Position numbers and translations under genes: made by a program
Shown: positions 1 to 47,478 of the stretch, one piece after another
How positions within the stretch are numbered: the stretch's first letter is position 1
How the letters are laid out: the number at the start of each line of letters is the position of its first letter
Assembly: GCA_031264865.1 (NCBI GenBank)
Contig: JAISDJ010000213.1
Coordinates: forward strand, 1-47,478
Direction: 5' to 3'
DNA: 47,478 nucleotides
DNA from: Tannerellaceae bacterium
Lineage (GTDB): Bacteria; Bacteroidota; Bacteroidia; Bacteroidales; Tannerellaceae
Notes under the pieces: model-generated
Told to the model about the DNA's origin: nothing
Database searches by the model: none
What the model saw: the letters and a program-made list of their open reading frames with translations, nothing else

Positions 1-733
1 AGTTCTTAGATGAAATCAGATTCTCGATTTTGATTTCGTTATCAATTCTGAAATGCCGGCTACAATTTATGTGAGCGCCTAGACCGCTTTCAACCACCCA
101 TGACCTTTTATCTGCTTTATGATTATATCCATATCCGATGATACCGTACGTCACTCTTCCGCCGGAACGAAATGAAAGAAGCGTACTCCCTATTTCGTTG
201 TATGTAACGGCTATACTTTTCTCTCCGTTTTTAATGAGATTGACGATACCTATCGGATAATCGCTATTGTCTGCCACATTGAGTAGTCCAGCGAACTGAA
301 TGCCTTTTACATCTTTGGCTATATTGGCAAGTCCGGCAAGCTGTACGCCGGATATATTACCGGATATATTGATCAATCCCGAAAATTGCAGTCCGGTGTA
401 TTCTTTTCCGGTATAGCTCGCCAAACCCGATAACAGGAATCCTTCGCCCTTGTTTCCTACGTGATTATAGAGTCCTGCCATTTGTACGCCACATGCATCC
501 CGACGGATAATGTTTGCCAAACCACCTAATGTGAAGACTTTTTCGTTTTGTGAAATTCCTGTTAGCATATTAAGTGAAACGACATTTGTATATTGAGATG
601 CATGTATCCCGTTTGTACTTAACGGATAGATAAAACTGAACTGAAACACTGTCTGTTTATTATCTTCAGCTTGCGTGAATCCGTTTGTATAAATCGCTAA
701 AAATAAGATGACTGTTAAAAATAATTTTTTCAT
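1..733 (-). CDS. Secreted surface protein with LA_2272-type repeats, partial
   Basis: The frame opens at an ATG at 731-733 and stays open for 244 codons to the left edge of the window, so the C-terminus is missing. Residues 1-21 form a signal peptide (MKKLFLTVILFLAIY, cleavage near TQA). From about residue 45 the protein is built of imperfect units of roughly 20 residues with the pattern G(V/I/L)Q(x)(A/S)GL(x)N, for example GVQMAGLYN, GLQFSGLIN, GVQLAGLAN and GIQFAGLLN. This is the layout of the LA_2272 family of surface repeat proteins that is common in Bacteroidales; such repeats are expected to form an elongated beta structure outside the cell. No enzymatic motif is visible. The function is unknown and the family name is from pattern recognition only. 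Confidence 0.75.
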   Translation of the reverse strand, partial: MKKLFLTVILFLAIYTNGFTQAEDNKQTVFQFSFIYPLSTNGIHASQYTNVVSLNMLTGISQNEKVFTLGGLANIIRRDACGVQMAGLYNHVGNKGEGFLLSGLASYTGKEYTGLQFSGLINISGNISGVQLAGLANIAKDVKGIQFAGLLNVADNSDYPIGIVNLIKNGEKSIAVTYNEIGSTLLSFRSGGRVTYGIIGYGYNHKADKRSWVVESGLGAHINCSRHFRIDNEIKIENLISSKN

Positions 734-888
734 TTTGTTTATATTATATGTTAGTTGAGTTGTTATCTTGTGTATAAAAATACGTTTATTTTCTTTCAAA
801 ACTTTAAATCTGTTCTTTTACAAACATGTCTATAAACCTGTCACGGTAATGGCTGCCGATAGCCAACAGGAGCGACGGCCATGTACCG

Positions 889-1131
889 TCAAGATTGGAT
901 ATCAATATCAGCATACCGGAAACTTCGGAAGGCGACTGGCAGACGGGGAACCAGTACACGGATGTTCAGAATTACAGCTGTGAAATAAGCCAGCGTAAGT
1001 ATCGCAATCTCTGCCGTCAACGCTTTACCGGCAATCCGCAGCTCTTCCGGCGAGATTAAACAGATTCGTCCCGAAGCGATAAAACCTAATATTGCAACAA
1101 TCGCTATGTTATTTACTACCAACCGTTTCAT
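889..1131 (-). CDS. Short two-helix membrane protein, possibly a truncated sensor kinase
   Basis: This is an 80-residue frame with two hydrophobic stretches, residues 7-26 and about 38-60. The second helix is followed by NIRVLVPRL, which resembles the helix-loop ends in the membrane part of Bacteroidetes YehU/LytS-type histidine kinases, but no kinase core follows. The next frame over stays open from about 955 to 757 (ending in VKEQI), so a frameshifted or decayed gene is possible. It has a good upstream promoter (1232-1261) with a direct repeat just beyond it, which argues that a gene was or is expressed here. It may be a genuine small membrane protein or a gene remnant; I cannot assign a function. 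Confidence 0.4.
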   Translation of the reverse strand: MKRLVVNNIAIVAILGFIASGRICLISPEELRIAGKALTAEIAILTLAYFTAVILNIRVLVPRLPVAFRSFRYADIDIQS

Positions 1132-1170
1132 TTCTTAAAAACGATATTTTGTAATAAATATTAGAAATGC

Positions 1171-1203
1171 TCACCGCCACCGTTGTTTTTCCCATTTCTT
1201 CAT
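1171..1203 (-). other. Possible 10-residue leader ORF
   Basis: A ten-codon frame (ATG to TGA, reading MKKWEKQRWR) lies between the promoter at 1232-1261 and the membrane ORF at 889-1131. It is rich in Lys, Arg and Trp. It could be a leader peptide or chance; there is no independent support. Confidence 0.15.
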
Positions 1204-1231
1204 ATCCTTTTGCTTTATGAATTTGATGTGG

Positions 1232-1261
1232 CAAAAGTAAAAGCAAGAACAAAGCATACAA
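1232..1261 (-). promoter_or_regulatory. Bacteroidetes-type promoter for the short membrane ORF
   Basis: On the minus strand, TTG (1261-1259) is followed after 19 bp by TACTTTTG (1239-1232), an exact fit to the Bacteroides TTG-N19-21-TAnnTTTG consensus. Transcription would start near 1226, giving an untranslated leader of about 95 nt before the ORF at 889-1131. Confidence 0.6.
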
Positions 1262-1264
1262 GAA

Positions 1265-1294
1265 TTTTTCGACGAAATGCCGTCGTTTTTCGAC
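1265..1294. repeat. Two direct repeats of TTTTTCGAC at 21-bp spacing
   Basis: TTTTTCGAC occurs at 1265-1273 and again at 1286-1294, exactly 21 bp apart, with further matches outside the core. Two direct repeats two helical turns apart, placed immediately upstream of the -33 element of the minus-strand promoter, is the usual layout of an activator site for LytTR-type response regulators. The CGACG...CGTCG inside (1270-1285) can also pair as a small hairpin. Binding factor is inferred. Confidence 0.5.
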
Positions 1295-1703
1295 AAACGA
1301 TCCATCCTTAATTACTTTTTATCGTATTCTCGGCTATGGATAGTATAATACAAGATGAATGACACGCGGATTATGCGAAATATGTATGCCATAATATGCA
1401 TGAAATGATTTTTTTACTATATTTGCTCACAGAAAATATTTTTTCGCTTTTTTTGAACAAAACATAATTACCTATTGTTATAAATATAATAGGATTTGTT
1501 TACGGCCAAAAACAAATTATGTTTAACTTTTGATATAATAGTATGAAAAAAACTGTATCCTCTAAATCATTCCGTTTGCCACAATGTAGTAAGACTTTGT
1601 CGCATGCCCGGACCACCATACGGTGCGATCCGAGTTTGTAAGTGAATTATTTTCGCTTATACTAAATCGAATACATACTAATTTTTTTAATATTTTAAAA
1701 TTC
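1295..1703. other. AT-rich gap upstream of susC
   Basis: This gap contains the regulatory and leader region of the susC at 1704. TATATTTG at 1418-1425 matches the -7 consensus but lacks a -33 TTG at the right distance. A 32-codon frame, 1543-1641, starts MKKTVSSKSF and ends just before the susC leader; it has no recognisable family and overlaps an alternative upstream extension of the susC frame. No RNA gene or regulator gene is visible. Confidence 0.4.
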
Positions 1704-4700
1704 ATGAAAAAAACGAAAGATCTGAAAGTCTATGGACTGAAAAAGCTGTTATCCTTATTTATCGCTGTAGGGGCGCTTATCTGCCCTGTCGACAGCTTTG
1801 CAAAGACAGAAATAAACAAAAAGATAATACCTCAGCAGCAAGACAAGGAAGGTATTGTTTCAGGATCCGTTATCGAAGCCAAAAACGGAGAAAGCCTGAT
1901 TGGAGCGGTAGTTATGTTCAATGGCCGTACTGACATAGCGACAGTAACAGACGCAGATGGTAAATTCCTATTACAGGTTCCCGACATACAAAAGGGAACG
2001 CTAACCATATCCTCCCTCGGATTTAAGCCCAAAACAGTAGAAATCAAAGGACAAAAAATACTCCTTATACCCCTGGAGGAAGAAGCCACTGCGTTAGAAG
2101 AAGTGGTTGTCACAGGTTTTACCACCCAAAAGAAAGGAAGCGTAATCGGTTCGATCGACCGTATACAACCTGCCCAACTCAAATTGCCTACGCGAACCGT
2201 ATCTACTTCGCTGGCAGGACGTCTGGCAGGGGTGATAGCCGTACAAGAGTCGGGCGAACCGGGATACGACGGAGCTAAGTTCTGGATACGGGGTATCAAC
2301 ACCTTTGCCGGAAGTTCCACTCCGCTTATATTGGTGGATGGGATAGAAAGGTCTTTAGATAATGTAGACCCGGAAGAGATTGCCGATTTTACCATCCTCA
2401 AAGATGCTACCGCTACGGCTACCTATGGGGTACGCGGCGGGAATGGTGTGGTATTAGTAACCACCAAAAAAGGGTCGGTAGGAAAACCTCGCATATCCTT
2501 CCGGGCGGAAGGGGGATTTTATAGCCCTTCCGACTTGCCAAACTTCACCGACGGGCCTACCTATATGAGGATGCAAAACGAAGCGTTGCAGAATATCGGA
2601 CGCACTCCGCTCTTTACAGAGGAACAGATAGAACGCACAGCCAGCGGCTACGACCCGTATCTATATCCTAATGTAAACTGGATAAAAGAACTCACGCGCA
2701 AAATAAGCCCGGCAGAACGGATCAACCTCAATGTTTCAGGTGGAGGCGAGAACGTTCGTTACTTTATTGCTGCTGCTTTGTTCAACCAAAGCGGTATGTT
2801 CAAACGGTTCGACGAGGGTGTCAGCTTCAATAACAATATCAACGTTACCCGGTACAATTTCCGCTCCAATGTTGATGCTAATGTAACAAAAACAACCATT
2901 CTTTCGGTAGGGCTTGCTGCTATCCTGGAAGATCACAATTTTCCCGGCGAATCGATAGGTTCGATACTTGGCAAGCTTCGCGAGACACCGCCTATCTATT
3001 ATCCCTTGCATTTCCCCGACAGAAGCAAAACGCCGGGGTTTGCATACGGCGAATTCCGAAATCCGTACCAGATGCTGGCGCGTTCGGGATATGCAGTAGG
3101 AAACCATGTGAATATACAGTCTAATTTTACGGTTAACCAGGATCTGTCATTCCTGACGCATGGATTGCAATTTAAAGGTATTTTCTCTTTCGACTCCAAT
3201 TCGGATGGTACCATCAAACGTATCATGAAACCACGTCCGTATATGATAACAGGGAAAGATGAAAATGGCAAGTATATCTATAAAGATATGGAACCCAACA
3301 ACAATTCGTACCACGACTACCTGGAAAGAGAAGTAGAAAAAACAACAATGACAAGAAGGACTTACTTAGAAACCAGCCTTGTATACAACCGTGCATTTGG
3401 ATCACACACCGTAGGAGGTTTACTTCTATATAACCAAAGTGACAAGCAATATCCTTCGGAAGAGAACCTGTATGCATCCGTACCTAGCCGTACCCAGGGT
3501 CTTACGGGAAGGGCGAGTTATTCGTATAAAGACAAATATTTTGCAGAGTTCAATTTCGGCTATAACGGATCCGAAAACTTTATGAAAGGAAAGCGTTATG
3601 GTTTCTTCCCCGCTGCTGCTGTAGGCTGGGTTCCAACGGCCGAACCATTCATGAATTTTCTCAAACCGGCGATTGAATATATGAAAATTCGTTTCTCTCA
3701 TGGAACAGTAGGGAATGACAACTTGTCCGACCGGTTTGTTTACCTCACCCGCGTAGAGCAGACAGATGCCAATGTAGGATTTGGTACGAACAATGGCTAT
3801 GGTTATGGTTCGGGCAAAGGGATCAATTTTACATACTACGGCAATCCGGGCGCCACATGGGAAGAGGCCAGAAAGACGGATATCGGTATTGAAGTCAACT
3901 TCCTGAAAGGTTTCAGCCTTCAGTTTGACCTTTTCTACGAAAAACGCACGAATATATGGACGCAAATGCACAAGTGGCCTGATATTTTTGGGTTTACAGT
4001 TGTTCCTTTTGCTAATGTGGGAGAGATGGAAAACAAAGGCTTTGACGGATTTCTCGAATACAAGAAAGTGGTAAACAAAGACCTTTCATTTAATGCAAAA
4101 GCAACCTTCTCTTTTGCGAAAAACAAGGTATTGGCTAATGGAGAAGAGAAAAAGAAATATGAATACCAGTCGAAAATCGGACGCCCGCACAACAGTTTGC
4201 TGGGCTATGTAACCGACGGATACTTTATCGACGATGCGCAGGTAGCGGCCAGTCCGTCGCAAAGAGCGATAGGCGGAACCGATCCGAAAGCCGGCGACAT
4301 CAAATACAAAGATATCAACGACGACGGAGTGATTGACGAATTCGACCGTGTATTCATGGGTAACCCCACTATCCCGGAAATAACGTACGGAGTTGGGATG
4401 GGAGTTGCTTATAAAGGATTCGACCTCTCGTTGCTGTTTCAAGGAGCCGACAGGGTGTCTTTCTGGGCTATCCCGCTGATATTCGAACAAGAAAACCGCG
4501 GGAATGTATATAATTTCATGGTAGATAATTACTGGACGGAAGACAATCCTAATCCGCATGCCGCCTTTCCACGCCTTGGGATAGGCAATCAGAAAAATAA
4601 TTATGTGGAATCAGACAAATGGCTGCAAAACGGAAGATATGTCCGTCTTAAACAAGCGGAACTGGGATATTCCCTCCCTTCCGAACTGGTGCAGAAATGG

Positions 4701-4850
4701 GGGATTGGCAGCTTGCGTATTTACACCAACGGGCTTAACTTGTTTACCTGGTCGCCTTTTACCTGGTGGGACGCCGAGTCAAAAAGCAGAAACGGCTCCT
4801 ATTATCCGGTTCAGCGAGTATTAAATATGGGTGTTGAAGTCAAATTTTAA
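1704..4850 (+). CDS. SusC/RagA family TonB-linked outer membrane protein
   Basis: This is a TonB-dependent outer-membrane channel that, with its SusD partner just downstream, imports oligosaccharides or other large nutrients. I chose the ATG at 1704 because it begins a normal signal peptide (about residues 1-33, ending SFA); the frame is open 81 bp further up without a plausible start. Residues about 50-125 are a carboxypeptidase-regulatory-like domain, residues 131-138 carry the family signature LEEVVVTG, the plug domain follows (about 145-260), and the rest is the beta barrel ending MGVEVKF. There is no N-terminal STN domain, so it is not expected to signal to a FecR anti-sigma factor, unlike the SusC at 42079-45615. 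No regulator or glycan hydrolase lies next to it, so the substrate cannot be inferred. Confidence 0.93.
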   Translation: MKKTKDLKVYGLKKLLSLFIAVGALICPVDSFAKTEINKKIIPQQQDKEGIVSGSVIEAKNGESLIGAVVMFNGRTDIATVTDADGKFLLQVPDIQKGTLTISSLGFKPKTVEIKGQKILLIPLEEEATALEEVVVTGFTTQKKGSVIGSIDRIQPAQLKLPTRTVSTSLAGRLAGVIAVQESGEPGYDGAKFWIRGINTFAGSSTPLILVDGIERSLDNVDPEEIADFTILKDATATATYGVRGGNGVVLVTTKKGSVGKPRISFRAEGGFYSPSDLPNFTDGPTYMRMQNEALQNIGRTPLFTEEQIERTASGYDPYLYPNVNWIKELTRKISPAERINLNVSGGGENVRYFIAAALFNQSGMFKRFDEGVSFNNNINVTRYNFRSNVDANVTKTTILSVGLAAILEDHNFPGESIGSILGKLRETPPIYYPLHFPDRSKTPGFAYGEFRNPYQMLARSGYAVGNHVNIQSNFTVNQDLSFLTHGLQFKGIFSFDSNSDGTIKRIMKPRPYMITGKDENGKYIYKDMEPNNNSYHDYLEREVEKTTMTRRTYLETSLVYNRAFGSHTVGGLLLYNQSDKQYPSEENLYASVPSRTQGLTGRASYSYKDKYFAEFNFGYNGSENFMKGKRYGFFPAAAVGWVPTAEPFMNFLKPAIEYMKIRFSHGTVGNDNLSDRFVYLTRVEQTDANVGFGTNNGYGYGSGKGINFTYYGNPGATWEEARKTDIGIEVNFLKGFSLQFDLFYEKRTNIWTQMHKWPDIFGFTVVPFANVGEMENKGFDGFLEYKKVVNKDLSFNAKATFSFAKNKVLANGEEKKKYEYQSKIGRPHNSLLGYVTDGYFIDDAQVAASPSQRAIGGTDPKAGDIKYKDINDDGVIDEFDRVFMGNPTIPEITYGVGMGVAYKGFDLSLLFQGADRVSFWAIPLIFEQENRGNVYNFMVDNYWTEDNPNPHAAFPRLGIGNQKNNYVESDKWLQNGRYVRLKQAELGYSLPSELVQKWGIGSLRIYTNGLNLFTWSPFTWWDAESKSRNGSYYPVQRVLNMGVEVKF

Positions 4851-4865
4851 AAAAGAATATACAAA

Positions 4866-6773
4866 ATGAAAACGAAAAATAAAGCGCTTTGTCTTCTTTT
4901 CTCGCTGTTAATGTTCATGTCCTGCTCGGATTTCCTCGATCAGGTACCAGACGAAAAACTGAGCGAAGATATACTGTTCGATTCAAAAGATGATGTAGTG
5001 CGCGTGCTAACGCAAATCTATTACAATCAGTCGAATCCTTTGGAATTTAGAGGCGAATTAAACGATGTGCCGGGAACTTCGGGCGACGACATAGACTATA
5101 ACTGGAACAATTACAGTCCTTACAAAAAGGATGTAGGCCAGTATAGCGCCTCCTCGCCTATTTATAACCAATGGCAACGGTATTATCAATCCATACGCCT
5201 ATCTATCTATTTTCTCGAAAATATCGACAAATGCCACGACGAAAAATTATCTGACGAAGAAAAGCTATGGTGGATAGGAGAGGCTTATTTTCTGCAAGCA
5301 TATTACTATTTTATGCTGCTCAATATGTATGGGCCTGTACCTATTATAGACAAAGTTTATTCGCCGGAGGAAGCAACCGGCGTGGCGGAAAACGGCATAC
5401 CGCGCAGCAGTTTCGACGACTGCGTTAAACATATAGACCAGTTGCTTGAAAAAGCATCCATGCTGTTAGACACCTTTTACAATTCCTCGTCTACCGAACG
5501 GGCCGGACGGGCAAGCAAGGCAGCGGCCAAATTCCTACAGGCAAGATTGTGGCTGTATGCCGCCAGCCCGTTGTATAACGGAATGCAAAACCCGGTAACT
5601 AAAAAAGATTATTCGAACCTGAACCCTAAAGGGATAGACGGACAGGGTTTGATAAACACCACGTATGACGCCTCCAAATGGGAAAAGGCTGTTAAGGTGG
5701 CAGAAGAGGCTATACAAATATGTAATGCGGCCGGACGTGCTTTATACAAAGACGGCAACGGATACACCTCTTGCTGGAAACTGATGAATTACAGCCGCGG
5801 AGGAGACCCAGTTGTAGAAAATATATTCTATCGGCAAAATTACTCTACTGGCGATATAAGGACGCATGCGCTACCTATCTCTTGGAGCGGCTATTCAGGA
5901 ATATGCCCTACATTAGAGCATGTAAACGAATACTTTATGGCAAACGGACTGTTGCCGGAAGACGACCCCGATTACAAGAAGCTACGTATTAATGATATGG
6001 AAACCTACGAAAGCGAAGATAATACCTTTACGATTCCCATGAAATATACGAAGCGCGATCCCCGTTTTTATGTAAACATACTCTTCCCCGGACAGTATTC
6101 TTACGCTGTACTCGGCGACGAAGAAGTCAGTACCTCTACCCGTTGGGCCTATAATACCAACAAAGACTTCAAAGACGAAATCTTCTACCGGCCGTATTAT
6201 AACGGGCAAGACGGTTACCTGAAAAAGACCGGGCGTAATTATACAATAAACGGTTTCCTCAACATCAAGTTCGTAGGGAAAACAGACAGTAAAACGGCTA
6301 AAGGCGACTGTGCAATAAGTTTCTTCCGCTTAGCTGAATTATACCTCAACTACTCTGAAGCCATGTTTGAACACACGCTTGCCCAAGGCGGCAACCCGCT
6401 CAATAACGAGGCTGTCTTTACCTACTGGGACATGATACGTCACCGCGCCGGGATACCGACTGTAAGGGATGCCTACAAGAAAGCCGGTATAACACTCACT
6501 GTAGACAAATTGCGTCAGCTTATCAGACGCGAAAGAGAGATCGAATTAGCTTTTGAAGGACATCGCTATTTTGACAACCGACGCTGGCTCATCGCCGAAC
6601 GTGAAGGAGGGGATAAGCACGGGATGAATATTCTTAAAGATGAGAACGACGGCTTCTGGGACGAATCATACGCCTTTGAAACGCGCTACTGGGACAATAA
6701 GATGTATTTCCTCCCTATCAATCAAACAGAAATAGACAAAAATAAATTGCTCACCCAGAATGTAGGCTGGTAA
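4866..6773 (+). CDS. SusD/RagB family nutrient-binding outer membrane lipoprotein
   Basis: This is the surface lipoprotein lid of the SusC channel encoded 15 bp upstream and is almost certainly in the same transcript. The signal peptide ends in the lipobox LMFMSC, making Cys20 the lipidated residue, and is followed by the usual SDFLDQVP start of SusD proteins. The central region has the family's helical repeats (QAYYYFMLLNMYGPVPI) and the C-terminal part has RREREIELAFEGHRYFDNRRW, a typical SusD signature. Length (635 residues) is at the upper end for the family. Ligand is not predictable from sequence alone. Confidence 0.93.
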   Translation: MKTKNKALCLLFSLLMFMSCSDFLDQVPDEKLSEDILFDSKDDVVRVLTQIYYNQSNPLEFRGELNDVPGTSGDDIDYNWNNYSPYKKDVGQYSASSPIYNQWQRYYQSIRLSIYFLENIDKCHDEKLSDEEKLWWIGEAYFLQAYYYFMLLNMYGPVPIIDKVYSPEEATGVAENGIPRSSFDDCVKHIDQLLEKASMLLDTFYNSSSTERAGRASKAAAKFLQARLWLYAASPLYNGMQNPVTKKDYSNLNPKGIDGQGLINTTYDASKWEKAVKVAEEAIQICNAAGRALYKDGNGYTSCWKLMNYSRGGDPVVENIFYRQNYSTGDIRTHALPISWSGYSGICPTLEHVNEYFMANGLLPEDDPDYKKLRINDMETYESEDNTFTIPMKYTKRDPRFYVNILFPGQYSYAVLGDEEVSTSTRWAYNTNKDFKDEIFYRPYYNGQDGYLKKTGRNYTINGFLNIKFVGKTDSKTAKGDCAISFFRLAELYLNYSEAMFEHTLAQGGNPLNNEAVFTYWDMIRHRAGIPTVRDAYKKAGITLTVDKLRQLIRREREIELAFEGHRYFDNRRWLIAEREGGDKHGMNILKDENDGFWDESYAFETRYWDNKMYFLPINQTEIDKNKLLTQNVGW

Positions 6774-6790
6774 GCGAATAAGTAAACAAA

Positions 6791-6830
6791 GAAGAGGAAC
6801 GGTGTTAATTTTCCGTTTCTCTTCTTTTTA
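6791..6830 (+). terminator. Terminator of the susCD operon
   Basis: A 12-bp stem (6791-6802 with 6813-6824, one G.U pair) and a 10-nt loop are followed by CTTTTTA. It lies between two convergent genes and also has a few U residues on the minus strand, so it may act in both directions. Confidence 0.8.
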
Positions 6831-6840
6831 TTATACTTAA

Positions 6841-9711
6841 TTAATCGAACAGTTCTTCTATTTCTTGCCAATCCATTGTGGCAAAGGGATTATTTGTATT
6901 CATATATGTTTCAAAAAGAGCCGTTTTAGATTCTTGCAAATGAATAATTTTCTCTTCTACCGTTTCACTGGATACAAAACGGTAGGCAATTACCGGTTTA
7001 TCCTGTCCAATACGATGGGCACGACTCAATGCCTGCATTTCTGCTGCAGGATTCCACCAGGGATCAATAATAAAAACATAATCGGCTGCCGTTAGATTCA
7101 AACCTGTTGAACCTGCTTTAAGAGAAATAAAGAAGCAATAGATATCATTATTACTGATAAACCGGTTTATTTCTTCTTCCCTTTTTTGCGTCTTGCCGGT
7201 AAGCATAGCATATAGCCAGCCCTCCTCGTCAAACTTTCGGGCTAATAATTCCAAATGTCGCACATAAGAAGAGAATATCAACACTTTGTGCTTACTGGCC
7301 TTTAGATTTTCAAATGACATAATTATCTGCTCAAACTTACCGGATTCTCCTTCATAAGATTTATCAATAAGTTTTGGATGACATGATAATTGTCGTAATT
7401 TATTCAATCCTTCCAATGCTACGAATGTATTCTCAGGCCGTTTGGGATGTTCTTTGGCTTCAATCAATGTGTTACGAATTCTATTTTTCTCAGCTTCATA
7501 AACATCTTTTTGTTTATCAATCATATCACAATAGATAATCTCTTGCAATAATGGAGGTAATTCGGGCGTCACCTCTTCTTTCGTACGTCTGAGTAAAAAG
7601 GGGGATATTAATCTTTTAAGCATTTGTTCCCGCTCTTCGTTTTTCTCTTTTATAATTGGCTGGATAAATTCTTTTTTAAAAGAGGATAAATTCCCTAACA
7701 ATCCTTCATTGATAAAATTAAACTGCGACCATAAGTCTTCAAGTGAATTTTCAATAGGTGTTCCGGTAAGAACCAACTTATGTGCAGAAATTAGCTGATT
7801 GGCTGATTGATATACTAACGATTCCGCATTCTTTATATATTGACTTTCGTCTAATATAATCATCGTAAAAGGATATTCGCGAAAATAGTCAATATCATTT
7901 CGCATAATACCGTAGGAAGTTATAACAACCTGATAATTATTGAATATATTGTTACTATTTTTGATACGCTGCCGTTCATATCCTGCATAAACAAAAATGT
8001 TAAGTTCGGGAGCAAAACGGTTTAATTCATTTTTCCAATTATGCAATAATGAAGTAGGCGCTACCACCAAAGTAGCCGGAAGTGATGATATCTCCTGTTT
8101 TCGTTCCGAATTCTCATAAATATATTGAATAAGCGTAATCGTTTGCAATGTTTTACCAAGTCCCATATCATCCGCCAGGCAACCTCCCCAATTATTTTCA
8201 TACAGGTGAACAAGCCAGTAAAAACCTTCCTTCTGATACGGTCTTAATTCGGCTTTTGTATGCGCAGGGATAAGTGGTTTCTCAGTTGGTGTTTGTAGCG
8301 TATTATATATTTTATTTTCTTGTTTTTCCGATATTTTCTCATCCAATACATGCTCTATTATAGAAGTATGTATTTTTTTAATACAGAACCCTGTTTTATC
8401 TTCACTTCCAAACATGAATAACTCCCGATACTTTTCAAACCATTCGTCGGGGATGATAACAACCGTTTTATCCGGTAAGATAAACTCTTTATTTCCGGTA
8501 AGTATATGTTTTCTAAAACGTTTGAATGGTATCTTAAAACTACCTAAAACTACATTGATATTTAGTTCGAACCAATCAATTTTATCATCTAATCCGGATT
8601 GTATCTCTACTTGTCCGGTAAAATAGTTTTGATTCAAGTATTGATTTAATATAAAATATTGTTTTATAATAGATTCATGATTGTTCAACCATTCTATTAA
8701 TCCATAAGAATTACCGCTTTTCGAAGGATAAAAATGATTACTTCCCTTCGATGTAAGACCTTCTTTCTTTAACAGGTTTATTAATTCAGACTCCCATTTA
8801 AAATCTCTGTCATACCAACATATTTCCGGATTTCCATTTATATTTTCTAACTGAACTATTTTCGTTCGTTTATTATCAGGAAATATTCGTTTATTATCAT
8901 ATTGAAAAGACAATAATAATACCAATTCCTGATGTAAGTCTTGCTCAAGAGACAGGAAAGCCTTTTTAGTTGGTTCTAACTCTTTCATTGGAATACCTTG
9001 TATTTTTACTTTATATTCCAATATTGTTTTCAATACGAAATTTTTTAAATATACCTCTTCAGATTGGGCTGGAACAAAGATGGATTCTTTCGTAAAAAAG
9101 GGCGTTAACTTCTTCGATTCTATATTTTCAATGAAATGTATTTCATTTCTAATTAAAGCAATAGCCGGTTTTTCCGAGATAACAATGGCAGGTTTGGTTT
9201 GCAATGATATTTCTTGTCCGTTATTGGTGAGAGAAATAAAATATCTCAATCCATTTTCATCTTTCACGAAGTTAAATAAGCATTCGGTCGATGTAGGAAG
9301 AATATACAAACGATTTCGTTCATAAAGAATATTATTCTTTAATTCTTCGCGAAGAAATACCTGTAAATCTGTTTTTTTAGCTAATTCTATAATCTTACTG
9401 TTCGCTATTTGTATGCGCGGGCGTATATACCGCTCAAGCATATTTTCGGTAATCTCTTTTTCAAAATCGCGAATTGTCTTCTTTTTAGAATACGCTTTCA
9501 TCAAGGCCTGGTCTGAAATTTCCGCTGCCCGTGCTATCATTTGCACTACTTCTTTGGGCGTACCTCTTGCTTCTTCCTGCTTGGCAGTAGGAGTGCCTAA
9601 TATCTGTAAACTCTCATTTTCAGTTAGTTTGGCTGAATAAATATGAAGTTTCCATCCAAAGATCCGGTGCTCGGAAAGTACCAGTATTAATTCATCCGGA
9701 AAAAGACTCAC
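6841..9711 (-). CDS. SNF2/Rad54-family DEAD/DEAH-box ATPase
   Basis: This is a double-stranded DNA translocase of the SWI2/SNF2 superfamily (HepA/RapA-like branch). The ATPase lobes occupy roughly the last 480 residues: Walker A DDMGLGKTLQT near residue 515, Walker B ILDESQ near 619, and in lobe 2 GSTGLNLTAAD and SRAHRIGQ near 880-900. The N-terminal half (about 480 residues) has no motif I recognise. The frame has no ATG near the front: an in-frame TGA lies just upstream, so the GTG at 9709-9711 is the likely start. It begins 32 bp after the hexokinase gene and is probably co-transcribed with it. Likely roles are transcription recycling or DNA repair; the exact function is unknown. Confidence 0.88.
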   Translation of the reverse strand: MSLFPDELILVLSEHRIFGWKLHIYSAKLTENESLQILGTPTAKQEEARGTPKEVVQMIARAAEISDQALMKAYSKKKTIRDFEKEITENMLERYIRPRIQIANSKIIELAKKTDLQVFLREELKNNILYERNRLYILPTSTECLFNFVKDENGLRYFISLTNNGQEISLQTKPAIVISEKPAIALIRNEIHFIENIESKKLTPFFTKESIFVPAQSEEVYLKNFVLKTILEYKVKIQGIPMKELEPTKKAFLSLEQDLHQELVLLLSFQYDNKRIFPDNKRTKIVQLENINGNPEICWYDRDFKWESELINLLKKEGLTSKGSNHFYPSKSGNSYGLIEWLNNHESIIKQYFILNQYLNQNYFTGQVEIQSGLDDKIDWFELNINVVLGSFKIPFKRFRKHILTGNKEFILPDKTVVIIPDEWFEKYRELFMFGSEDKTGFCIKKIHTSIIEHVLDEKISEKQENKIYNTLQTPTEKPLIPAHTKAELRPYQKEGFYWLVHLYENNWGGCLADDMGLGKTLQTITLIQYIYENSERKQEISSLPATLVVAPTSLLHNWKNELNRFAPELNIFVYAGYERQRIKNSNNIFNNYQVVITSYGIMRNDIDYFREYPFTMIILDESQYIKNAESLVYQSANQLISAHKLVLTGTPIENSLEDLWSQFNFINEGLLGNLSSFKKEFIQPIIKEKNEEREQMLKRLISPFLLRRTKEEVTPELPPLLQEIIYCDMIDKQKDVYEAEKNRIRNTLIEAKEHPKRPENTFVALEGLNKLRQLSCHPKLIDKSYEGESGKFEQIIMSFENLKASKHKVLIFSSYVRHLELLARKFDEEGWLYAMLTGKTQKREEEINRFISNNDIYCFFISLKAGSTGLNLTAADYVFIIDPWWNPAAEMQALSRAHRIGQDKPVIAYRFVSSETVEEKIIHLQESKTALFETYMNTNNPFATMDWQEIEELFD

Positions 9712-9743
9712 AGGGATTCAACAATGATTTTATTTATAATGGA

Positions 9744-10952
9744 TTATGACAATGCAGCGATGGCCGAACCTATCAGATTGGCATTACCCATATGATGAAT
9801 ATCCACTTTTACATCTTTATATCCGAAGTTTTCCAATAGCTTATGCAGTTCTACTATAACGATATCTTTATAGTCTACTCCTTTACGATCTTCACTCCAG
9901 AATAAGCTGCCTTCTGCTATCAGGCGGATCCGTTTGATAGAATCATTATGTGATTTCATTGCCAAAATAAGGCCAACCAACGACGCTGCTACCAACTTAG
10001 CAGACCTTTCATAAATCCAACGGGCCACGCACACATACTCTTCTTTATGAATATCAGGATAACCCATTATATTCGTCAGTTTCTGAGCGTCGAATTTTTC
10101 TTCAAACTCGTCAAACGGAAACACAGCTTTAAGTATTTCACCCAGATACATACCGGATACAGCTTTCTCAAAACGCTGTGTCCCGAAAGTACCTGAACTG
10201 GCGTCAACGATTGCATCAATATCCGTCAGGTGAGGAGGATCGAAGTTTCCCGATTCCAAATTAACCGGTAATAAACCGGAGAAGCTCCCCTTTCCGTCTA
10301 ATTTTGTTATTTTGTCGGCATTAATAAAAGTAGCCATATTGGTTCCGGTACCAACAATAAGGCCAATATAGGCATCATAATCACTACGGGTAAGGCCGGC
10401 AAAAAGACTGGCTACCGTATCATTAATAACGCTTGCTTTTGTAAATTGCTTTTTCCCGGCTTTATTATTCAGATAGTTAATTAAAGATTCACCGATTGGT
10501 TTACCTATCATTTCAGGAATATTTACTCCTTTTGTCCAACGAAGTAATGTAGCATCGCCATTGGGTAAAGACTCCGCAGGATAAGAGAAACAATAACCGA
10601 TAGGCATTGGTTCGTCGAGCTTTATTTCCATGATAGGATCGCCTTGTTCTTTATAAAGAAGTTCTTCTGTAAATTCAGGCTTCTTCATAATTGAAAGGTC
10701 TTTCTTCCAGCCATTTTCAGGACGGATAGTAGTTTTATCCTTTGAAAAATCTACCGTTGCTACCCTATAATTTGTACCACCTAAGTCCAAAACAAGCGAT
10801 TTACCTTCTGCCCCGGCTTTCGGACTAATAAATGTTGGTATACATTGTACTTCTTGATTTTCTTTACTAAGGCCTTCTACTACCCTGTTTTGCAATGCGT
10901 TTGCAATTTCTTTTAACTGTTCGATATCCAGTTTAAAAATGTTGTTTTCCAT
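9744..10952 (-). CDS. Hexokinase, eukaryotic-type family
   Basis: It phosphorylates glucose or other hexoses with ATP at the entry to glycolysis in the cytoplasm. At 402 residues it is close to one catalytic unit of a eukaryotic-type hexokinase, not the ROK or glucokinase family. Visible signatures are phosphate motif 1 LDLGGTNYRVA (about 55-65), the sugar-binding stretches FSYPAESLPNG and WTKGVNIPEMIG, the catalytic-Asp motif INDTVASLFAG (about 175-185), phosphate motif 2 IGLIVGTGTNMATF, and SGTFGTQRFEKAVSG. Bacteroidetes are known to carry such hexokinases. It is the first gene of a unit with the SNF2 ATPase. Confidence 0.9.
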   Translation of the reverse strand: MENNIFKLDIEQLKEIANALQNRVVEGLSKENQEVQCIPTFISPKAGAEGKSLVLDLGGTNYRVATVDFSKDKTTIRPENGWKKDLSIMKKPEFTEELLYKEQGDPIMEIKLDEPMPIGYCFSYPAESLPNGDATLLRWTKGVNIPEMIGKPIGESLINYLNNKAGKKQFTKASVINDTVASLFAGLTRSDYDAYIGLIVGTGTNMATFINADKITKLDGKGSFSGLLPVNLESGNFDPPHLTDIDAIVDASSGTFGTQRFEKAVSGMYLGEILKAVFPFDEFEEKFDAQKLTNIMGYPDIHKEEYVCVARWIYERSAKLVAASLVGLILAMKSHNDSIKRIRLIAEGSLFWSEDRKGVDYKDIVIVELHKLLENFGYKDVKVDIHHMGNANLIGSAIAALS

Positions 10953-10984
10953 GATTAGCTATTCATTTTGTTTTCAAAATTTTC

Positions 10985-10992
10985 CAAAAGTA
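10985..10992 (-). promoter_or_regulatory. Putative -7 element for hexokinase
   Basis: TACTTTTG on the minus strand fits TAnnTTTG and lies 33 bp upstream of the hexokinase ATG. I could not find a matching -33 TTG. Confidence 0.4.
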
Positions 10993-11073
10993 AAAAACTA
11001 ATTTCATTTACACCTCCTTTATCTTGTAAAAACAAGTTAACATATCCTTAATATATTTCTTCCTTATTTTATG

Positions 11074-11105
11074 GTTGCACAGGTTTTAATTTCTCTCTAC
11101 CTTTG
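11074..11105 (+). promoter_or_regulatory. Promoter for threonine dehydrogenase
   Basis: TTG at 11075-11077, a 20-bp spacer and TACCTTTG at 11098-11105 match the Bacteroides housekeeping promoter consensus. The start codon at 11135 lies about 23 bp after the expected transcription start. Confidence 0.7.
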
Positions 11106-11134
11106 TTGCAAAATCTTAAAGTACTTAAAACGCG

Positions 11135-12082
11135 ATGAAAAATGTATTAATAATTGGATCAACCGGACAGATTGGTACCGAATTAACGCTGGAACTAAGA
11201 AAACGCTATAATGGTAATATTGTAGCAGGGTATATCCCAGGAGCAGAACCTAAAGGGGAATTACTAGAAACAGGTCCTGCCGAAATTGTAGACATAACTA
11301 ACGACAAACAGATTGCAGATGTAGTATCAAAGTATAAAATCGATACTATTTACAACCTGGCAGCTCTTTTATCTGCCGTAGCCGAAGCCAAGCCTCAATT
11401 AGCATGGAAAGTAGGTATGGACGGATTGTTTAACGTATTGGAAGTGGCACGCGAATATACATGTGCTGTATTTACGCCCAGTTCCATCGGTGTATTTGGT
11501 AATAACACGCCGAAAGATAATACACCACAGGATACGATCCGTAATCCGCGTACGATGTATGGGGTAACCAAAGTAGGCGGCGAACTGTTAAGCGACTATT
11601 ATTTCATTCGGTTTGGAGTAGATACCCGTTCTGTTCGGTTTCCGGGATTAATCTCTTATATCGCTCCTCCGGGCGGTGGAACAACAGACTATGCAGTCGA
11701 TATCTATTATGAAGCTGTAAAAGGTAATCGTTTCATATGTCCGATAGCTGCGGGTACTTTCATGGATATGATGTATATGCCTGATGCATTACATGCAGCT
11801 ATTCAACTGATGGAAGCCGATCCGTCGCGCTTGGTACACCGAAACGCATTTAATATTGCAGCGATGAGTTTCGACCCGGAAATTATCTTTACTAATATAA
11901 AGAAATACATTCCAAACTTTACGATGGAATATCAGATAGACCCCCTTCGACAAACCATTGCCGATTCCTGGCCTAATTCTTTAGATGACACGTGCGCCCG
12001 TGAAGAATGGGACTGGAAACCTATATACAACCTTGATTCAATGACACAAGATATGCTTACCAAGCTAAAAGCAAGGCTTTGA
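11135..12082 (+). CDS. L-threonine 3-dehydrogenase, GalE-like SDR type
   Basis: It oxidises L-threonine with NAD+ to 2-amino-3-ketobutyrate, the first step of threonine catabolism to glycine. The protein is a short-chain dehydrogenase/reductase of the UDP-galactose-epimerase fold rather than the zinc-dependent Tdh of E. coli. Evidence is the Rossmann motif GSTGQIGTE (8-16), the threonine-dehydrogenase-typical NLAALLSAVAE, the Ser in TPSSIGVFG, and the catalytic YGVTK (about 142-146). Its 315 residues are full length. It has its own promoter and is followed by a large hairpin terminator, so it is monocistronic. The alternative is another NAD-dependent epimerase, but the motif set favours threonine dehydrogenase. 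Confidence 0.88.
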   Translation: MKNVLIIGSTGQIGTELTLELRKRYNGNIVAGYIPGAEPKGELLETGPAEIVDITNDKQIADVVSKYKIDTIYNLAALLSAVAEAKPQLAWKVGMDGLFNVLEVAREYTCAVFTPSSIGVFGNNTPKDNTPQDTIRNPRTMYGVTKVGGELLSDYYFIRFGVDTRSVRFPGLISYIAPPGGGTTDYAVDIYYEAVKGNRFICPIAAGTFMDMMYMPDALHAAIQLMEADPSRLVHRNAFNIAAMSFDPEIIFTNIKKYIPNFTMEYQIDPLRQTIADSWPNSLDDTCAREEWDWKPIYNLDSMTQDMLTKLKARL

Positions 12083-12089
12083 ATTTGCA

Positions 12090-12104
12090 AACCACAATGT
12101 GGTT
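12090..12104. repeat. Small hairpin, first of three related units
   Basis: AACCAC and GTGGTT pair around a 3-nt loop just after the threonine dehydrogenase stop. A related motif (AACCA...AATG) recurs inside the terminator hairpin at about 12140 and as a degenerate copy near 12184, at 45-50 bp spacing. Confidence 0.45.
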
Positions 12105-12115
12105 ATTTATTGCAA

Positions 12116-12181
12116 AAAAAGATTATGATCCTTTTGCCAAACCATCACAATGGTTCTACAAAAGGATCATAATCTTTTTAT
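12116..12181 (+). terminator. Very long hairpin terminator after threonine dehydrogenase
   Basis: A perfect 21-bp stem (12116-12136 with 12159-12179) encloses a second 6-bp stem AACCAT/ATGGTT (12140-12145 with 12150-12155, loop CACA). The 3' arm ends in a run of T. The stem is symmetrical in A and T ends, so it could terminate in either direction. Confidence 0.8.
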
Positions 12182-12399
12182 AAAACCACTATAATGATTT
12201 CCTAAAGACTATATAATGCTTTTTTTCAATAACTAAACCGATAGTTGGGAGGTGGCGTATGCATAAATAAATATTTGGATACAAGCAAACAAAAAAGTAA
12301 TTTAGCAGCCGATCGATAAACAAACAAATATGATCACCCAACAAGAAATACAGCAACTCTTCAACGATATGGAATGTTATAAGAATCCAGGAGGACTAT
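12182..12399. other. Gap with degenerate repeat and candidate small ORF
   Basis: Near 12184 is a degenerate third copy of the AACCA...AATG motif, followed by ACTATATAATGC and a T run. No promoter with both elements is evident. The last 70 bases hold the small ORF described at 12330-12431. Confidence 0.4.
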
Positions 12400-12431
12400 A
12401 TGGCAAAGTCTACCGGGTTCAAAAGGAATAA
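12330..12431 (+). CDS. Candidate 33-residue small ORF overlapping the GT51 start
   Basis: An ATG at 12330 opens 33 codons (starts MITQQEIQQL, contains NPGGLYGKVY, ends VQKE) to TAA at 12429-12431. The composition looks protein-like, and it ends 13 bp before an internal ATG (12445) of the glycosyltransferase frame, which would be an ordinary operon spacing. Against it, AGGAGG at 12389-12394 is well placed for the alternative glycosyltransferase start at 12400, inside this ORF. I do not recognise a family. Confidence 0.3.
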   Translation: MITQQEIQQLFNDMECYKNPGGLYGKVYRVQKE

Positions 12432-14310
12432 TCAAAAGAGAAAAATGAAAATAACATATCGTAAATTTCAAATCGCTACCATTTGTATATTGCTTTTGAT
12501 ATTAGCCATATCTAAAAGCGGCGATATGTTTGTGCGATTCTTTATTAAACAAGAACTACAAGCCATAGAAAAGCAATATGGTCTTACCATACAATATAAA
12601 GCAATCGTATTGAAAGGCTTAAATGAAGCGCTGATAAAAGGGTTTATCATTATTTCTGCTGATTCCGAACCTATAGTAAAAGCTAATTCTATCCGTATAG
12701 AAATAGATACTAAGAAGCTTTTAGCTAAAAAGATAGATATACAACAACTCGATGCGGATAAAGTAACTATCAACTGTCAAGCGTTAAATCAGGAAACGGA
12801 ATCCATATCATTAGCAGACAATGAGTATATTTCCAGAGCAGAGAGAATAGTAAAAGACATATTCCGTTCGATCCCTTCAACTACAACAATTCATAACCTG
12901 AAGGTTGTTTGCCAGCGTGAAGAAAAACAATGGATAGTAGATATCCCTACATTTAAGGTGAAAAATAACTCATTCTTGATGGAAATCCGGAGCAAAGAAT
13001 ATGAGGTAGAAGATGAATGGATATGTTCGGGAACCCTTCCGGATGATAAACAAAAAATCAATCTTCGCCTTTACACAAAAGATCCGGCAAAAAAGATAGT
13101 TCTTCCTTTCATAGAAGAAAAATGGGGAGCAAGGGTTAAGTTTGACACGCTGGCTTTTGAACTAAGCCGGAAGACCAAACAATCAGGTATCCAAACAGTA
13201 CAGGGAAAAGCCGGTATAAAAGGACTTATTTTATATCACGAACTTATTTCTCCCGATACAATCGTATTAGACAGGGGATTCATTAATTATAATGTAAATA
13301 TAGGAAAAGACTTTTTAGAAATGGATAGCAGCAAAACAAGTATCTATCTTAATAAATTAAAACTGAATCCCTATATTAAGATAGAGAAGAAAACAGACTG
13401 GCATATCAAGGCGGCATTAGACAAAAAAGATTTTCCGGCAGAAAGCTTTTTTTCGTCTATCCCTAAAGGTATATTCCACCATGTAAAAGGGCTGAAAGCG
13501 GAAGGCACGATGACATACCATTTCTTATTGGATGTAGATATGGCAAACGTAGAAAATCTGCGGTTTGAATCTACTTTACAATCTAAAAACTTCCGTATCC
13601 TCCGGTATGGAAATACAGATTTGCGGAAGATGAACGATTCTTTCAGCCTCGTTATCTATGAAGAAGGCCGGCCTGTCCGTACCTTCAAGTTGGGATATGA
13701 GAATCCGGATTTCCGTCCTTATGGGTCAATATCCCGGTATCTTCCCTATGCGATTATGCACGCCGAAGACGCCGGCTTTATGCATCATGCCGGTTTTATA
13801 CCGGATGCTTTCGAGCGATCGCTGGCGCAAAACATAACGGAACGACGCTTTGCCCGTGGAGGAAGCACGCTAAGTATGCAATTAGTAAAGAATGTTTTTC
13901 TGAATCACGACAAGACTATTTCCCGCAAGCTGGAAGAAATCATGATTGTATGGCTGATAGAAACCTGCCGGCTGACGTCTAAGCAACGGATGTTTGAAGT
14001 CTATATGAATGTAATTGAATGGGGAGACAATGTATACGGCGTAACGGAAGCTGCGCGTTATTATTTTGCCAAAGAGCCTTCCGCATTAAACCTTGGCGAA
14101 TGTGTTTTCCTTTCCTATATCATTTCCGCCCCCAAACAGGCGCATTATCATTTTAACGGAACGCAAATTAAACCGGCTTTCTATGTGTTCTATAGAGATG
14201 CTGTTAAAAGGTTACTTCAAAGAGGCTGGATAACCCCAAACGAAGCTGCCTCCGGAAATCCTGCTATCATTATCAGAGGACCATTCAGAGAAAGGTTGAT
14301 AAAACTATAA
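12400..14310 (+). CDS. Biosynthetic peptidoglycan glycosyltransferase (GT51) with long N-terminal domain
   Basis: It polymerises lipid II into glycan strands at the outer face of the inner membrane. The C-terminal 190 residues carry the GT51 motifs in order: EDAGFMHHAG with the catalytic Glu (456), RGGSTLSMQLVKN (486 on), RKLEEI and EVYMNVIEWGDNVYGVTEAA. There is no transpeptidase domain, so it is monofunctional like MtgA, but it is much longer: after one membrane helix (about residues 24-42) come some 380 residues of beta-rich sequence resembling AsmA-type domains. Start at 12400 is supported by AGGAGG five bases upstream, rare in this group; ATG 12445 is the alternative and would leave a shorter cytoplasmic tail. 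Its stop overlaps the convergent crp-like gene by 6 bp. Confidence 0.87.
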   Translation: MAKSTGFKRNNQKRKMKITYRKFQIATICILLLILAISKSGDMFVRFFIKQELQAIEKQYGLTIQYKAIVLKGLNEALIKGFIIISADSEPIVKANSIRIEIDTKKLLAKKIDIQQLDADKVTINCQALNQETESISLADNEYISRAERIVKDIFRSIPSTTTIHNLKVVCQREEKQWIVDIPTFKVKNNSFLMEIRSKEYEVEDEWICSGTLPDDKQKINLRLYTKDPAKKIVLPFIEEKWGARVKFDTLAFELSRKTKQSGIQTVQGKAGIKGLILYHELISPDTIVLDRGFINYNVNIGKDFLEMDSSKTSIYLNKLKLNPYIKIEKKTDWHIKAALDKKDFPAESFFSSIPKGIFHHVKGLKAEGTMTYHFLLDVDMANVENLRFESTLQSKNFRILRYGNTDLRKMNDSFSLVIYEEGRPVRTFKLGYENPDFRPYGSISRYLPYAIMHAEDAGFMHHAGFIPDAFERSLAQNITERRFARGGSTLSMQLVKNVFLNHDKTISRKLEEIMIVWLIETCRLTSKQRMFEVYMNVIEWGDNVYGVTEAARYYFAKEPSALNLGECVFLSYIISAPKQAHYHFNGTQIKPAFYVFYRDAVKRLLQRGWITPNEAASGNPAIIIRGPFRERLIKL

Positions 14311-14883
14311 CATTCCGGCTCGTACACGACTTAATGTTTCGGGAGACATCAACAGATAGGAAGCAATATGAACCAAAGGGGCTCTTTTTACAATTTCCGG
14401 ACGCTCTTTCAGTAAACGATAATATCGTTCGTTGGCTGCTTCAAAACGAAACGAATCAATTTTTTGCTGGACAGCAATTAAGATTAGTTCCATAAATCTA
14501 CGATACAATACACCTATATCCCGATACTCATCCATTAGCATAGATAACTGCCTGTAAGGTATTCCATACAATACCGTTGGTTCCAGGGCTTCGATAATTA
14601 AATTGGTAGGTTCGTGAAGAAGATAACTCTCCACATTAATGAATATATTATTTTCGCAGGCGAAATGTTCCGTTAGGTCTCTCCCGTTTTTGTAGTAATA
14701 TTGACGGATCAGGCCACTTTGAACAAAATATATTTGATCACTAATTTCCCCTTCTCTCAGAAGTGTTTCATTCTTCTTCAGTTCTGTATGTATAAGTATG
14801 GAGGCTAATTTCTCAACAGCATTATCGCTCAACGGCGAGACGATTTCGCCTAACCGTTGAACAATGCTTTTATTTGTGTTCAT
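14305..14883 (-). CDS. Crp/Fnr-family transcriptional regulator
   Basis: The 192-residue protein has a cyclic-nucleotide-binding-type beta barrel at residues about 20-125 (REGEISDQIYFVQSGLIRQYY) and a compact C-terminal helix-turn-helix at about 168-190 (LVHIASYLLMSPETLSRVRAGML), where the recognition helix has SPETLSRVR as in Crp. There are no Fnr-type cysteines at the N-terminus. Bacteroidetes have many such regulators with unknown effectors. It lies just downstream of the purF-like/carAB operon, separated by a terminator, and a Crp-like palindrome sits in front of that operon; a link is inference. It may be autonomous with a promoter at 14907-14914. Confidence 0.85.
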   Translation of the reverse strand: MNTNKSIVQRLGEIVSPLSDNAVEKLASILIHTELKKNETLLREGEISDQIYFVQSGLIRQYYYKNGRDLTEHFACENNIFINVESYLLHEPTNLIIEALEPTVLYGIPYRQLSMLMDEYRDIGVLYRRFMELILIAVQQKIDSFRFEAANERYYRLLKERPEIVKRAPLVHIASYLLMSPETLSRVRAGML

Positions 14884-14906
14884 TGTTTAAATCTAAATTC
14901 CGGCAA

Positions 14907-14914
14907 CAAATATA
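14907..14914 (-). promoter_or_regulatory. Putative -7 element for the Crp-like gene
   Basis: TATATTTG on the minus strand, 24 bp before the ATG, is an exact TAnnTTTG match. TTTG at 14930-14927 is only 12 bp upstream, too close for a normal -33 element. Confidence 0.4.
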
Positions 14915-14933
14915 AAAAAATTACGTCAAAATG

Positions 14934-14974
14934 TAAAAACAATTCCTCTATATAATCAAATATATAGAGGAATT
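14934..14974 (-). terminator. Terminator of the purF-like/carAB operon
   Basis: A perfect 14-bp stem (14941-14954 with 14961-14974, 6-nt loop) is followed on the minus strand by GTTTTTAC. It lies 43 bp beyond the carAB stop. Confidence 0.8.
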
Positions 14975-15016
14975 TTATAATTTATATACTATTTTTTCTA
15001 CAAAAAAACAATTACT

Positions 15017-18000
15017 TTACTTGTATTCTTTCCAGCTTTTTATTTGCAAATCATCGATACTTAATGTACAGAAAGCAGTAATAAATGCATCAGCCAACCG
15101 TGCATTGGTAAGTAATGGAATGTTTAAATCAATAGATGCACGGCGAATTTTATATCCATTGTCTAACTCTCCGGCAGACAAATCACGTGGGATATTTACC
15201 ACCATATCTATTTTCTTTTCGTGAAGTAATGTGAGGGCTTGCGGTTCACCTTGTTCGCTTGGCCAATATACATGTGTACAGTTTATATCGTTTTCTTCCA
15301 AAAACCGGTATGTACCACCTGTTGCAAACAAATTATATCCTTTTTTTGCCAAGAGACGAGCAGCGTCTAGCATATCAGCCTTCTGTTTAGGCGTGCCTGT
15401 TGAAAGTAAGATGTTTTTTTCCGGTATCCGATACCCCACAGAAAGCATACTCTTTAATATGGCTTCATATGTGTCATCGGCTATACATCCTACTTCACCG
15501 GTCGACGCCATATCAACCCCTAATACCGGGTCGGCTTTCTGAAGACGGCTAAAAGAGAACTGTGAAGCCTTTATACCTACATAATCTAAATCGAATGCAT
15601 TTTTGGTAGGTTTATGCACCGGCAATCCCAGCATTACACGGGTAGCTAATTCGATGAAATTAATCTTCAGTACCTTACTTACAAAAGGAAAACTACGCGA
15701 GGCTCGTAAGTTACACTCAATTACCTTAATTTCATTTCCCTTGGCAAGATACTGGATATTGAAAGGGCCCGAAATATTAAGTTCTTTCGCTATCTGCCGA
15801 CTGATACGTTTGATTCGGCGTACCGTCTCAACATAAAGCTTCTGGGCAGGAAATTGTATGGTGGCATCGCCGCTATGGACGCCTGCAAATTCTATATGCT
15901 CGCTAATAGCATACATGATTATCTCACCTTTTTCGGCAACCGCATCTACTTCTACCTCTTTGGCATGTTCGATAAACTGGCTTACTACAACGGGATGTTT
16001 CTTACTAACATTTACGGCTAATTTAAGGAAACGTTCTAACTCTTCCTGATTTGAGCAAACATTCATAGCAGCCCCGCTTAATACATAGCTCGGACGAACC
16101 AACACGGGGAAACCTACCTCTTCAACAAAACTATTGATGTCTTCCAAACTGCTAAGTTCTTTCCAACGCGGTTGGTCTACACCGATACGATCGAGCATAG
16201 CCGAGAATTTATGACGGTCTTCTGCATTATCAATACTTTTAGCAGACGTACCCAAGATATTGACATGCTGTTCGTCTAACCGCATCGCCAGATTGTTTGG
16301 TATTTGTCCGCCTGTTGATACAATCATGCCATACGGATTTTCCAATTCATGAATATCCATTACCCTTTCAAAAGTAAGTTCGTCGAAGTACAGGCGGTCG
16401 CACATATCATAATCCGTCGATACGGTTTCCGGATTATAATTAATCATTACAGATCGCCATCCTTCTTTCCGGACTGTATTGAGCGCCTGAACGCCGCACC
16501 AGTCAAACTCTACCGAACTTCCGATACGATAGGCTCCCGAACCCAATACGACAATTGATTTCTTATCACCTAAATAATGAACATCATCTTCCATACCGCT
16601 ATAAGTAAGATACAAATAGTTTGTCTGAGCAGGATATTCGGCGGCTAATGTGTCGATTTGTTTTACAACCGGTTTTATTCCTCTGTATTTTCTTTCCTGA
16701 CGTACTTGCATACTGGCTTTTTCCGAATCCGTCATACTATCTTTAAGTATCGCCCGTGCTATTTGAAAGTCGGAGAATCCCTGTATTTTTGCCTCCCAAA
16801 GTAACAGATCCGAAATATCGGAGATCCGATCAAGACGTTCCAGTTTTTCTGCTGTTTGGATAATATTATATAGCTTCTGTAAAAACCATCTATCTATTTT
16901 CGTCAAATCATGAATCTGGTCAACTGTATATCCGGCGCGGAATGCTTTACTGATAACGAATATACGACGGTCGGTCGGTTCATTCAAGGCTTTGTTAATA
17001 TCAGGTAAAATCAATTCTTTGTTTTCAACAAACCCATGCATCCCCTGCCCTATCATACGGAGCCCTTTCTGGATAGCTTCTTCAAATGTCCGTCCGATAG
17101 CCATTACCTCGCCTACCGATTTCATGCTCGATCCTAATTCACGGGCCACACCATGAAACTTACCTAAATCCCAACGTGGAATTTTACAAACCACATAATC
17201 TAAAGCCGGCTCAAAGAAGGCGCTTGTGATCTTAGTTACCGAGTTTTTCAGGTCGAATAATCCATATCCTAAGCCTAATTTGGCGGCTACGAAAGCTAAT
17301 GGATAACCTGTCGCTTTAGAAGCCAGTGCGGAAGAACGGCTTAGCCGGGCATTTACTTCGATCACACGGTAATCTTCACTTTCCGGGTCTAAGGCGTATT
17401 GTACGTTACATTCGCCTACAATTCCAATATGGCGTATAATACGAATGGCCAACTCACGCAATTTATGATATTCCGAATTAGTGAGCGTTTGAGACGGAGC
17501 TATTACGATGCTTTCTCCCGTATGGATGCCTAATGGATCGAAATTTTCCATATTACATACGGTCATACAGTTGTCGAAACGGTCGCGCACTACTTCGTAT
17601 TCCACTTCTTTCCATCCTTTCAAGCTCTTCTCTACTAATACTTGCGGAGAAAAGGAGAATGCTTTTTCAGCCAAGACATTCAGTTCTTCTTCATTATCGC
17701 AGAAGCCCGAACCTAACCCTCCTAAAGCATAAGCTGCACGGATAATAACCGGATAACCTAGTTCTACTGCCGCCCTGCGGGCATCTACTATATTGTTTAC
17801 AGCTTCGCTCTTTATTGTTTTTACATCAATTTCATCTAATTTACGAACAAACAATTCACGGTCTTCCGTATCTATAATAGCCTGTACGGGAGTTCCCAGC
17901 ACCTTTACATTATACTTTTCTAATACGCCACTTTGGTATAAGGCAACTCCACAGTTCAACGCTGTCTGTCCGCCAAAAGCCAAAAGAATACCTTCCGGAC

Positions 18001-19417
18001 GTTCTTTCTCTATTACTTTCTCTACGAAAAAGGGAGTAATGGGAAGGAAATAAACCGTATCGGCTACTCCATCTGATGTCTGTACGGTTGCAATATTGGG
18101 ATTTATTAATACGGTTTCAATTCCTTCTTCCTTTATCGCTTTAAGCGCTTGCGAACCGGAATAATCAAACTCTCCCGCTTCTCCAATTTTTAAAGCTCCT
18201 GAGCCTAAAATAAGAACTTTTTTCAGTTGAACGTTCTTTTCTTTTGTTTCCTTATCTGTTGCCGGTTTTCCATTATCAATGGTCAACTGCCCATTTTCCA
18301 TTGATTCTACGAACAGGTCGAATATAAATTCCGTATCCGTAGGCCCACTATTGGCTTCGGGATGGAATTGCGAGGAGAAAAAAGGTTTTGTTTTATGCTT
18401 TATGCCTTCATTGGTACCATCGTTCATGTTTATAAAAAGGGGTTCCCATTCGGCGCCTAATGTATCGTTGTCTACCGCATATCCATGATTCTGCGATGTG
18501 ATAAAGCACCTTTCCGTACCAACCAACCTGACCGGCTGGTTGTGACTGCGATGACCGTATTTCAATTTATAAATGGAAGCGCCTCCGGCTTTGCCTAGTA
18601 ATTGGTTCCCCATACAGATACCACAAATTGGCTTATTGCCAGATAAAGCTTTTCGTATATTCCGAACAGCTACATCACATGTATCAGGATCGCCGGGGCC
18701 GTTGCTGATAAACAACCCGTCGTAATCCATATCGTTAAAATCGTAGTTCCAGGGAACTCGGATAACCGTTACATTTCTCTTTAACAGACAACGAATAATA
18801 TTGTGTTTAACGCCACAGTCTACAAGAACTACCTTCTTTTTGCCTTCTCCTTCTCCATAGATAATTACTTCTTTGGTAGAAACCCTGTCTACATAGTTGA
18901 TATTTTCATAGTCTACAACAGCAAGTTGGGAGTTAGCTACTTCTTTTATTTCTTCATCGCTCATGGCTGGATATTCATCGCCAATAAGAATAACGCCTGT
19001 CATGATTCCCCGTTCACGCAAAAGCTTTGTCAGGCTTCGGGTATCAATACCATAAATACCCGGTATCTGTTCTCTTTTCAACCAATCCCCTAAACTTTCT
19101 TTTGCATTCCAATGGCTGTATTCATGGCTGTAATCGCTCACAATAATAGCATCGGCATAAATACGGTCACTTTCCATAAAGGTTGCTAAACCGTTTGGTT
19201 CAAAAGTAAATGGAGGAACACCATAATTCCCAACCAACGGATAAGTAAGAACCATTAATTGACCAGCGTATGAAGGGTCTGTTAAACTTTCAGGATAACC
19301 TGTCATTGCTGTATTAAATACTACTTCACCGGCAACAGACTTTTCATATCCAAAAGATTTACCACGAAAAACACTACCATCGTCTAAAACTAAAATCGCT
19401 GCTCTTTCTGTATACAT
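15017..19417 (-). CDS. carAB: Fused carbamoyl-phosphate synthase, small plus large subunit
   Basis: It makes carbamoyl phosphate from glutamine, bicarbonate and 2 ATP for pyrimidines and arginine. In most bacteria CarA and CarB are separate; here they form one uninterrupted chain of 1466 residues. Residues 1-372 are CarA: nucleophile Cys268 in GICMGNQLLG and the His/Glu pair in FHPEA (352-354). Residues about 373-396 are a linker reading MENGQLTIDNG and then charged residues. From about 397 the CarB part follows: VLILGSGALKIGEAGEFDYSG, the two ATP-grasp halves (second starts VVLGSGAYRIGSSVEFD) and a C-terminal methylglyoxal-synthase-like allosteric domain. All key residues appear intact, so the fusion should be active. 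The linker DNA is a copy of an interspersed repeat. The gene starts 23 bp after the purF-like gene. Confidence 0.95.
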   Translation of the reverse strand: MYTERAAILVLDDGSVFRGKSFGYEKSVAGEVVFNTAMTGYPESLTDPSYAGQLMVLTYPLVGNYGVPPFTFEPNGLATFMESDRIYADAIIVSDYSHEYSHWNAKESLGDWLKREQIPGIYGIDTRSLTKLLRERGIMTGVILIGDEYPAMSDEEIKEVANSQLAVVDYENINYVDRVSTKEVIIYGEGEGKKKVVLVDCGVKHNIIRCLLKRNVTVIRVPWNYDFNDMDYDGLFISNGPGDPDTCDVAVRNIRKALSGNKPICGICMGNQLLGKAGGASIYKLKYGHRSHNQPVRLVGTERCFITSQNHGYAVDNDTLGAEWEPLFINMNDGTNEGIKHKTKPFFSSQFHPEANSGPTDTEFIFDLFVESMENGQLTIDNGKPATDKETKEKNVQLKKVLILGSGALKIGEAGEFDYSGSQALKAIKEEGIETVLINPNIATVQTSDGVADTVYFLPITPFFVEKVIEKERPEGILLAFGGQTALNCGVALYQSGVLEKYNVKVLGTPVQAIIDTEDRELFVRKLDEIDVKTIKSEAVNNIVDARRAAVELGYPVIIRAAYALGGLGSGFCDNEEELNVLAEKAFSFSPQVLVEKSLKGWKEVEYEVVRDRFDNCMTVCNMENFDPLGIHTGESIVIAPSQTLTNSEYHKLRELAIRIIRHIGIVGECNVQYALDPESEDYRVIEVNARLSRSSALASKATGYPLAFVAAKLGLGYGLFDLKNSVTKITSAFFEPALDYVVCKIPRWDLGKFHGVARELGSSMKSVGEVMAIGRTFEEAIQKGLRMIGQGMHGFVENKELILPDINKALNEPTDRRIFVISKAFRAGYTVDQIHDLTKIDRWFLQKLYNIIQTAEKLERLDRISDISDLLLWEAKIQGFSDFQIARAILKDSMTDSEKASMQVRQERKYRGIKPVVKQIDTLAAEYPAQTNYLYLTYSGMEDDVHYLGDKKSIVVLGSGAYRIGSSVEFDWCGVQALNTVRKEGWRSVMINYNPETVSTDYDMCDRLYFDELTFERVMDIHELENPYGMIVSTGGQIPNNLAMRLDEQHVNILGTSAKSIDNAEDRHKFSAMLDRIGVDQPRWKELSSLEDINSFVEEVGFPVLVRPSYVLSGAAMNVCSNQEELERFLKLAVNVSKKHPVVVSQFIEHAKEVEVDAVAEKGEIIMYAISEHIEFAGVHSGDATIQFPAQKLYVETVRRIKRISRQIAKELNISGPFNIQYLAKGNEIKVIECNLRASRSFPFVSKVLKINFIELATRVMLGLPVHKPTKNAFDLDYVGIKASQFSFSRLQKADPVLGVDMASTGEVGCIADDTYEAILKSMLSVGYRIPEKNILLSTGTPKQKADMLDAARLLAKKGYNLFATGGTYRFLEENDINCTHVYWPSEQGEPQALTLLHEKKIDMVVNIPRDLSAGELDNGYKIRRASIDLNIPLLTNARLADAFITAFCTLSIDDLQIKSWKEYK
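18270..18303 (-). repeat. Interspersed repeat copy inside the CarA-CarB linker
   Basis: The linker DNA contains ATTATCAATGGTCAACT (18272-18288) with self-complementary CCATT...AATGG flanks. The same 17-mer with one change occurs at 32669-32685. Read on the minus strand it encodes the QLTIDN peptide typical of a repeat that is spread through Bacteroides and Parabacteroides intergenic regions. Here it lies in frame between the two former subunits. Confidence 0.6.
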
Positions 19418-19440
19418 TGTATATATTAATATTAATATGC

Positions 19441-21345
19441 TTAAATAGGTAATTGGATATTTTTAGTAAGATAATCTTCTTCCATAAAATTGATGAATGC
19501 ATTGTTTACCATTCGTACTCCGCCGGAAGTAGGATAATCGCCTGAGAAATACCAGTCGCCCGGATGATTCGGACAAGAGGCATGTAAACCTTCAAGTGTT
19601 TGATACACGATTTCAACCTTCGCTTTTGTTTCTTTGGGAGTTAGTAATTCAACCATTTTAGCAGCTATTTCTTCATCTGTAAATGGTGCATATATTTCTT
19701 TTACATAGTTTACGAGTACATCATCCGGTTTGCCTTGTTGTTCTTTTGCTTTCTTATAGATAGTATGTATAAGCGATACTTGTTCTTTTTCTTCCAATAA
19801 AGCCACAGCAGCTCTAAATGCAATAAATTCATTCATTCTTGACATGTCTATACCATAACAGTCCGGATATCTTACCTGCGGAGAGGAAGAAACAATAACA
19901 ATTTTCTTAGGGCCCAGGCGATCCAGAATGCCGATAATACTTTGCTTAAGCGTTGTACCCCTTACAATACTATCATCTATCACCACCAGATTATCTACTC
20001 CCGGACGGATACTTCCATAAGTAATATCATATACATGCGCAGCTAAATCATTACGACTGTTTCCTTCGGCAATAAATGTACGCAGTTTTATATCTTTTAT
20101 GGCAACCTTTTCAGTACGAACTCGCATCGATAATATCTGTTCCAGCTCTTCTTCACTCATCCAGGAGTTCCGTCCGGCTATCCACTCTTTCTTTTTCCTG
20201 TTCAGATACGCATTCAATCCTTCCTGCAAACCAAAATAAGCAACTTCGGCCGTATTGGGTATAAATGAAAAAACCGTATTGTTCGTATCATAATCAACAG
20301 ACTTCAAAACAGGATATACAAGATTCATTCCCAAATGCTTCCTTTCTTTATAAATATCCATGTCGCTACCGCGTGAGAAATAGATCCGTTCAAAAGAACA
20401 GGCGCTTAATCTTTTTGGTTCAATAATCTGAGAAGTCCGGACTTGTCCGTCCTTACTTACTATAATCGCTTCTCCCCTATCCAGTTCGTTTACTTTATCA
20501 ACAGTTACATTCATCACGGTTTGTATTACCGGGCGTTCGGAAGCAACCACTACTATCTCGTCGTCCTGATAATAAAATGCCGGGCGAATCCCCCAAGGGT
20601 CGCGCACGCTGAATGATTCGCCGCTGCCTGTCAGTCCGCAAATAACAAAACCTCCGTCCCAAAGGGGAACACATCGTTTCAAGACATTAGACATATCTAC
20701 CCTGTTTTCAATAGCATGTGTAATATCCATTCCTTGCAAACCCTCTTTTTCACACTGTTGATACAGGCGCTCTACCTCACGGTCTAACCGATGTCCCATT
20801 TGTTCCAGTATAATATTGGCGTCGGCATATAACCGGGGATGTTGCCCGATAGATGTTATTTCCCTGAAAATTTCATCTACATTCGTAAGATTGAAATTTC
20901 CGCAAAGAGCTAAATTCTTTGCACGCCAGTTATTACGACGAAGAAATGGGTGGATAAAAGAAATACCGGACTTGCCGGTAGTACTGTAACGTAAATGCCC
21001 CATGTAAAGTTCCCCGGCGAATGGTAATTGCGCCTTTGCAAAAAAGGGGTCGATAAGTTTTTCTTTAGGAATATCTTTAAAATGTTCGTAGACGGAAGCA
21101 AAGATGTCTGTTATAGCTCCGGTTCCAACGGCTCTCTCCCTGAACATATACTCTTCTCCGGCATTTGCCTGTAATTTTACGCAAGCCAAACCGGCGCCTT
21201 CTTGTCCCCGGTTATGTTGTTTTTCCATTAACAGATAGAGTTTATTCAAACCATACATCCAACTACCATACTTTTTATGATAATATTCCAAAGGCTTCAA
21301 TAATCGGACCATGGCAACTCCGCACTCATGCTTTAGTTCTTCCAT
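19441..21345 (-). CDS. Amidophosphoribosyltransferase-like protein (class II GATase + PRTase)
   Basis: It resembles PurF, which transfers glutamine-derived ammonia to PRPP in the first step of purine synthesis. The start is set at the ATG at 21345 so that the N-terminal MEELKHECGVA places Cys8 near the front, as needed for an Ntn-type glutaminase nucleophile after propeptide removal; upstream in-frame sequence (to 21405) is not protein-like. The phosphoribosyltransferase domain is shown by the PRPP loop VIDDSIVRGTTLKQS near residue 450. At 634 residues it is about 150 longer than E. coli PurF, so it may be a paralogue with a different or regulatory role. It heads an operon with carAB, which suggests nucleotide synthesis. 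Confidence 0.82.
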   Translation of the reverse strand: MEELKHECGVAMVRLLKPLEYYHKKYGSWMYGLNKLYLLMEKQHNRGQEGAGLACVKLQANAGEEYMFRERAVGTGAITDIFASVYEHFKDIPKEKLIDPFFAKAQLPFAGELYMGHLRYSTTGKSGISFIHPFLRRNNWRAKNLALCGNFNLTNVDEIFREITSIGQHPRLYADANIILEQMGHRLDREVERLYQQCEKEGLQGMDITHAIENRVDMSNVLKRCVPLWDGGFVICGLTGSGESFSVRDPWGIRPAFYYQDDEIVVVASERPVIQTVMNVTVDKVNELDRGEAIIVSKDGQVRTSQIIEPKRLSACSFERIYFSRGSDMDIYKERKHLGMNLVYPVLKSVDYDTNNTVFSFIPNTAEVAYFGLQEGLNAYLNRKKKEWIAGRNSWMSEEELEQILSMRVRTEKVAIKDIKLRTFIAEGNSRNDLAAHVYDITYGSIRPGVDNLVVIDDSIVRGTTLKQSIIGILDRLGPKKIVIVSSSPQVRYPDCYGIDMSRMNEFIAFRAAVALLEEKEQVSLIHTIYKKAKEQQGKPDDVLVNYVKEIYAPFTDEEIAAKMVELLTPKETKAKVEIVYQTLEGLHASCPNHPGDWYFSGDYPTSGGVRMVNNAFINFMEEDYLTKNIQLPI

Positions 21346-21371
21346 CTGATTATATATATTTAAAAATCGCA

Positions 21372-21379
21372 CAAAGATA
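21372..21379 (-). promoter_or_regulatory. -7 element of the purF-like/carAB promoter
   Basis: TATCTTTG on the minus strand is an exact TAnnTTTG match 26 bp before the start codon. The -33 position has no TTG but is covered by the palindrome at 21391-21406. Confidence 0.5.
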
Positions 21380-21390
21380 TATAATTTTAT

Positions 21391-21406
21391 TGTGTTACAT
21401 AACACA
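21391..21406. promoter_or_regulatory. Operator-like palindrome TGTGTTA-CA-TAACACA
   Basis: A perfect 7-2-7 inverted repeat, extended outward with one G.T position to TTA/TAA (21387-21410), sits where the -33 element should be. TGTGT-N6-ACACA has the geometry of a Crp/Fnr-family site. The bound protein is unknown; the Crp-like regulator at 14305-14883 is a candidate. Confidence 0.5.
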
Positions 21407-21420
21407 GTAACAAGAATAAA

Positions 21421-21817
21421 TCAGGACAATCATATCAAAATAATTAAAAAGAAGTATTAATATTAAAAATTACTTTAATTGTTAAAAGAAATAAATAAAA
21501 ACTATTTGTTTGCTATTTACGATAAGTAAAATGAAATAGTCAATTAATTGCAACAAATAGCTTTCATTTCGTCATACTTAAACTCTCTGAGAATCGATTA
21601 TTTTTAGTCATCTCGTACACTTTCTCAAAAAACGAATGAATTTACAAGGGTATTTTATCAAACTATCAATTCTGTCAAAATGATATAGTTTAAAGCAAAA
21701 TAATATTTTTTTTATTTTATTCTTTAGACAAATTGCAGACAAATATGTATTATTTAGCTTGGAAGTTTCTCTTTTTGCACCGTATTTTGCATTGTTTTTT
21801 ATTGAATTTTATAAAGT
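21421..21817. other. AT-rich intergenic region with nested inverted repeats
   Basis: About 400 bp without a gene. CTATTTGTTTGC (21502-21513) is the inverse of GCAACAAATAG (21550-21560) apart from one extra T, and AATGAAA / TTTCATT sequences lie inside and after it. No clear TTG-N19-TAnnTTTG promoter precedes the gene at 21818; the nearest candidate, TAGCTTGG around 21755, has one mismatch. I see no RNA gene. Confidence 0.4.
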
Positions 21818-23026
21818 ATGACGAGAAAACAAACAATTATTTCTGTATTGGTCTTTTTATGTATCAATACATTAATTCACGCACAAGTTACAATTGGCTC
21901 GGATATTGAACCTTCACCGGGTTCATTGCTCGATTTGAAAGAAAACAGTGGAGACGATGATAATACTACCAAAGGCATAATGCTGCCTCGCGTACGACTA
22001 TCCGACCTCAACAATCTTTATCCTATGTTTGCTACAAACACTGATTATAAGAATAAAAAGAGCGAGCTGGATCATAAACATATCGGCCTGATAGTGTATA
22101 ACGTGAATGAATCTGCACCTTTTAAGAAAGGGCTTTATTATTGGGATGGAGATAAATGGGTTCATGCAGATCCGGCCGTATGGAAAACCATGGGGAATGC
22201 CGGAACAGACCCAAACGTAAACTATTTAGGTACTTCCGATAAACAGCCTTTGGTTTTGAAGGCCAACAATAAGGAAGGCCTGCGAATTGACACAAATGGA
22301 GAGGCTATTCTTGTGAATGCGCCGGTTATTTCCAACTCCTCCAGTCAGGTGCTGGTAAGAAATGCTATCACGGGAAATATAGGTGTGGCTACAGCTATTC
22401 CCACTAAGTTAATGCTTGTACAGTCTGAGACAGAACAATCATACGCAAAAGATACCGGAGATTCGCCCGACCAACAACGTAAAATATTTAACAATGGAGG
22501 CATAGATAATGCACGAGCCATTTTATGGAAATCCGAAGAAGTAGAGACAAATAATATTGTGGAAGAGGAACCACATGCTGCCGGAACATCCTTTGAGTAT
22601 TTTGTAATTAAAGAGAAAGGTTCGTATGAAGTAAGCGGATTTATATCATATGAACCTAATTGCCAATATATTTCATATTTAGATAAAACTCTTAAGGATA
22701 CTTTAAATACGATAAATACAGCCTTGGCAGCAGTAAATGTAGCTATCCAGAAACAGGAAACAGGAACGTCTGTGTGGAAGAATATCGCTGCTACCCGGGT
22801 GATATGGTCCGGGCAAGCAATCACAGGAACCTCAAGTACTGCCGCTGTTCCTCCTATTACCGTGCATTTTGAACCGGAAGATAAGATACGATTGATTTTT
22901 TATCGTCCAAGCAATGTCTTTGGGCGACCTCATGGAAAAGGAGGAAATTGGGGAATAACCTATGTATTTGGTATAGATATAAAAAAAGGAATGAGGGTTA
23001 TGATGGTTGACGATGATAAATCATAA
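21818..23026 (+). CDS. Secreted protein with C-terminal jelly-roll-like domain, unknown function
   Basis: A signal peptide (residues 1-22, ending HAQ) begins the 402-residue protein. The first 130 residues (VTIGSDIEPSPGSLLDLKE, GIMLPRV, GLYYWDGDKWV) are a pattern I know from many Bacteroidales surface proteins that also resemble phage-tail or fimbrial-tip adhesin starts. Residues about 140-170 (NYLGTSDKQPLVLKANN) resemble the bacterial tail-fibre-like repeat. The last 150 residues (KGSYEVSGFISYEP... GIDIKKGMRVMMVD) look like a C1q/TNF-type beta sandwich. It is followed by a terminator and appears monocistronic. Function is unknown; surface attachment is a guess. Confidence 0.75.
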   Translation: MTRKQTIISVLVFLCINTLIHAQVTIGSDIEPSPGSLLDLKENSGDDDNTTKGIMLPRVRLSDLNNLYPMFATNTDYKNKKSELDHKHIGLIVYNVNESAPFKKGLYYWDGDKWVHADPAVWKTMGNAGTDPNVNYLGTSDKQPLVLKANNKEGLRIDTNGEAILVNAPVISNSSSQVLVRNAITGNIGVATAIPTKLMLVQSETEQSYAKDTGDSPDQQRKIFNNGGIDNARAILWKSEEVETNNIVEEEPHAAGTSFEYFVIKEKGSYEVSGFISYEPNCQYISYLDKTLKDTLNTINTALAAVNVAIQKQETGTSVWKNIAATRVIWSGQAITGTSSTAAVPPITVHFEPEDKIRLIFYRPSNVFGRPHGKGGNWGITYVFGIDIKKGMRVMMVDDDKS

Positions 23027-23050
23027 ATAAGAATCCCGTAAGTAAGTAAG

Positions 23051-23096
23051 AAGGCTGGAACAAACGATGCTACATTGTTCCGGCTTTTTGTCTTTT
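23051..23096 (+). terminator. Terminator of the secreted protein gene
   Basis: A 13-bp stem (23051-23063 with 23075-23087, two G.U pairs) with an 11-nt loop is followed by a T-rich tail through 23096. Confidence 0.8.
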
Positions 23097-23103
23097 ATAA
23101 GGC

Positions 23104-23186
23104 ATATTCATTCAAAAAATAGGAATTATTGTATATTTATTCAAAAAATAGGTTTATATTTGCACCTTGTTTTGAATAAATATACA
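23104..23186 (+). promoter_or_regulatory. Arginine operon promoter and triple ARG-box operator
   Basis: TATATTTG at 23155-23162 is a -7 match. Around it are three related elements: a 20-bp direct repeat pair ending ATTCAAAAAATAGG (23104-23123 and 23133-23152, one difference, 29-bp period), and a perfect 17-bp inverted repeat, TGTATATTTATTCAAAA (23130-23146) against its complement at 23170-23186. The AT-rich TATTCAT/TATTTAT half sites resemble ArgR ARG boxes. The right arm ends 2 bp before the argR start codon, so the layout predicts autorepression. Confidence 0.65.
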
Positions 23187-23188
23187 GA

Positions 23189-23641
23189 ATGAGTAGTAAG
23201 AAAGAACGCTTGGAGGCTATATGCCGGATTATTCAGACAGAAGTAATCTGTAATCAGGAAGAATTACTTAAACGTTTGGAAGCAAATGGTTTTTCAATTA
23301 CACAAGCAACCTTATCCCGAAACATTAAACAACTGAAAATAGCCCGGATGCATGACGGGAAAGATAATTATGTATATCGTCTCCCACACACTACCCTACC
23401 GGTTACATCAACATCCTCTTCCGAACAACCAAAGATTCATCCGAATATTGAATTTTCCGGCAATCTGGTTGTTGTAAAAACACGCCCGGGTTATGCCATG
23501 GGGATTGCTTCCGATATTGACTCCAACGCTCCGCATGAAATATTGGCAACTATTGCCGGCGACGATACCATATTGGTTATCCCGCGGGAAGGTTATAGCC
23601 GCGAACATATTGCCCAAGCCATTACCCGGTTTATTCAATAA
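23189..23641 (+). CDS. argR: Arginine repressor
   Basis: ArgR binds operator DNA as a hexamer with arginine and represses arginine synthesis. The N-terminal winged helix (about 1-75) carries QEELLKRLEANGFSITQATLSRNIKQLKI with the family's recognition stretch QATLSR. After a variable linker rich in Thr, Ser and Pro, the C-terminal oligomerisation and arginine-binding domain (about 85-150) has RPGYAMGIASDID and the signature TIAGDDTILV. Length 150 is normal. It is the first gene of the arginine operon and its promoter is overlapped by operator-like repeats. Confidence 0.93.
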   Translation: MSSKKERLEAICRIIQTEVICNQEELLKRLEANGFSITQATLSRNIKQLKIARMHDGKDNYVYRLPHTTLPVTSTSSSEQPKIHPNIEFSGNLVVVKTRPGYAMGIASDIDSNAPHEILATIAGDDTILVIPREGYSREHIAQAITRFIQ

Positions 23642-23669
23642 AGAATCTATATAATCTTTTGATAGATAA

Positions 23670-24248
23670 ATGGAACAGAAAATTACAAAAGAAACAGAAA
23701 ACATAGCAGACGACATTGATGTTATGGTAGCCGATGCTTCCTATGAAGTATATGTAGATACCATATTGGCAACCATAGAGGCGGCAGCCAATGTACGAGG
23801 TACCGGAATAGCTAAACGTACACACGACTATATAGCACAAAAGATGAAGGAAGGTAAAGCCATTATCGCTTTAGCGGATGATGAGTTTGCCGGATTTACT
23901 TACATTGAATCATGGGGAAATAAACAATATGTGGCAACATCGGGATTAATCGTTGTGGAGAAATTCCGTAAAAAAGGTTTGGCTAAACGGATAAAAGAGG
24001 CTTCTTTTGCATTAGCAAGGCTTCGTTGGCCGAGAGCTAAATTATTTAGCCTTACATCCGGTAGCGCTGTGATGAAAATGAATACCGAACTGGGGTATGT
24101 ACCGGTTACATTTTCGGAACTAACAGACGACGAAGCTTTCTGGAGAGCCTGTGAAGGATGTGTAAACCATGATGTGTTGATACGTACAAATAGAAAATAC
24201 TGTATCTGTACAGCGATGTTGTTTGACCCCAGAACGAAAAAGAAATAA
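23670..24248 (+). CDS. GNAT family N-acyltransferase in the arginine operon
   Basis: A 192-residue acyl-CoA-dependent acyltransferase. The GNAT core is visible as AIIALADDEFAGFTYIE (beta strands) and the CoA-binding segment VVEKFRKKGLAKRIKEASFALAR, followed by a C-terminal part with two CxxC-like clusters (ACEGC, YCICTA). Its position between argR and argG suggests it makes the N-acyl-glutamate that starts arginine synthesis, replacing the usual ArgA or ArgJ. In Bacteroides fragilis the transcarbamylase is known to use N-succinylornithine, so the acyl group here may be succinyl; that is inference. The 28 bp and 20 bp gaps to neighbours fit one operon. Confidence 0.75.
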   Translation: MEQKITKETENIADDIDVMVADASYEVYVDTILATIEAAANVRGTGIAKRTHDYIAQKMKEGKAIIALADDEFAGFTYIESWGNKQYVATSGLIVVEKFRKKGLAKRIKEASFALARLRWPRAKLFSLTSGSAVMKMNTELGYVPVTFSELTDDEAFWRACEGCVNHDVLIRTNRKYCICTAMLFDPRTKKK

Positions 24249-24268
24249 TAATAAAATATACAAACGAT

Positions 24269-25474
24269 ATGAAAAAGAAAGTAGTATTAGCATTCAGCGG
24301 CGGGCTCGACACATCCTACTGCGCGATGTATCTGTCTAAAGATAAGGGTTACGAAGTGTACACGGCTCTGGCCAACACCGGAGGGTTTACAGAAGAAGAG
24401 TGTGAAGCCATTGAACAAAGAGCCTATAAACTGGGCGCCGTTAAGCATGTTACGCTCAATATTGAACAGGAATATTACGAGAAGAGCATTAAGTATATGG
24501 TTTTCGGAAATGTATTGCGTAACGGGACTTATCCTATTTCGGTTAGCTCGGAGCGTATTTTTCAAGCCCTTGCTACGATTCGGTATGCAAAAGAAATTGG
24601 TGCAGACGCCGTAGCGCATGGCAGTACCGGCGCGGGTAACGATCAGATTCGTTTCGACTTAACATTTAATGTTCTCGCACCGGAAATAGAAATTATTACA
24701 CCTACCCGCGACCAGAATTTAAGCCGTGAGTACGAAATTAATTACCTAAAGGAAAATGGTTATGAAGCCGATTTCAAGAAAATGGAATATTCCATCAACA
24801 AGGGCCTGTGGGGAACAAGCGTAGGCGGCAAAGAAACCCTACATTCCAACCAAACATTACCGGAAACTGCCTATCCGTCTCAATTAGACATTGATGAAGA
24901 GGAAACGGAAGAAGACATTTATATCGATTTTATAAACGGAGAAATCGCCGGTGTGAACGGCGTTACTTACCCAAACAAAGTAGACGCTATCCGCAAGGTA
25001 GAAGAATTAGGCGCACGCTGGGCGATCGGACGGGATATGCATGTGGGCGATACAATTATCGGCATCAAAGGACGTGTGGGTTTTGAAGCTGCCGGATCAC
25101 TGCTTATTATCCATGCACATAAACTACTGGAAAAACATACGCTTACCAAATGGCAACAATACTGGAAAGAGCAGATTGGTACCTGGTATGGTATGTTCTT
25201 GCATGAAGCTCAATACCTCGAACCGGTTATGCGCGATATGGAAGCCTTTCTGCAAAGCACGCAAAAGAACGTAACCGGTCGCGTAATCATTACCCTGCGT
25301 CCCTACGCCTATACGTTGGTAGGAATAGAAAGCGAACATGATTTGATGAAGAGTGATTTTGGCGTGTACGGTGAAGAGCAAAAAGCCTGGACAGCCGAAG
25401 ATGCCAAAGGATTCACCAAGATATTGGGCAACCAGATGAAGATATATTATAATGTGAATAAGGAAAAATCATGA
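24269..25474 (+). CDS. argG: Argininosuccinate synthase
   Basis: It joins citrulline and aspartate with ATP to give argininosuccinate, the step before arginine. The PP-loop ATP site AFSGGLDTSY is at residues 8-17, followed by GAVKHVTLN and the family stretch HGSTGAGNDQIRFDLTF (about 115-131); YSINKGLWGTSVGGKE is further along. The 401 residues are full length. The gene overlaps argC by 4 bp (ATGA), which indicates translational coupling. It is a standard member of the arginine operon. Confidence 0.96.
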   Translation: MKKKVVLAFSGGLDTSYCAMYLSKDKGYEVYTALANTGGFTEEECEAIEQRAYKLGAVKHVTLNIEQEYYEKSIKYMVFGNVLRNGTYPISVSSERIFQALATIRYAKEIGADAVAHGSTGAGNDQIRFDLTFNVLAPEIEIITPTRDQNLSREYEINYLKENGYEADFKKMEYSINKGLWGTSVGGKETLHSNQTLPETAYPSQLDIDEEETEEDIYIDFINGEIAGVNGVTYPNKVDAIRKVEELGARWAIGRDMHVGDTIIGIKGRVGFEAAGSLLIIHAHKLLEKHTLTKWQQYWKEQIGTWYGMFLHEAQYLEPVMRDMEAFLQSTQKNVTGRVIITLRPYAYTLVGIESEHDLMKSDFGVYGEEQKAWTAEDAKGFTKILGNQMKIYYNVNKEKS

Positions 25475-26439
25475 TTAAAATTGGAATTATCGGCGGAGCC
25501 GGATACACGGCCGGAGAGTTGATCCGTTTATTGATTAACCACCCCGATGCGGAAATCGTTTTCATAAACAGTTCAAGCAATGCAGGGAATAAGATAACCG
25601 ACGTGCATGCCGGACTATATGGCGAAACCGATTTGGTTTTCACCAACGAACTGCCTTTAAAAGAAATTGATTTGCTTTTCTTCTGTACGGCTCATGGCGA
25701 TACAAAGAAATTCATGGACACGCACTCCGTCTCCGAAAACGTAAAGATCATTGATTTATCTACGGATTACCGTATCAAAAGCGATGACCACGACTTTATT
25801 TACGGATTACCCGAACTGAACCGTCGCCAGCTATGCAAATCAACACACGTAGCCAATCCGGGATGCTTTGCAACCTGTATTCAGTTGGGACTTCTTCCGC
25901 TTGCCAAACATTTAATGTTGACCAACGAAATACATGTAAACGCGATAACCGGTTCTACCGGCGCGGGAGTAAAACCGTCGGATACAACACATTTCAGTTG
26001 GCGCAACGATAATATTTCCATTTACAAACCTTTCGAGCATCAGCATTTGGCGGAGATAAAACAAAGTCTTTCCCAGTTGCAAAATAGTTTCCAAAGTACA
26101 ATCAGTTTTATTCCGGTACGCGGTAATTTCTCACGCGGTATCTTTGCCACGCTATACATGGATACCAAAATAGAATTGGAGGAATTCCGACGAATTTACG
26201 AAGCGTATTACGACGACCATTCGTTTACCTTCCTTACCAATAAAAGCCCAGACTTAAAACAAGTGGTAAACACCAACAAATGTCTGATCCACCTGCAAAA
26301 GTTCGGCGACAAACTATTAATTACTTCAATGATTGACAATTTGCTGAAAGGTGCCAGCGGCCAGGCCGTCCATAATATGAACTTACTCTTTAATCTCGAA
26401 GAAACGGTTGGCCTGCATCTGAAGCCTTCGGCTTTTTAA
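25471..26439 (+). CDS. argC: N-acyl-gamma-glutamyl-phosphate reductase
   Basis: It reduces the acyl-glutamyl phosphate to the semialdehyde with NADPH. The N-terminal Rossmann motif GIIGGAGYTAGEL is at residues 5-17, the catalytic Cys132 lies in NPGCFAT, and the C-terminal half has the catalytic-domain stretches HLAEIKQSL and FIPVRGNFSRGIFAT. Length 322 is typical. The start codon overlaps the argG stop (ATGA), and argD follows 8 bp later. Confidence 0.95.
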   Translation: MIKIGIIGGAGYTAGELIRLLINHPDAEIVFINSSSNAGNKITDVHAGLYGETDLVFTNELPLKEIDLLFFCTAHGDTKKFMDTHSVSENVKIIDLSTDYRIKSDDHDFIYGLPELNRRQLCKSTHVANPGCFATCIQLGLLPLAKHLMLTNEIHVNAITGSTGAGVKPSDTTHFSWRNDNISIYKPFEHQHLAEIKQSLSQLQNSFQSTISFIPVRGNFSRGIFATLYMDTKIELEEFRRIYEAYYDDHSFTFLTNKSPDLKQVVNTNKCLIHLQKFGDKLLITSMIDNLLKGASGQAVHNMNLLFNLEETVGLHLKPSAF

Positions 26440-26447
26440 TAAGAATT

Positions 26448-27578
26448 ATGAATCTATTCGACGTATATCCTCTATTCAATATAGAGATTGTAAAAGGGAA
26501 AGGTTGCCACGTATGGGATACGGAAGGCAATGAGTACCTTGATTTGTATGGTGGGCATGCTGTAATATCAGTTGGCCACAGCCATCCTGTTTTTGTATCG
26601 GCTATTACAGAACAGGTAAATAAGTTAGCGTTCTATTCCAATTCGGTAATCAACAGCCTGCAACAGCAATTGGCCGACAAACTGGGTAAAGCATGCGGTT
26701 ACGACGATTATGCGCTGTTCCTGATTAATACCGGTGCCGAAGCAAATGAAAACGCCTTAAAGCTAGCCTCGTTCCATAATGGGAAAAGACGGGTAATCGC
26801 TTTCAGGAAATCTTTCCACGGAAGAACGTCGGCTGCCGTACGTGTAACAGACAACCCGGCCATCATAGCACCGGTAAACGAGGGATTACCGGTAACCTAT
26901 CTTTCTCTAAATGATCCTTATCTGGTAGAAGCAGAACTAAAGAAAGGAGATGTTTCGTCTGTTATTATCGAAGGAATCCAGGGAGTGGCCGGTATCCATG
27001 TACCGTCTGATGCGTTTTTGCAATCATTACGCCGGTTGTGCACGAAATACAACGTTTGTTTGATTCTTGACGAGATTCAATCGGGTTATGGCAGAAGTGG
27101 AAAATTCTTTGCTCATCAATACGCCGGTATTCGTCCGGATATTATTACGGTTGCCAAAGGGATTGCAAATGGTTTTCCAATGGGCGGCGTGCTGATCAGT
27201 CCGATGTTTAAAGCCGTCTACGGAATGCTCGGCACTACCTTCGGAGGCAATCATCTGGCCTGTGCAGCAGCTATTGCTGTATTGGACATCATGGAACGTG
27301 AAAAACTGATAGACAATGTAAACCGGACAGGCGATTACCTGATGAAAGAACTTCGCCAACTTCCCGGAATCAAAGAGCTACGCGGACGGGGACTCATGAT
27401 CGGCATTGAATTTGAACAGCCGATCAAAGAAATACGAACCCGCTTACTCTTTGAAGAAAAGGTATTCACCGGAGTAGCCGGCACAAACACCATCCGCTTA
27501 CTCCCCCCCCTCTGCCTCTCCATGAAAGAAGCAGAAGAGTTTATGAATCGATTCAGGAAAGTAATCTCTACTATTTAG
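26448..27578 (+). CDS. argD: Acylornithine aminotransferase
   Basis: A class-III PLP-dependent aminotransferase that converts the N-acylglutamate semialdehyde to N-acylornithine. The PLP lysine is Lys237 in VAKGIANGFPMGG; NTGAEANENALKLA, FHGRTSAA and LILDEIQSGYGRSGK are also present. The 376 residues are full length. A run of 8 C at 27503-27510 codes for LPPL near the C-terminus and could be a slippage site. It ends the operon; its last 8 bp overlap the convergent nadK gene, and no terminator is visible. argB, argF-type and proC genes are not in this window. Confidence 0.94.
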   Translation: MNLFDVYPLFNIEIVKGKGCHVWDTEGNEYLDLYGGHAVISVGHSHPVFVSAITEQVNKLAFYSNSVINSLQQQLADKLGKACGYDDYALFLINTGAEANENALKLASFHNGKRRVIAFRKSFHGRTSAAVRVTDNPAIIAPVNEGLPVTYLSLNDPYLVEAELKKGDVSSVIIEGIQGVAGIHVPSDAFLQSLRRLCTKYNVCLILDEIQSGYGRSGKFFAHQYAGIRPDIITVAKGIANGFPMGGVLISPMFKAVYGMLGTTFGGNHLACAAAIAVLDIMEREKLIDNVNRTGDYLMKELRQLPGIKELRGRGLMIGIEFEQPIKEIRTRLLFEEKVFTGVAGTNTIRLLPPLCLSMKEAEEFMNRFRKVISTI

Positions 27579-28446
27579 CGCGAATATCGGCGCTCCACAT
27601 TAATTTTTCACGAAGCGTTTGATAGAAAGTTTGTCCGTAGCGCTTGATTACTTTCGCTGTGTAATCTGCTTTACTGATGGTTAACTTCGCACCGGCTGGG
27701 AATACTTCCGAGCGGCCATCCAATGCAACAAGAAAATATTCGTTTCGGCTTTCTACCGTTAGTGTTATAATAGATGTATCGGGGATAACTAACGGACGGA
27801 CATTCAGTGAATGAGGAGCTACAGGGCTTATCACAAGGCTGTTACTCTGGGGTACGATGATAGGGCCGTTTACGCTGAGGGAATAGGCGGTAGAACCGGT
27901 GGGAGTAGCAATGATTAATCCGTCGGCCAGATAAGAAGCCAGATAATCGTCGCCCAATGATACATGAAGGGTGATCATGGAAGAGGTATCGCGTTTCAGT
28001 ATGGCTACTTCGTTCAAAGCATAATTATATCCGGAAAATAAACGTTCGGCGGTATGTAGCCGGAGAAGCGAGCGTTCCTCCGTTTTGTAGTAATTCTTGA
28101 ATATCTCGTCTAATGTATCTTCCAGTTCATTTGCTCCTATGTCTGCCAGAAAACCTAAACGACCTGTGTTAATTCCCAGAATCGGGATATTTTGTTTGTT
28201 TACACGAGCTGCTGTCCGGAGAAATGTTCCGTCACCGCCTACGCTCAGGGCAATATCCAAATCAAACTTATCTCCCTCTATCAAACCTTTTACCGGCGGG
28301 CGATGGTTTAATGTGCCGGCAAGAAACCGGTAAAAACCAGCATCTATAAAGATTTCTACTTCCATTAAAGACAGCTTCTCAAACAAACGTTTGATCAGAT
28401 GATGCTTTTCTACCTGATATTCACTTCCAAAGACACCTATCTTCAT
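27571..28446 (-). CDS. nadK: NAD kinase
   Basis: It phosphorylates NAD to NADP with ATP. The family motifs are SVGGDGTFLRTA (about 72-83), NTGRLGFLAD, and the C-terminal NAD-binding loop ATPTGSTAYSLSVNGP. Length 291 is normal. It starts 13 bp after the CBS gene and is presumably co-transcribed with it; it ends by overlapping argD. Confidence 0.95.
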   Translation of the reverse strand: MKIGVFGSEYQVEKHHLIKRLFEKLSLMEVEIFIDAGFYRFLAGTLNHRPPVKGLIEGDKFDLDIALSVGGDGTFLRTAARVNKQNIPILGINTGRLGFLADIGANELEDTLDEIFKNYYKTEERSLLRLHTAERLFSGYNYALNEVAILKRDTSSMITLHVSLGDDYLASYLADGLIIATPTGSTAYSLSVNGPIIVPQSNSLVISPVAPHSLNVRPLVIPDTSIITLTVESRNEYFLVALDGRSEVFPAGAKLTISKADYTAKVIKRYGQTFYQTLREKLMWSADIRAK

Positions 28447-28459
28447 AACTCTGATGCTA

Positions 28460-29119
28460 TTACATATTCATATAATATAATAACTCATCCATCCGTTGCT
28501 GTAATACTTCATCTACCATTCCTTTTTCCATGAAATGATATAATACTATATAATTGAACCGTTCAAAGCTACGGATTACAGGAGTTACATCTTCAAGGTC
28601 TGTTTTAATGGTAATCCGGAGCCGTCCCGTATCTTGTTCGATATTGTATAGAAGATTCAGTACATGCGCATTATTGGCTTCAACAATCCGGGCGATATCG
28701 GACAATACATAATCCTGCGGCCACATTTCGAGTACGACGACACTTCCCGAAGCTTCGGCATTACACAATTCCGCCATGGCATCGATCAGTTTGTCGCGCG
28801 TAATTACACCAATGTATTTTCCTTCGGAATCAACAACCGGCAATAAAGTAAGCCGGTAACGAGACATGCGCGCAATCACTTCATGCAAATGGCTGTCTTC
28901 CGTTACACTCGGTGCAAATAACGGCGGTTCGGTAATAGGTGCGGAAAGATCCGGCATCGCCAATAACTCTTTTTCAGATAGTAAACATTTATATATCCCA
29001 TCATCTACTAAGGGAATATGGTTCACTTTCAACTCATCCATCATAGACAACGCATATTCACCTGTATCAAAACTTTTTAACACAGGATATTCTTTTGTTA
29101 TGAAATCTTTCAACAACAT
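28460..29119 (-). CDS. Tandem CBS-domain protein
   Basis: The 219-residue protein has two CBS modules in the first 120 residues (LKDFITKEYPVLKSFDTGEY and LPVVDSEGKYIGVITRDKLIDAMAEL) and a C-terminal domain of ACT-like layout with a DVTPVIRSFERFNYIVL stretch. CBS pairs bind adenine nucleotides. Its position directly before nadK suggests a role in sensing nucleotide or NAD state, which is inference from context. A strong promoter lies at 29168-29196. Confidence 0.85.
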   Translation of the reverse strand: MLLKDFITKEYPVLKSFDTGEYALSMMDELKVNHIPLVDDGIYKCLLSEKELLAMPDLSAPITEPPLFAPSVTEDSHLHEVIARMSRYRLTLLPVVDSEGKYIGVITRDKLIDAMAELCNAEASGSVVVLEMWPQDYVLSDIARIVEANNAHVLNLLYNIEQDTGRLRITIKTDLEDVTPVIRSFERFNYIVLYHFMEKGMVDEVLQQRMDELLYYMNM

Positions 29120-29145
29120 TTTTATTTATATTCCCTAAAACCTGC

Positions 29146-29153
29146 TAAATTTG
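29146..29153 (+). promoter_or_regulatory. -7 element of the exbB-exbD-tonB operon
   Basis: TAAATTTG is an exact TAnnTTTG match 53 bp before the exbB ATG; the -33 region has TTTA rather than TTG. It overlaps the divergent promoter at 29168-29196 in space. Confidence 0.5.
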
Positions 29154-29167
29154 TCGCAACATTTATG

Positions 29168-29196
29168 CAAATGTAATTAAAGTAACGTTATAACAA
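29168..29196 (-). promoter_or_regulatory. Promoter of the CBS-nadK unit
   Basis: On the minus strand TTG (29196-29194) and TACATTTG (29175-29168) are 18 bp apart. Transcription would start near 29162, about 40 bp before the CBS gene. Confidence 0.6.
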
Positions 29197-29206
29197 TAAA
29201 AAAACT

Positions 29207-29917
29207 ATGAGTATTCTACTTTCTCTACAAGCTGTAGGAGCACAAACAACCGACGGGTTACCGGAATTTACTACTGAAGTAATGCCCACCGAAGCCCAAA
29301 TGAATATTATAGATCTTGCTATTAAAGGCGGCTGGATTATGATTGTGTTGTTGATATTGTCGCTTGTAGCAATCTATATCTTTATCCAACGCTTCCTGAT
29401 TATCCGGCGCGCCGGTAAAGAAGACGAATCATTTATGAACCGGATTAAAGATTATATACATGAAGGCAAGATTGACTCTGCTATTAATCTTTGCCGCAGT
29501 ACGAACACCCCTTCGGCCCGTATGATTGAAAAAGGGATTACTCGCCTGGGGCGTCCGATGAATGATGTACTGGTGGCCATTGAGAACGTTGGTAACCTTG
29601 AGATTGCCAAATTGGAAAAGGGATTCCCTCTTATCGCAACAACTGCCGCCGGCGCACCGATGATTGGTTTTCTAGGTACGGTAACCGGTATGGTACGCGC
29701 TTTCTTCGACATGGCCAATGCCGGTTCCAATGTAGATGTATCTTTGCTTTCCAACGGCATCTACGAAGCGCTGGTTACTACCGTAGGAGGTTTAGTGGTA
29801 GGGATTATCGCTTTGTTTGCTTACAACTATCTGGTATCGCAGGTAGACAATGTGGTAAACAAAATGGAAGCCCGTACCATGGAGTTCATGGATTTATTAA
29901 ACGAACCGGCTAATTAA
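29207..29917 (+). CDS. exbB: MotA/TolQ/ExbB proton channel protein
   Basis: It is the proton-channel subunit that powers TonB or Tol-Pal across the periplasm. The 236-residue protein has three membrane helices: GWIMIVLLILSLVAIYIF (about 43-60), IATTAAGAPMIGFLGTVTGM and LVTTVGGLVVGIIALFAY. TTAAGAPMIGFLGTV is the conserved ExbB/TolQ core. The N-terminal segment before the first helix is hydrophobic and Ala-rich, as is usual in Bacteroidetes. exbD follows 7 bp later. Whether it serves TonB or Tol cannot be told from this gene alone; the third gene argues for TonB. Confidence 0.9.
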   Translation: MSILLSLQAVGAQTTDGLPEFTTEVMPTEAQMNIIDLAIKGGWIMIVLLILSLVAIYIFIQRFLIIRRAGKEDESFMNRIKDYIHEGKIDSAINLCRSTNTPSARMIEKGITRLGRPMNDVLVAIENVGNLEIAKLEKGFPLIATTAAGAPMIGFLGTVTGMVRAFFDMANAGSNVDVSLLSNGIYEALVTTVGGLVVGIIALFAYNYLVSQVDNVVNKMEARTMEFMDLLNEPAN

Positions 29918-29924
29918 TCACGGG

Positions 29925-30335
29925 ATGGGACTAAAGAGAAGAACAAAAGTAGAATCCTCTTTCAGCATGGCTTCGATGACCGATGTTATCTTCCTGTTGT
30001 TGATATTCTTTATGATTTCCTCTACGGTTGTGATTCCGAATGCCATTAAGGTAACGCTTCCACAGTCGCAAAAGCAAACAGCCGCCAAACCGTTGACGCG
30101 CATTACGATTGACGCCAATCTGAATTATTACGCCGCCTTCGGAAAACAAAAAGAAAGGAGAGTTTCCTTTGAAGAAATCACTCCTTTCCTACAGGAAAGC
30201 TACGAAAAAGAACCTGAAATGTACGTCGCCCTCTATGCCGACGAAACAGTTCCCTATAAAGAAGTAATGAAGATACTGAACATCGCAAGCGAAAATAAAT
30301 TTAAAATGGTACTTGTCACAAGACCGCAAAAATAG
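29925..30335 (+). CDS. exbD: ExbD/TolR biopolymer transport protein
   Basis: Subunit of the proton-driven ExbB-ExbD complex with one membrane helix (about residues 19-38, MTDVIFLLLIFFMISSTVV) in which Asp20 is the conserved proton-path residue. The C-terminal periplasmic domain ends about residue 136. Length is normal for the family. It lies between exbB (7 bp) and tonB (3 bp after the stop). Confidence 0.92.
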   Translation: MGLKRRTKVESSFSMASMTDVIFLLLIFFMISSTVVIPNAIKVTLPQSQKQTAAKPLTRITIDANLNYYAAFGKQKERRVSFEEITPFLQESYEKEPEMYVALYADETVPYKEVMKILNIASENKFKMVLVTRPQK

Positions 30336-30338
30336 TTG

Positions 30339-31142
30339 ATGAAGCTCAACAAAGATGACATATATGGCCTGATAGGGACGCTTGTTTTCCACTTTATCAT
30401 ACTGCTTATCTTGGGATTTACGGTTTTAAAAACGATCGTTCCCGACGAAGAAGAAGGTATTTTGGTGAACTTCGGCAATCTAAATGAGGCTGCCGGACTC
30501 TTCGAACCAAGATACACGGGCGAAACCGTACCGCAGAATACGGTCCCTACCCCTCCTACCCGAACGGAAACGGCGGAAGAAGTTGTCACCCAAGAGATAG
30601 AAGAAAGCGTTGCTCTGAATGATGAAAACAAGAAAAGAGAAGAAGAACGTAAACGCGAAGAGGAGCGCAAGCGCAGAGAAGAAGCAGAGAACAGACGCCT
30701 GGCTGAAGAACAACGAAAACGCGAAGAAGCCATCAGCAACCGGGTTGCCGGAGCATTCGGCACGGGCAGCACAGACGAAAGCGGACAAGGCGACGTGCAA
30801 AGCGGAGCAGGCAATCAAGGAAGTCCCTTTGGAAATACCGACCACGGAGCGAATGAAGGAACCGGTGGTTATGGTTCATTCAATCTGAACGGACGTACGA
30901 TCGGAGCCGGAGGATTACCACGCCCGGCCTATACCGTACAGGAAGAAGGGCGTATCGTAATCAACATAACCGTAGATCCAAAAGGAAATGTTCTATTTGC
31001 TGATATAGGCAGAGGAACCAATATCGATAATGCTTCGATGCGCAAAAGCGCCCTTGATGCAGCTTACCGTGCCAAATTCAACAGCATTAGCGGAACAAAT
31101 AATCAAAGTGGAACAATTACATACAGATATTCACTTAAATAA
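30339..31142 (+). CDS. tonB: TonB-family energy transducer
   Basis: A periplasmic-spanning energy transducer, 267 residues from the ATG at 30339 (a TTG directly before it is in frame but less likely). It has one N-terminal membrane helix (about 10-32), then a charged region dense in Glu, Lys and Arg (about 85-130, many KREEERKR-like units) that should form a long helix, a Gly/Ser/Asn-rich stretch, and a TonB-type C-terminal domain (about 200-267, RIVINITVDPKGNVLFADIGRG). It is in one transcript with exbB and exbD and could energise SusC-type channels. The layout also fits TolA, so the symbol is a best choice. Confidence 0.8.
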   Translation: MKLNKDDIYGLIGTLVFHFIILLILGFTVLKTIVPDEEEGILVNFGNLNEAAGLFEPRYTGETVPQNTVPTPPTRTETAEEVVTQEIEESVALNDENKKREEERKREEERKRREEAENRRLAEEQRKREEAISNRVAGAFGTGSTDESGQGDVQSGAGNQGSPFGNTDHGANEGTGGYGSFNLNGRTIGAGGLPRPAYTVQEEGRIVINITVDPKGNVLFADIGRGTNIDNASMRKSALDAAYRAKFNSISGTNNQSGTITYRYSLK

Positions 31143-31148
31143 AAAGTC

Positions 31149-31694
31149 ATGAAAAAAGCATTCATATTCTTAGCACCAGGCTTCGAAGAGATAGAAGCCA
31201 CCGGAATAATCGACGTGTTACGCCGGGGCGAAATAGAGACTACTGTCGTTTCCATTATAGATGATTATATAGTATTGGGAGCGCATGGGATAGCGCTGGT
31301 AGCCGACGTATTGTTTGAAGAAACAGACTTTTCCGAAGCAGACGCGCTTATACTACCGGGAGGAATGCCGGGAAGCAGTAATCTAAACGCCTTTGAACCG
31401 CTAAAGGAACTGTTCGTCAAGCATTATGAATCCGGTAAAATAGTGGCAGCCATATGCGCCGCTCCCCTTGTGTTGGGTGGATTAGGTATACTTAAAGGAC
31501 GCAGAGCAACCTGCTATCCCGGCTACGAATCTCAACTAACCGGAGCCATCCTGACAGATGAACCCGTCGTTGTAGACGGCAACGTTATAACCGGAAAAGG
31601 CCCCGGATTCGTTTTCGATTTCGGATTAACCTTAGTAAACGTATTAAAAGGCCCATCAGAAGCCGAAGAAGTTGCCGGCGGACTGCTTATTTAG
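31149..31694 (+). CDS. DJ-1/PfpI family protein
   Basis: A cytoplasmic protein of the DJ-1 superfamily, closest in pattern to YajL/ThiJ. Cys103 in AAICAAP is at the nucleophile elbow and Glu14 in GFEEIE is the conserved partner. Its 181 residues are full length. Members are proposed to be glyoxalases or deglycases, or redox sensors; substrate is unknown. It follows tonB by 6 bp and so is probably the last gene of that operon, ending at the terminator at 31759. Confidence 0.88.
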   Translation: MKKAFIFLAPGFEEIEATGIIDVLRRGEIETTVVSIIDDYIVLGAHGIALVADVLFEETDFSEADALILPGGMPGSSNLNAFEPLKELFVKHYESGKIVAAICAAPLVLGGLGILKGRRATCYPGYESQLTGAILTDEPVVVDGNVITGKGPGFVFDFGLTLVNVLKGPSEAEEVAGGLLI

Positions 31695-31758
31695 TCTGTC
31701 TATAAACTTCAAATCATTTTTCAGCATCCTGCCAGGATGTTATCGTGTTAAAAATTTC

Positions 31759-31816
31759 ATGCCTACCTTTTTTCCGAGAGGTACTTACCCTCTTGAAAAA
31801 AGGCAGGCATCTTTAT
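31759..31816 (+). terminator. Bidirectional terminator
   Basis: ATGCCT and CCTTTTTTC pair with GAAAAAAGG and AGGCAT around a single mismatch, and an inner AGAGG/CCTCT pair closes the loop. T-rich tails follow on both strands. It sits between convergent genes. A separate 15-nt palindrome CATCCTGCCAGGATG lies just upstream (31725-31739). Confidence 0.8.
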
Positions 31817-31828
31817 TTAGCAGCTCGG

Positions 31829-32635
31829 TCAATTAAATACTTTCGTTGACTTAATAATCAGGTCGGTCAGGGGACGATCGTTTTTGTCTGTCTTGACTAA
31901 GGACATTTTTTCTACAATATCAAATCCTTTTGTTACTTCTCCAAAGATTGTTACCGAACCGTCTAAATGCGGAACGCCTCCTATGGTTTTGTATATTTCC
32001 CTGCGATCGGCAGGAATGGTTATCGGGCCTTCTTCTGCAAACGCATCAGCTACCATCAGCGAAGCCATATCCGAAAGCCCGGTTTGTAACGTATCGTTAG
32101 TATTCTCTTTTGTCACCTGTTCCAGAAACTTATAGTATAGCCAATTTCTATGGATGTCATTGATGCGGATTTCTTTTTGGTCGAGTTCTTCGTCTGTTAG
32201 TACTTTTCCTTGTACAAAACAAAATTGAGTCCCGGCAGAAGCACGTTCGGGATTTTCGCTATCTGCTATTTTAGCGTCAATCAGGGCGCCTCGTTTATTG
32301 AAATAATGCGGACGGATCTCTGCCGGTACCGTGTATCCGCCGTCTCCATCCCCATATAATTTGCCGGGAGTCTTTTCTTTACTGGAAGGATCACCTCCCT
32401 GGACAACAAAGTCTTTAATCACCCGGTGGAAGATCATTCCCTCATACTCATTGGCCAGGCATAACTTGATAAAGTTATCACGATGCAAAGGTGTATCCTC
32501 ATAAAGTAAAACTGTTACATCTCCCATTGTAGTACTAATGGTTACATATACCGGTTTAGTAAGGTCGAGCGGCTTTTCTTTACAGCCGGAAAATAAAAGA
32601 AGAATGGCAAACGTTGCTACAATAAACTGTTTCAT
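31829..32635 (-). CDS. Cyclophilin-type peptidyl-prolyl isomerase, lipoprotein
   Basis: It catalyses cis-trans isomerisation of proline bonds in the cell envelope. The start is at ATG 32635 (the frame is open to 32683, but that extension is repeat-derived, reading LTIDN). The signal peptide ends in the lipobox LLFSGC, making Cys18 the lipid anchor. The cyclophilin core is visible as VTVLLYEDTPLHRDNFIKL, GMIFHRVIKDFVVQGGDP and RASAGTQFCFVQG. An insertion of about 70 residues follows QGKVLTDEE. It ends an operon with the U32 peptidase gene and metA; its role is probably outer-membrane protein folding. Confidence 0.9.
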   Translation of the reverse strand: MKQFIVATFAILLLFSGCKEKPLDLTKPVYVTISTTMGDVTVLLYEDTPLHRDNFIKLCLANEYEGMIFHRVIKDFVVQGGDPSSKEKTPGKLYGDGDGGYTVPAEIRPHYFNKRGALIDAKIADSENPERASAGTQFCFVQGKVLTDEELDQKEIRINDIHRNWLYYKFLEQVTKENTNDTLQTGLSDMASLMVADAFAEEGPITIPADRREIYKTIGGVPHLDGSVTIFGEVTKGFDIVEKMSLVKTDKNDRPLTDLIIKSTKVFN

Positions 32636-32668
32636 AAAAATATAAATTATAGGGTTATTACTAAAATT

Positions 32669-32685
32669 ATTATCAATTGTCAACT
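32669..32685. repeat. Second copy of the interspersed ATTATCAATTGTCAACT repeat
   Basis: The 17-mer differs in one base from the one in the CarA-CarB linker (18272-18288). It overlaps the 3' end of the U32 peptidase gene and supplies its TGA stop. Confidence 0.5.
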
Positions 32686-34485
32686 AAAAACAAGCATTCG
32701 GCAGGCCTTACAATCAAATTGCAGCCGGAGTCGGGTATCTTTATAAAGAAGATAATAAGGTTCCTTATAAGGCGAGGGTTGCTTTTGATATACCGGACAC
32801 CAGCCCATACTATACCTTAAACAATGTTTGGTAAACATCAACGGGACATCCTTCCGGGGCGATAGCTCGAAAGCAGGCTCTGTTTCTTTTACTCCATAGC
32901 TTTTATAAAAGGCTTCCGACCGGCTATTGGAAACATTCCCTAAATAAGTAAGACGTTGCTCCGGATAAGGCAAAACATTTCCTGCTTTTCTGGCTATTTC
33001 CCGGAGATAACGGATTTTCCGTACAATCATCAGCCGCTCTATGGCTCTACGTCGCATATCGGCTATTAAAGAAGAAGGTACAAACCAGTTTTCTTCCATT
33101 AAAACATCTATTTGTTGCACTTTAAATAAGGTATTACCTAACTTAGAAAGTTGATTTTTGATGTTCTCCGATTGTTCTCGTTTGGCCAATTCTTTTTGAA
33201 AGGGCGCTGTTATCATTATGCCGGCAGCCGTTTCGTCTGTTATATGTAGTGTAAATCCGAATGGATTCGTAAGAAACTCCATCTCTACCAGTATCTTTCT
33301 CTCGGCTGAGGGCTTTGATAAAAGGGTATCGAACGCCTGATCGTAATTCCGGCAAATGGCTGTTTTATGGATTAAGGAAGGCATTTTAAGGGGGAATATG
33401 CGATTGTCTTCCACTTTATTTACACGGAAGCCTTCCAGCTCTCCTTTCTCATTAAAGAATGCAAGGCCGTCTCCATTGTTTAGAGGTGTTGTTCCCGCCA
33501 GGGTAAACGAATTTCCTTTTATTTCCTTTACGGTCCCTACCCATTCACCGGTTGATTTAGGCGTATCAAAAGAGGTAATATCTGCTGTCCGCCGGTTAAG
33601 GAAGAAAGAAGTAAAGCCCCGGTTAAAACTCTTTTCCGGAACGGGTTCAAAGGTAAAAGCACTCTGTCCGGAAGACGCTCGTTTATATTCGGGGCGACGG
33701 GCCAGGATGGCATCTAATTGTTTACGGTAATAAGCGGTGATGTTTTTTACATAGGCTACGTCTTTTAAGCGCCCTTCTATTTTAAAAGACGAAACGCCGG
33801 CGTCGAGCAATGCTTCCAATTGTCCGGAACGATTCAGGTCTTTTAGCGAAAGCAGGTGTTTTTCGCAGGCTATTGTTTTATCTTCCGAATCTACCATCGT
33901 ATAAGGTAAACGGCAATACTGTGCGCATGCTCCTCTGTTGGCGCTGCGTCCGCTAAGGGCGGCGCTAAGGTAGCATTGTCCGCTGTAACTCACACAAAGT
34001 GCACCATGAACAAATACTTCCAATGATACCGTTGTTTCTTCCGCTATTTTCCTTATCTCATTCAATGAAAGTTCACGTGCCAGAACAATTTGGGAGAAAC
34101 CGGCCGACTCCAAAAACTTTACTTTCCCGACAGTCCGGTTATCGGTCTGCGTGCTTGCATGCAAAGGGATGGGAGGAATAGCAAGGCGAGTGATTCCCAT
34201 ATCCTGTATTATCAAGGCATCGGCTTCGGCTTTATACAGTTCGTAAATCAATGATTCGGTTTCCTTCAGCTCCTCTTCTTTCAGGATCGTATTCAGGGCT
34301 ACATATACTTTGGCGTCATACTGATGAGCATAGGCGCATAACGTCTGAATATCCTCCAGAGAATTACCGGCGGCTGCACGTGCGCCGAAGCGTGGCGCGC
34401 CGATATATACCGCGTCGGCGCCATGATTGACAGCTTCTATTCCGCAATTCAGGTCTTTTGCCGGAGAAAGAAGTTCTACTGTCAT
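32680..34485 (-). CDS. U32 family peptidase-like protein
   Basis: A 601-residue member of the U32 family; E. coli relatives include RlhA, which hydroxylates C2501 of 23S rRNA, and TrhP-type tRNA hydroxylases, so a role in RNA modification is as likely as peptidase activity. The first 300 residues carry [26 protein letters not shown] and the cysteine cluster Cys164, Cys171, Cys187, Cys191 ([21 protein letters not shown]) that may hold an iron-sulfur cluster. A C-terminal part adds [11 protein letters not shown] and DCKACRM. Its ATG overlaps the TGA of the metA frame (ATGA), indicating translational coupling. Confidence 0.88.
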
Positions 34486-35405
34486 AGCTTTTCGATGTCT
34501 TCTATATTATAAGGCGTTTCCTGATATACGTAGTAGTTCAGCCAATTCGTAAACAACAGGTTGGCATGTCCTCTCCAACGGACAACCGGGCCTAAGGAAG
34601 GATCGTTATTCCTATAATAGTTTGCCGGAATATGAATAGGCAGGTTCTTACTTAAATCACGTACTTATTCATCATTTAATGTATAAGGAGAATACTCCGA
34701 ATGGCCGGTTATATAAAATTCGCGCCCTCCGCGAGACATTACCATATAAACACCCGACTCTTCGCTTTCCGATAAAAGTGTGAGTTCGGGTACTTTCATA
34801 ATATCTTCCCGCCGTATCTCCGTATGCCGGCTGTGCGGCACAAAGAACTCTTCGTCAAAGCCCCTGAATATAGGCAAGAACGGATCGCGCAAGGTATGAC
34901 GGAACACGCCGAACATCTTACCCGGCAGTTCATATTTAGGCACCTTGTAAAAATGATACAAGGCCGCCTGTGCCGCCCAACATATATATAATGTAGACGT
35001 AACATGCGTATGCGCCCAATCAAAGATACCTTGTATTTCCTTCCAATAGTGTACTTCTTCAAAGGGAATTTGTTCTACGGGGGCTCCGGTTACGATTAAA
35101 CCGTCGTAGAACCGTCCGGCTATTTCATCGAAATCCTTGTAAAACTCCTGCATATGTTCCATCGGCGTATTTTTGTGCATATGCCCCTTTATCTTCATAA
35201 AATCGAGTTCTATCTGTAAAGGTGTATTACTTAATAAGCGAACCAGGTCTGTTTCCGTTGTTATCTTCAACGGCATTAAATTCAGAACAACCACGCGAAG
35301 TGGCCTGATATCCTGTGTCGAAGCCCGCAAAGAATCCATTACAAAGATGTGTTCTTTCTTCAGTAAATCAATTGCCGGCAGATTCTTTTGTAAGTTTAAT
35401 GGCAT
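34482..35405 (-). pseudogene. metA: Homoserine O-acetyl/succinyltransferase with in-frame TAA
   Basis: MetA acylates homoserine for methionine synthesis. From ATG 35405 the chain reads correctly for 246 residues to a TAA at 34665-34667, just after GHSEYSPYTLNDE. The same frame then continues for 60 codons with normal MetA sequence ([19 protein letters not shown] near the end) to TGA at 34482, which overlaps the ATG of the U32 gene. The full frame, 307 codons, matches the family's usual length of about 305. Catalytic Cys142, His235 and Glu237 are before the stop; the lost part lines the substrate site. Residue 111 is Glu, which in this family marks acetyl-CoA rather than succinyl-CoA use. It is one base from a Tyr codon: a recent nonsense mutation, a sequencing error or readthrough are all possible. 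Confidence 0.85.
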
Positions 35406-35425
35406 GTTTCAGAGTTTATTTCATG

Positions 35426-35433
35426 CAAAGTTA
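35426..35433 (-). promoter_or_regulatory. Putative -7 element for metA
   Basis: TAACTTTG on the minus strand, 21 bp upstream of the metA ATG, matches TAnnTTTG exactly. No -33 TTG is at the right distance. Confidence 0.45.
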
Positions 35434-35474
35434 GGATTTTCCGTGTAAAAAGATAACATCTACTAAAATAGTAT

Positions 35475-35482
35475 TATCTTTG
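35475..35482 (+). promoter_or_regulatory. Putative -7 element for the TPR operon
   Basis: TATCTTTG is an exact TAnnTTTG match 37 bp before the TPR gene start, divergent from the metA promoter. An imperfect inverted pair AAAGATAA / TTATCTTT lies between the two. Confidence 0.45.
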
Positions 35483-35519
35483 AATCAGCATAATTATTTT
35501 AACAGGATAAATAATACGA

Positions 35520-36959
35520 ATGATACGGTTAGTGAGAAGATTGATTTATTTAACAGGAATCGTTCTATATTGTAACAGTTTATTTGCACAAAGCCTTGAC
35601 CAGGCAAAAAAATTATACAATGAAGGACAATATGTTGAGGCTAAACCTGCTTTCGAACGTTTGGTGAAACAAGCACCTAATAATGCATCTTATAATTTAT
35701 GGTATGGAGTATGCTGTTACAAAACCGGCGATATAGAAAATGCGCTGAAATATTTGGATACAGCAATAAAACGACGCGTACCTGAAGCCTGTCTCCATTT
35801 AGGAGAACTATACACCGACATCTATTATTTTGACAAAGCTGCTGAGATGTACGAAGAATACATCGCACAACTTGCCAAAAAGAAACAAGATGTGGAAGTA
35901 TACCAAAAACGCCTGGAACATGTAGAGAAAGCCCAACGCATGGTAGAAAGGGTAGAAAATATCCAGATAATAGACAGCGTGGTAGTAAATAAAAATGATT
36001 TTCTTTCTACATACACATTAAGTGAAGAAGGAGGTTCGATTGCTGCTTATACAGATTTTTTCAATGCTGCCGACCAGATATCATCCACTGTCTATATGAA
36101 TGAAAAAGGAGATAAAATATATTACGCCCGTCCTACAAACGACAATCGCTATTGTTTATTTATACAATCCAGGCTACTGGATGTTTGGGGTGATGAGAAA
36201 CAACTTCCCATGAACGTAAATAGCAGTGACGACGACAATTTTCCTTTCGCCCTGTCGGATGGTTTTACCATCTATTATGCCTCCAAAGGAAACGGTTCGA
36301 TAGGCGGATACGACCTATTTGTTACCCGCTACAATCCCAACTCCGAAACATATCTGACTCCCGAACAATTAGGAATGCCCTTTAATTCATTCTTCAACGA
36401 TTATATGTTGGTTATTGATGAAACGAAAAATCTGGGTTGGTTTGTTTCCGACAGGCATCAACCCGAAGACAAAGTTTGTGTATACCTCTTTATCCCCGAT
36501 AATCAGCGAAGCCGTATAGAAGGAGACGACATCGAGCTAAAACGTACGCGCGCTGCTATTACATCCATTAAAGACTCATGGAAGCCGGGCAGTGATTATA
36601 CAGATCTGATTCGCCTGGCCCATATGGATATTCCTTCGGGAAAAGAAGAAATACACAAAGACTTTGAATTTGTTATAACAAATACAATCACCTATTATAC
36701 ATTAGACGAGATTAAAAGCCCTGAAGCAAAAAGCCATTATCAAAAAGTAATTGAGCTAACGAAACAAATCAATAATTTACATACAAAGCTGGAAGAACTT
36801 CGTTCTAATTATTCACAGGGAAACAGAAGTAGGAAAGAACAATTACAATCAACCATATTACAAGCAGAAGAACAGCTTTACAGTTTATATGAACAACCCG
36901 GCGAATGGGAAAAGAAAGCGCGTAATGCTGAAATCAACTATTTGAAACTTAACAGATAA
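35520..36959 (+). CDS. Secreted TPR protein with beta-propeller-like repeats
   Basis: The 479-residue protein starts with a signal peptide (residues 1-24, ending FAQ). Residues about 25-140 are TPR units (AKKLYNEGQYVEAKPAFERLVKQ, ALKYLDTAIKR). Residues about 165-340 contain Tyr- and Asp-rich beta strands like PD40/WD40 propellers (SDDDNFPFALSDGFTIYYASKGNGSIGGYDLFV), followed by a coiled coil (about 400-470). This architecture is common in Bacteroidetes envelope proteins. It begins an operon with nfeD, floA and a nucleoside phosphorylase. Its function is not known; a scaffold role at the envelope is a guess. Confidence 0.82.
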   Translation: MIRLVRRLIYLTGIVLYCNSLFAQSLDQAKKLYNEGQYVEAKPAFERLVKQAPNNASYNLWYGVCCYKTGDIENALKYLDTAIKRRVPEACLHLGELYTDIYYFDKAAEMYEEYIAQLAKKKQDVEVYQKRLEHVEKAQRMVERVENIQIIDSVVVNKNDFLSTYTLSEEGGSIAAYTDFFNAADQISSTVYMNEKGDKIYYARPTNDNRYCLFIQSRLLDVWGDEKQLPMNVNSSDDDNFPFALSDGFTIYYASKGNGSIGGYDLFVTRYNPNSETYLTPEQLGMPFNSFFNDYMLVIDETKNLGWFVSDRHQPEDKVCVYLFIPDNQRSRIEGDDIELKRTRAAITSIKDSWKPGSDYTDLIRLAHMDIPSGKEEIHKDFEFVITNTITYYTLDEIKSPEAKSHYQKVIELTKQINNLHTKLEELRSNYSQGNRSRKEQLQSTILQAEEQLYSLYEQPGEWEKKARNAEINYLKLNR

Positions 36960-36977
36960 ATAATAATCCCTACCCGT

Positions 36978-37472
36978 ATGATTTTAGACATTGCTATCAT
37001 TATATTTTTGATTGGAGTAGCCATTCTGCTCATCCTTTTAGAGATATTCCTCCTTCCCGGTATTACAATCGCAGGAGTAGGAGGCGCCTTATTTGCCATT
37101 GGAGGCGTTATTTATGCCTATACAATAGGTCCAATGACCGGGCATATTACATTGTTCGGTTCTATAATAGCCTTCGGGATTGCATTTGCCTGGCTTCTTC
37201 GTTCCAAATCATTCAGCAAAGTAGCCTTAAAAACGGATGTGGATTCAACGCTTACTTCCAGCAGGGATCTGGGTATTCAGGTAGGCGACGAAGGAATAAC
37301 CTTATCCCGGCTGGCCCCCATCGGAAAAGCGCTAATTAAAGATATAACCGTAGAAGCCAAATCTACCGGAGAATTTATCGATGAAGATACGCCCATTGTT
37401 GTGATGAGAGTTGACGGTTATAATGTATTAGTTGCTACAAAAGAAGATATTATTCATTCACCTAATAATTAA
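36978..37472 (+). CDS. NfeD-family membrane protein
   Basis: A 164-residue membrane protein with helices at about 4-30 and 35-75 and a C-terminal OB-fold domain ([18 protein letters not shown] to about 155). NfeD proteins partner with flotillin-type proteins, and floA follows 5 bp later. Together they are thought to organise membrane microdomains. No protease motif is present, so it is a short NfeD. Confidence 0.9.
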
Positions 37473-37477
37473 ATTTT

Positions 37478-38461
37478 ATGGAAATAACTTTTTTACCTGC
37501 CATTTTATTAGGAGCGGCCATTCTGCTGCTAATTATATTCTTTTACTATGTTCCGTTCCTGATGTGGATCTCGGCGAAGGTATCAGGGGTAAATATCTCC
37601 TTGATACAATTATTTTTGATGCGTATCCGTAAAGTACCTCCCGGTGTTATTACCCGTGCTATGATTGAAGCGCATAAAGCGGGGTTGAAATCACTTACCC
37701 GCGACGAACTGGAAGCTCACTACCTTGCCGGCGGCCATGTAGAAAGAGTAGTGCATGCACTGGTCTCCGCTTCGAAAGCGAACATAGATCTTACCTTTCA
37801 GATGGCTACAGCTATCGACCTTGCCGGACGTGATGTATTCCAGGCTGTACAAATGTCTGTTAACCCAAAGGTAATCGATACCCCTCCGGTTACAGCCGTT
37901 GCCAAAGACGGTATTCAGTTGATTGCCAAAGCGCGTGTAACGGTTCGCGCCAATATCAAACAACTGGTAGGAGGTGCCGGTGAAGAAACCATTCTGGCTC
38001 GTGTAGGCGAAGGGATTGTATCATCCATCGGTTCATCTGAAAATCATAAGTCGGTGCTGGAAAATCCGGATTCTATTTCGAAGTTAGTTTTAAGAAAAGG
38101 GTTAGACGCCGGTACGGCGTTTGAAATATTATCCATTGATATTGCCGATATTGATATAGGTAAAAACATTGGTGCTACGCTCCAGATGGATCAGGCGCAA
38201 GCCGATAAGAACATTGCCCAGGCAAAAGCCGAAGAGCGCCGTGCCATGGCTGTAGCTTTAGAACAGGAAATGAAAGCTAAAGCACAGGAAGCGCGCGCAA
38301 AAGTAATCGAAGCCGAAGCCGAAGTGCCTAAAGCAATGGCCGACGCTTTCCGTGAAGGTAATCTGGGAATTATGGATTATTACAGGATGAAGAACATTGA
38401 GGCGGACACCTCCATGCGTGAAACAATAGCTAAGCCAGCTACTGGCCCATCAAAAGTATAA
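37478..38461 (+). CDS. floA: Flotillin-like protein FloA
   Basis: A 327-residue bacterial flotillin that assembles membrane microdomains. It has an N-terminal membrane helix (about 5-30), the flotillin/SPFH core ([81 protein letters not shown]), and a C-terminal Ala/Glu-rich coiled coil ([35 protein letters not shown]). Length is typical of FloA. It follows nfeD and lies 11 bp before the phosphorylase gene. Confidence 0.94.
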
Positions 38462-38472
38462 GAAATTTATAT

Positions 38473-39342
38473 ATGAGAATTATCCAACCCTCCGAACTTA
38501 TCATAAATGAAGATGGAAGCATTTTTCATCTTCATTTAAAACCAGAACAATTATCAGATAAAATCATTCTGGTGGGCGATCCGGGTCGTGTACCTACGGT
38601 AGCTTCTTACTTTGATACAACCGAATTTGATATTTCAAGCCGTGAGTTTCGTTCCATAACCGGGACATACAAAGGGAAACGATTAACCGTTCTATCTCAT
38701 GGTATAGGATCAGACAACATTGATATTGTGCTGAACGAATTAGATGCACTAGCAAATGTTGATTTCAATACCCGTACTGTTAAATCTGATTTCAAACAAC
38801 TAACCCTTGTACGTATCGGTACTTCAGGCGGACTGCAACCCTTTACGCCGATTGGTTCATATGTGGTTGCCGAAAAATCAATTGGTTTTGATGGCGTAAT
38901 CTATTTCTATGCCAATAATGAAGATATTCGTGATGTTGATTTTGAAGCCGAACTATTAAAACAACTGAACTGGCAAATGGCAGGTCTTTGGCCTTATGCC
39001 GTAAATGCAGATGCTTCGCTGGTTGAACAAATTGCGAAAGATGATCTTATCCGTGGTATTACGATTGCAACGAATGGTTTCTACGGCCCACAAGGACGCG
39101 AAGTCCGTTTAGCGCTTACAGACCCGACATTGAATCAAAAGATTGAAGCTTTCGATTATAAAGGTAGCAAGATTACCAATTATGAAATGGAGAGTTCAGC
39201 CTTAGCAGCCTTGTCAGCCTTAATGGGGCATCGGGCGATGACTGTTTGCTGTATAATTGCCGGACGTGTAAACAAAGAAATGAATACAAGTTATAAAGGT
39301 TCGCTAACCGAATTAATAGAGACAGTTCTGGAAAGAATCTAG
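38473..39342 (+). CDS. Nucleoside phosphorylase (uridine phosphorylase-like)
   Basis: It cleaves a nucleoside with phosphate to the base and ribose 1-phosphate in salvage. The family motifs are ILVGDPGRVPTVASYFD (about 32-48), VRIGTSGGLQPFTPIG with the phosphate-binding Ser, and the C-terminal NYEMESSALAALSALMGH with the Met-Glu ribose site. Length is 289 residues, like Udp. Uridine is the likely substrate by family, but purine nucleosides cannot be excluded. It is last in the operon and is followed by a terminator. Confidence 0.87.
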   Translation: MRIIQPSELIINEDGSIFHLHLKPEQLSDKIILVGDPGRVPTVASYFDTTEFDISSREFRSITGTYKGKRLTVLSHGIGSDNIDIVLNELDALANVDFNTRTVKSDFKQLTLVRIGTSGGLQPFTPIGSYVVAEKSIGFDGVIYFYANNEDIRDVDFEAELLKQLNWQMAGLWPYAVNADASLVEQIAKDDLIRGITIATNGFYGPQGREVRLALTDPTLNQKIEAFDYKGSKITNYEMESSALAALSALMGHRAMTVCCIIAGRVNKEMNTSYKGSLTELIETVLERI

Positions 39343-39344
39343 AA

Positions 39345-39385
39345 AAAAAAGAGGTTACTCTTAAAAAGTAACCTCTTTTTTATTT
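39345..39385. terminator. Bidirectional terminator between convergent operons
   Basis: GAGGTTACT (39351-39359) pairs with AGTAACCTC (39367-39375) around a short loop, flanked by A run and T run. Both strands have U-rich 3' ends. Confidence 0.82.
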
Positions 39386-39392
39386 TACTCCT

Positions 39393-40232
39393 TTAGAAAC
39401 TAACGGTAATCATTACCGGACAATGGTCGGAAGGGAAACGGGCATGATTGATATCTGTCAATACCCCATACTTATTCACCTGGATTCCTTTCGCAACAAA
39501 GATATAATCTATCCGTTGCCTCATTCGAGAATCCAACTTAAAATCCTGGTATGTTCCTTCAGGGCCATACGGCGGTTGTTGGGTCAGTTTATATGAATCT
39601 GTAAACAATCCGTCGGCATAAATAAGCCGGATAGGCTCATCATCCGGAGTAGCATTGAAATCGCCTGTACAAAAGACCGGAGCGTTACCGGCAATTGCTT
39701 TTATCTTCGACAACATAAGATGTGATGACTGGCGACGAGCTTCTTTTCCTTCATGGTCATAGTGTACATTAAAGAAATAAAACTCTTTTCCGGTTGCTTT
39801 CTCTTTGAACTTTGCCCAGGAGCAAATACGGTTACAGCAAGTAGCATCCCAGCCTTTGCCCGGCACATCCGGTGTTTCAGACAACCAATAGTTTCCTTTA
39901 TCAAGCACAGTAAAGCGGGTTTTCTTATAAAAGATAGCCGAATGTTCGCCAGCCTCCTTTCCGTCATCACGTCCTACGCCCACATAATCATACGCTTCTA
40001 CTTCCAATATATCTTTTATCTGGTGGATAAAACCTTCCTGCGTACCGAAAATATCGAAATCATGGAATTGAATCAGTCCTTTTACCATTTCTTTCCGGTG
40101 CGTCCAGGAGTTTTCGCCATCACGTGGCGTATCCATCCGCAAGTTATAAGTAGCCACATTCAAATTTAGTTGTTGAGCATACAGGCAGTTTGCAAAAAGC
40201 ACAACTGCGATAAACAATACTATTTTCTTCAT
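39393..40232 (-). CDS. Secreted endonuclease/exonuclease/phosphatase-fold hydrolase
   Basis: A signal peptide (residues 1-20, ending YAQ) precedes a DNase-I-like fold of 279 residues. Metal and catalytic motifs are visible: ATYNLRMDT (27-35), GTQE with Glu66, NVHYDHEG, TGDFNATPDDEP and near the end ARFPSDHCPVMI. Relatives include phosphodiesterases, sphingomyelinases and nucleases. It is the last gene of the sigma-controlled uptake operon, so it probably acts on the transported substrate in the periplasm. The substrate is not readable from sequence. Confidence 0.88.
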   Translation of the reverse strand: MKKIVLFIAVVLFANCLYAQQLNLNVATYNLRMDTPRDGENSWTHRKEMVKGLIQFHDFDIFGTQEGFIHQIKDILEVEAYDYVGVGRDDGKEAGEHSAIFYKKTRFTVLDKGNYWLSETPDVPGKGWDATCCNRICSWAKFKEKATGKEFYFFNVHYDHEGKEARRQSSHLMLSKIKAIAGNAPVFCTGDFNATPDDEPIRLIYADGLFTDSYKLTQQPPYGPEGTYQDFKLDSRMRQRIDYIFVAKGIQVNKYGVLTDINHARFPSDHCPVMITVSF

Positions 40233-40256
40233 ACTTTATATTTTTATTGGTTCATA

Positions 40257-42068
40257 TTACCAACCTGGATTTTGTCCCAAATTCGAATTCATCAGAAGAG
40301 CCGATTCCGGAATGGGGTAAAGATAGTTCTTTTCTTGCCATTTCTTCTCAATATTAGTCAACCAAGTTAATTCTCCTTTCGTATTTTCTGATAACCGTTG
40401 CGGATTCACTACGCCTCCTCTCATCGGAGCTACATTAATATAAACAACTCCCGCTACCGGGTTTTTTACTTCTTCTTCGTAGGTAAAGCATACATCCATG
40501 ATACCGTCGGCATTTAAATCCATCGGTACATCTAAAGCTGGTACATAGAAACCATTCCAAGGTATTTCCATCAGGTTACCTTTTCTCCAACGAATCAAAT
40601 CGAAGAAACGAAGCCCTTCAAAAACAAGCTCGATACCACGTTCTCTTCTGATTTCAAGAAGTGCCGGATCTGCTATTTCGGGGAAATAATTGGCTTGTAA
40701 ATATGGATCTATCTGGCTTGGTTTAGCATCTAATCCTCCGGTTATGCCTGCCCTTTTACGCAAAAGACCAATAGTGTTTTGCCAGTCGGCATCTGTAAAT
40801 GTTCCTAATTCCGCTTTTGCTTCGGCATAATTCAACAAGACTTCGGCATAGCGAATCAACGGGATCGAGTTGATATTGTTTGCCCCACTGTCATAATACA
40901 TATCATCCAGACAGAATTTAATGGGTTGGTAGCCAGTATATGTATAGGAGAACAACGGCGGTGCAGCAACATACGTACCACCATCCACACGTTGGTAATT
41001 ATTAGTGCGTATCGTTTGTTCCAAACGTTTGTCGCGTCCAGTCACTTCTTCCGATAATACCATCGTTTTATAATCAGCTTTATCGGTAAACGGAGTTCCG
41101 TCTAACATAAGATAGGTATTCACAAATGTACGAATCAAACTAACACGGGAGCCATACGTAGAACTTGTCCACCACCAGTTGGCATCGTTATATACAGACA
41201 AAGAAGGATCGCAAACCGAGGCCAATATAATTTCCGTATCGAGCGGTTTCTGGTTGATAAACAATTCCCGGTACGACATAGATTCACCAGCTCCCATGTA
41301 AATGGTGTAACCCGATTCTTTCATTACTCTTTCAGCAGCATCGGCCGCTTCTCTAATCCATGTATCAGCCGAAGCACTCAGATTATAACTTGTATGGTAT
41401 TTACGGAAAGTACCTTCAAATAAGCAAACTCTTGATTTGAAAGCCAATGCTGCATATTTCGTAATCATCGAACAGGTAGGGTCTGTGTCCGTTGTGATGT
41501 GTTCACAGGCATAATTCAGATCTTCCAATACTTTATCCATCACTAATTCCCGCGAATCACGACCGGCGTATAGAGCCGGATCATCTACACTTAATGGTTT
41601 ATCAATCCAAGGTACATCGCCAAAACGTTTCACTTTTTCAAAATAAAAGAAAGCGCGGAAAAAACGGGCGATGCCGATATAATTATTGCGAATTGTTTCG
41701 GAAATCTCCTCATTGGTACAATTCTCAAGAAAGTAGTTGATACTTCTAAGCTTACCCCAGTCATCTCTGTTGTCGTCGTTCTCCTTACTATCCCATCGAC
41801 CACTTTGCTGTGGCCCATAAGCTCCTTCCCGAAGAAAGTTCGATACGGATTTCATCGCCGAATAATCGGCCATGTTATCATTCTTGAAAGCATCCCGTAT
41901 AGCATCCGAAGCCGAAGGCAATATATTGTAAAATGAATTGGCGTATAATTCCAAACCACTTTCGCTGGTAAATATCGGCTCCTTTGATACTTTAGAAAGA
42001 GGCGCCTCATCCAGATCGCAGGAAAAGAAACAACCCGCAGCCATTACTATATAAATTATCTTTTTCAT
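40257..42068 (-). CDS. SusD/RagB-family nutrient-binding lipoprotein
   Basis: Partner lipoprotein of the SusC at 42079. A lipobox (AAGCFFSC) makes a Cys near residue 17 the anchor. The family signatures are PIFTSESGLELYANSFYN near the front, RAFFYFEKVKRFGDVPWID in the middle and ERGIELVFEGLRFFDLIRWRKG in the C-terminal part. 603 residues is normal. It follows the SusC by 10 bp and is followed after 24 bp by the phosphatase-fold gene. Confidence 0.93.
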   Translation of the reverse strand: MKKIIYIVMAAGCFFSCDLDEAPLSKVSKEPIFTSESGLELYANSFYNILPSASDAIRDAFKNDNMADYSAMKSVSNFLREGAYGPQQSGRWDSKENDDNRDDWGKLRSINYFLENCTNEEISETIRNNYIGIARFFRAFFYFEKVKRFGDVPWIDKPLSVDDPALYAGRDSRELVMDKVLEDLNYACEHITTDTDPTCSMITKYAALAFKSRVCLFEGTFRKYHTSYNLSASADTWIREAADAAERVMKESGYTIYMGAGESMSYRELFINQKPLDTEIILASVCDPSLSVYNDANWWWTSSTYGSRVSLIRTFVNTYLMLDGTPFTDKADYKTMVLSEEVTGRDKRLEQTIRTNNYQRVDGGTYVAAPPLFSYTYTGYQPIKFCLDDMYYDSGANNINSIPLIRYAEVLLNYAEAKAELGTFTDADWQNTIGLLRKRAGITGGLDAKPSQIDPYLQANYFPEIADPALLEIRRERGIELVFEGLRFFDLIRWRKGNLMEIPWNGFYVPALDVPMDLNADGIMDVCFTYEEEVKNPVAGVVYINVAPMRGGVVNPQRLSENTKGELTWLTNIEKKWQEKNYLYPIPESALLMNSNLGQNPGW

Positions 42069-42078
42069 ACGTCAATTA

Positions 42079-45000
42079 TTAAAATGTTACAGATAAACCA
42101 AAACTTATACTCTTCAACAAGGGATAATTCCATCCGTCTCCGAAATTACTATCTTTATGCAAATCCTGGTCCGACCCATTAATACCAGCTACATCGAGGT
42201 CTTTCGTCCACTTATAAAGAGGCGACCACGACCATAAATTCTCGCCGGATAAAAACATGCGGGCTTGCTGCATTTTCAGTTTTGAAATAAAGCTTCGAGG
42301 CAAGTTATATCCCAATTGTAAATTCTGTAAACGGATATAAGCTACACTTTGCAAATACTTAGTTTGCGCCTGACGCAACTCGCCGTTTTCTTCTCTTGCT
42401 ACATACCCGCGGTAACGCGGAAAGTAGGTATTCGGATTGTCTTCCGACCAGATATTACCTACATGGAATGTCGGTATATTATTATACGGACGATTGTATT
42501 GCCCCCAAAACGTTCCGGCTTCAGTGCTTGGATACCAATCCTGTTTACCTACCCCACGGAAAAAGGCCGACAGAAAGAAATTATTCCACTCGCCACCCAA
42601 TGAAAAACTATATTGGAAACGAGGTGTTGTATTTCCTATTACTTTTTTGTCGCCCGGATCATCTACCGTATTCTTACCATAGTCGATAACACCGTCACCA
42701 TTCAAGTCTTTGAACTTGATATCACCTGGAAGCCAGGTATAGGTATTACTTGCACGTATAACGGTTTGCTTGGCATGATTGGCAATATCTTCTTCGGATG
42801 TAAAAAAGCCTTCCGTTACGTATCCCCATATTTCACCTAATTTTTGTCCTTCGTAATAAATACCATCTCCTAGTTTCTTTTCAGGGTTATTATATTTATC
42901 AATAGTAGACTGATAATCGGAAAGTGTAAAGCGGATATCATATGCAAATGGTTTGTCGGCTAACCTAAATTGGTCTCTCCATGTTAAAGACAATTCAAAG
43001 CCTTTGGTTGTCATATCGGCAAAATTACCTTTAGGCACTTCTGCCCCGAATACATCCGGAAGACTCATACCAACGGTAAACATATCGGTCGTATTCGTTA
43101 CGTAATAATCTCCGGAGAAACGCAGACGGTTAGATAACATACCAAAATCCAATCCAACGTCGAATGTTGTTGCCGTCTCCCAGGTTAATCCCGACGGAAT
43201 AACTGCCGGCACACCTGTTTGCTGTGGACGGATACCATTTAATACGCGTCCTGACCTGCTCACGGCAAATAATTCCAGATACGTGTACGGATCAATATTA
43301 CCATTTCCCAATGAACCATACGAGGCGCGAAGTTTCAGATCGGTAAATAAATCATTGGGTTTCCAGAATGGCTCTTCCGACATTCTCCAACCACCCGATA
43401 CGGAAGGGAAGAAACCATATTGTTCGTCGGACGGGAATTTGGAAGAACCGTCAAAACGTCCGTTTACTTCCAATAAATACCTGTCTTTAAAAGCATAATT
43501 CACTCTGAAAAAACCTCCGGCTATTTTCCAACGCTCGTATCCTCCTTCAGTTGTGAAAGACTGTCCGGCTGCCATATTCAGGTCTTTTGCATCTTCAAAA
43601 AGCAACCCGTTACGTTGTACCAATACCCGGTTGTAAGTAGATTGTTCATAGTTATAACCAATCATACCTTTCAGATAATGTGTTTGAGCAAACGTCTTTT
43701 CGTACTCTGTATAAAGATTGGCCGCAATATAATTGGTTGTTCTGTTAATTTCACGGATATCGTTTGTTGATGAACCTACATATTCGATAACTCCCGGTTT
43801 CCTGCTGAAAGGAACAGGAACACGTATACGCGTCTCGTCGTTATCCTTACTCTGATAAGTGAAATCGCCATTTACACGAAATTGGTTTTCAAAGAAAGAA
43901 GCTGTAAACGATGCAGTATTCTTAAATACCCTTCTGTCGGTATCCATACCATTCTTTCCATACCAGAAATCGCCTACTGTATAAGCAGCCGAATGTGTCA
44001 ATGTCCCGTCAGGATTAAACATCGTCGACAGTGGGTGTCCTTCGTCGGCTATATTTCTCCAGATTCCTCCGCTTTCTCCTACGTTCATCGGGTTATGGTA
44101 ATTCATTACCGAATACTCCGTATTGTTATTGAACCTCAACCAGTCGAACAACTGTATGGAACCTTTTGCACGGAAGTTATACATATTATAATCATCCGAA
44201 TTATAGCGAAATAATCCTTCTTCACCGTAGTAGCGCCCTGTCACATAATAATCTAGTTTGCCGGTACTTCCGGTAACAGACAAATTGTGGTCGGTCGCTA
44301 ATTTATTTGTCTTGTATAATTCTTTATTCCAATCAGTACTTCCGTAATAAACATAATTACCACTCTCGTCTACCTCAATATCCGGCAATCCGGACTGTCC
44401 CGAACGGCGTTGAAGTTCCGCCAGGTATTCCTGCGAGAAACGAAGCGTTTTATTTATATTTTGAGGTGTTTGCGAATAGTCGTTCCAAGCTGTCCACGAT
44501 TCATTAAAATAGTTGGCATAGGTATAGCCGTCAGTCACAATATCAGGAACAGTCGTTGGTCTTTTAATCGAAACGCTTCCGTTGTAGGTAACCGTTGTAC
44601 GGTCTTTCGCCGGATTTTTCGTAGTGATAAGAACAACTCCAAATACGCCACGCGCTCCATAAATAGCAGCAGAAGCTGCATCTTTCAATACCGATATACT
44701 GGCAATATCATTCGGATTCAGCATGGATGGATCCCCTTCTACTCCATCAATCAAAACTAAAGCATCACCTTTTTGTCCGATCGAGGTGTTACCACGGATA
44801 TTATAAGCCGGAGATTGCGTAGGCTTTCCATCGAGCATTTTCAGGTTCAGGTTCGGTACGGCTCCTTGTAATCCTTGTGTAACATTCGATACAGGCCGGT
44901 TGTTAAATACCTCTTCTGTTACCATATCTACCGCTCCGGTAAGATTAATTCTCTTTTGCGTACCGTAACCTACTACCACTACTTCCTCCAAGCGCTGCGT

Positions 45001-45615
45001 GTCTTCTATAATGGTAATATCCATATTATTTCTTTCACCTGTCGGCATCTCTTTTGTCAGATAGCCAATATAGGAAACTTGTATAATGGTGCCCTCGCCT
45101 ATATTCAACGAGAAGCTTCCGTTTATATCGGTAATCGTTCCGTTTGTCGTTCCCTTTTCCACAACATTAGCGCCGATAACTGGTTCGCCTTTCTCATCCA
45201 GTACGCGTCCCGTTATTCGCCGGAGAGTTGTTTGCTGAAGTATATTCTTCTTCAACAGAACGATACTGCTTCCTTCCATTATATAGGCTATATCCGTATT
45301 GGCAAATACCTGCGAAAGTATATCTGATACCTTCTTACTTTTTGCCTGTACAGATGTTTTCCTGTTTACATCGACTTCTTCTTTATTATATAAAAAGAGA
45401 TAATCCGTTTTTTCTTCTATTTCCTGAAGAATCTCTTTCACTGTAGAATTTGTGGAAACAATCGTTACCTTCATTTCCTGAGAATGTGCATTCGTTGCGT
45501 ATAATCCCATGCAACACATAAATAGGAGAACAAACTGTAGTTTCATCATTCTAATGGTATGTTTTAAGACCGTGTGATTTTGAATATAAAATTCCCTGTA
45601 CAAAATATTTTTCAT
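42079..45615 (-). CDS. STN-domain SusC/RagA family TonB-linked outer membrane protein
   Basis: A 1178-residue outer-membrane channel and signal receiver. A long N-terminal segment (about 1-23) precedes the hydrophobic signal sequence (KLQFVLLFMCCMGLYA, cleavage near HSQ46). Residues about 49-122 are the STN (secretin/TonB short N-terminal) domain, which passes a signal to a FecR anti-sigma factor; 133-205 are a carboxypeptidase-regulatory-like domain; LEEVVVVGYG is at 209-218; the plug and barrel follow. It is part of an operon with sigma and FecR genes upstream and SusD downstream, so it is a transducer of substrate binding. The ATG at 45615 is kept because such extended N-termini are common in this group. 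Confidence 0.94.
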   Translation of the reverse strand: MKNILYREFYIQNHTVLKHTIRMMKLQFVLLFMCCMGLYATNAHSQEMKVTIVSTNSTVKEILQEIEEKTDYLFLYNKEEVDVNRKTSVQAKSKKVSDILSQVFANTDIAYIMEGSSIVLLKKNILQQTTLRRITGRVLDEKGEPVIGANVVEKGTTNGTITDINGSFSLNIGEGTIIQVSYIGYLTKEMPTGERNNMDITIIEDTQRLEEVVVVGYGTQKRINLTGAVDMVTEEVFNNRPVSNVTQGLQGAVPNLNLKMLDGKPTQSPAYNIRGNTSIGQKGDALVLIDGVEGDPSMLNPNDIASISVLKDAASAAIYGARGVFGVVLITTKNPAKDRTTVTYNGSVSIKRPTTVPDIVTDGYTYANYFNESWTAWNDYSQTPQNINKTLRFSQEYLAELQRRSGQSGLPDIEVDESGNYVYYGSTDWNKELYKTNKLATDHNLSVTGSTGKLDYYVTGRYYGEEGLFRYNSDDYNMYNFRAKGSIQLFDWLRFNNNTEYSVMNYHNPMNVGESGGIWRNIADEGHPLSTMFNPDGTLTHSAAYTVGDFWYGKNGMDTDRRVFKNTASFTASFFENQFRVNGDFTYQSKDNDETRIRVPVPFSRKPGVIEYVGSSTNDIREINRTTNYIAANLYTEYEKTFAQTHYLKGMIGYNYEQSTYNRVLVQRNGLLFEDAKDLNMAAGQSFTTEGGYERWKIAGGFFRVNYAFKDRYLLEVNGRFDGSSKFPSDEQYGFFPSVSGGWRMSEEPFWKPNDLFTDLKLRASYGSLGNGNIDPYTYLELFAVSRSGRVLNGIRPQQTGVPAVIPSGLTWETATTFDVGLDFGMLSNRLRFSGDYYVTNTTDMFTVGMSLPDVFGAEVPKGNFADMTTKGFELSLTWRDQFRLADKPFAYDIRFTLSDYQSTIDKYNNPEKKLGDGIYYEGQKLGEIWGYVTEGFFTSEEDIANHAKQTVIRASNTYTWLPGDIKFKDLNGDGVIDYGKNTVDDPGDKKVIGNTTPRFQYSFSLGGEWNNFFLSAFFRGVGKQDWYPSTEAGTFWGQYNRPYNNIPTFHVGNIWSEDNPNTYFPRYRGYVAREENGELRQAQTKYLQSVAYIRLQNLQLGYNLPRSFISKLKMQQARMFLSGENLWSWSPLYKWTKDLDVAGINGSDQDLHKDSNFGDGWNYPLLKSISFGLSVTF

Positions 45616-45679
45616 ACTTTTGTAGAATTAGAGAGTTAATACTAAAAGATTTTCTTTACAAATTAGTGTTAATTTACAG

Positions 45680-45708
45680 ACCGGAAGATGTTGCAACCAT
45701 TTTCCGGT
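45680..45708. other. Hairpin between fecR and susC
   Basis: An 11-bp stem (45680-45690 with 45698-45708, one G.U pair) with loop TTGCAAC lies in the 162-bp gap. It has no strong U run on the minus strand, so it may be an attenuator or mRNA-stabilising element rather than a terminator. Confidence 0.4.
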
Positions 45709-45777
45709 TCTTTGTTACTTACATTCCTTATCTATCATAGGCATTCCATTTTTAGAGATTAGCAATAGGGTTATCAT

Positions 45778-46713
45778 TTAATGTATATAGATTATGTTGT
45801 TTTCATTGTCTTTGGTAAAGCGTAGTTTTGTTGGTATTTTCAATACATTCAGCACATGCTCAATGCCATCTTTTGTGTGGAACTTACCTGTATAACGCAT
45901 ATTATTAATACTTATGTTTTTATTTTCAATGGTGATATCATAATAAAGCCGTAGCTTAACTAAAATGTCTTCTATCCGTTCATGTTCAAAACTAATGATA
46001 CCTTTCTTCCACAAAAAATGATTATAGTCTACAATGGAACCGGAAACTAATTTACCATCTTTCAGATAAACCCGGCTCCCCGGGCTTAATTGTATTTTCT
46101 GTGTATCATCTAAAGCTACAACTTCTACCGAGCCATCAATCAAAGCTGTTTCAAACAAGTCGCTTCTACTATAAGCCGATACATTAAATTCCGTACCGTA
46201 TACATTTACAAGATATCGATTTGTATTTACCGTGAATATCTTCCCGGCATTGTGCGAAACATCAAAATAAGCTTCTCCATCTAAATAAACCCTGCGGGAA
46301 TCTTTCGTAAATTTATTGGGGAAAGTAAGCGTAGTAAGCGCATTCAGCCAAACTTTTGTACCGTCTGTTAAGATTAATTCCGCCCGCTGGCCTGCCGGTA
46401 TGTGCAAGGTTTGCATAACAACCTCTTCTTCTTTTTCCGGCAAATGGCCCAGAAAATAATAGGAACTGCCGAAAGTGATACATATAATCGCTGCTATTTT
46501 CGCCAGTTCAAGGAATATCCGTTTGGTTGGTTTCCCGGATTGAGGCAATGTTTGTTCCGGTTCATGGGCCAAACTTATATCGTAAAGTATACGAAGCCGC
46601 ATAAACTCTTTCCGATTTTCCTCACTCGCTTCAATCCATTGTTGGATATCCTCCTTCTCTTTCTGGGAAGCATCACCGGTAATATATCTTTTCAGTAATT
46701 CTGCTGTCATCAT
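45778..46713 (-). CDS. FecR-family anti-sigma factor
   Basis: It relays the signal from the STN-SusC across the inner membrane to the ECF sigma factor. The N-terminal cytoplasmic part (about 1-65, LLKRYITGDASQKEKEDIQQW) binds sigma, one membrane helix is at about 71-89, and the periplasmic FecR domain follows (IPAGQRAELILTDGTKVWLNALTTLTFP, SPGSRVYLKDGKL), ending in a DUF4974-type domain. 311 residues is normal. A second Met (46710) could be the start. Its downstream neighbour is the STN-SusC, its upstream neighbour the sigma factor. Confidence 0.92.
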   Translation of the reverse strand: MMTAELLKRYITGDASQKEKEDIQQWIEASEENRKEFMRLRILYDISLAHEPEQTLPQSGKPTKRIFLELAKIAAIICITFGSSYYFLGHLPEKEEEVVMQTLHIPAGQRAELILTDGTKVWLNALTTLTFPNKFTKDSRRVYLDGEAYFDVSHNAGKIFTVNTNRYLVNVYGTEFNVSAYSRSDLFETALIDGSVEVVALDDTQKIQLSPGSRVYLKDGKLVSGSIVDYNHFLWKKGIISFEHERIEDILVKLRLYYDITIENKNISINNMRYTGKFHTKDGIEHVLNVLKIPTKLRFTKDNENNIIYIH

Positions 46714-46795
46714 GGTTCATTTAGCGCCGCCTTTTCAGGGGAGTCATATAGTTAGTACGTTTAAGCGAGGCAACTCCCTCGTTGAAAAACCATTT

Positions 46796-47359
46796 TTATT
46801 GAAAAAAGAAGAAAAATAAAAATGCCGGCAAATAATCCTTCAAGGCAATACGTAAACTTTTCAAGGCTTTAGATAGATGATATTCAACACCCTTTGGGGT
46901 CATATTCATTGTTTCTGCAATGTCTTTTTTAGAAAGGTTCCCGAAGCGGCTCATCTCAAAAACCTTCCGGGTAGTTTCCGGCAACGAAGCCAGCGTTTCT
47001 TTCATGATTTCCATCACTTCGTTTGAGTATAACACATCGGGTTCGCAAGCCTCTAAAGTAGAGATACGTGTATTCAACTCACGTATCCCTATTTCAGATA
47101 AAGCCGTAACTGTTTCCCGGCGAGTCAATTCCTTTCGCAAATGGTCGATTGATTTGTTCCGGGCAATGGAAAATAAGAACGTCAGCGGATGTTCGATTTC
47201 CTTTTGTTTTATTATTTCCCAATAAGCCATAATCGTTTCGGAAGCTATATCTTCAGCTATCCACTTGTCGTGTACGTACGATTTGGCAAACAGGTAGATT
47301 CTTTTGTAATGTAGCTTGTATAAATCACTAATATGTATTTGCTCGCTTCCGGTTTCCAC
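46796..47359 (-). CDS. ECF RNA polymerase sigma-70 factor
   Basis: An ECF sigma factor that should transcribe the downstream SusC/SusD operon when FecR releases it. Region 2 is LYKLHYKRIYLFAKSYVHDKWIAEDIASETIMAYW (about 10-50), region 4 is SLPETTRKVFEMSRFGNLSKKDIAETMNMTPKGVEYHLSKAL. It ends with an unusual run of Phe. No ATG is available at the front: a GTG at 47357-47359 (chosen) and a TTG at 47366-47368 are the options, and the GTG follows the TAA of the preceding gene by one base. Confidence 0.88.
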   Translation of the reverse strand: METGSEQIHISDLYKLHYKRIYLFAKSYVHDKWIAEDIASETIMAYWEIIKQKEIEHPLTFLFSIARNKSIDHLRKELTRRETVTALSEIGIRELNTRISTLEACEPDVLYSNEVMEIMKETLASLPETTRKVFEMSRFGNLSKKDIAETMNMTPKGVEYHLSKALKSLRIALKDYLPAFLFFFFFQ

Positions 47360-47360
47360 C

Positions 47361-47478
47361 TTACTCAAATATAGAGGTAACCGGGCGGGCTATCCATACC
47401 TGGGGTTGTTCTACATCCATCATATAGGCGAGGGTGCCGGCTATGTCGTAAATCATGGTGCTTTCCTGTATCCGGTGT
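47361..47478 (-). CDS. Alkaline-phosphatase-superfamily hydrolase, C-terminal fragment
   Basis: The 3' end of a gene runs in from the right edge: 38 codons and a TAA at 47361-47363. The visible residues include STMIYDIAGTLAYMMDVEQP and end WIARPVTSIFE. This is the usual C-terminal pattern of sulfatase, phosphodiesterase and phosphatase members of the alkaline phosphatase superfamily (DIA.T.AY..G...P....G.P...I). The stop is one base before the sigma gene, so they are likely co-transcribed. The rest of the gene is outside the window, so its exact activity is open. Confidence 0.65.
   Translation of the reverse strand, partial: HRIQESTMIYDIAGTLAYMMDVEQPQVWIARPVTSIFE

Follow-up and report, generated by a model that had tools for sequence, protein, structure and literature searches.

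The two subunits of carbamoyl-phosphate synthetase (CPS) are encoded by a single fused carA-carB gene in the 47,478-nucleotide stretch of Tannerellaceae bacterium DNA that we analysed (hereafter the window), and this fusion is not private to the window species but common to its relatives. The linker that joins the subunits is hypervariable among these relatives while the reading frame is kept, and in the window species the fusion probably preceded the appearance of a repeat-like linker.

The gene (15017..19417, minus strand, as are all its parts) is a single open frame running from 19417 to 15020 plus the stop codon, and encodes 1466 amino acids, CarA then CarB, without an internal stop or frameshift. 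The CarA part (residues 1-372, 18302..19417) contains the CPSase small chain and class I glutamine amidotransferase domains, and the CarB part (residues 399-1466, 15020..18223) contains two ATP-grasp halves and the oligomerisation and MGS-like domains. Between them lies the linker (residues 373-398, MENGQLTIDNGKPATDKETKEKNVQL, 18224..18301). The fused protein scored above the curated cut-offs of both the small- and large-subunit NCBIfam models of glutamine-dependent CPS (TIGR01368, 455.1 bits against a cut-off of 307.35; TIGR01369, 1552.1 bits against 1027), which bears out an earlier sequence-only reading of this DNA in which CarA and CarB formed one polypeptide with no stop between them. Four CPS matches were detected in the draft assembly of the window species, of which the window gene was the sole full-length match; two of the remaining three had E values of 1.7e-9 and 6.3e-7. 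Residues C268, H352 and E354, which we take to be the Cys, His and Glu of the glutaminase catalytic triad, were invariant across 13 aligned fused proteins. We predict from these features that the gene product is translated as a single chain and is active as a glutamine-dependent CPS, in which CarA would hydrolyse glutamine and CarB would use the ammonia, as in the separate-subunit enzymes, and a linker similar in length to the one in human CPS1 would tether the C-terminus of CarA to the N-terminus of CarB.

Single-chain glutamine-dependent CPS enzymes (CPS II type) are described in published passages as already known in some bacteria. The window protein shares with them the order of glutaminase then synthetase in one chain, and matches both family models. 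Unlike in those known cases, however, many close relatives here have split genes, and they show a hypervariable linker that some of the relatives have built of repeats. The best solved match was human CPS1 (PDB 5dot; 1604.9 bits over residues 6-1450), which aligned in the same subunit order and with a similar linker length. One split Bacteroidales CarB (L034) was also closer to CPS1 than to E. coli CarB (1227.8 versus 811.4 bits), so the likeness to CPS1 is not due to fusion. CPS I, the ammonia-type enzyme, is defined by loss of the glutaminase Cys. Human CPS1 has GISTGN where the window protein has GICMGN, showing that this Cys is kept in the window protein, which thus does not belong to CPS I.

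Of the 84 family genomes whose junction could be read, 21 were fused. These counts rest on 123 family genomes queried with CarB only; the 39 left uncounted include duplicates of kept loci (such as G100, on the same contig as L036), four loci on contigs without CarA (L204, L218, L221 and L222) and genomes for which no orthologous CarB was listed. A junction table favouring loci with one in-frame alignment spanning both genes is biased and was not used for family counts, and the CarA tail of six split family rows was unreadable with the motif used. Other comparisons drew on 31 fused and 137 split rows, from within the family and from outside it; among the split rows, four pairs share an identical spacer, and one of these pairs is a single genome entered twice. 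In the CarAB tree, from which two of 168 rows (L029 and L183) were omitted for their short CarA, the clade containing the window consisted of 14 rows, all fused, with no split row inside (support 98 in the 166-row tree and 96 in a 67-row tree). Locus L036, on a 372-kb contig of Parabacteroides sp. PM6-13, was also fused. Linker lengths varied among the fused genomes, yet all remained in frame. The 369 linker codons of the window clade contained no in-frame stop, compared with 5-17 stops per frame in the remaining five, although this zero follows from calling the rows fused. An in-frame ATG, GTG or TTG was absent from 8 of the 31 kept fused linkers, and ATG from 20, making a separate CarB start unlikely there; the window linker contains one ATG and one TTG in frame.

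The two nearest sisters of the window gene in the tree (L002 and L003; CarA 94.4 and 92.7% identical) are fused in the same way, but their linkers do not resemble the repeat, reading ESGQLAIG and ESGRLTTG, with best heptamer scores of 18 and 17 of 28 compared with 24 for the window. Further rows of the 14-row clade have differing linkers, often GC-rich. Among L001, L002 and L003 the linkers were 50-67% identical while CarA was 93-96% identical, and between L198 and L036 the linker was 28% identical over 25 aligned positions (46 gapped) against 98.6% for the CarB N-terminus. The sequence-only reading had proposed that insertion of a repeat between carA and carB removed the stop and fused the genes, and had named relatives fused without a repeat-like linker as one case that would overturn it. 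L002 and L003 are such relatives: the fusion and the repeat-like linker stand, but the causal order is unsupported in this species. We therefore consider it probable that the fusion is ancestral, with the frame kept and the linker free, and that the window linker is an old, eroded heptamer array that entered an already fused gene. In the ancestor of the clade, the carA stop and a short carA-carB spacer would have been turned into one open frame; the reading frame would then have been maintained while the linker sequence was free to change. The linker may thus be a tolerated site at which short, stop-free, in-frame repeats (heptamer arrays, GC-rich palindromes) are gained and lost, that of the window most likely having eroded silently since its arrival.

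The window linker is 26 residues long, not 24 as had been counted, and is repeat-like as had been claimed. Five degenerate heptamers (ATGGAAA ATGGGCA GTTGACC ATTGATA ATGGAAA; 18267..18301, minus strand) matched (ATKGAYA)5 at 30 of 35 positions, the best match in the window. The four top scores among 94,888 positions on both strands of the window all lay within the linker, spaced in 7-base steps, and the highest score among 5000 dinucleotide-shuffled versions of the junction was 25, for a unit picked after the repeats had been seen. However, 942 of 2000 synonymous re-encodings of the linker peptide reached the observed score, using a rough codon usage taken from about 1 kb on either side of each linker. 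As the linker DNA is no more repeat-like than such re-encodings, the resemblance is either old or a coincidence at the peptide level. With no excess at the DNA level and no hairpin in the window linker (fold z -1.08), a repeat origin rests on the peptide. Searches of the species' own genome with two 25-mer patterns, allowing up to 3 mismatches, returned the linker itself only; the heptamer pattern gave one match, elsewhere than the linker, and a few arrays of roughly three units exist at other sites. The description of the linker as a translated interspersed repeat holds in that the resemblance is above chance, but the repeat is hardly interspersed in this genome, and the linker can be no more than an old insertion that has eroded silently. 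A 17-base match to the heptamer repeat at 32669..32685 (minus strand), previously offered as repeat evidence, is short and AT-rich and lies where a U32-peptidase gene has its 3' end, ahead of a cyclophilin-type isomerase gene. Its E value of 3.2 in the own-genome search is at chance level; on this ground we rejected a causal role for it, and we do not count it as part of the system.

Coincidence, in which drift and indels from an ancestral tail happened to give NGQLTIDNG, would explain the re-encoding result and the scarcity of heptamer arrays in the species' own genome, and the sister linkers suggest that part of the motif was inherited. The shuffles and the rank of the match within the window argue against it, as do closely similar peptides that heptamer arrays encode in the CarAB linkers or loops of relatives (for example L013 and L198), and we regard it as unlikely.

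Arrays recognisable at the DNA level were present in four of the 31 fused linkers examined: L013, L021 and L196 (0 of 2000 re-encodings as repeat-like) and L198 (2 of 2000). None of the four lies in fused rows outside the two family clades, and L036, a near twin of L198, is fused without its array. The heptamer repeat is interspersed in some other genera, with 206 pattern matches in G025, 113 in G031 and 53 in G029 (overlapping matches counted apart); the reversed control pattern gave none in these three genomes and six each in G006 and G014. A general insertion of heptamer arrays into coding sequence was rejected for G025, where we surveyed 40 regions around array sites, leaving out the two CarAB arrays and three others. 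None of the 41 array clusters lay inside an open reading frame of at least 100 amino acids with at least 60 on each side; 12 were two-strand arrays outside such frames, and 14 lay 49-53 codons before the end of a reading frame. Strong hairpins (z < -3) were found in 5 of 31 fused linkers, compared with 7 of 137 split spacers, or 7 of 133 once identical spacers are removed. This association is no more than suggestive, because the fused linkers are related to one another and longer, and split spacers have strong hairpins too.

The phase of the heptamers relative to the end of CarA was identical in L001, L021, L013 and L196. Across the two family clades, with 20 linkers, an offset of 9+7k was the single best in 13 and tied in another 3; in the other 11 fused linkers it was the single best in 2 and tied in 1. 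This shared phase could mean one ancestral, eroded array rather than later gains, that is, a stop-free repeat inserted in an ancestor that deleted the carA stop and fused the genes, and was later worn away in most descendants, the window among them. The common linker start L(H/Q)TGxL, read as LHTGKLNL in both L010 and L036, is consistent with such an origin. However, three split genomes of group g16 (G032, G143 and G145) carry a tail (E/Q)TGKLPEYIT before their stop, so the motif and its phase may be ordinary CarA tail; the confinement of heptamer DNA beyond re-encoding to four linkers, all in two family clades, also counts against it. The best tree required three changes between fused and split within the family, and AU tests did not reject holding both family clades together (p-AU 0.504), nor the groupings a+G007 (0.265), a+G007+G006+G014 (0.396) or G007+G011 (0.285). 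With such slowly evolving proteins the tree does not settle how many fusion events there were or where they fell, and there may have been an older fused ancestor that already carried the repeat. An ancestral insertion that caused the fusion and then eroded is thus possible, but we consider it improbable.

Insertion fits better as a mechanism in G007, our best candidate for fusion in this way. Its linker is a dispersed GC-rich palindrome (fold z -8.11) with 33 matches at E <= 0.01 in G007 (its own linker included), 37 in G000 and one in G011, counts in which a single palindrome may appear twice, once per orientation. No match at this threshold was found in the tree-adjacent split genomes G006 and G014, which are 70 and 84% complete. 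It is tempting, though doubtful, to extend this to a wider proposal, in which short stop-free repeats serve Bacteroidales as ready-made protein linkers, two-gene operons come to encode single-chain enzymes when such a repeat inserts between carA and carB (as perhaps in G007), and the window linker is a worn remnant of an event of this kind. Although the genome is a 376-contig draft, a stop lost or an indel introduced by assembly or sequencing error is extremely improbable, as 20 other family genomes of the 84, and also L036, are fused with differing linker lengths and the frame kept.

Rickettsia palindromic elements and similar short palindromes are described, in passages of PMC2996958 and PMC10969869, as lying in frame at tolerated sites of housekeeping genes. 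The elements of L198 and G007 look alike to these, that of G007 being palindromic, dispersed and without a match at E <= 0.01 in its split neighbours; they differ in being heptamer-built or GC-rich and in occurring in another phylum. The window linker is likewise in frame inside a housekeeping gene, but is neither a palindrome (12-base arms match at 83% only) nor dispersed at the similarity searched. Direct heptamer repeats of the unit TAACTGA are reported in a passage of PMC4679880 from Beggiatoaceae, some Cyanobacteria and five Bacteroidetes, likewise as tandem 7-base units that are multi-copy in some genomes; here the unit is another one, often in inverted pairs and partly translated. Literature searches of open-licence papers found no repeat-built CarAB linkers.

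Fused and split forms of one enzyme thus occur side by side in one family, with linkers at different stages. This set allows tests of how two adjacent genes merge into a single multidomain enzyme, and of whether the linkers come from mobile or structural repeats. The fused forms, as natural single-chain enzymes in which the glutaminase Cys is retained, also provide a comparison set for eukaryotic CPS.

The window's CarA and CarB are encoded by a single open frame on the minus strand (15017-19417; 1466 aa), with the CarA part at residues 1-372, the linker at 373-398 and the CarB part at 399-1466. Both the small- and large-subunit NCBIfam models scored above cut-off, and the expected Pfam domains were found. 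This confirmed the sequence-only reading that the two subunits are encoded as one polypeptide. A search of the window's own assembly (4.69 Mb, 376 contigs, ~94% complete) with the fused protein gave four matches, one of them full length; two further listed matches were weak (E 1.7e-9 and 6.3e-7). The gene upstream (19441-21405, minus strand) scored 129.1 bits against amidophosphoribosyltransferase, short of that model's cut-off of 350. A review states that bacterial CPS II may be either heterodimeric or fused into one peptide (PMC6022934), so this kind of fused CPS is already known.

The fusion in the window is inherited and common to its relatives. A CarB-only query had matches in 111 of 123 genomes of the family (f1 of the genome collection), and junctions could be counted in 84, of which 21 were fused and 63 split. 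On a 166-row tree of CarA plus CarB-N, the fused label needed seven changes against a shuffled mean of 28.1; five were forced by starred branches, and three fell inside the family. These comprised a fused clade of 14 rows including the window (support 98), a second of six, from genera g9, g10 and g13 plus L036 (support 98), and genome G007 alone, adjoining the split genomes G006 and G014. Fused rows outside the family were L053, L055 with L061, L088, and a group of five with Paludibacter. Constraining the two family clades together gave p-AU 0.504, and three other constrained groupings gave 0.265-0.396; the number of fusion events is therefore beyond the reach of these trees. At one split locus (L183, genome G145), 782 bases separate the carA stop from carB, apparently containing another open frame.

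The fused linker is hypervariable, yet its reading frame is kept. Among the window protein and its nearest sisters, L002 and L003, linker identity was 50-67% and CarA identity 93-96%; corresponding values were 62% and 89% for L007/L009, and 58% and 92% for L016/L017. CarB-N is 98.6% identical between L198 and L036, whose linkers (70 and 26 residues) show 28% identity when aligned. The 369 linker codons of the window's clade contain no in-frame stop, compared with 5-17 in each other frame. Eight of 31 kept fused linkers lack in-frame ATG, GTG and TTG, making a separate CarB start unlikely in these; the window's own linker has both ATG and TTG.

It had been proposed that a repeat inserted between carA and carB removed the stop. 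The window linker does hold five tandem 7-base units in phase, matching ATKGAYA at 30 of 35 positions, a score above all 5000 shuffles. However, 942 of 2000 synonymous re-encodings of its peptide match as well, and its fold is no stronger than that of shuffled sequences (z -1.08), which counts against a recent insertion. We read it as an old array that has eroded at silent positions, or as partly an inherited tail. Of the 20 linkers in the two family clades, 13 have one and the same unit phase as their single best (tied in three more), and this may reflect an ordinary CarA tail, since three split g16 genomes carry a similar (E/Q)TGKLPEYIT before the carA stop.

Repeats also occur in several relatives. 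Re-encodings reached the real heptamer score in 0 of 2000 cases each for L013, L021 and L196, and in 2 of 2000 for L198. In L198 (genome G025), a two-armed element of 122 bases is present in two in-frame copies, one within a CarA loop and the other within the linker; they are 90% identical, against 75% for the next best full-length copy in G025, perhaps through intragenic copying or conversion. Judged by eye, the CarA loop of L196 holds another, GC-rich inverted repeat, and a further CarA loop of L021 a heptamer run. The G007 linker is a GC-rich palindrome of the CCCCCTAAAGGGGG type (z -8.11), with 33 matches at E 0.01 or better in G007 (own linker included) and 37 in the window's genome, counting both orientations. 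By that threshold there was one match in G011 and none in G006 or G014, the adjoining split genomes (70 and 84% complete). The G011 linker (L004) resembles that of G007 in peptide (58.3% over 24 positions, 10 gapped) but showed no DNA match at E 0.01; inheritance or exchange, rather than a new insertion, may thus account for the G007 linker.

Matches to a 28-base heptamer pattern, overlapping matches counted apart, numbered 206 in G025, 113 in G031, 65 in G032, 63 in G035, 53 in G029 and, outside the family, 259 in G051; the reversed control gave 0 in all six. Genomes of the window's genus had at most 8 (reversed control up to 6). Of the 41 array clusters examined in G025, 14 lie 49-53 codons before an ORF end (L287, L269, L257, L280, L293, L270 and others), reading IDNGQLTIDN in some and, from the opposite repeat strand at the same place, LSIVNCQLSIVN in others. 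Among scanned G025 proteins, L287 fell narrowly above and L269 narrowly below the T9SS sorting-domain cut-off, and the PhoH-like L276 ends in a translated array, LIDNGQLTMDNEK. Coding palindromes are described from Rickettsia and Wolbachia (PMC2996958, PMC10969869) and heptamer repeats from other groups, including some Bacteroidetes (PMC4679880); no report of repeat-built CarAB linkers was found in the open-licence literature searched.

Human CPS1 was the best solved full-length match to the window protein (1604.9 bits), above E. coli CarB (804 bits) and CarA (254.7 bits). The one split Bacteroidales CarB tested (L034) resembled human CPS1 far more than E. coli CPS, as did the window CarB, so the likeness is not caused by fusion. 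Several family genomes, including G007 (C12) and G011 (C57), carry a second CarB-like paralogue (~65% identical), with no strong second CarA among the matches listed for G007 and G011. The window protein keeps the glutaminase Cys, whereas human CPS1 has Ser there. The enzyme would presumably be of the ordinary glutamine-dependent kind, its tether similar in length to the one in CPS1.
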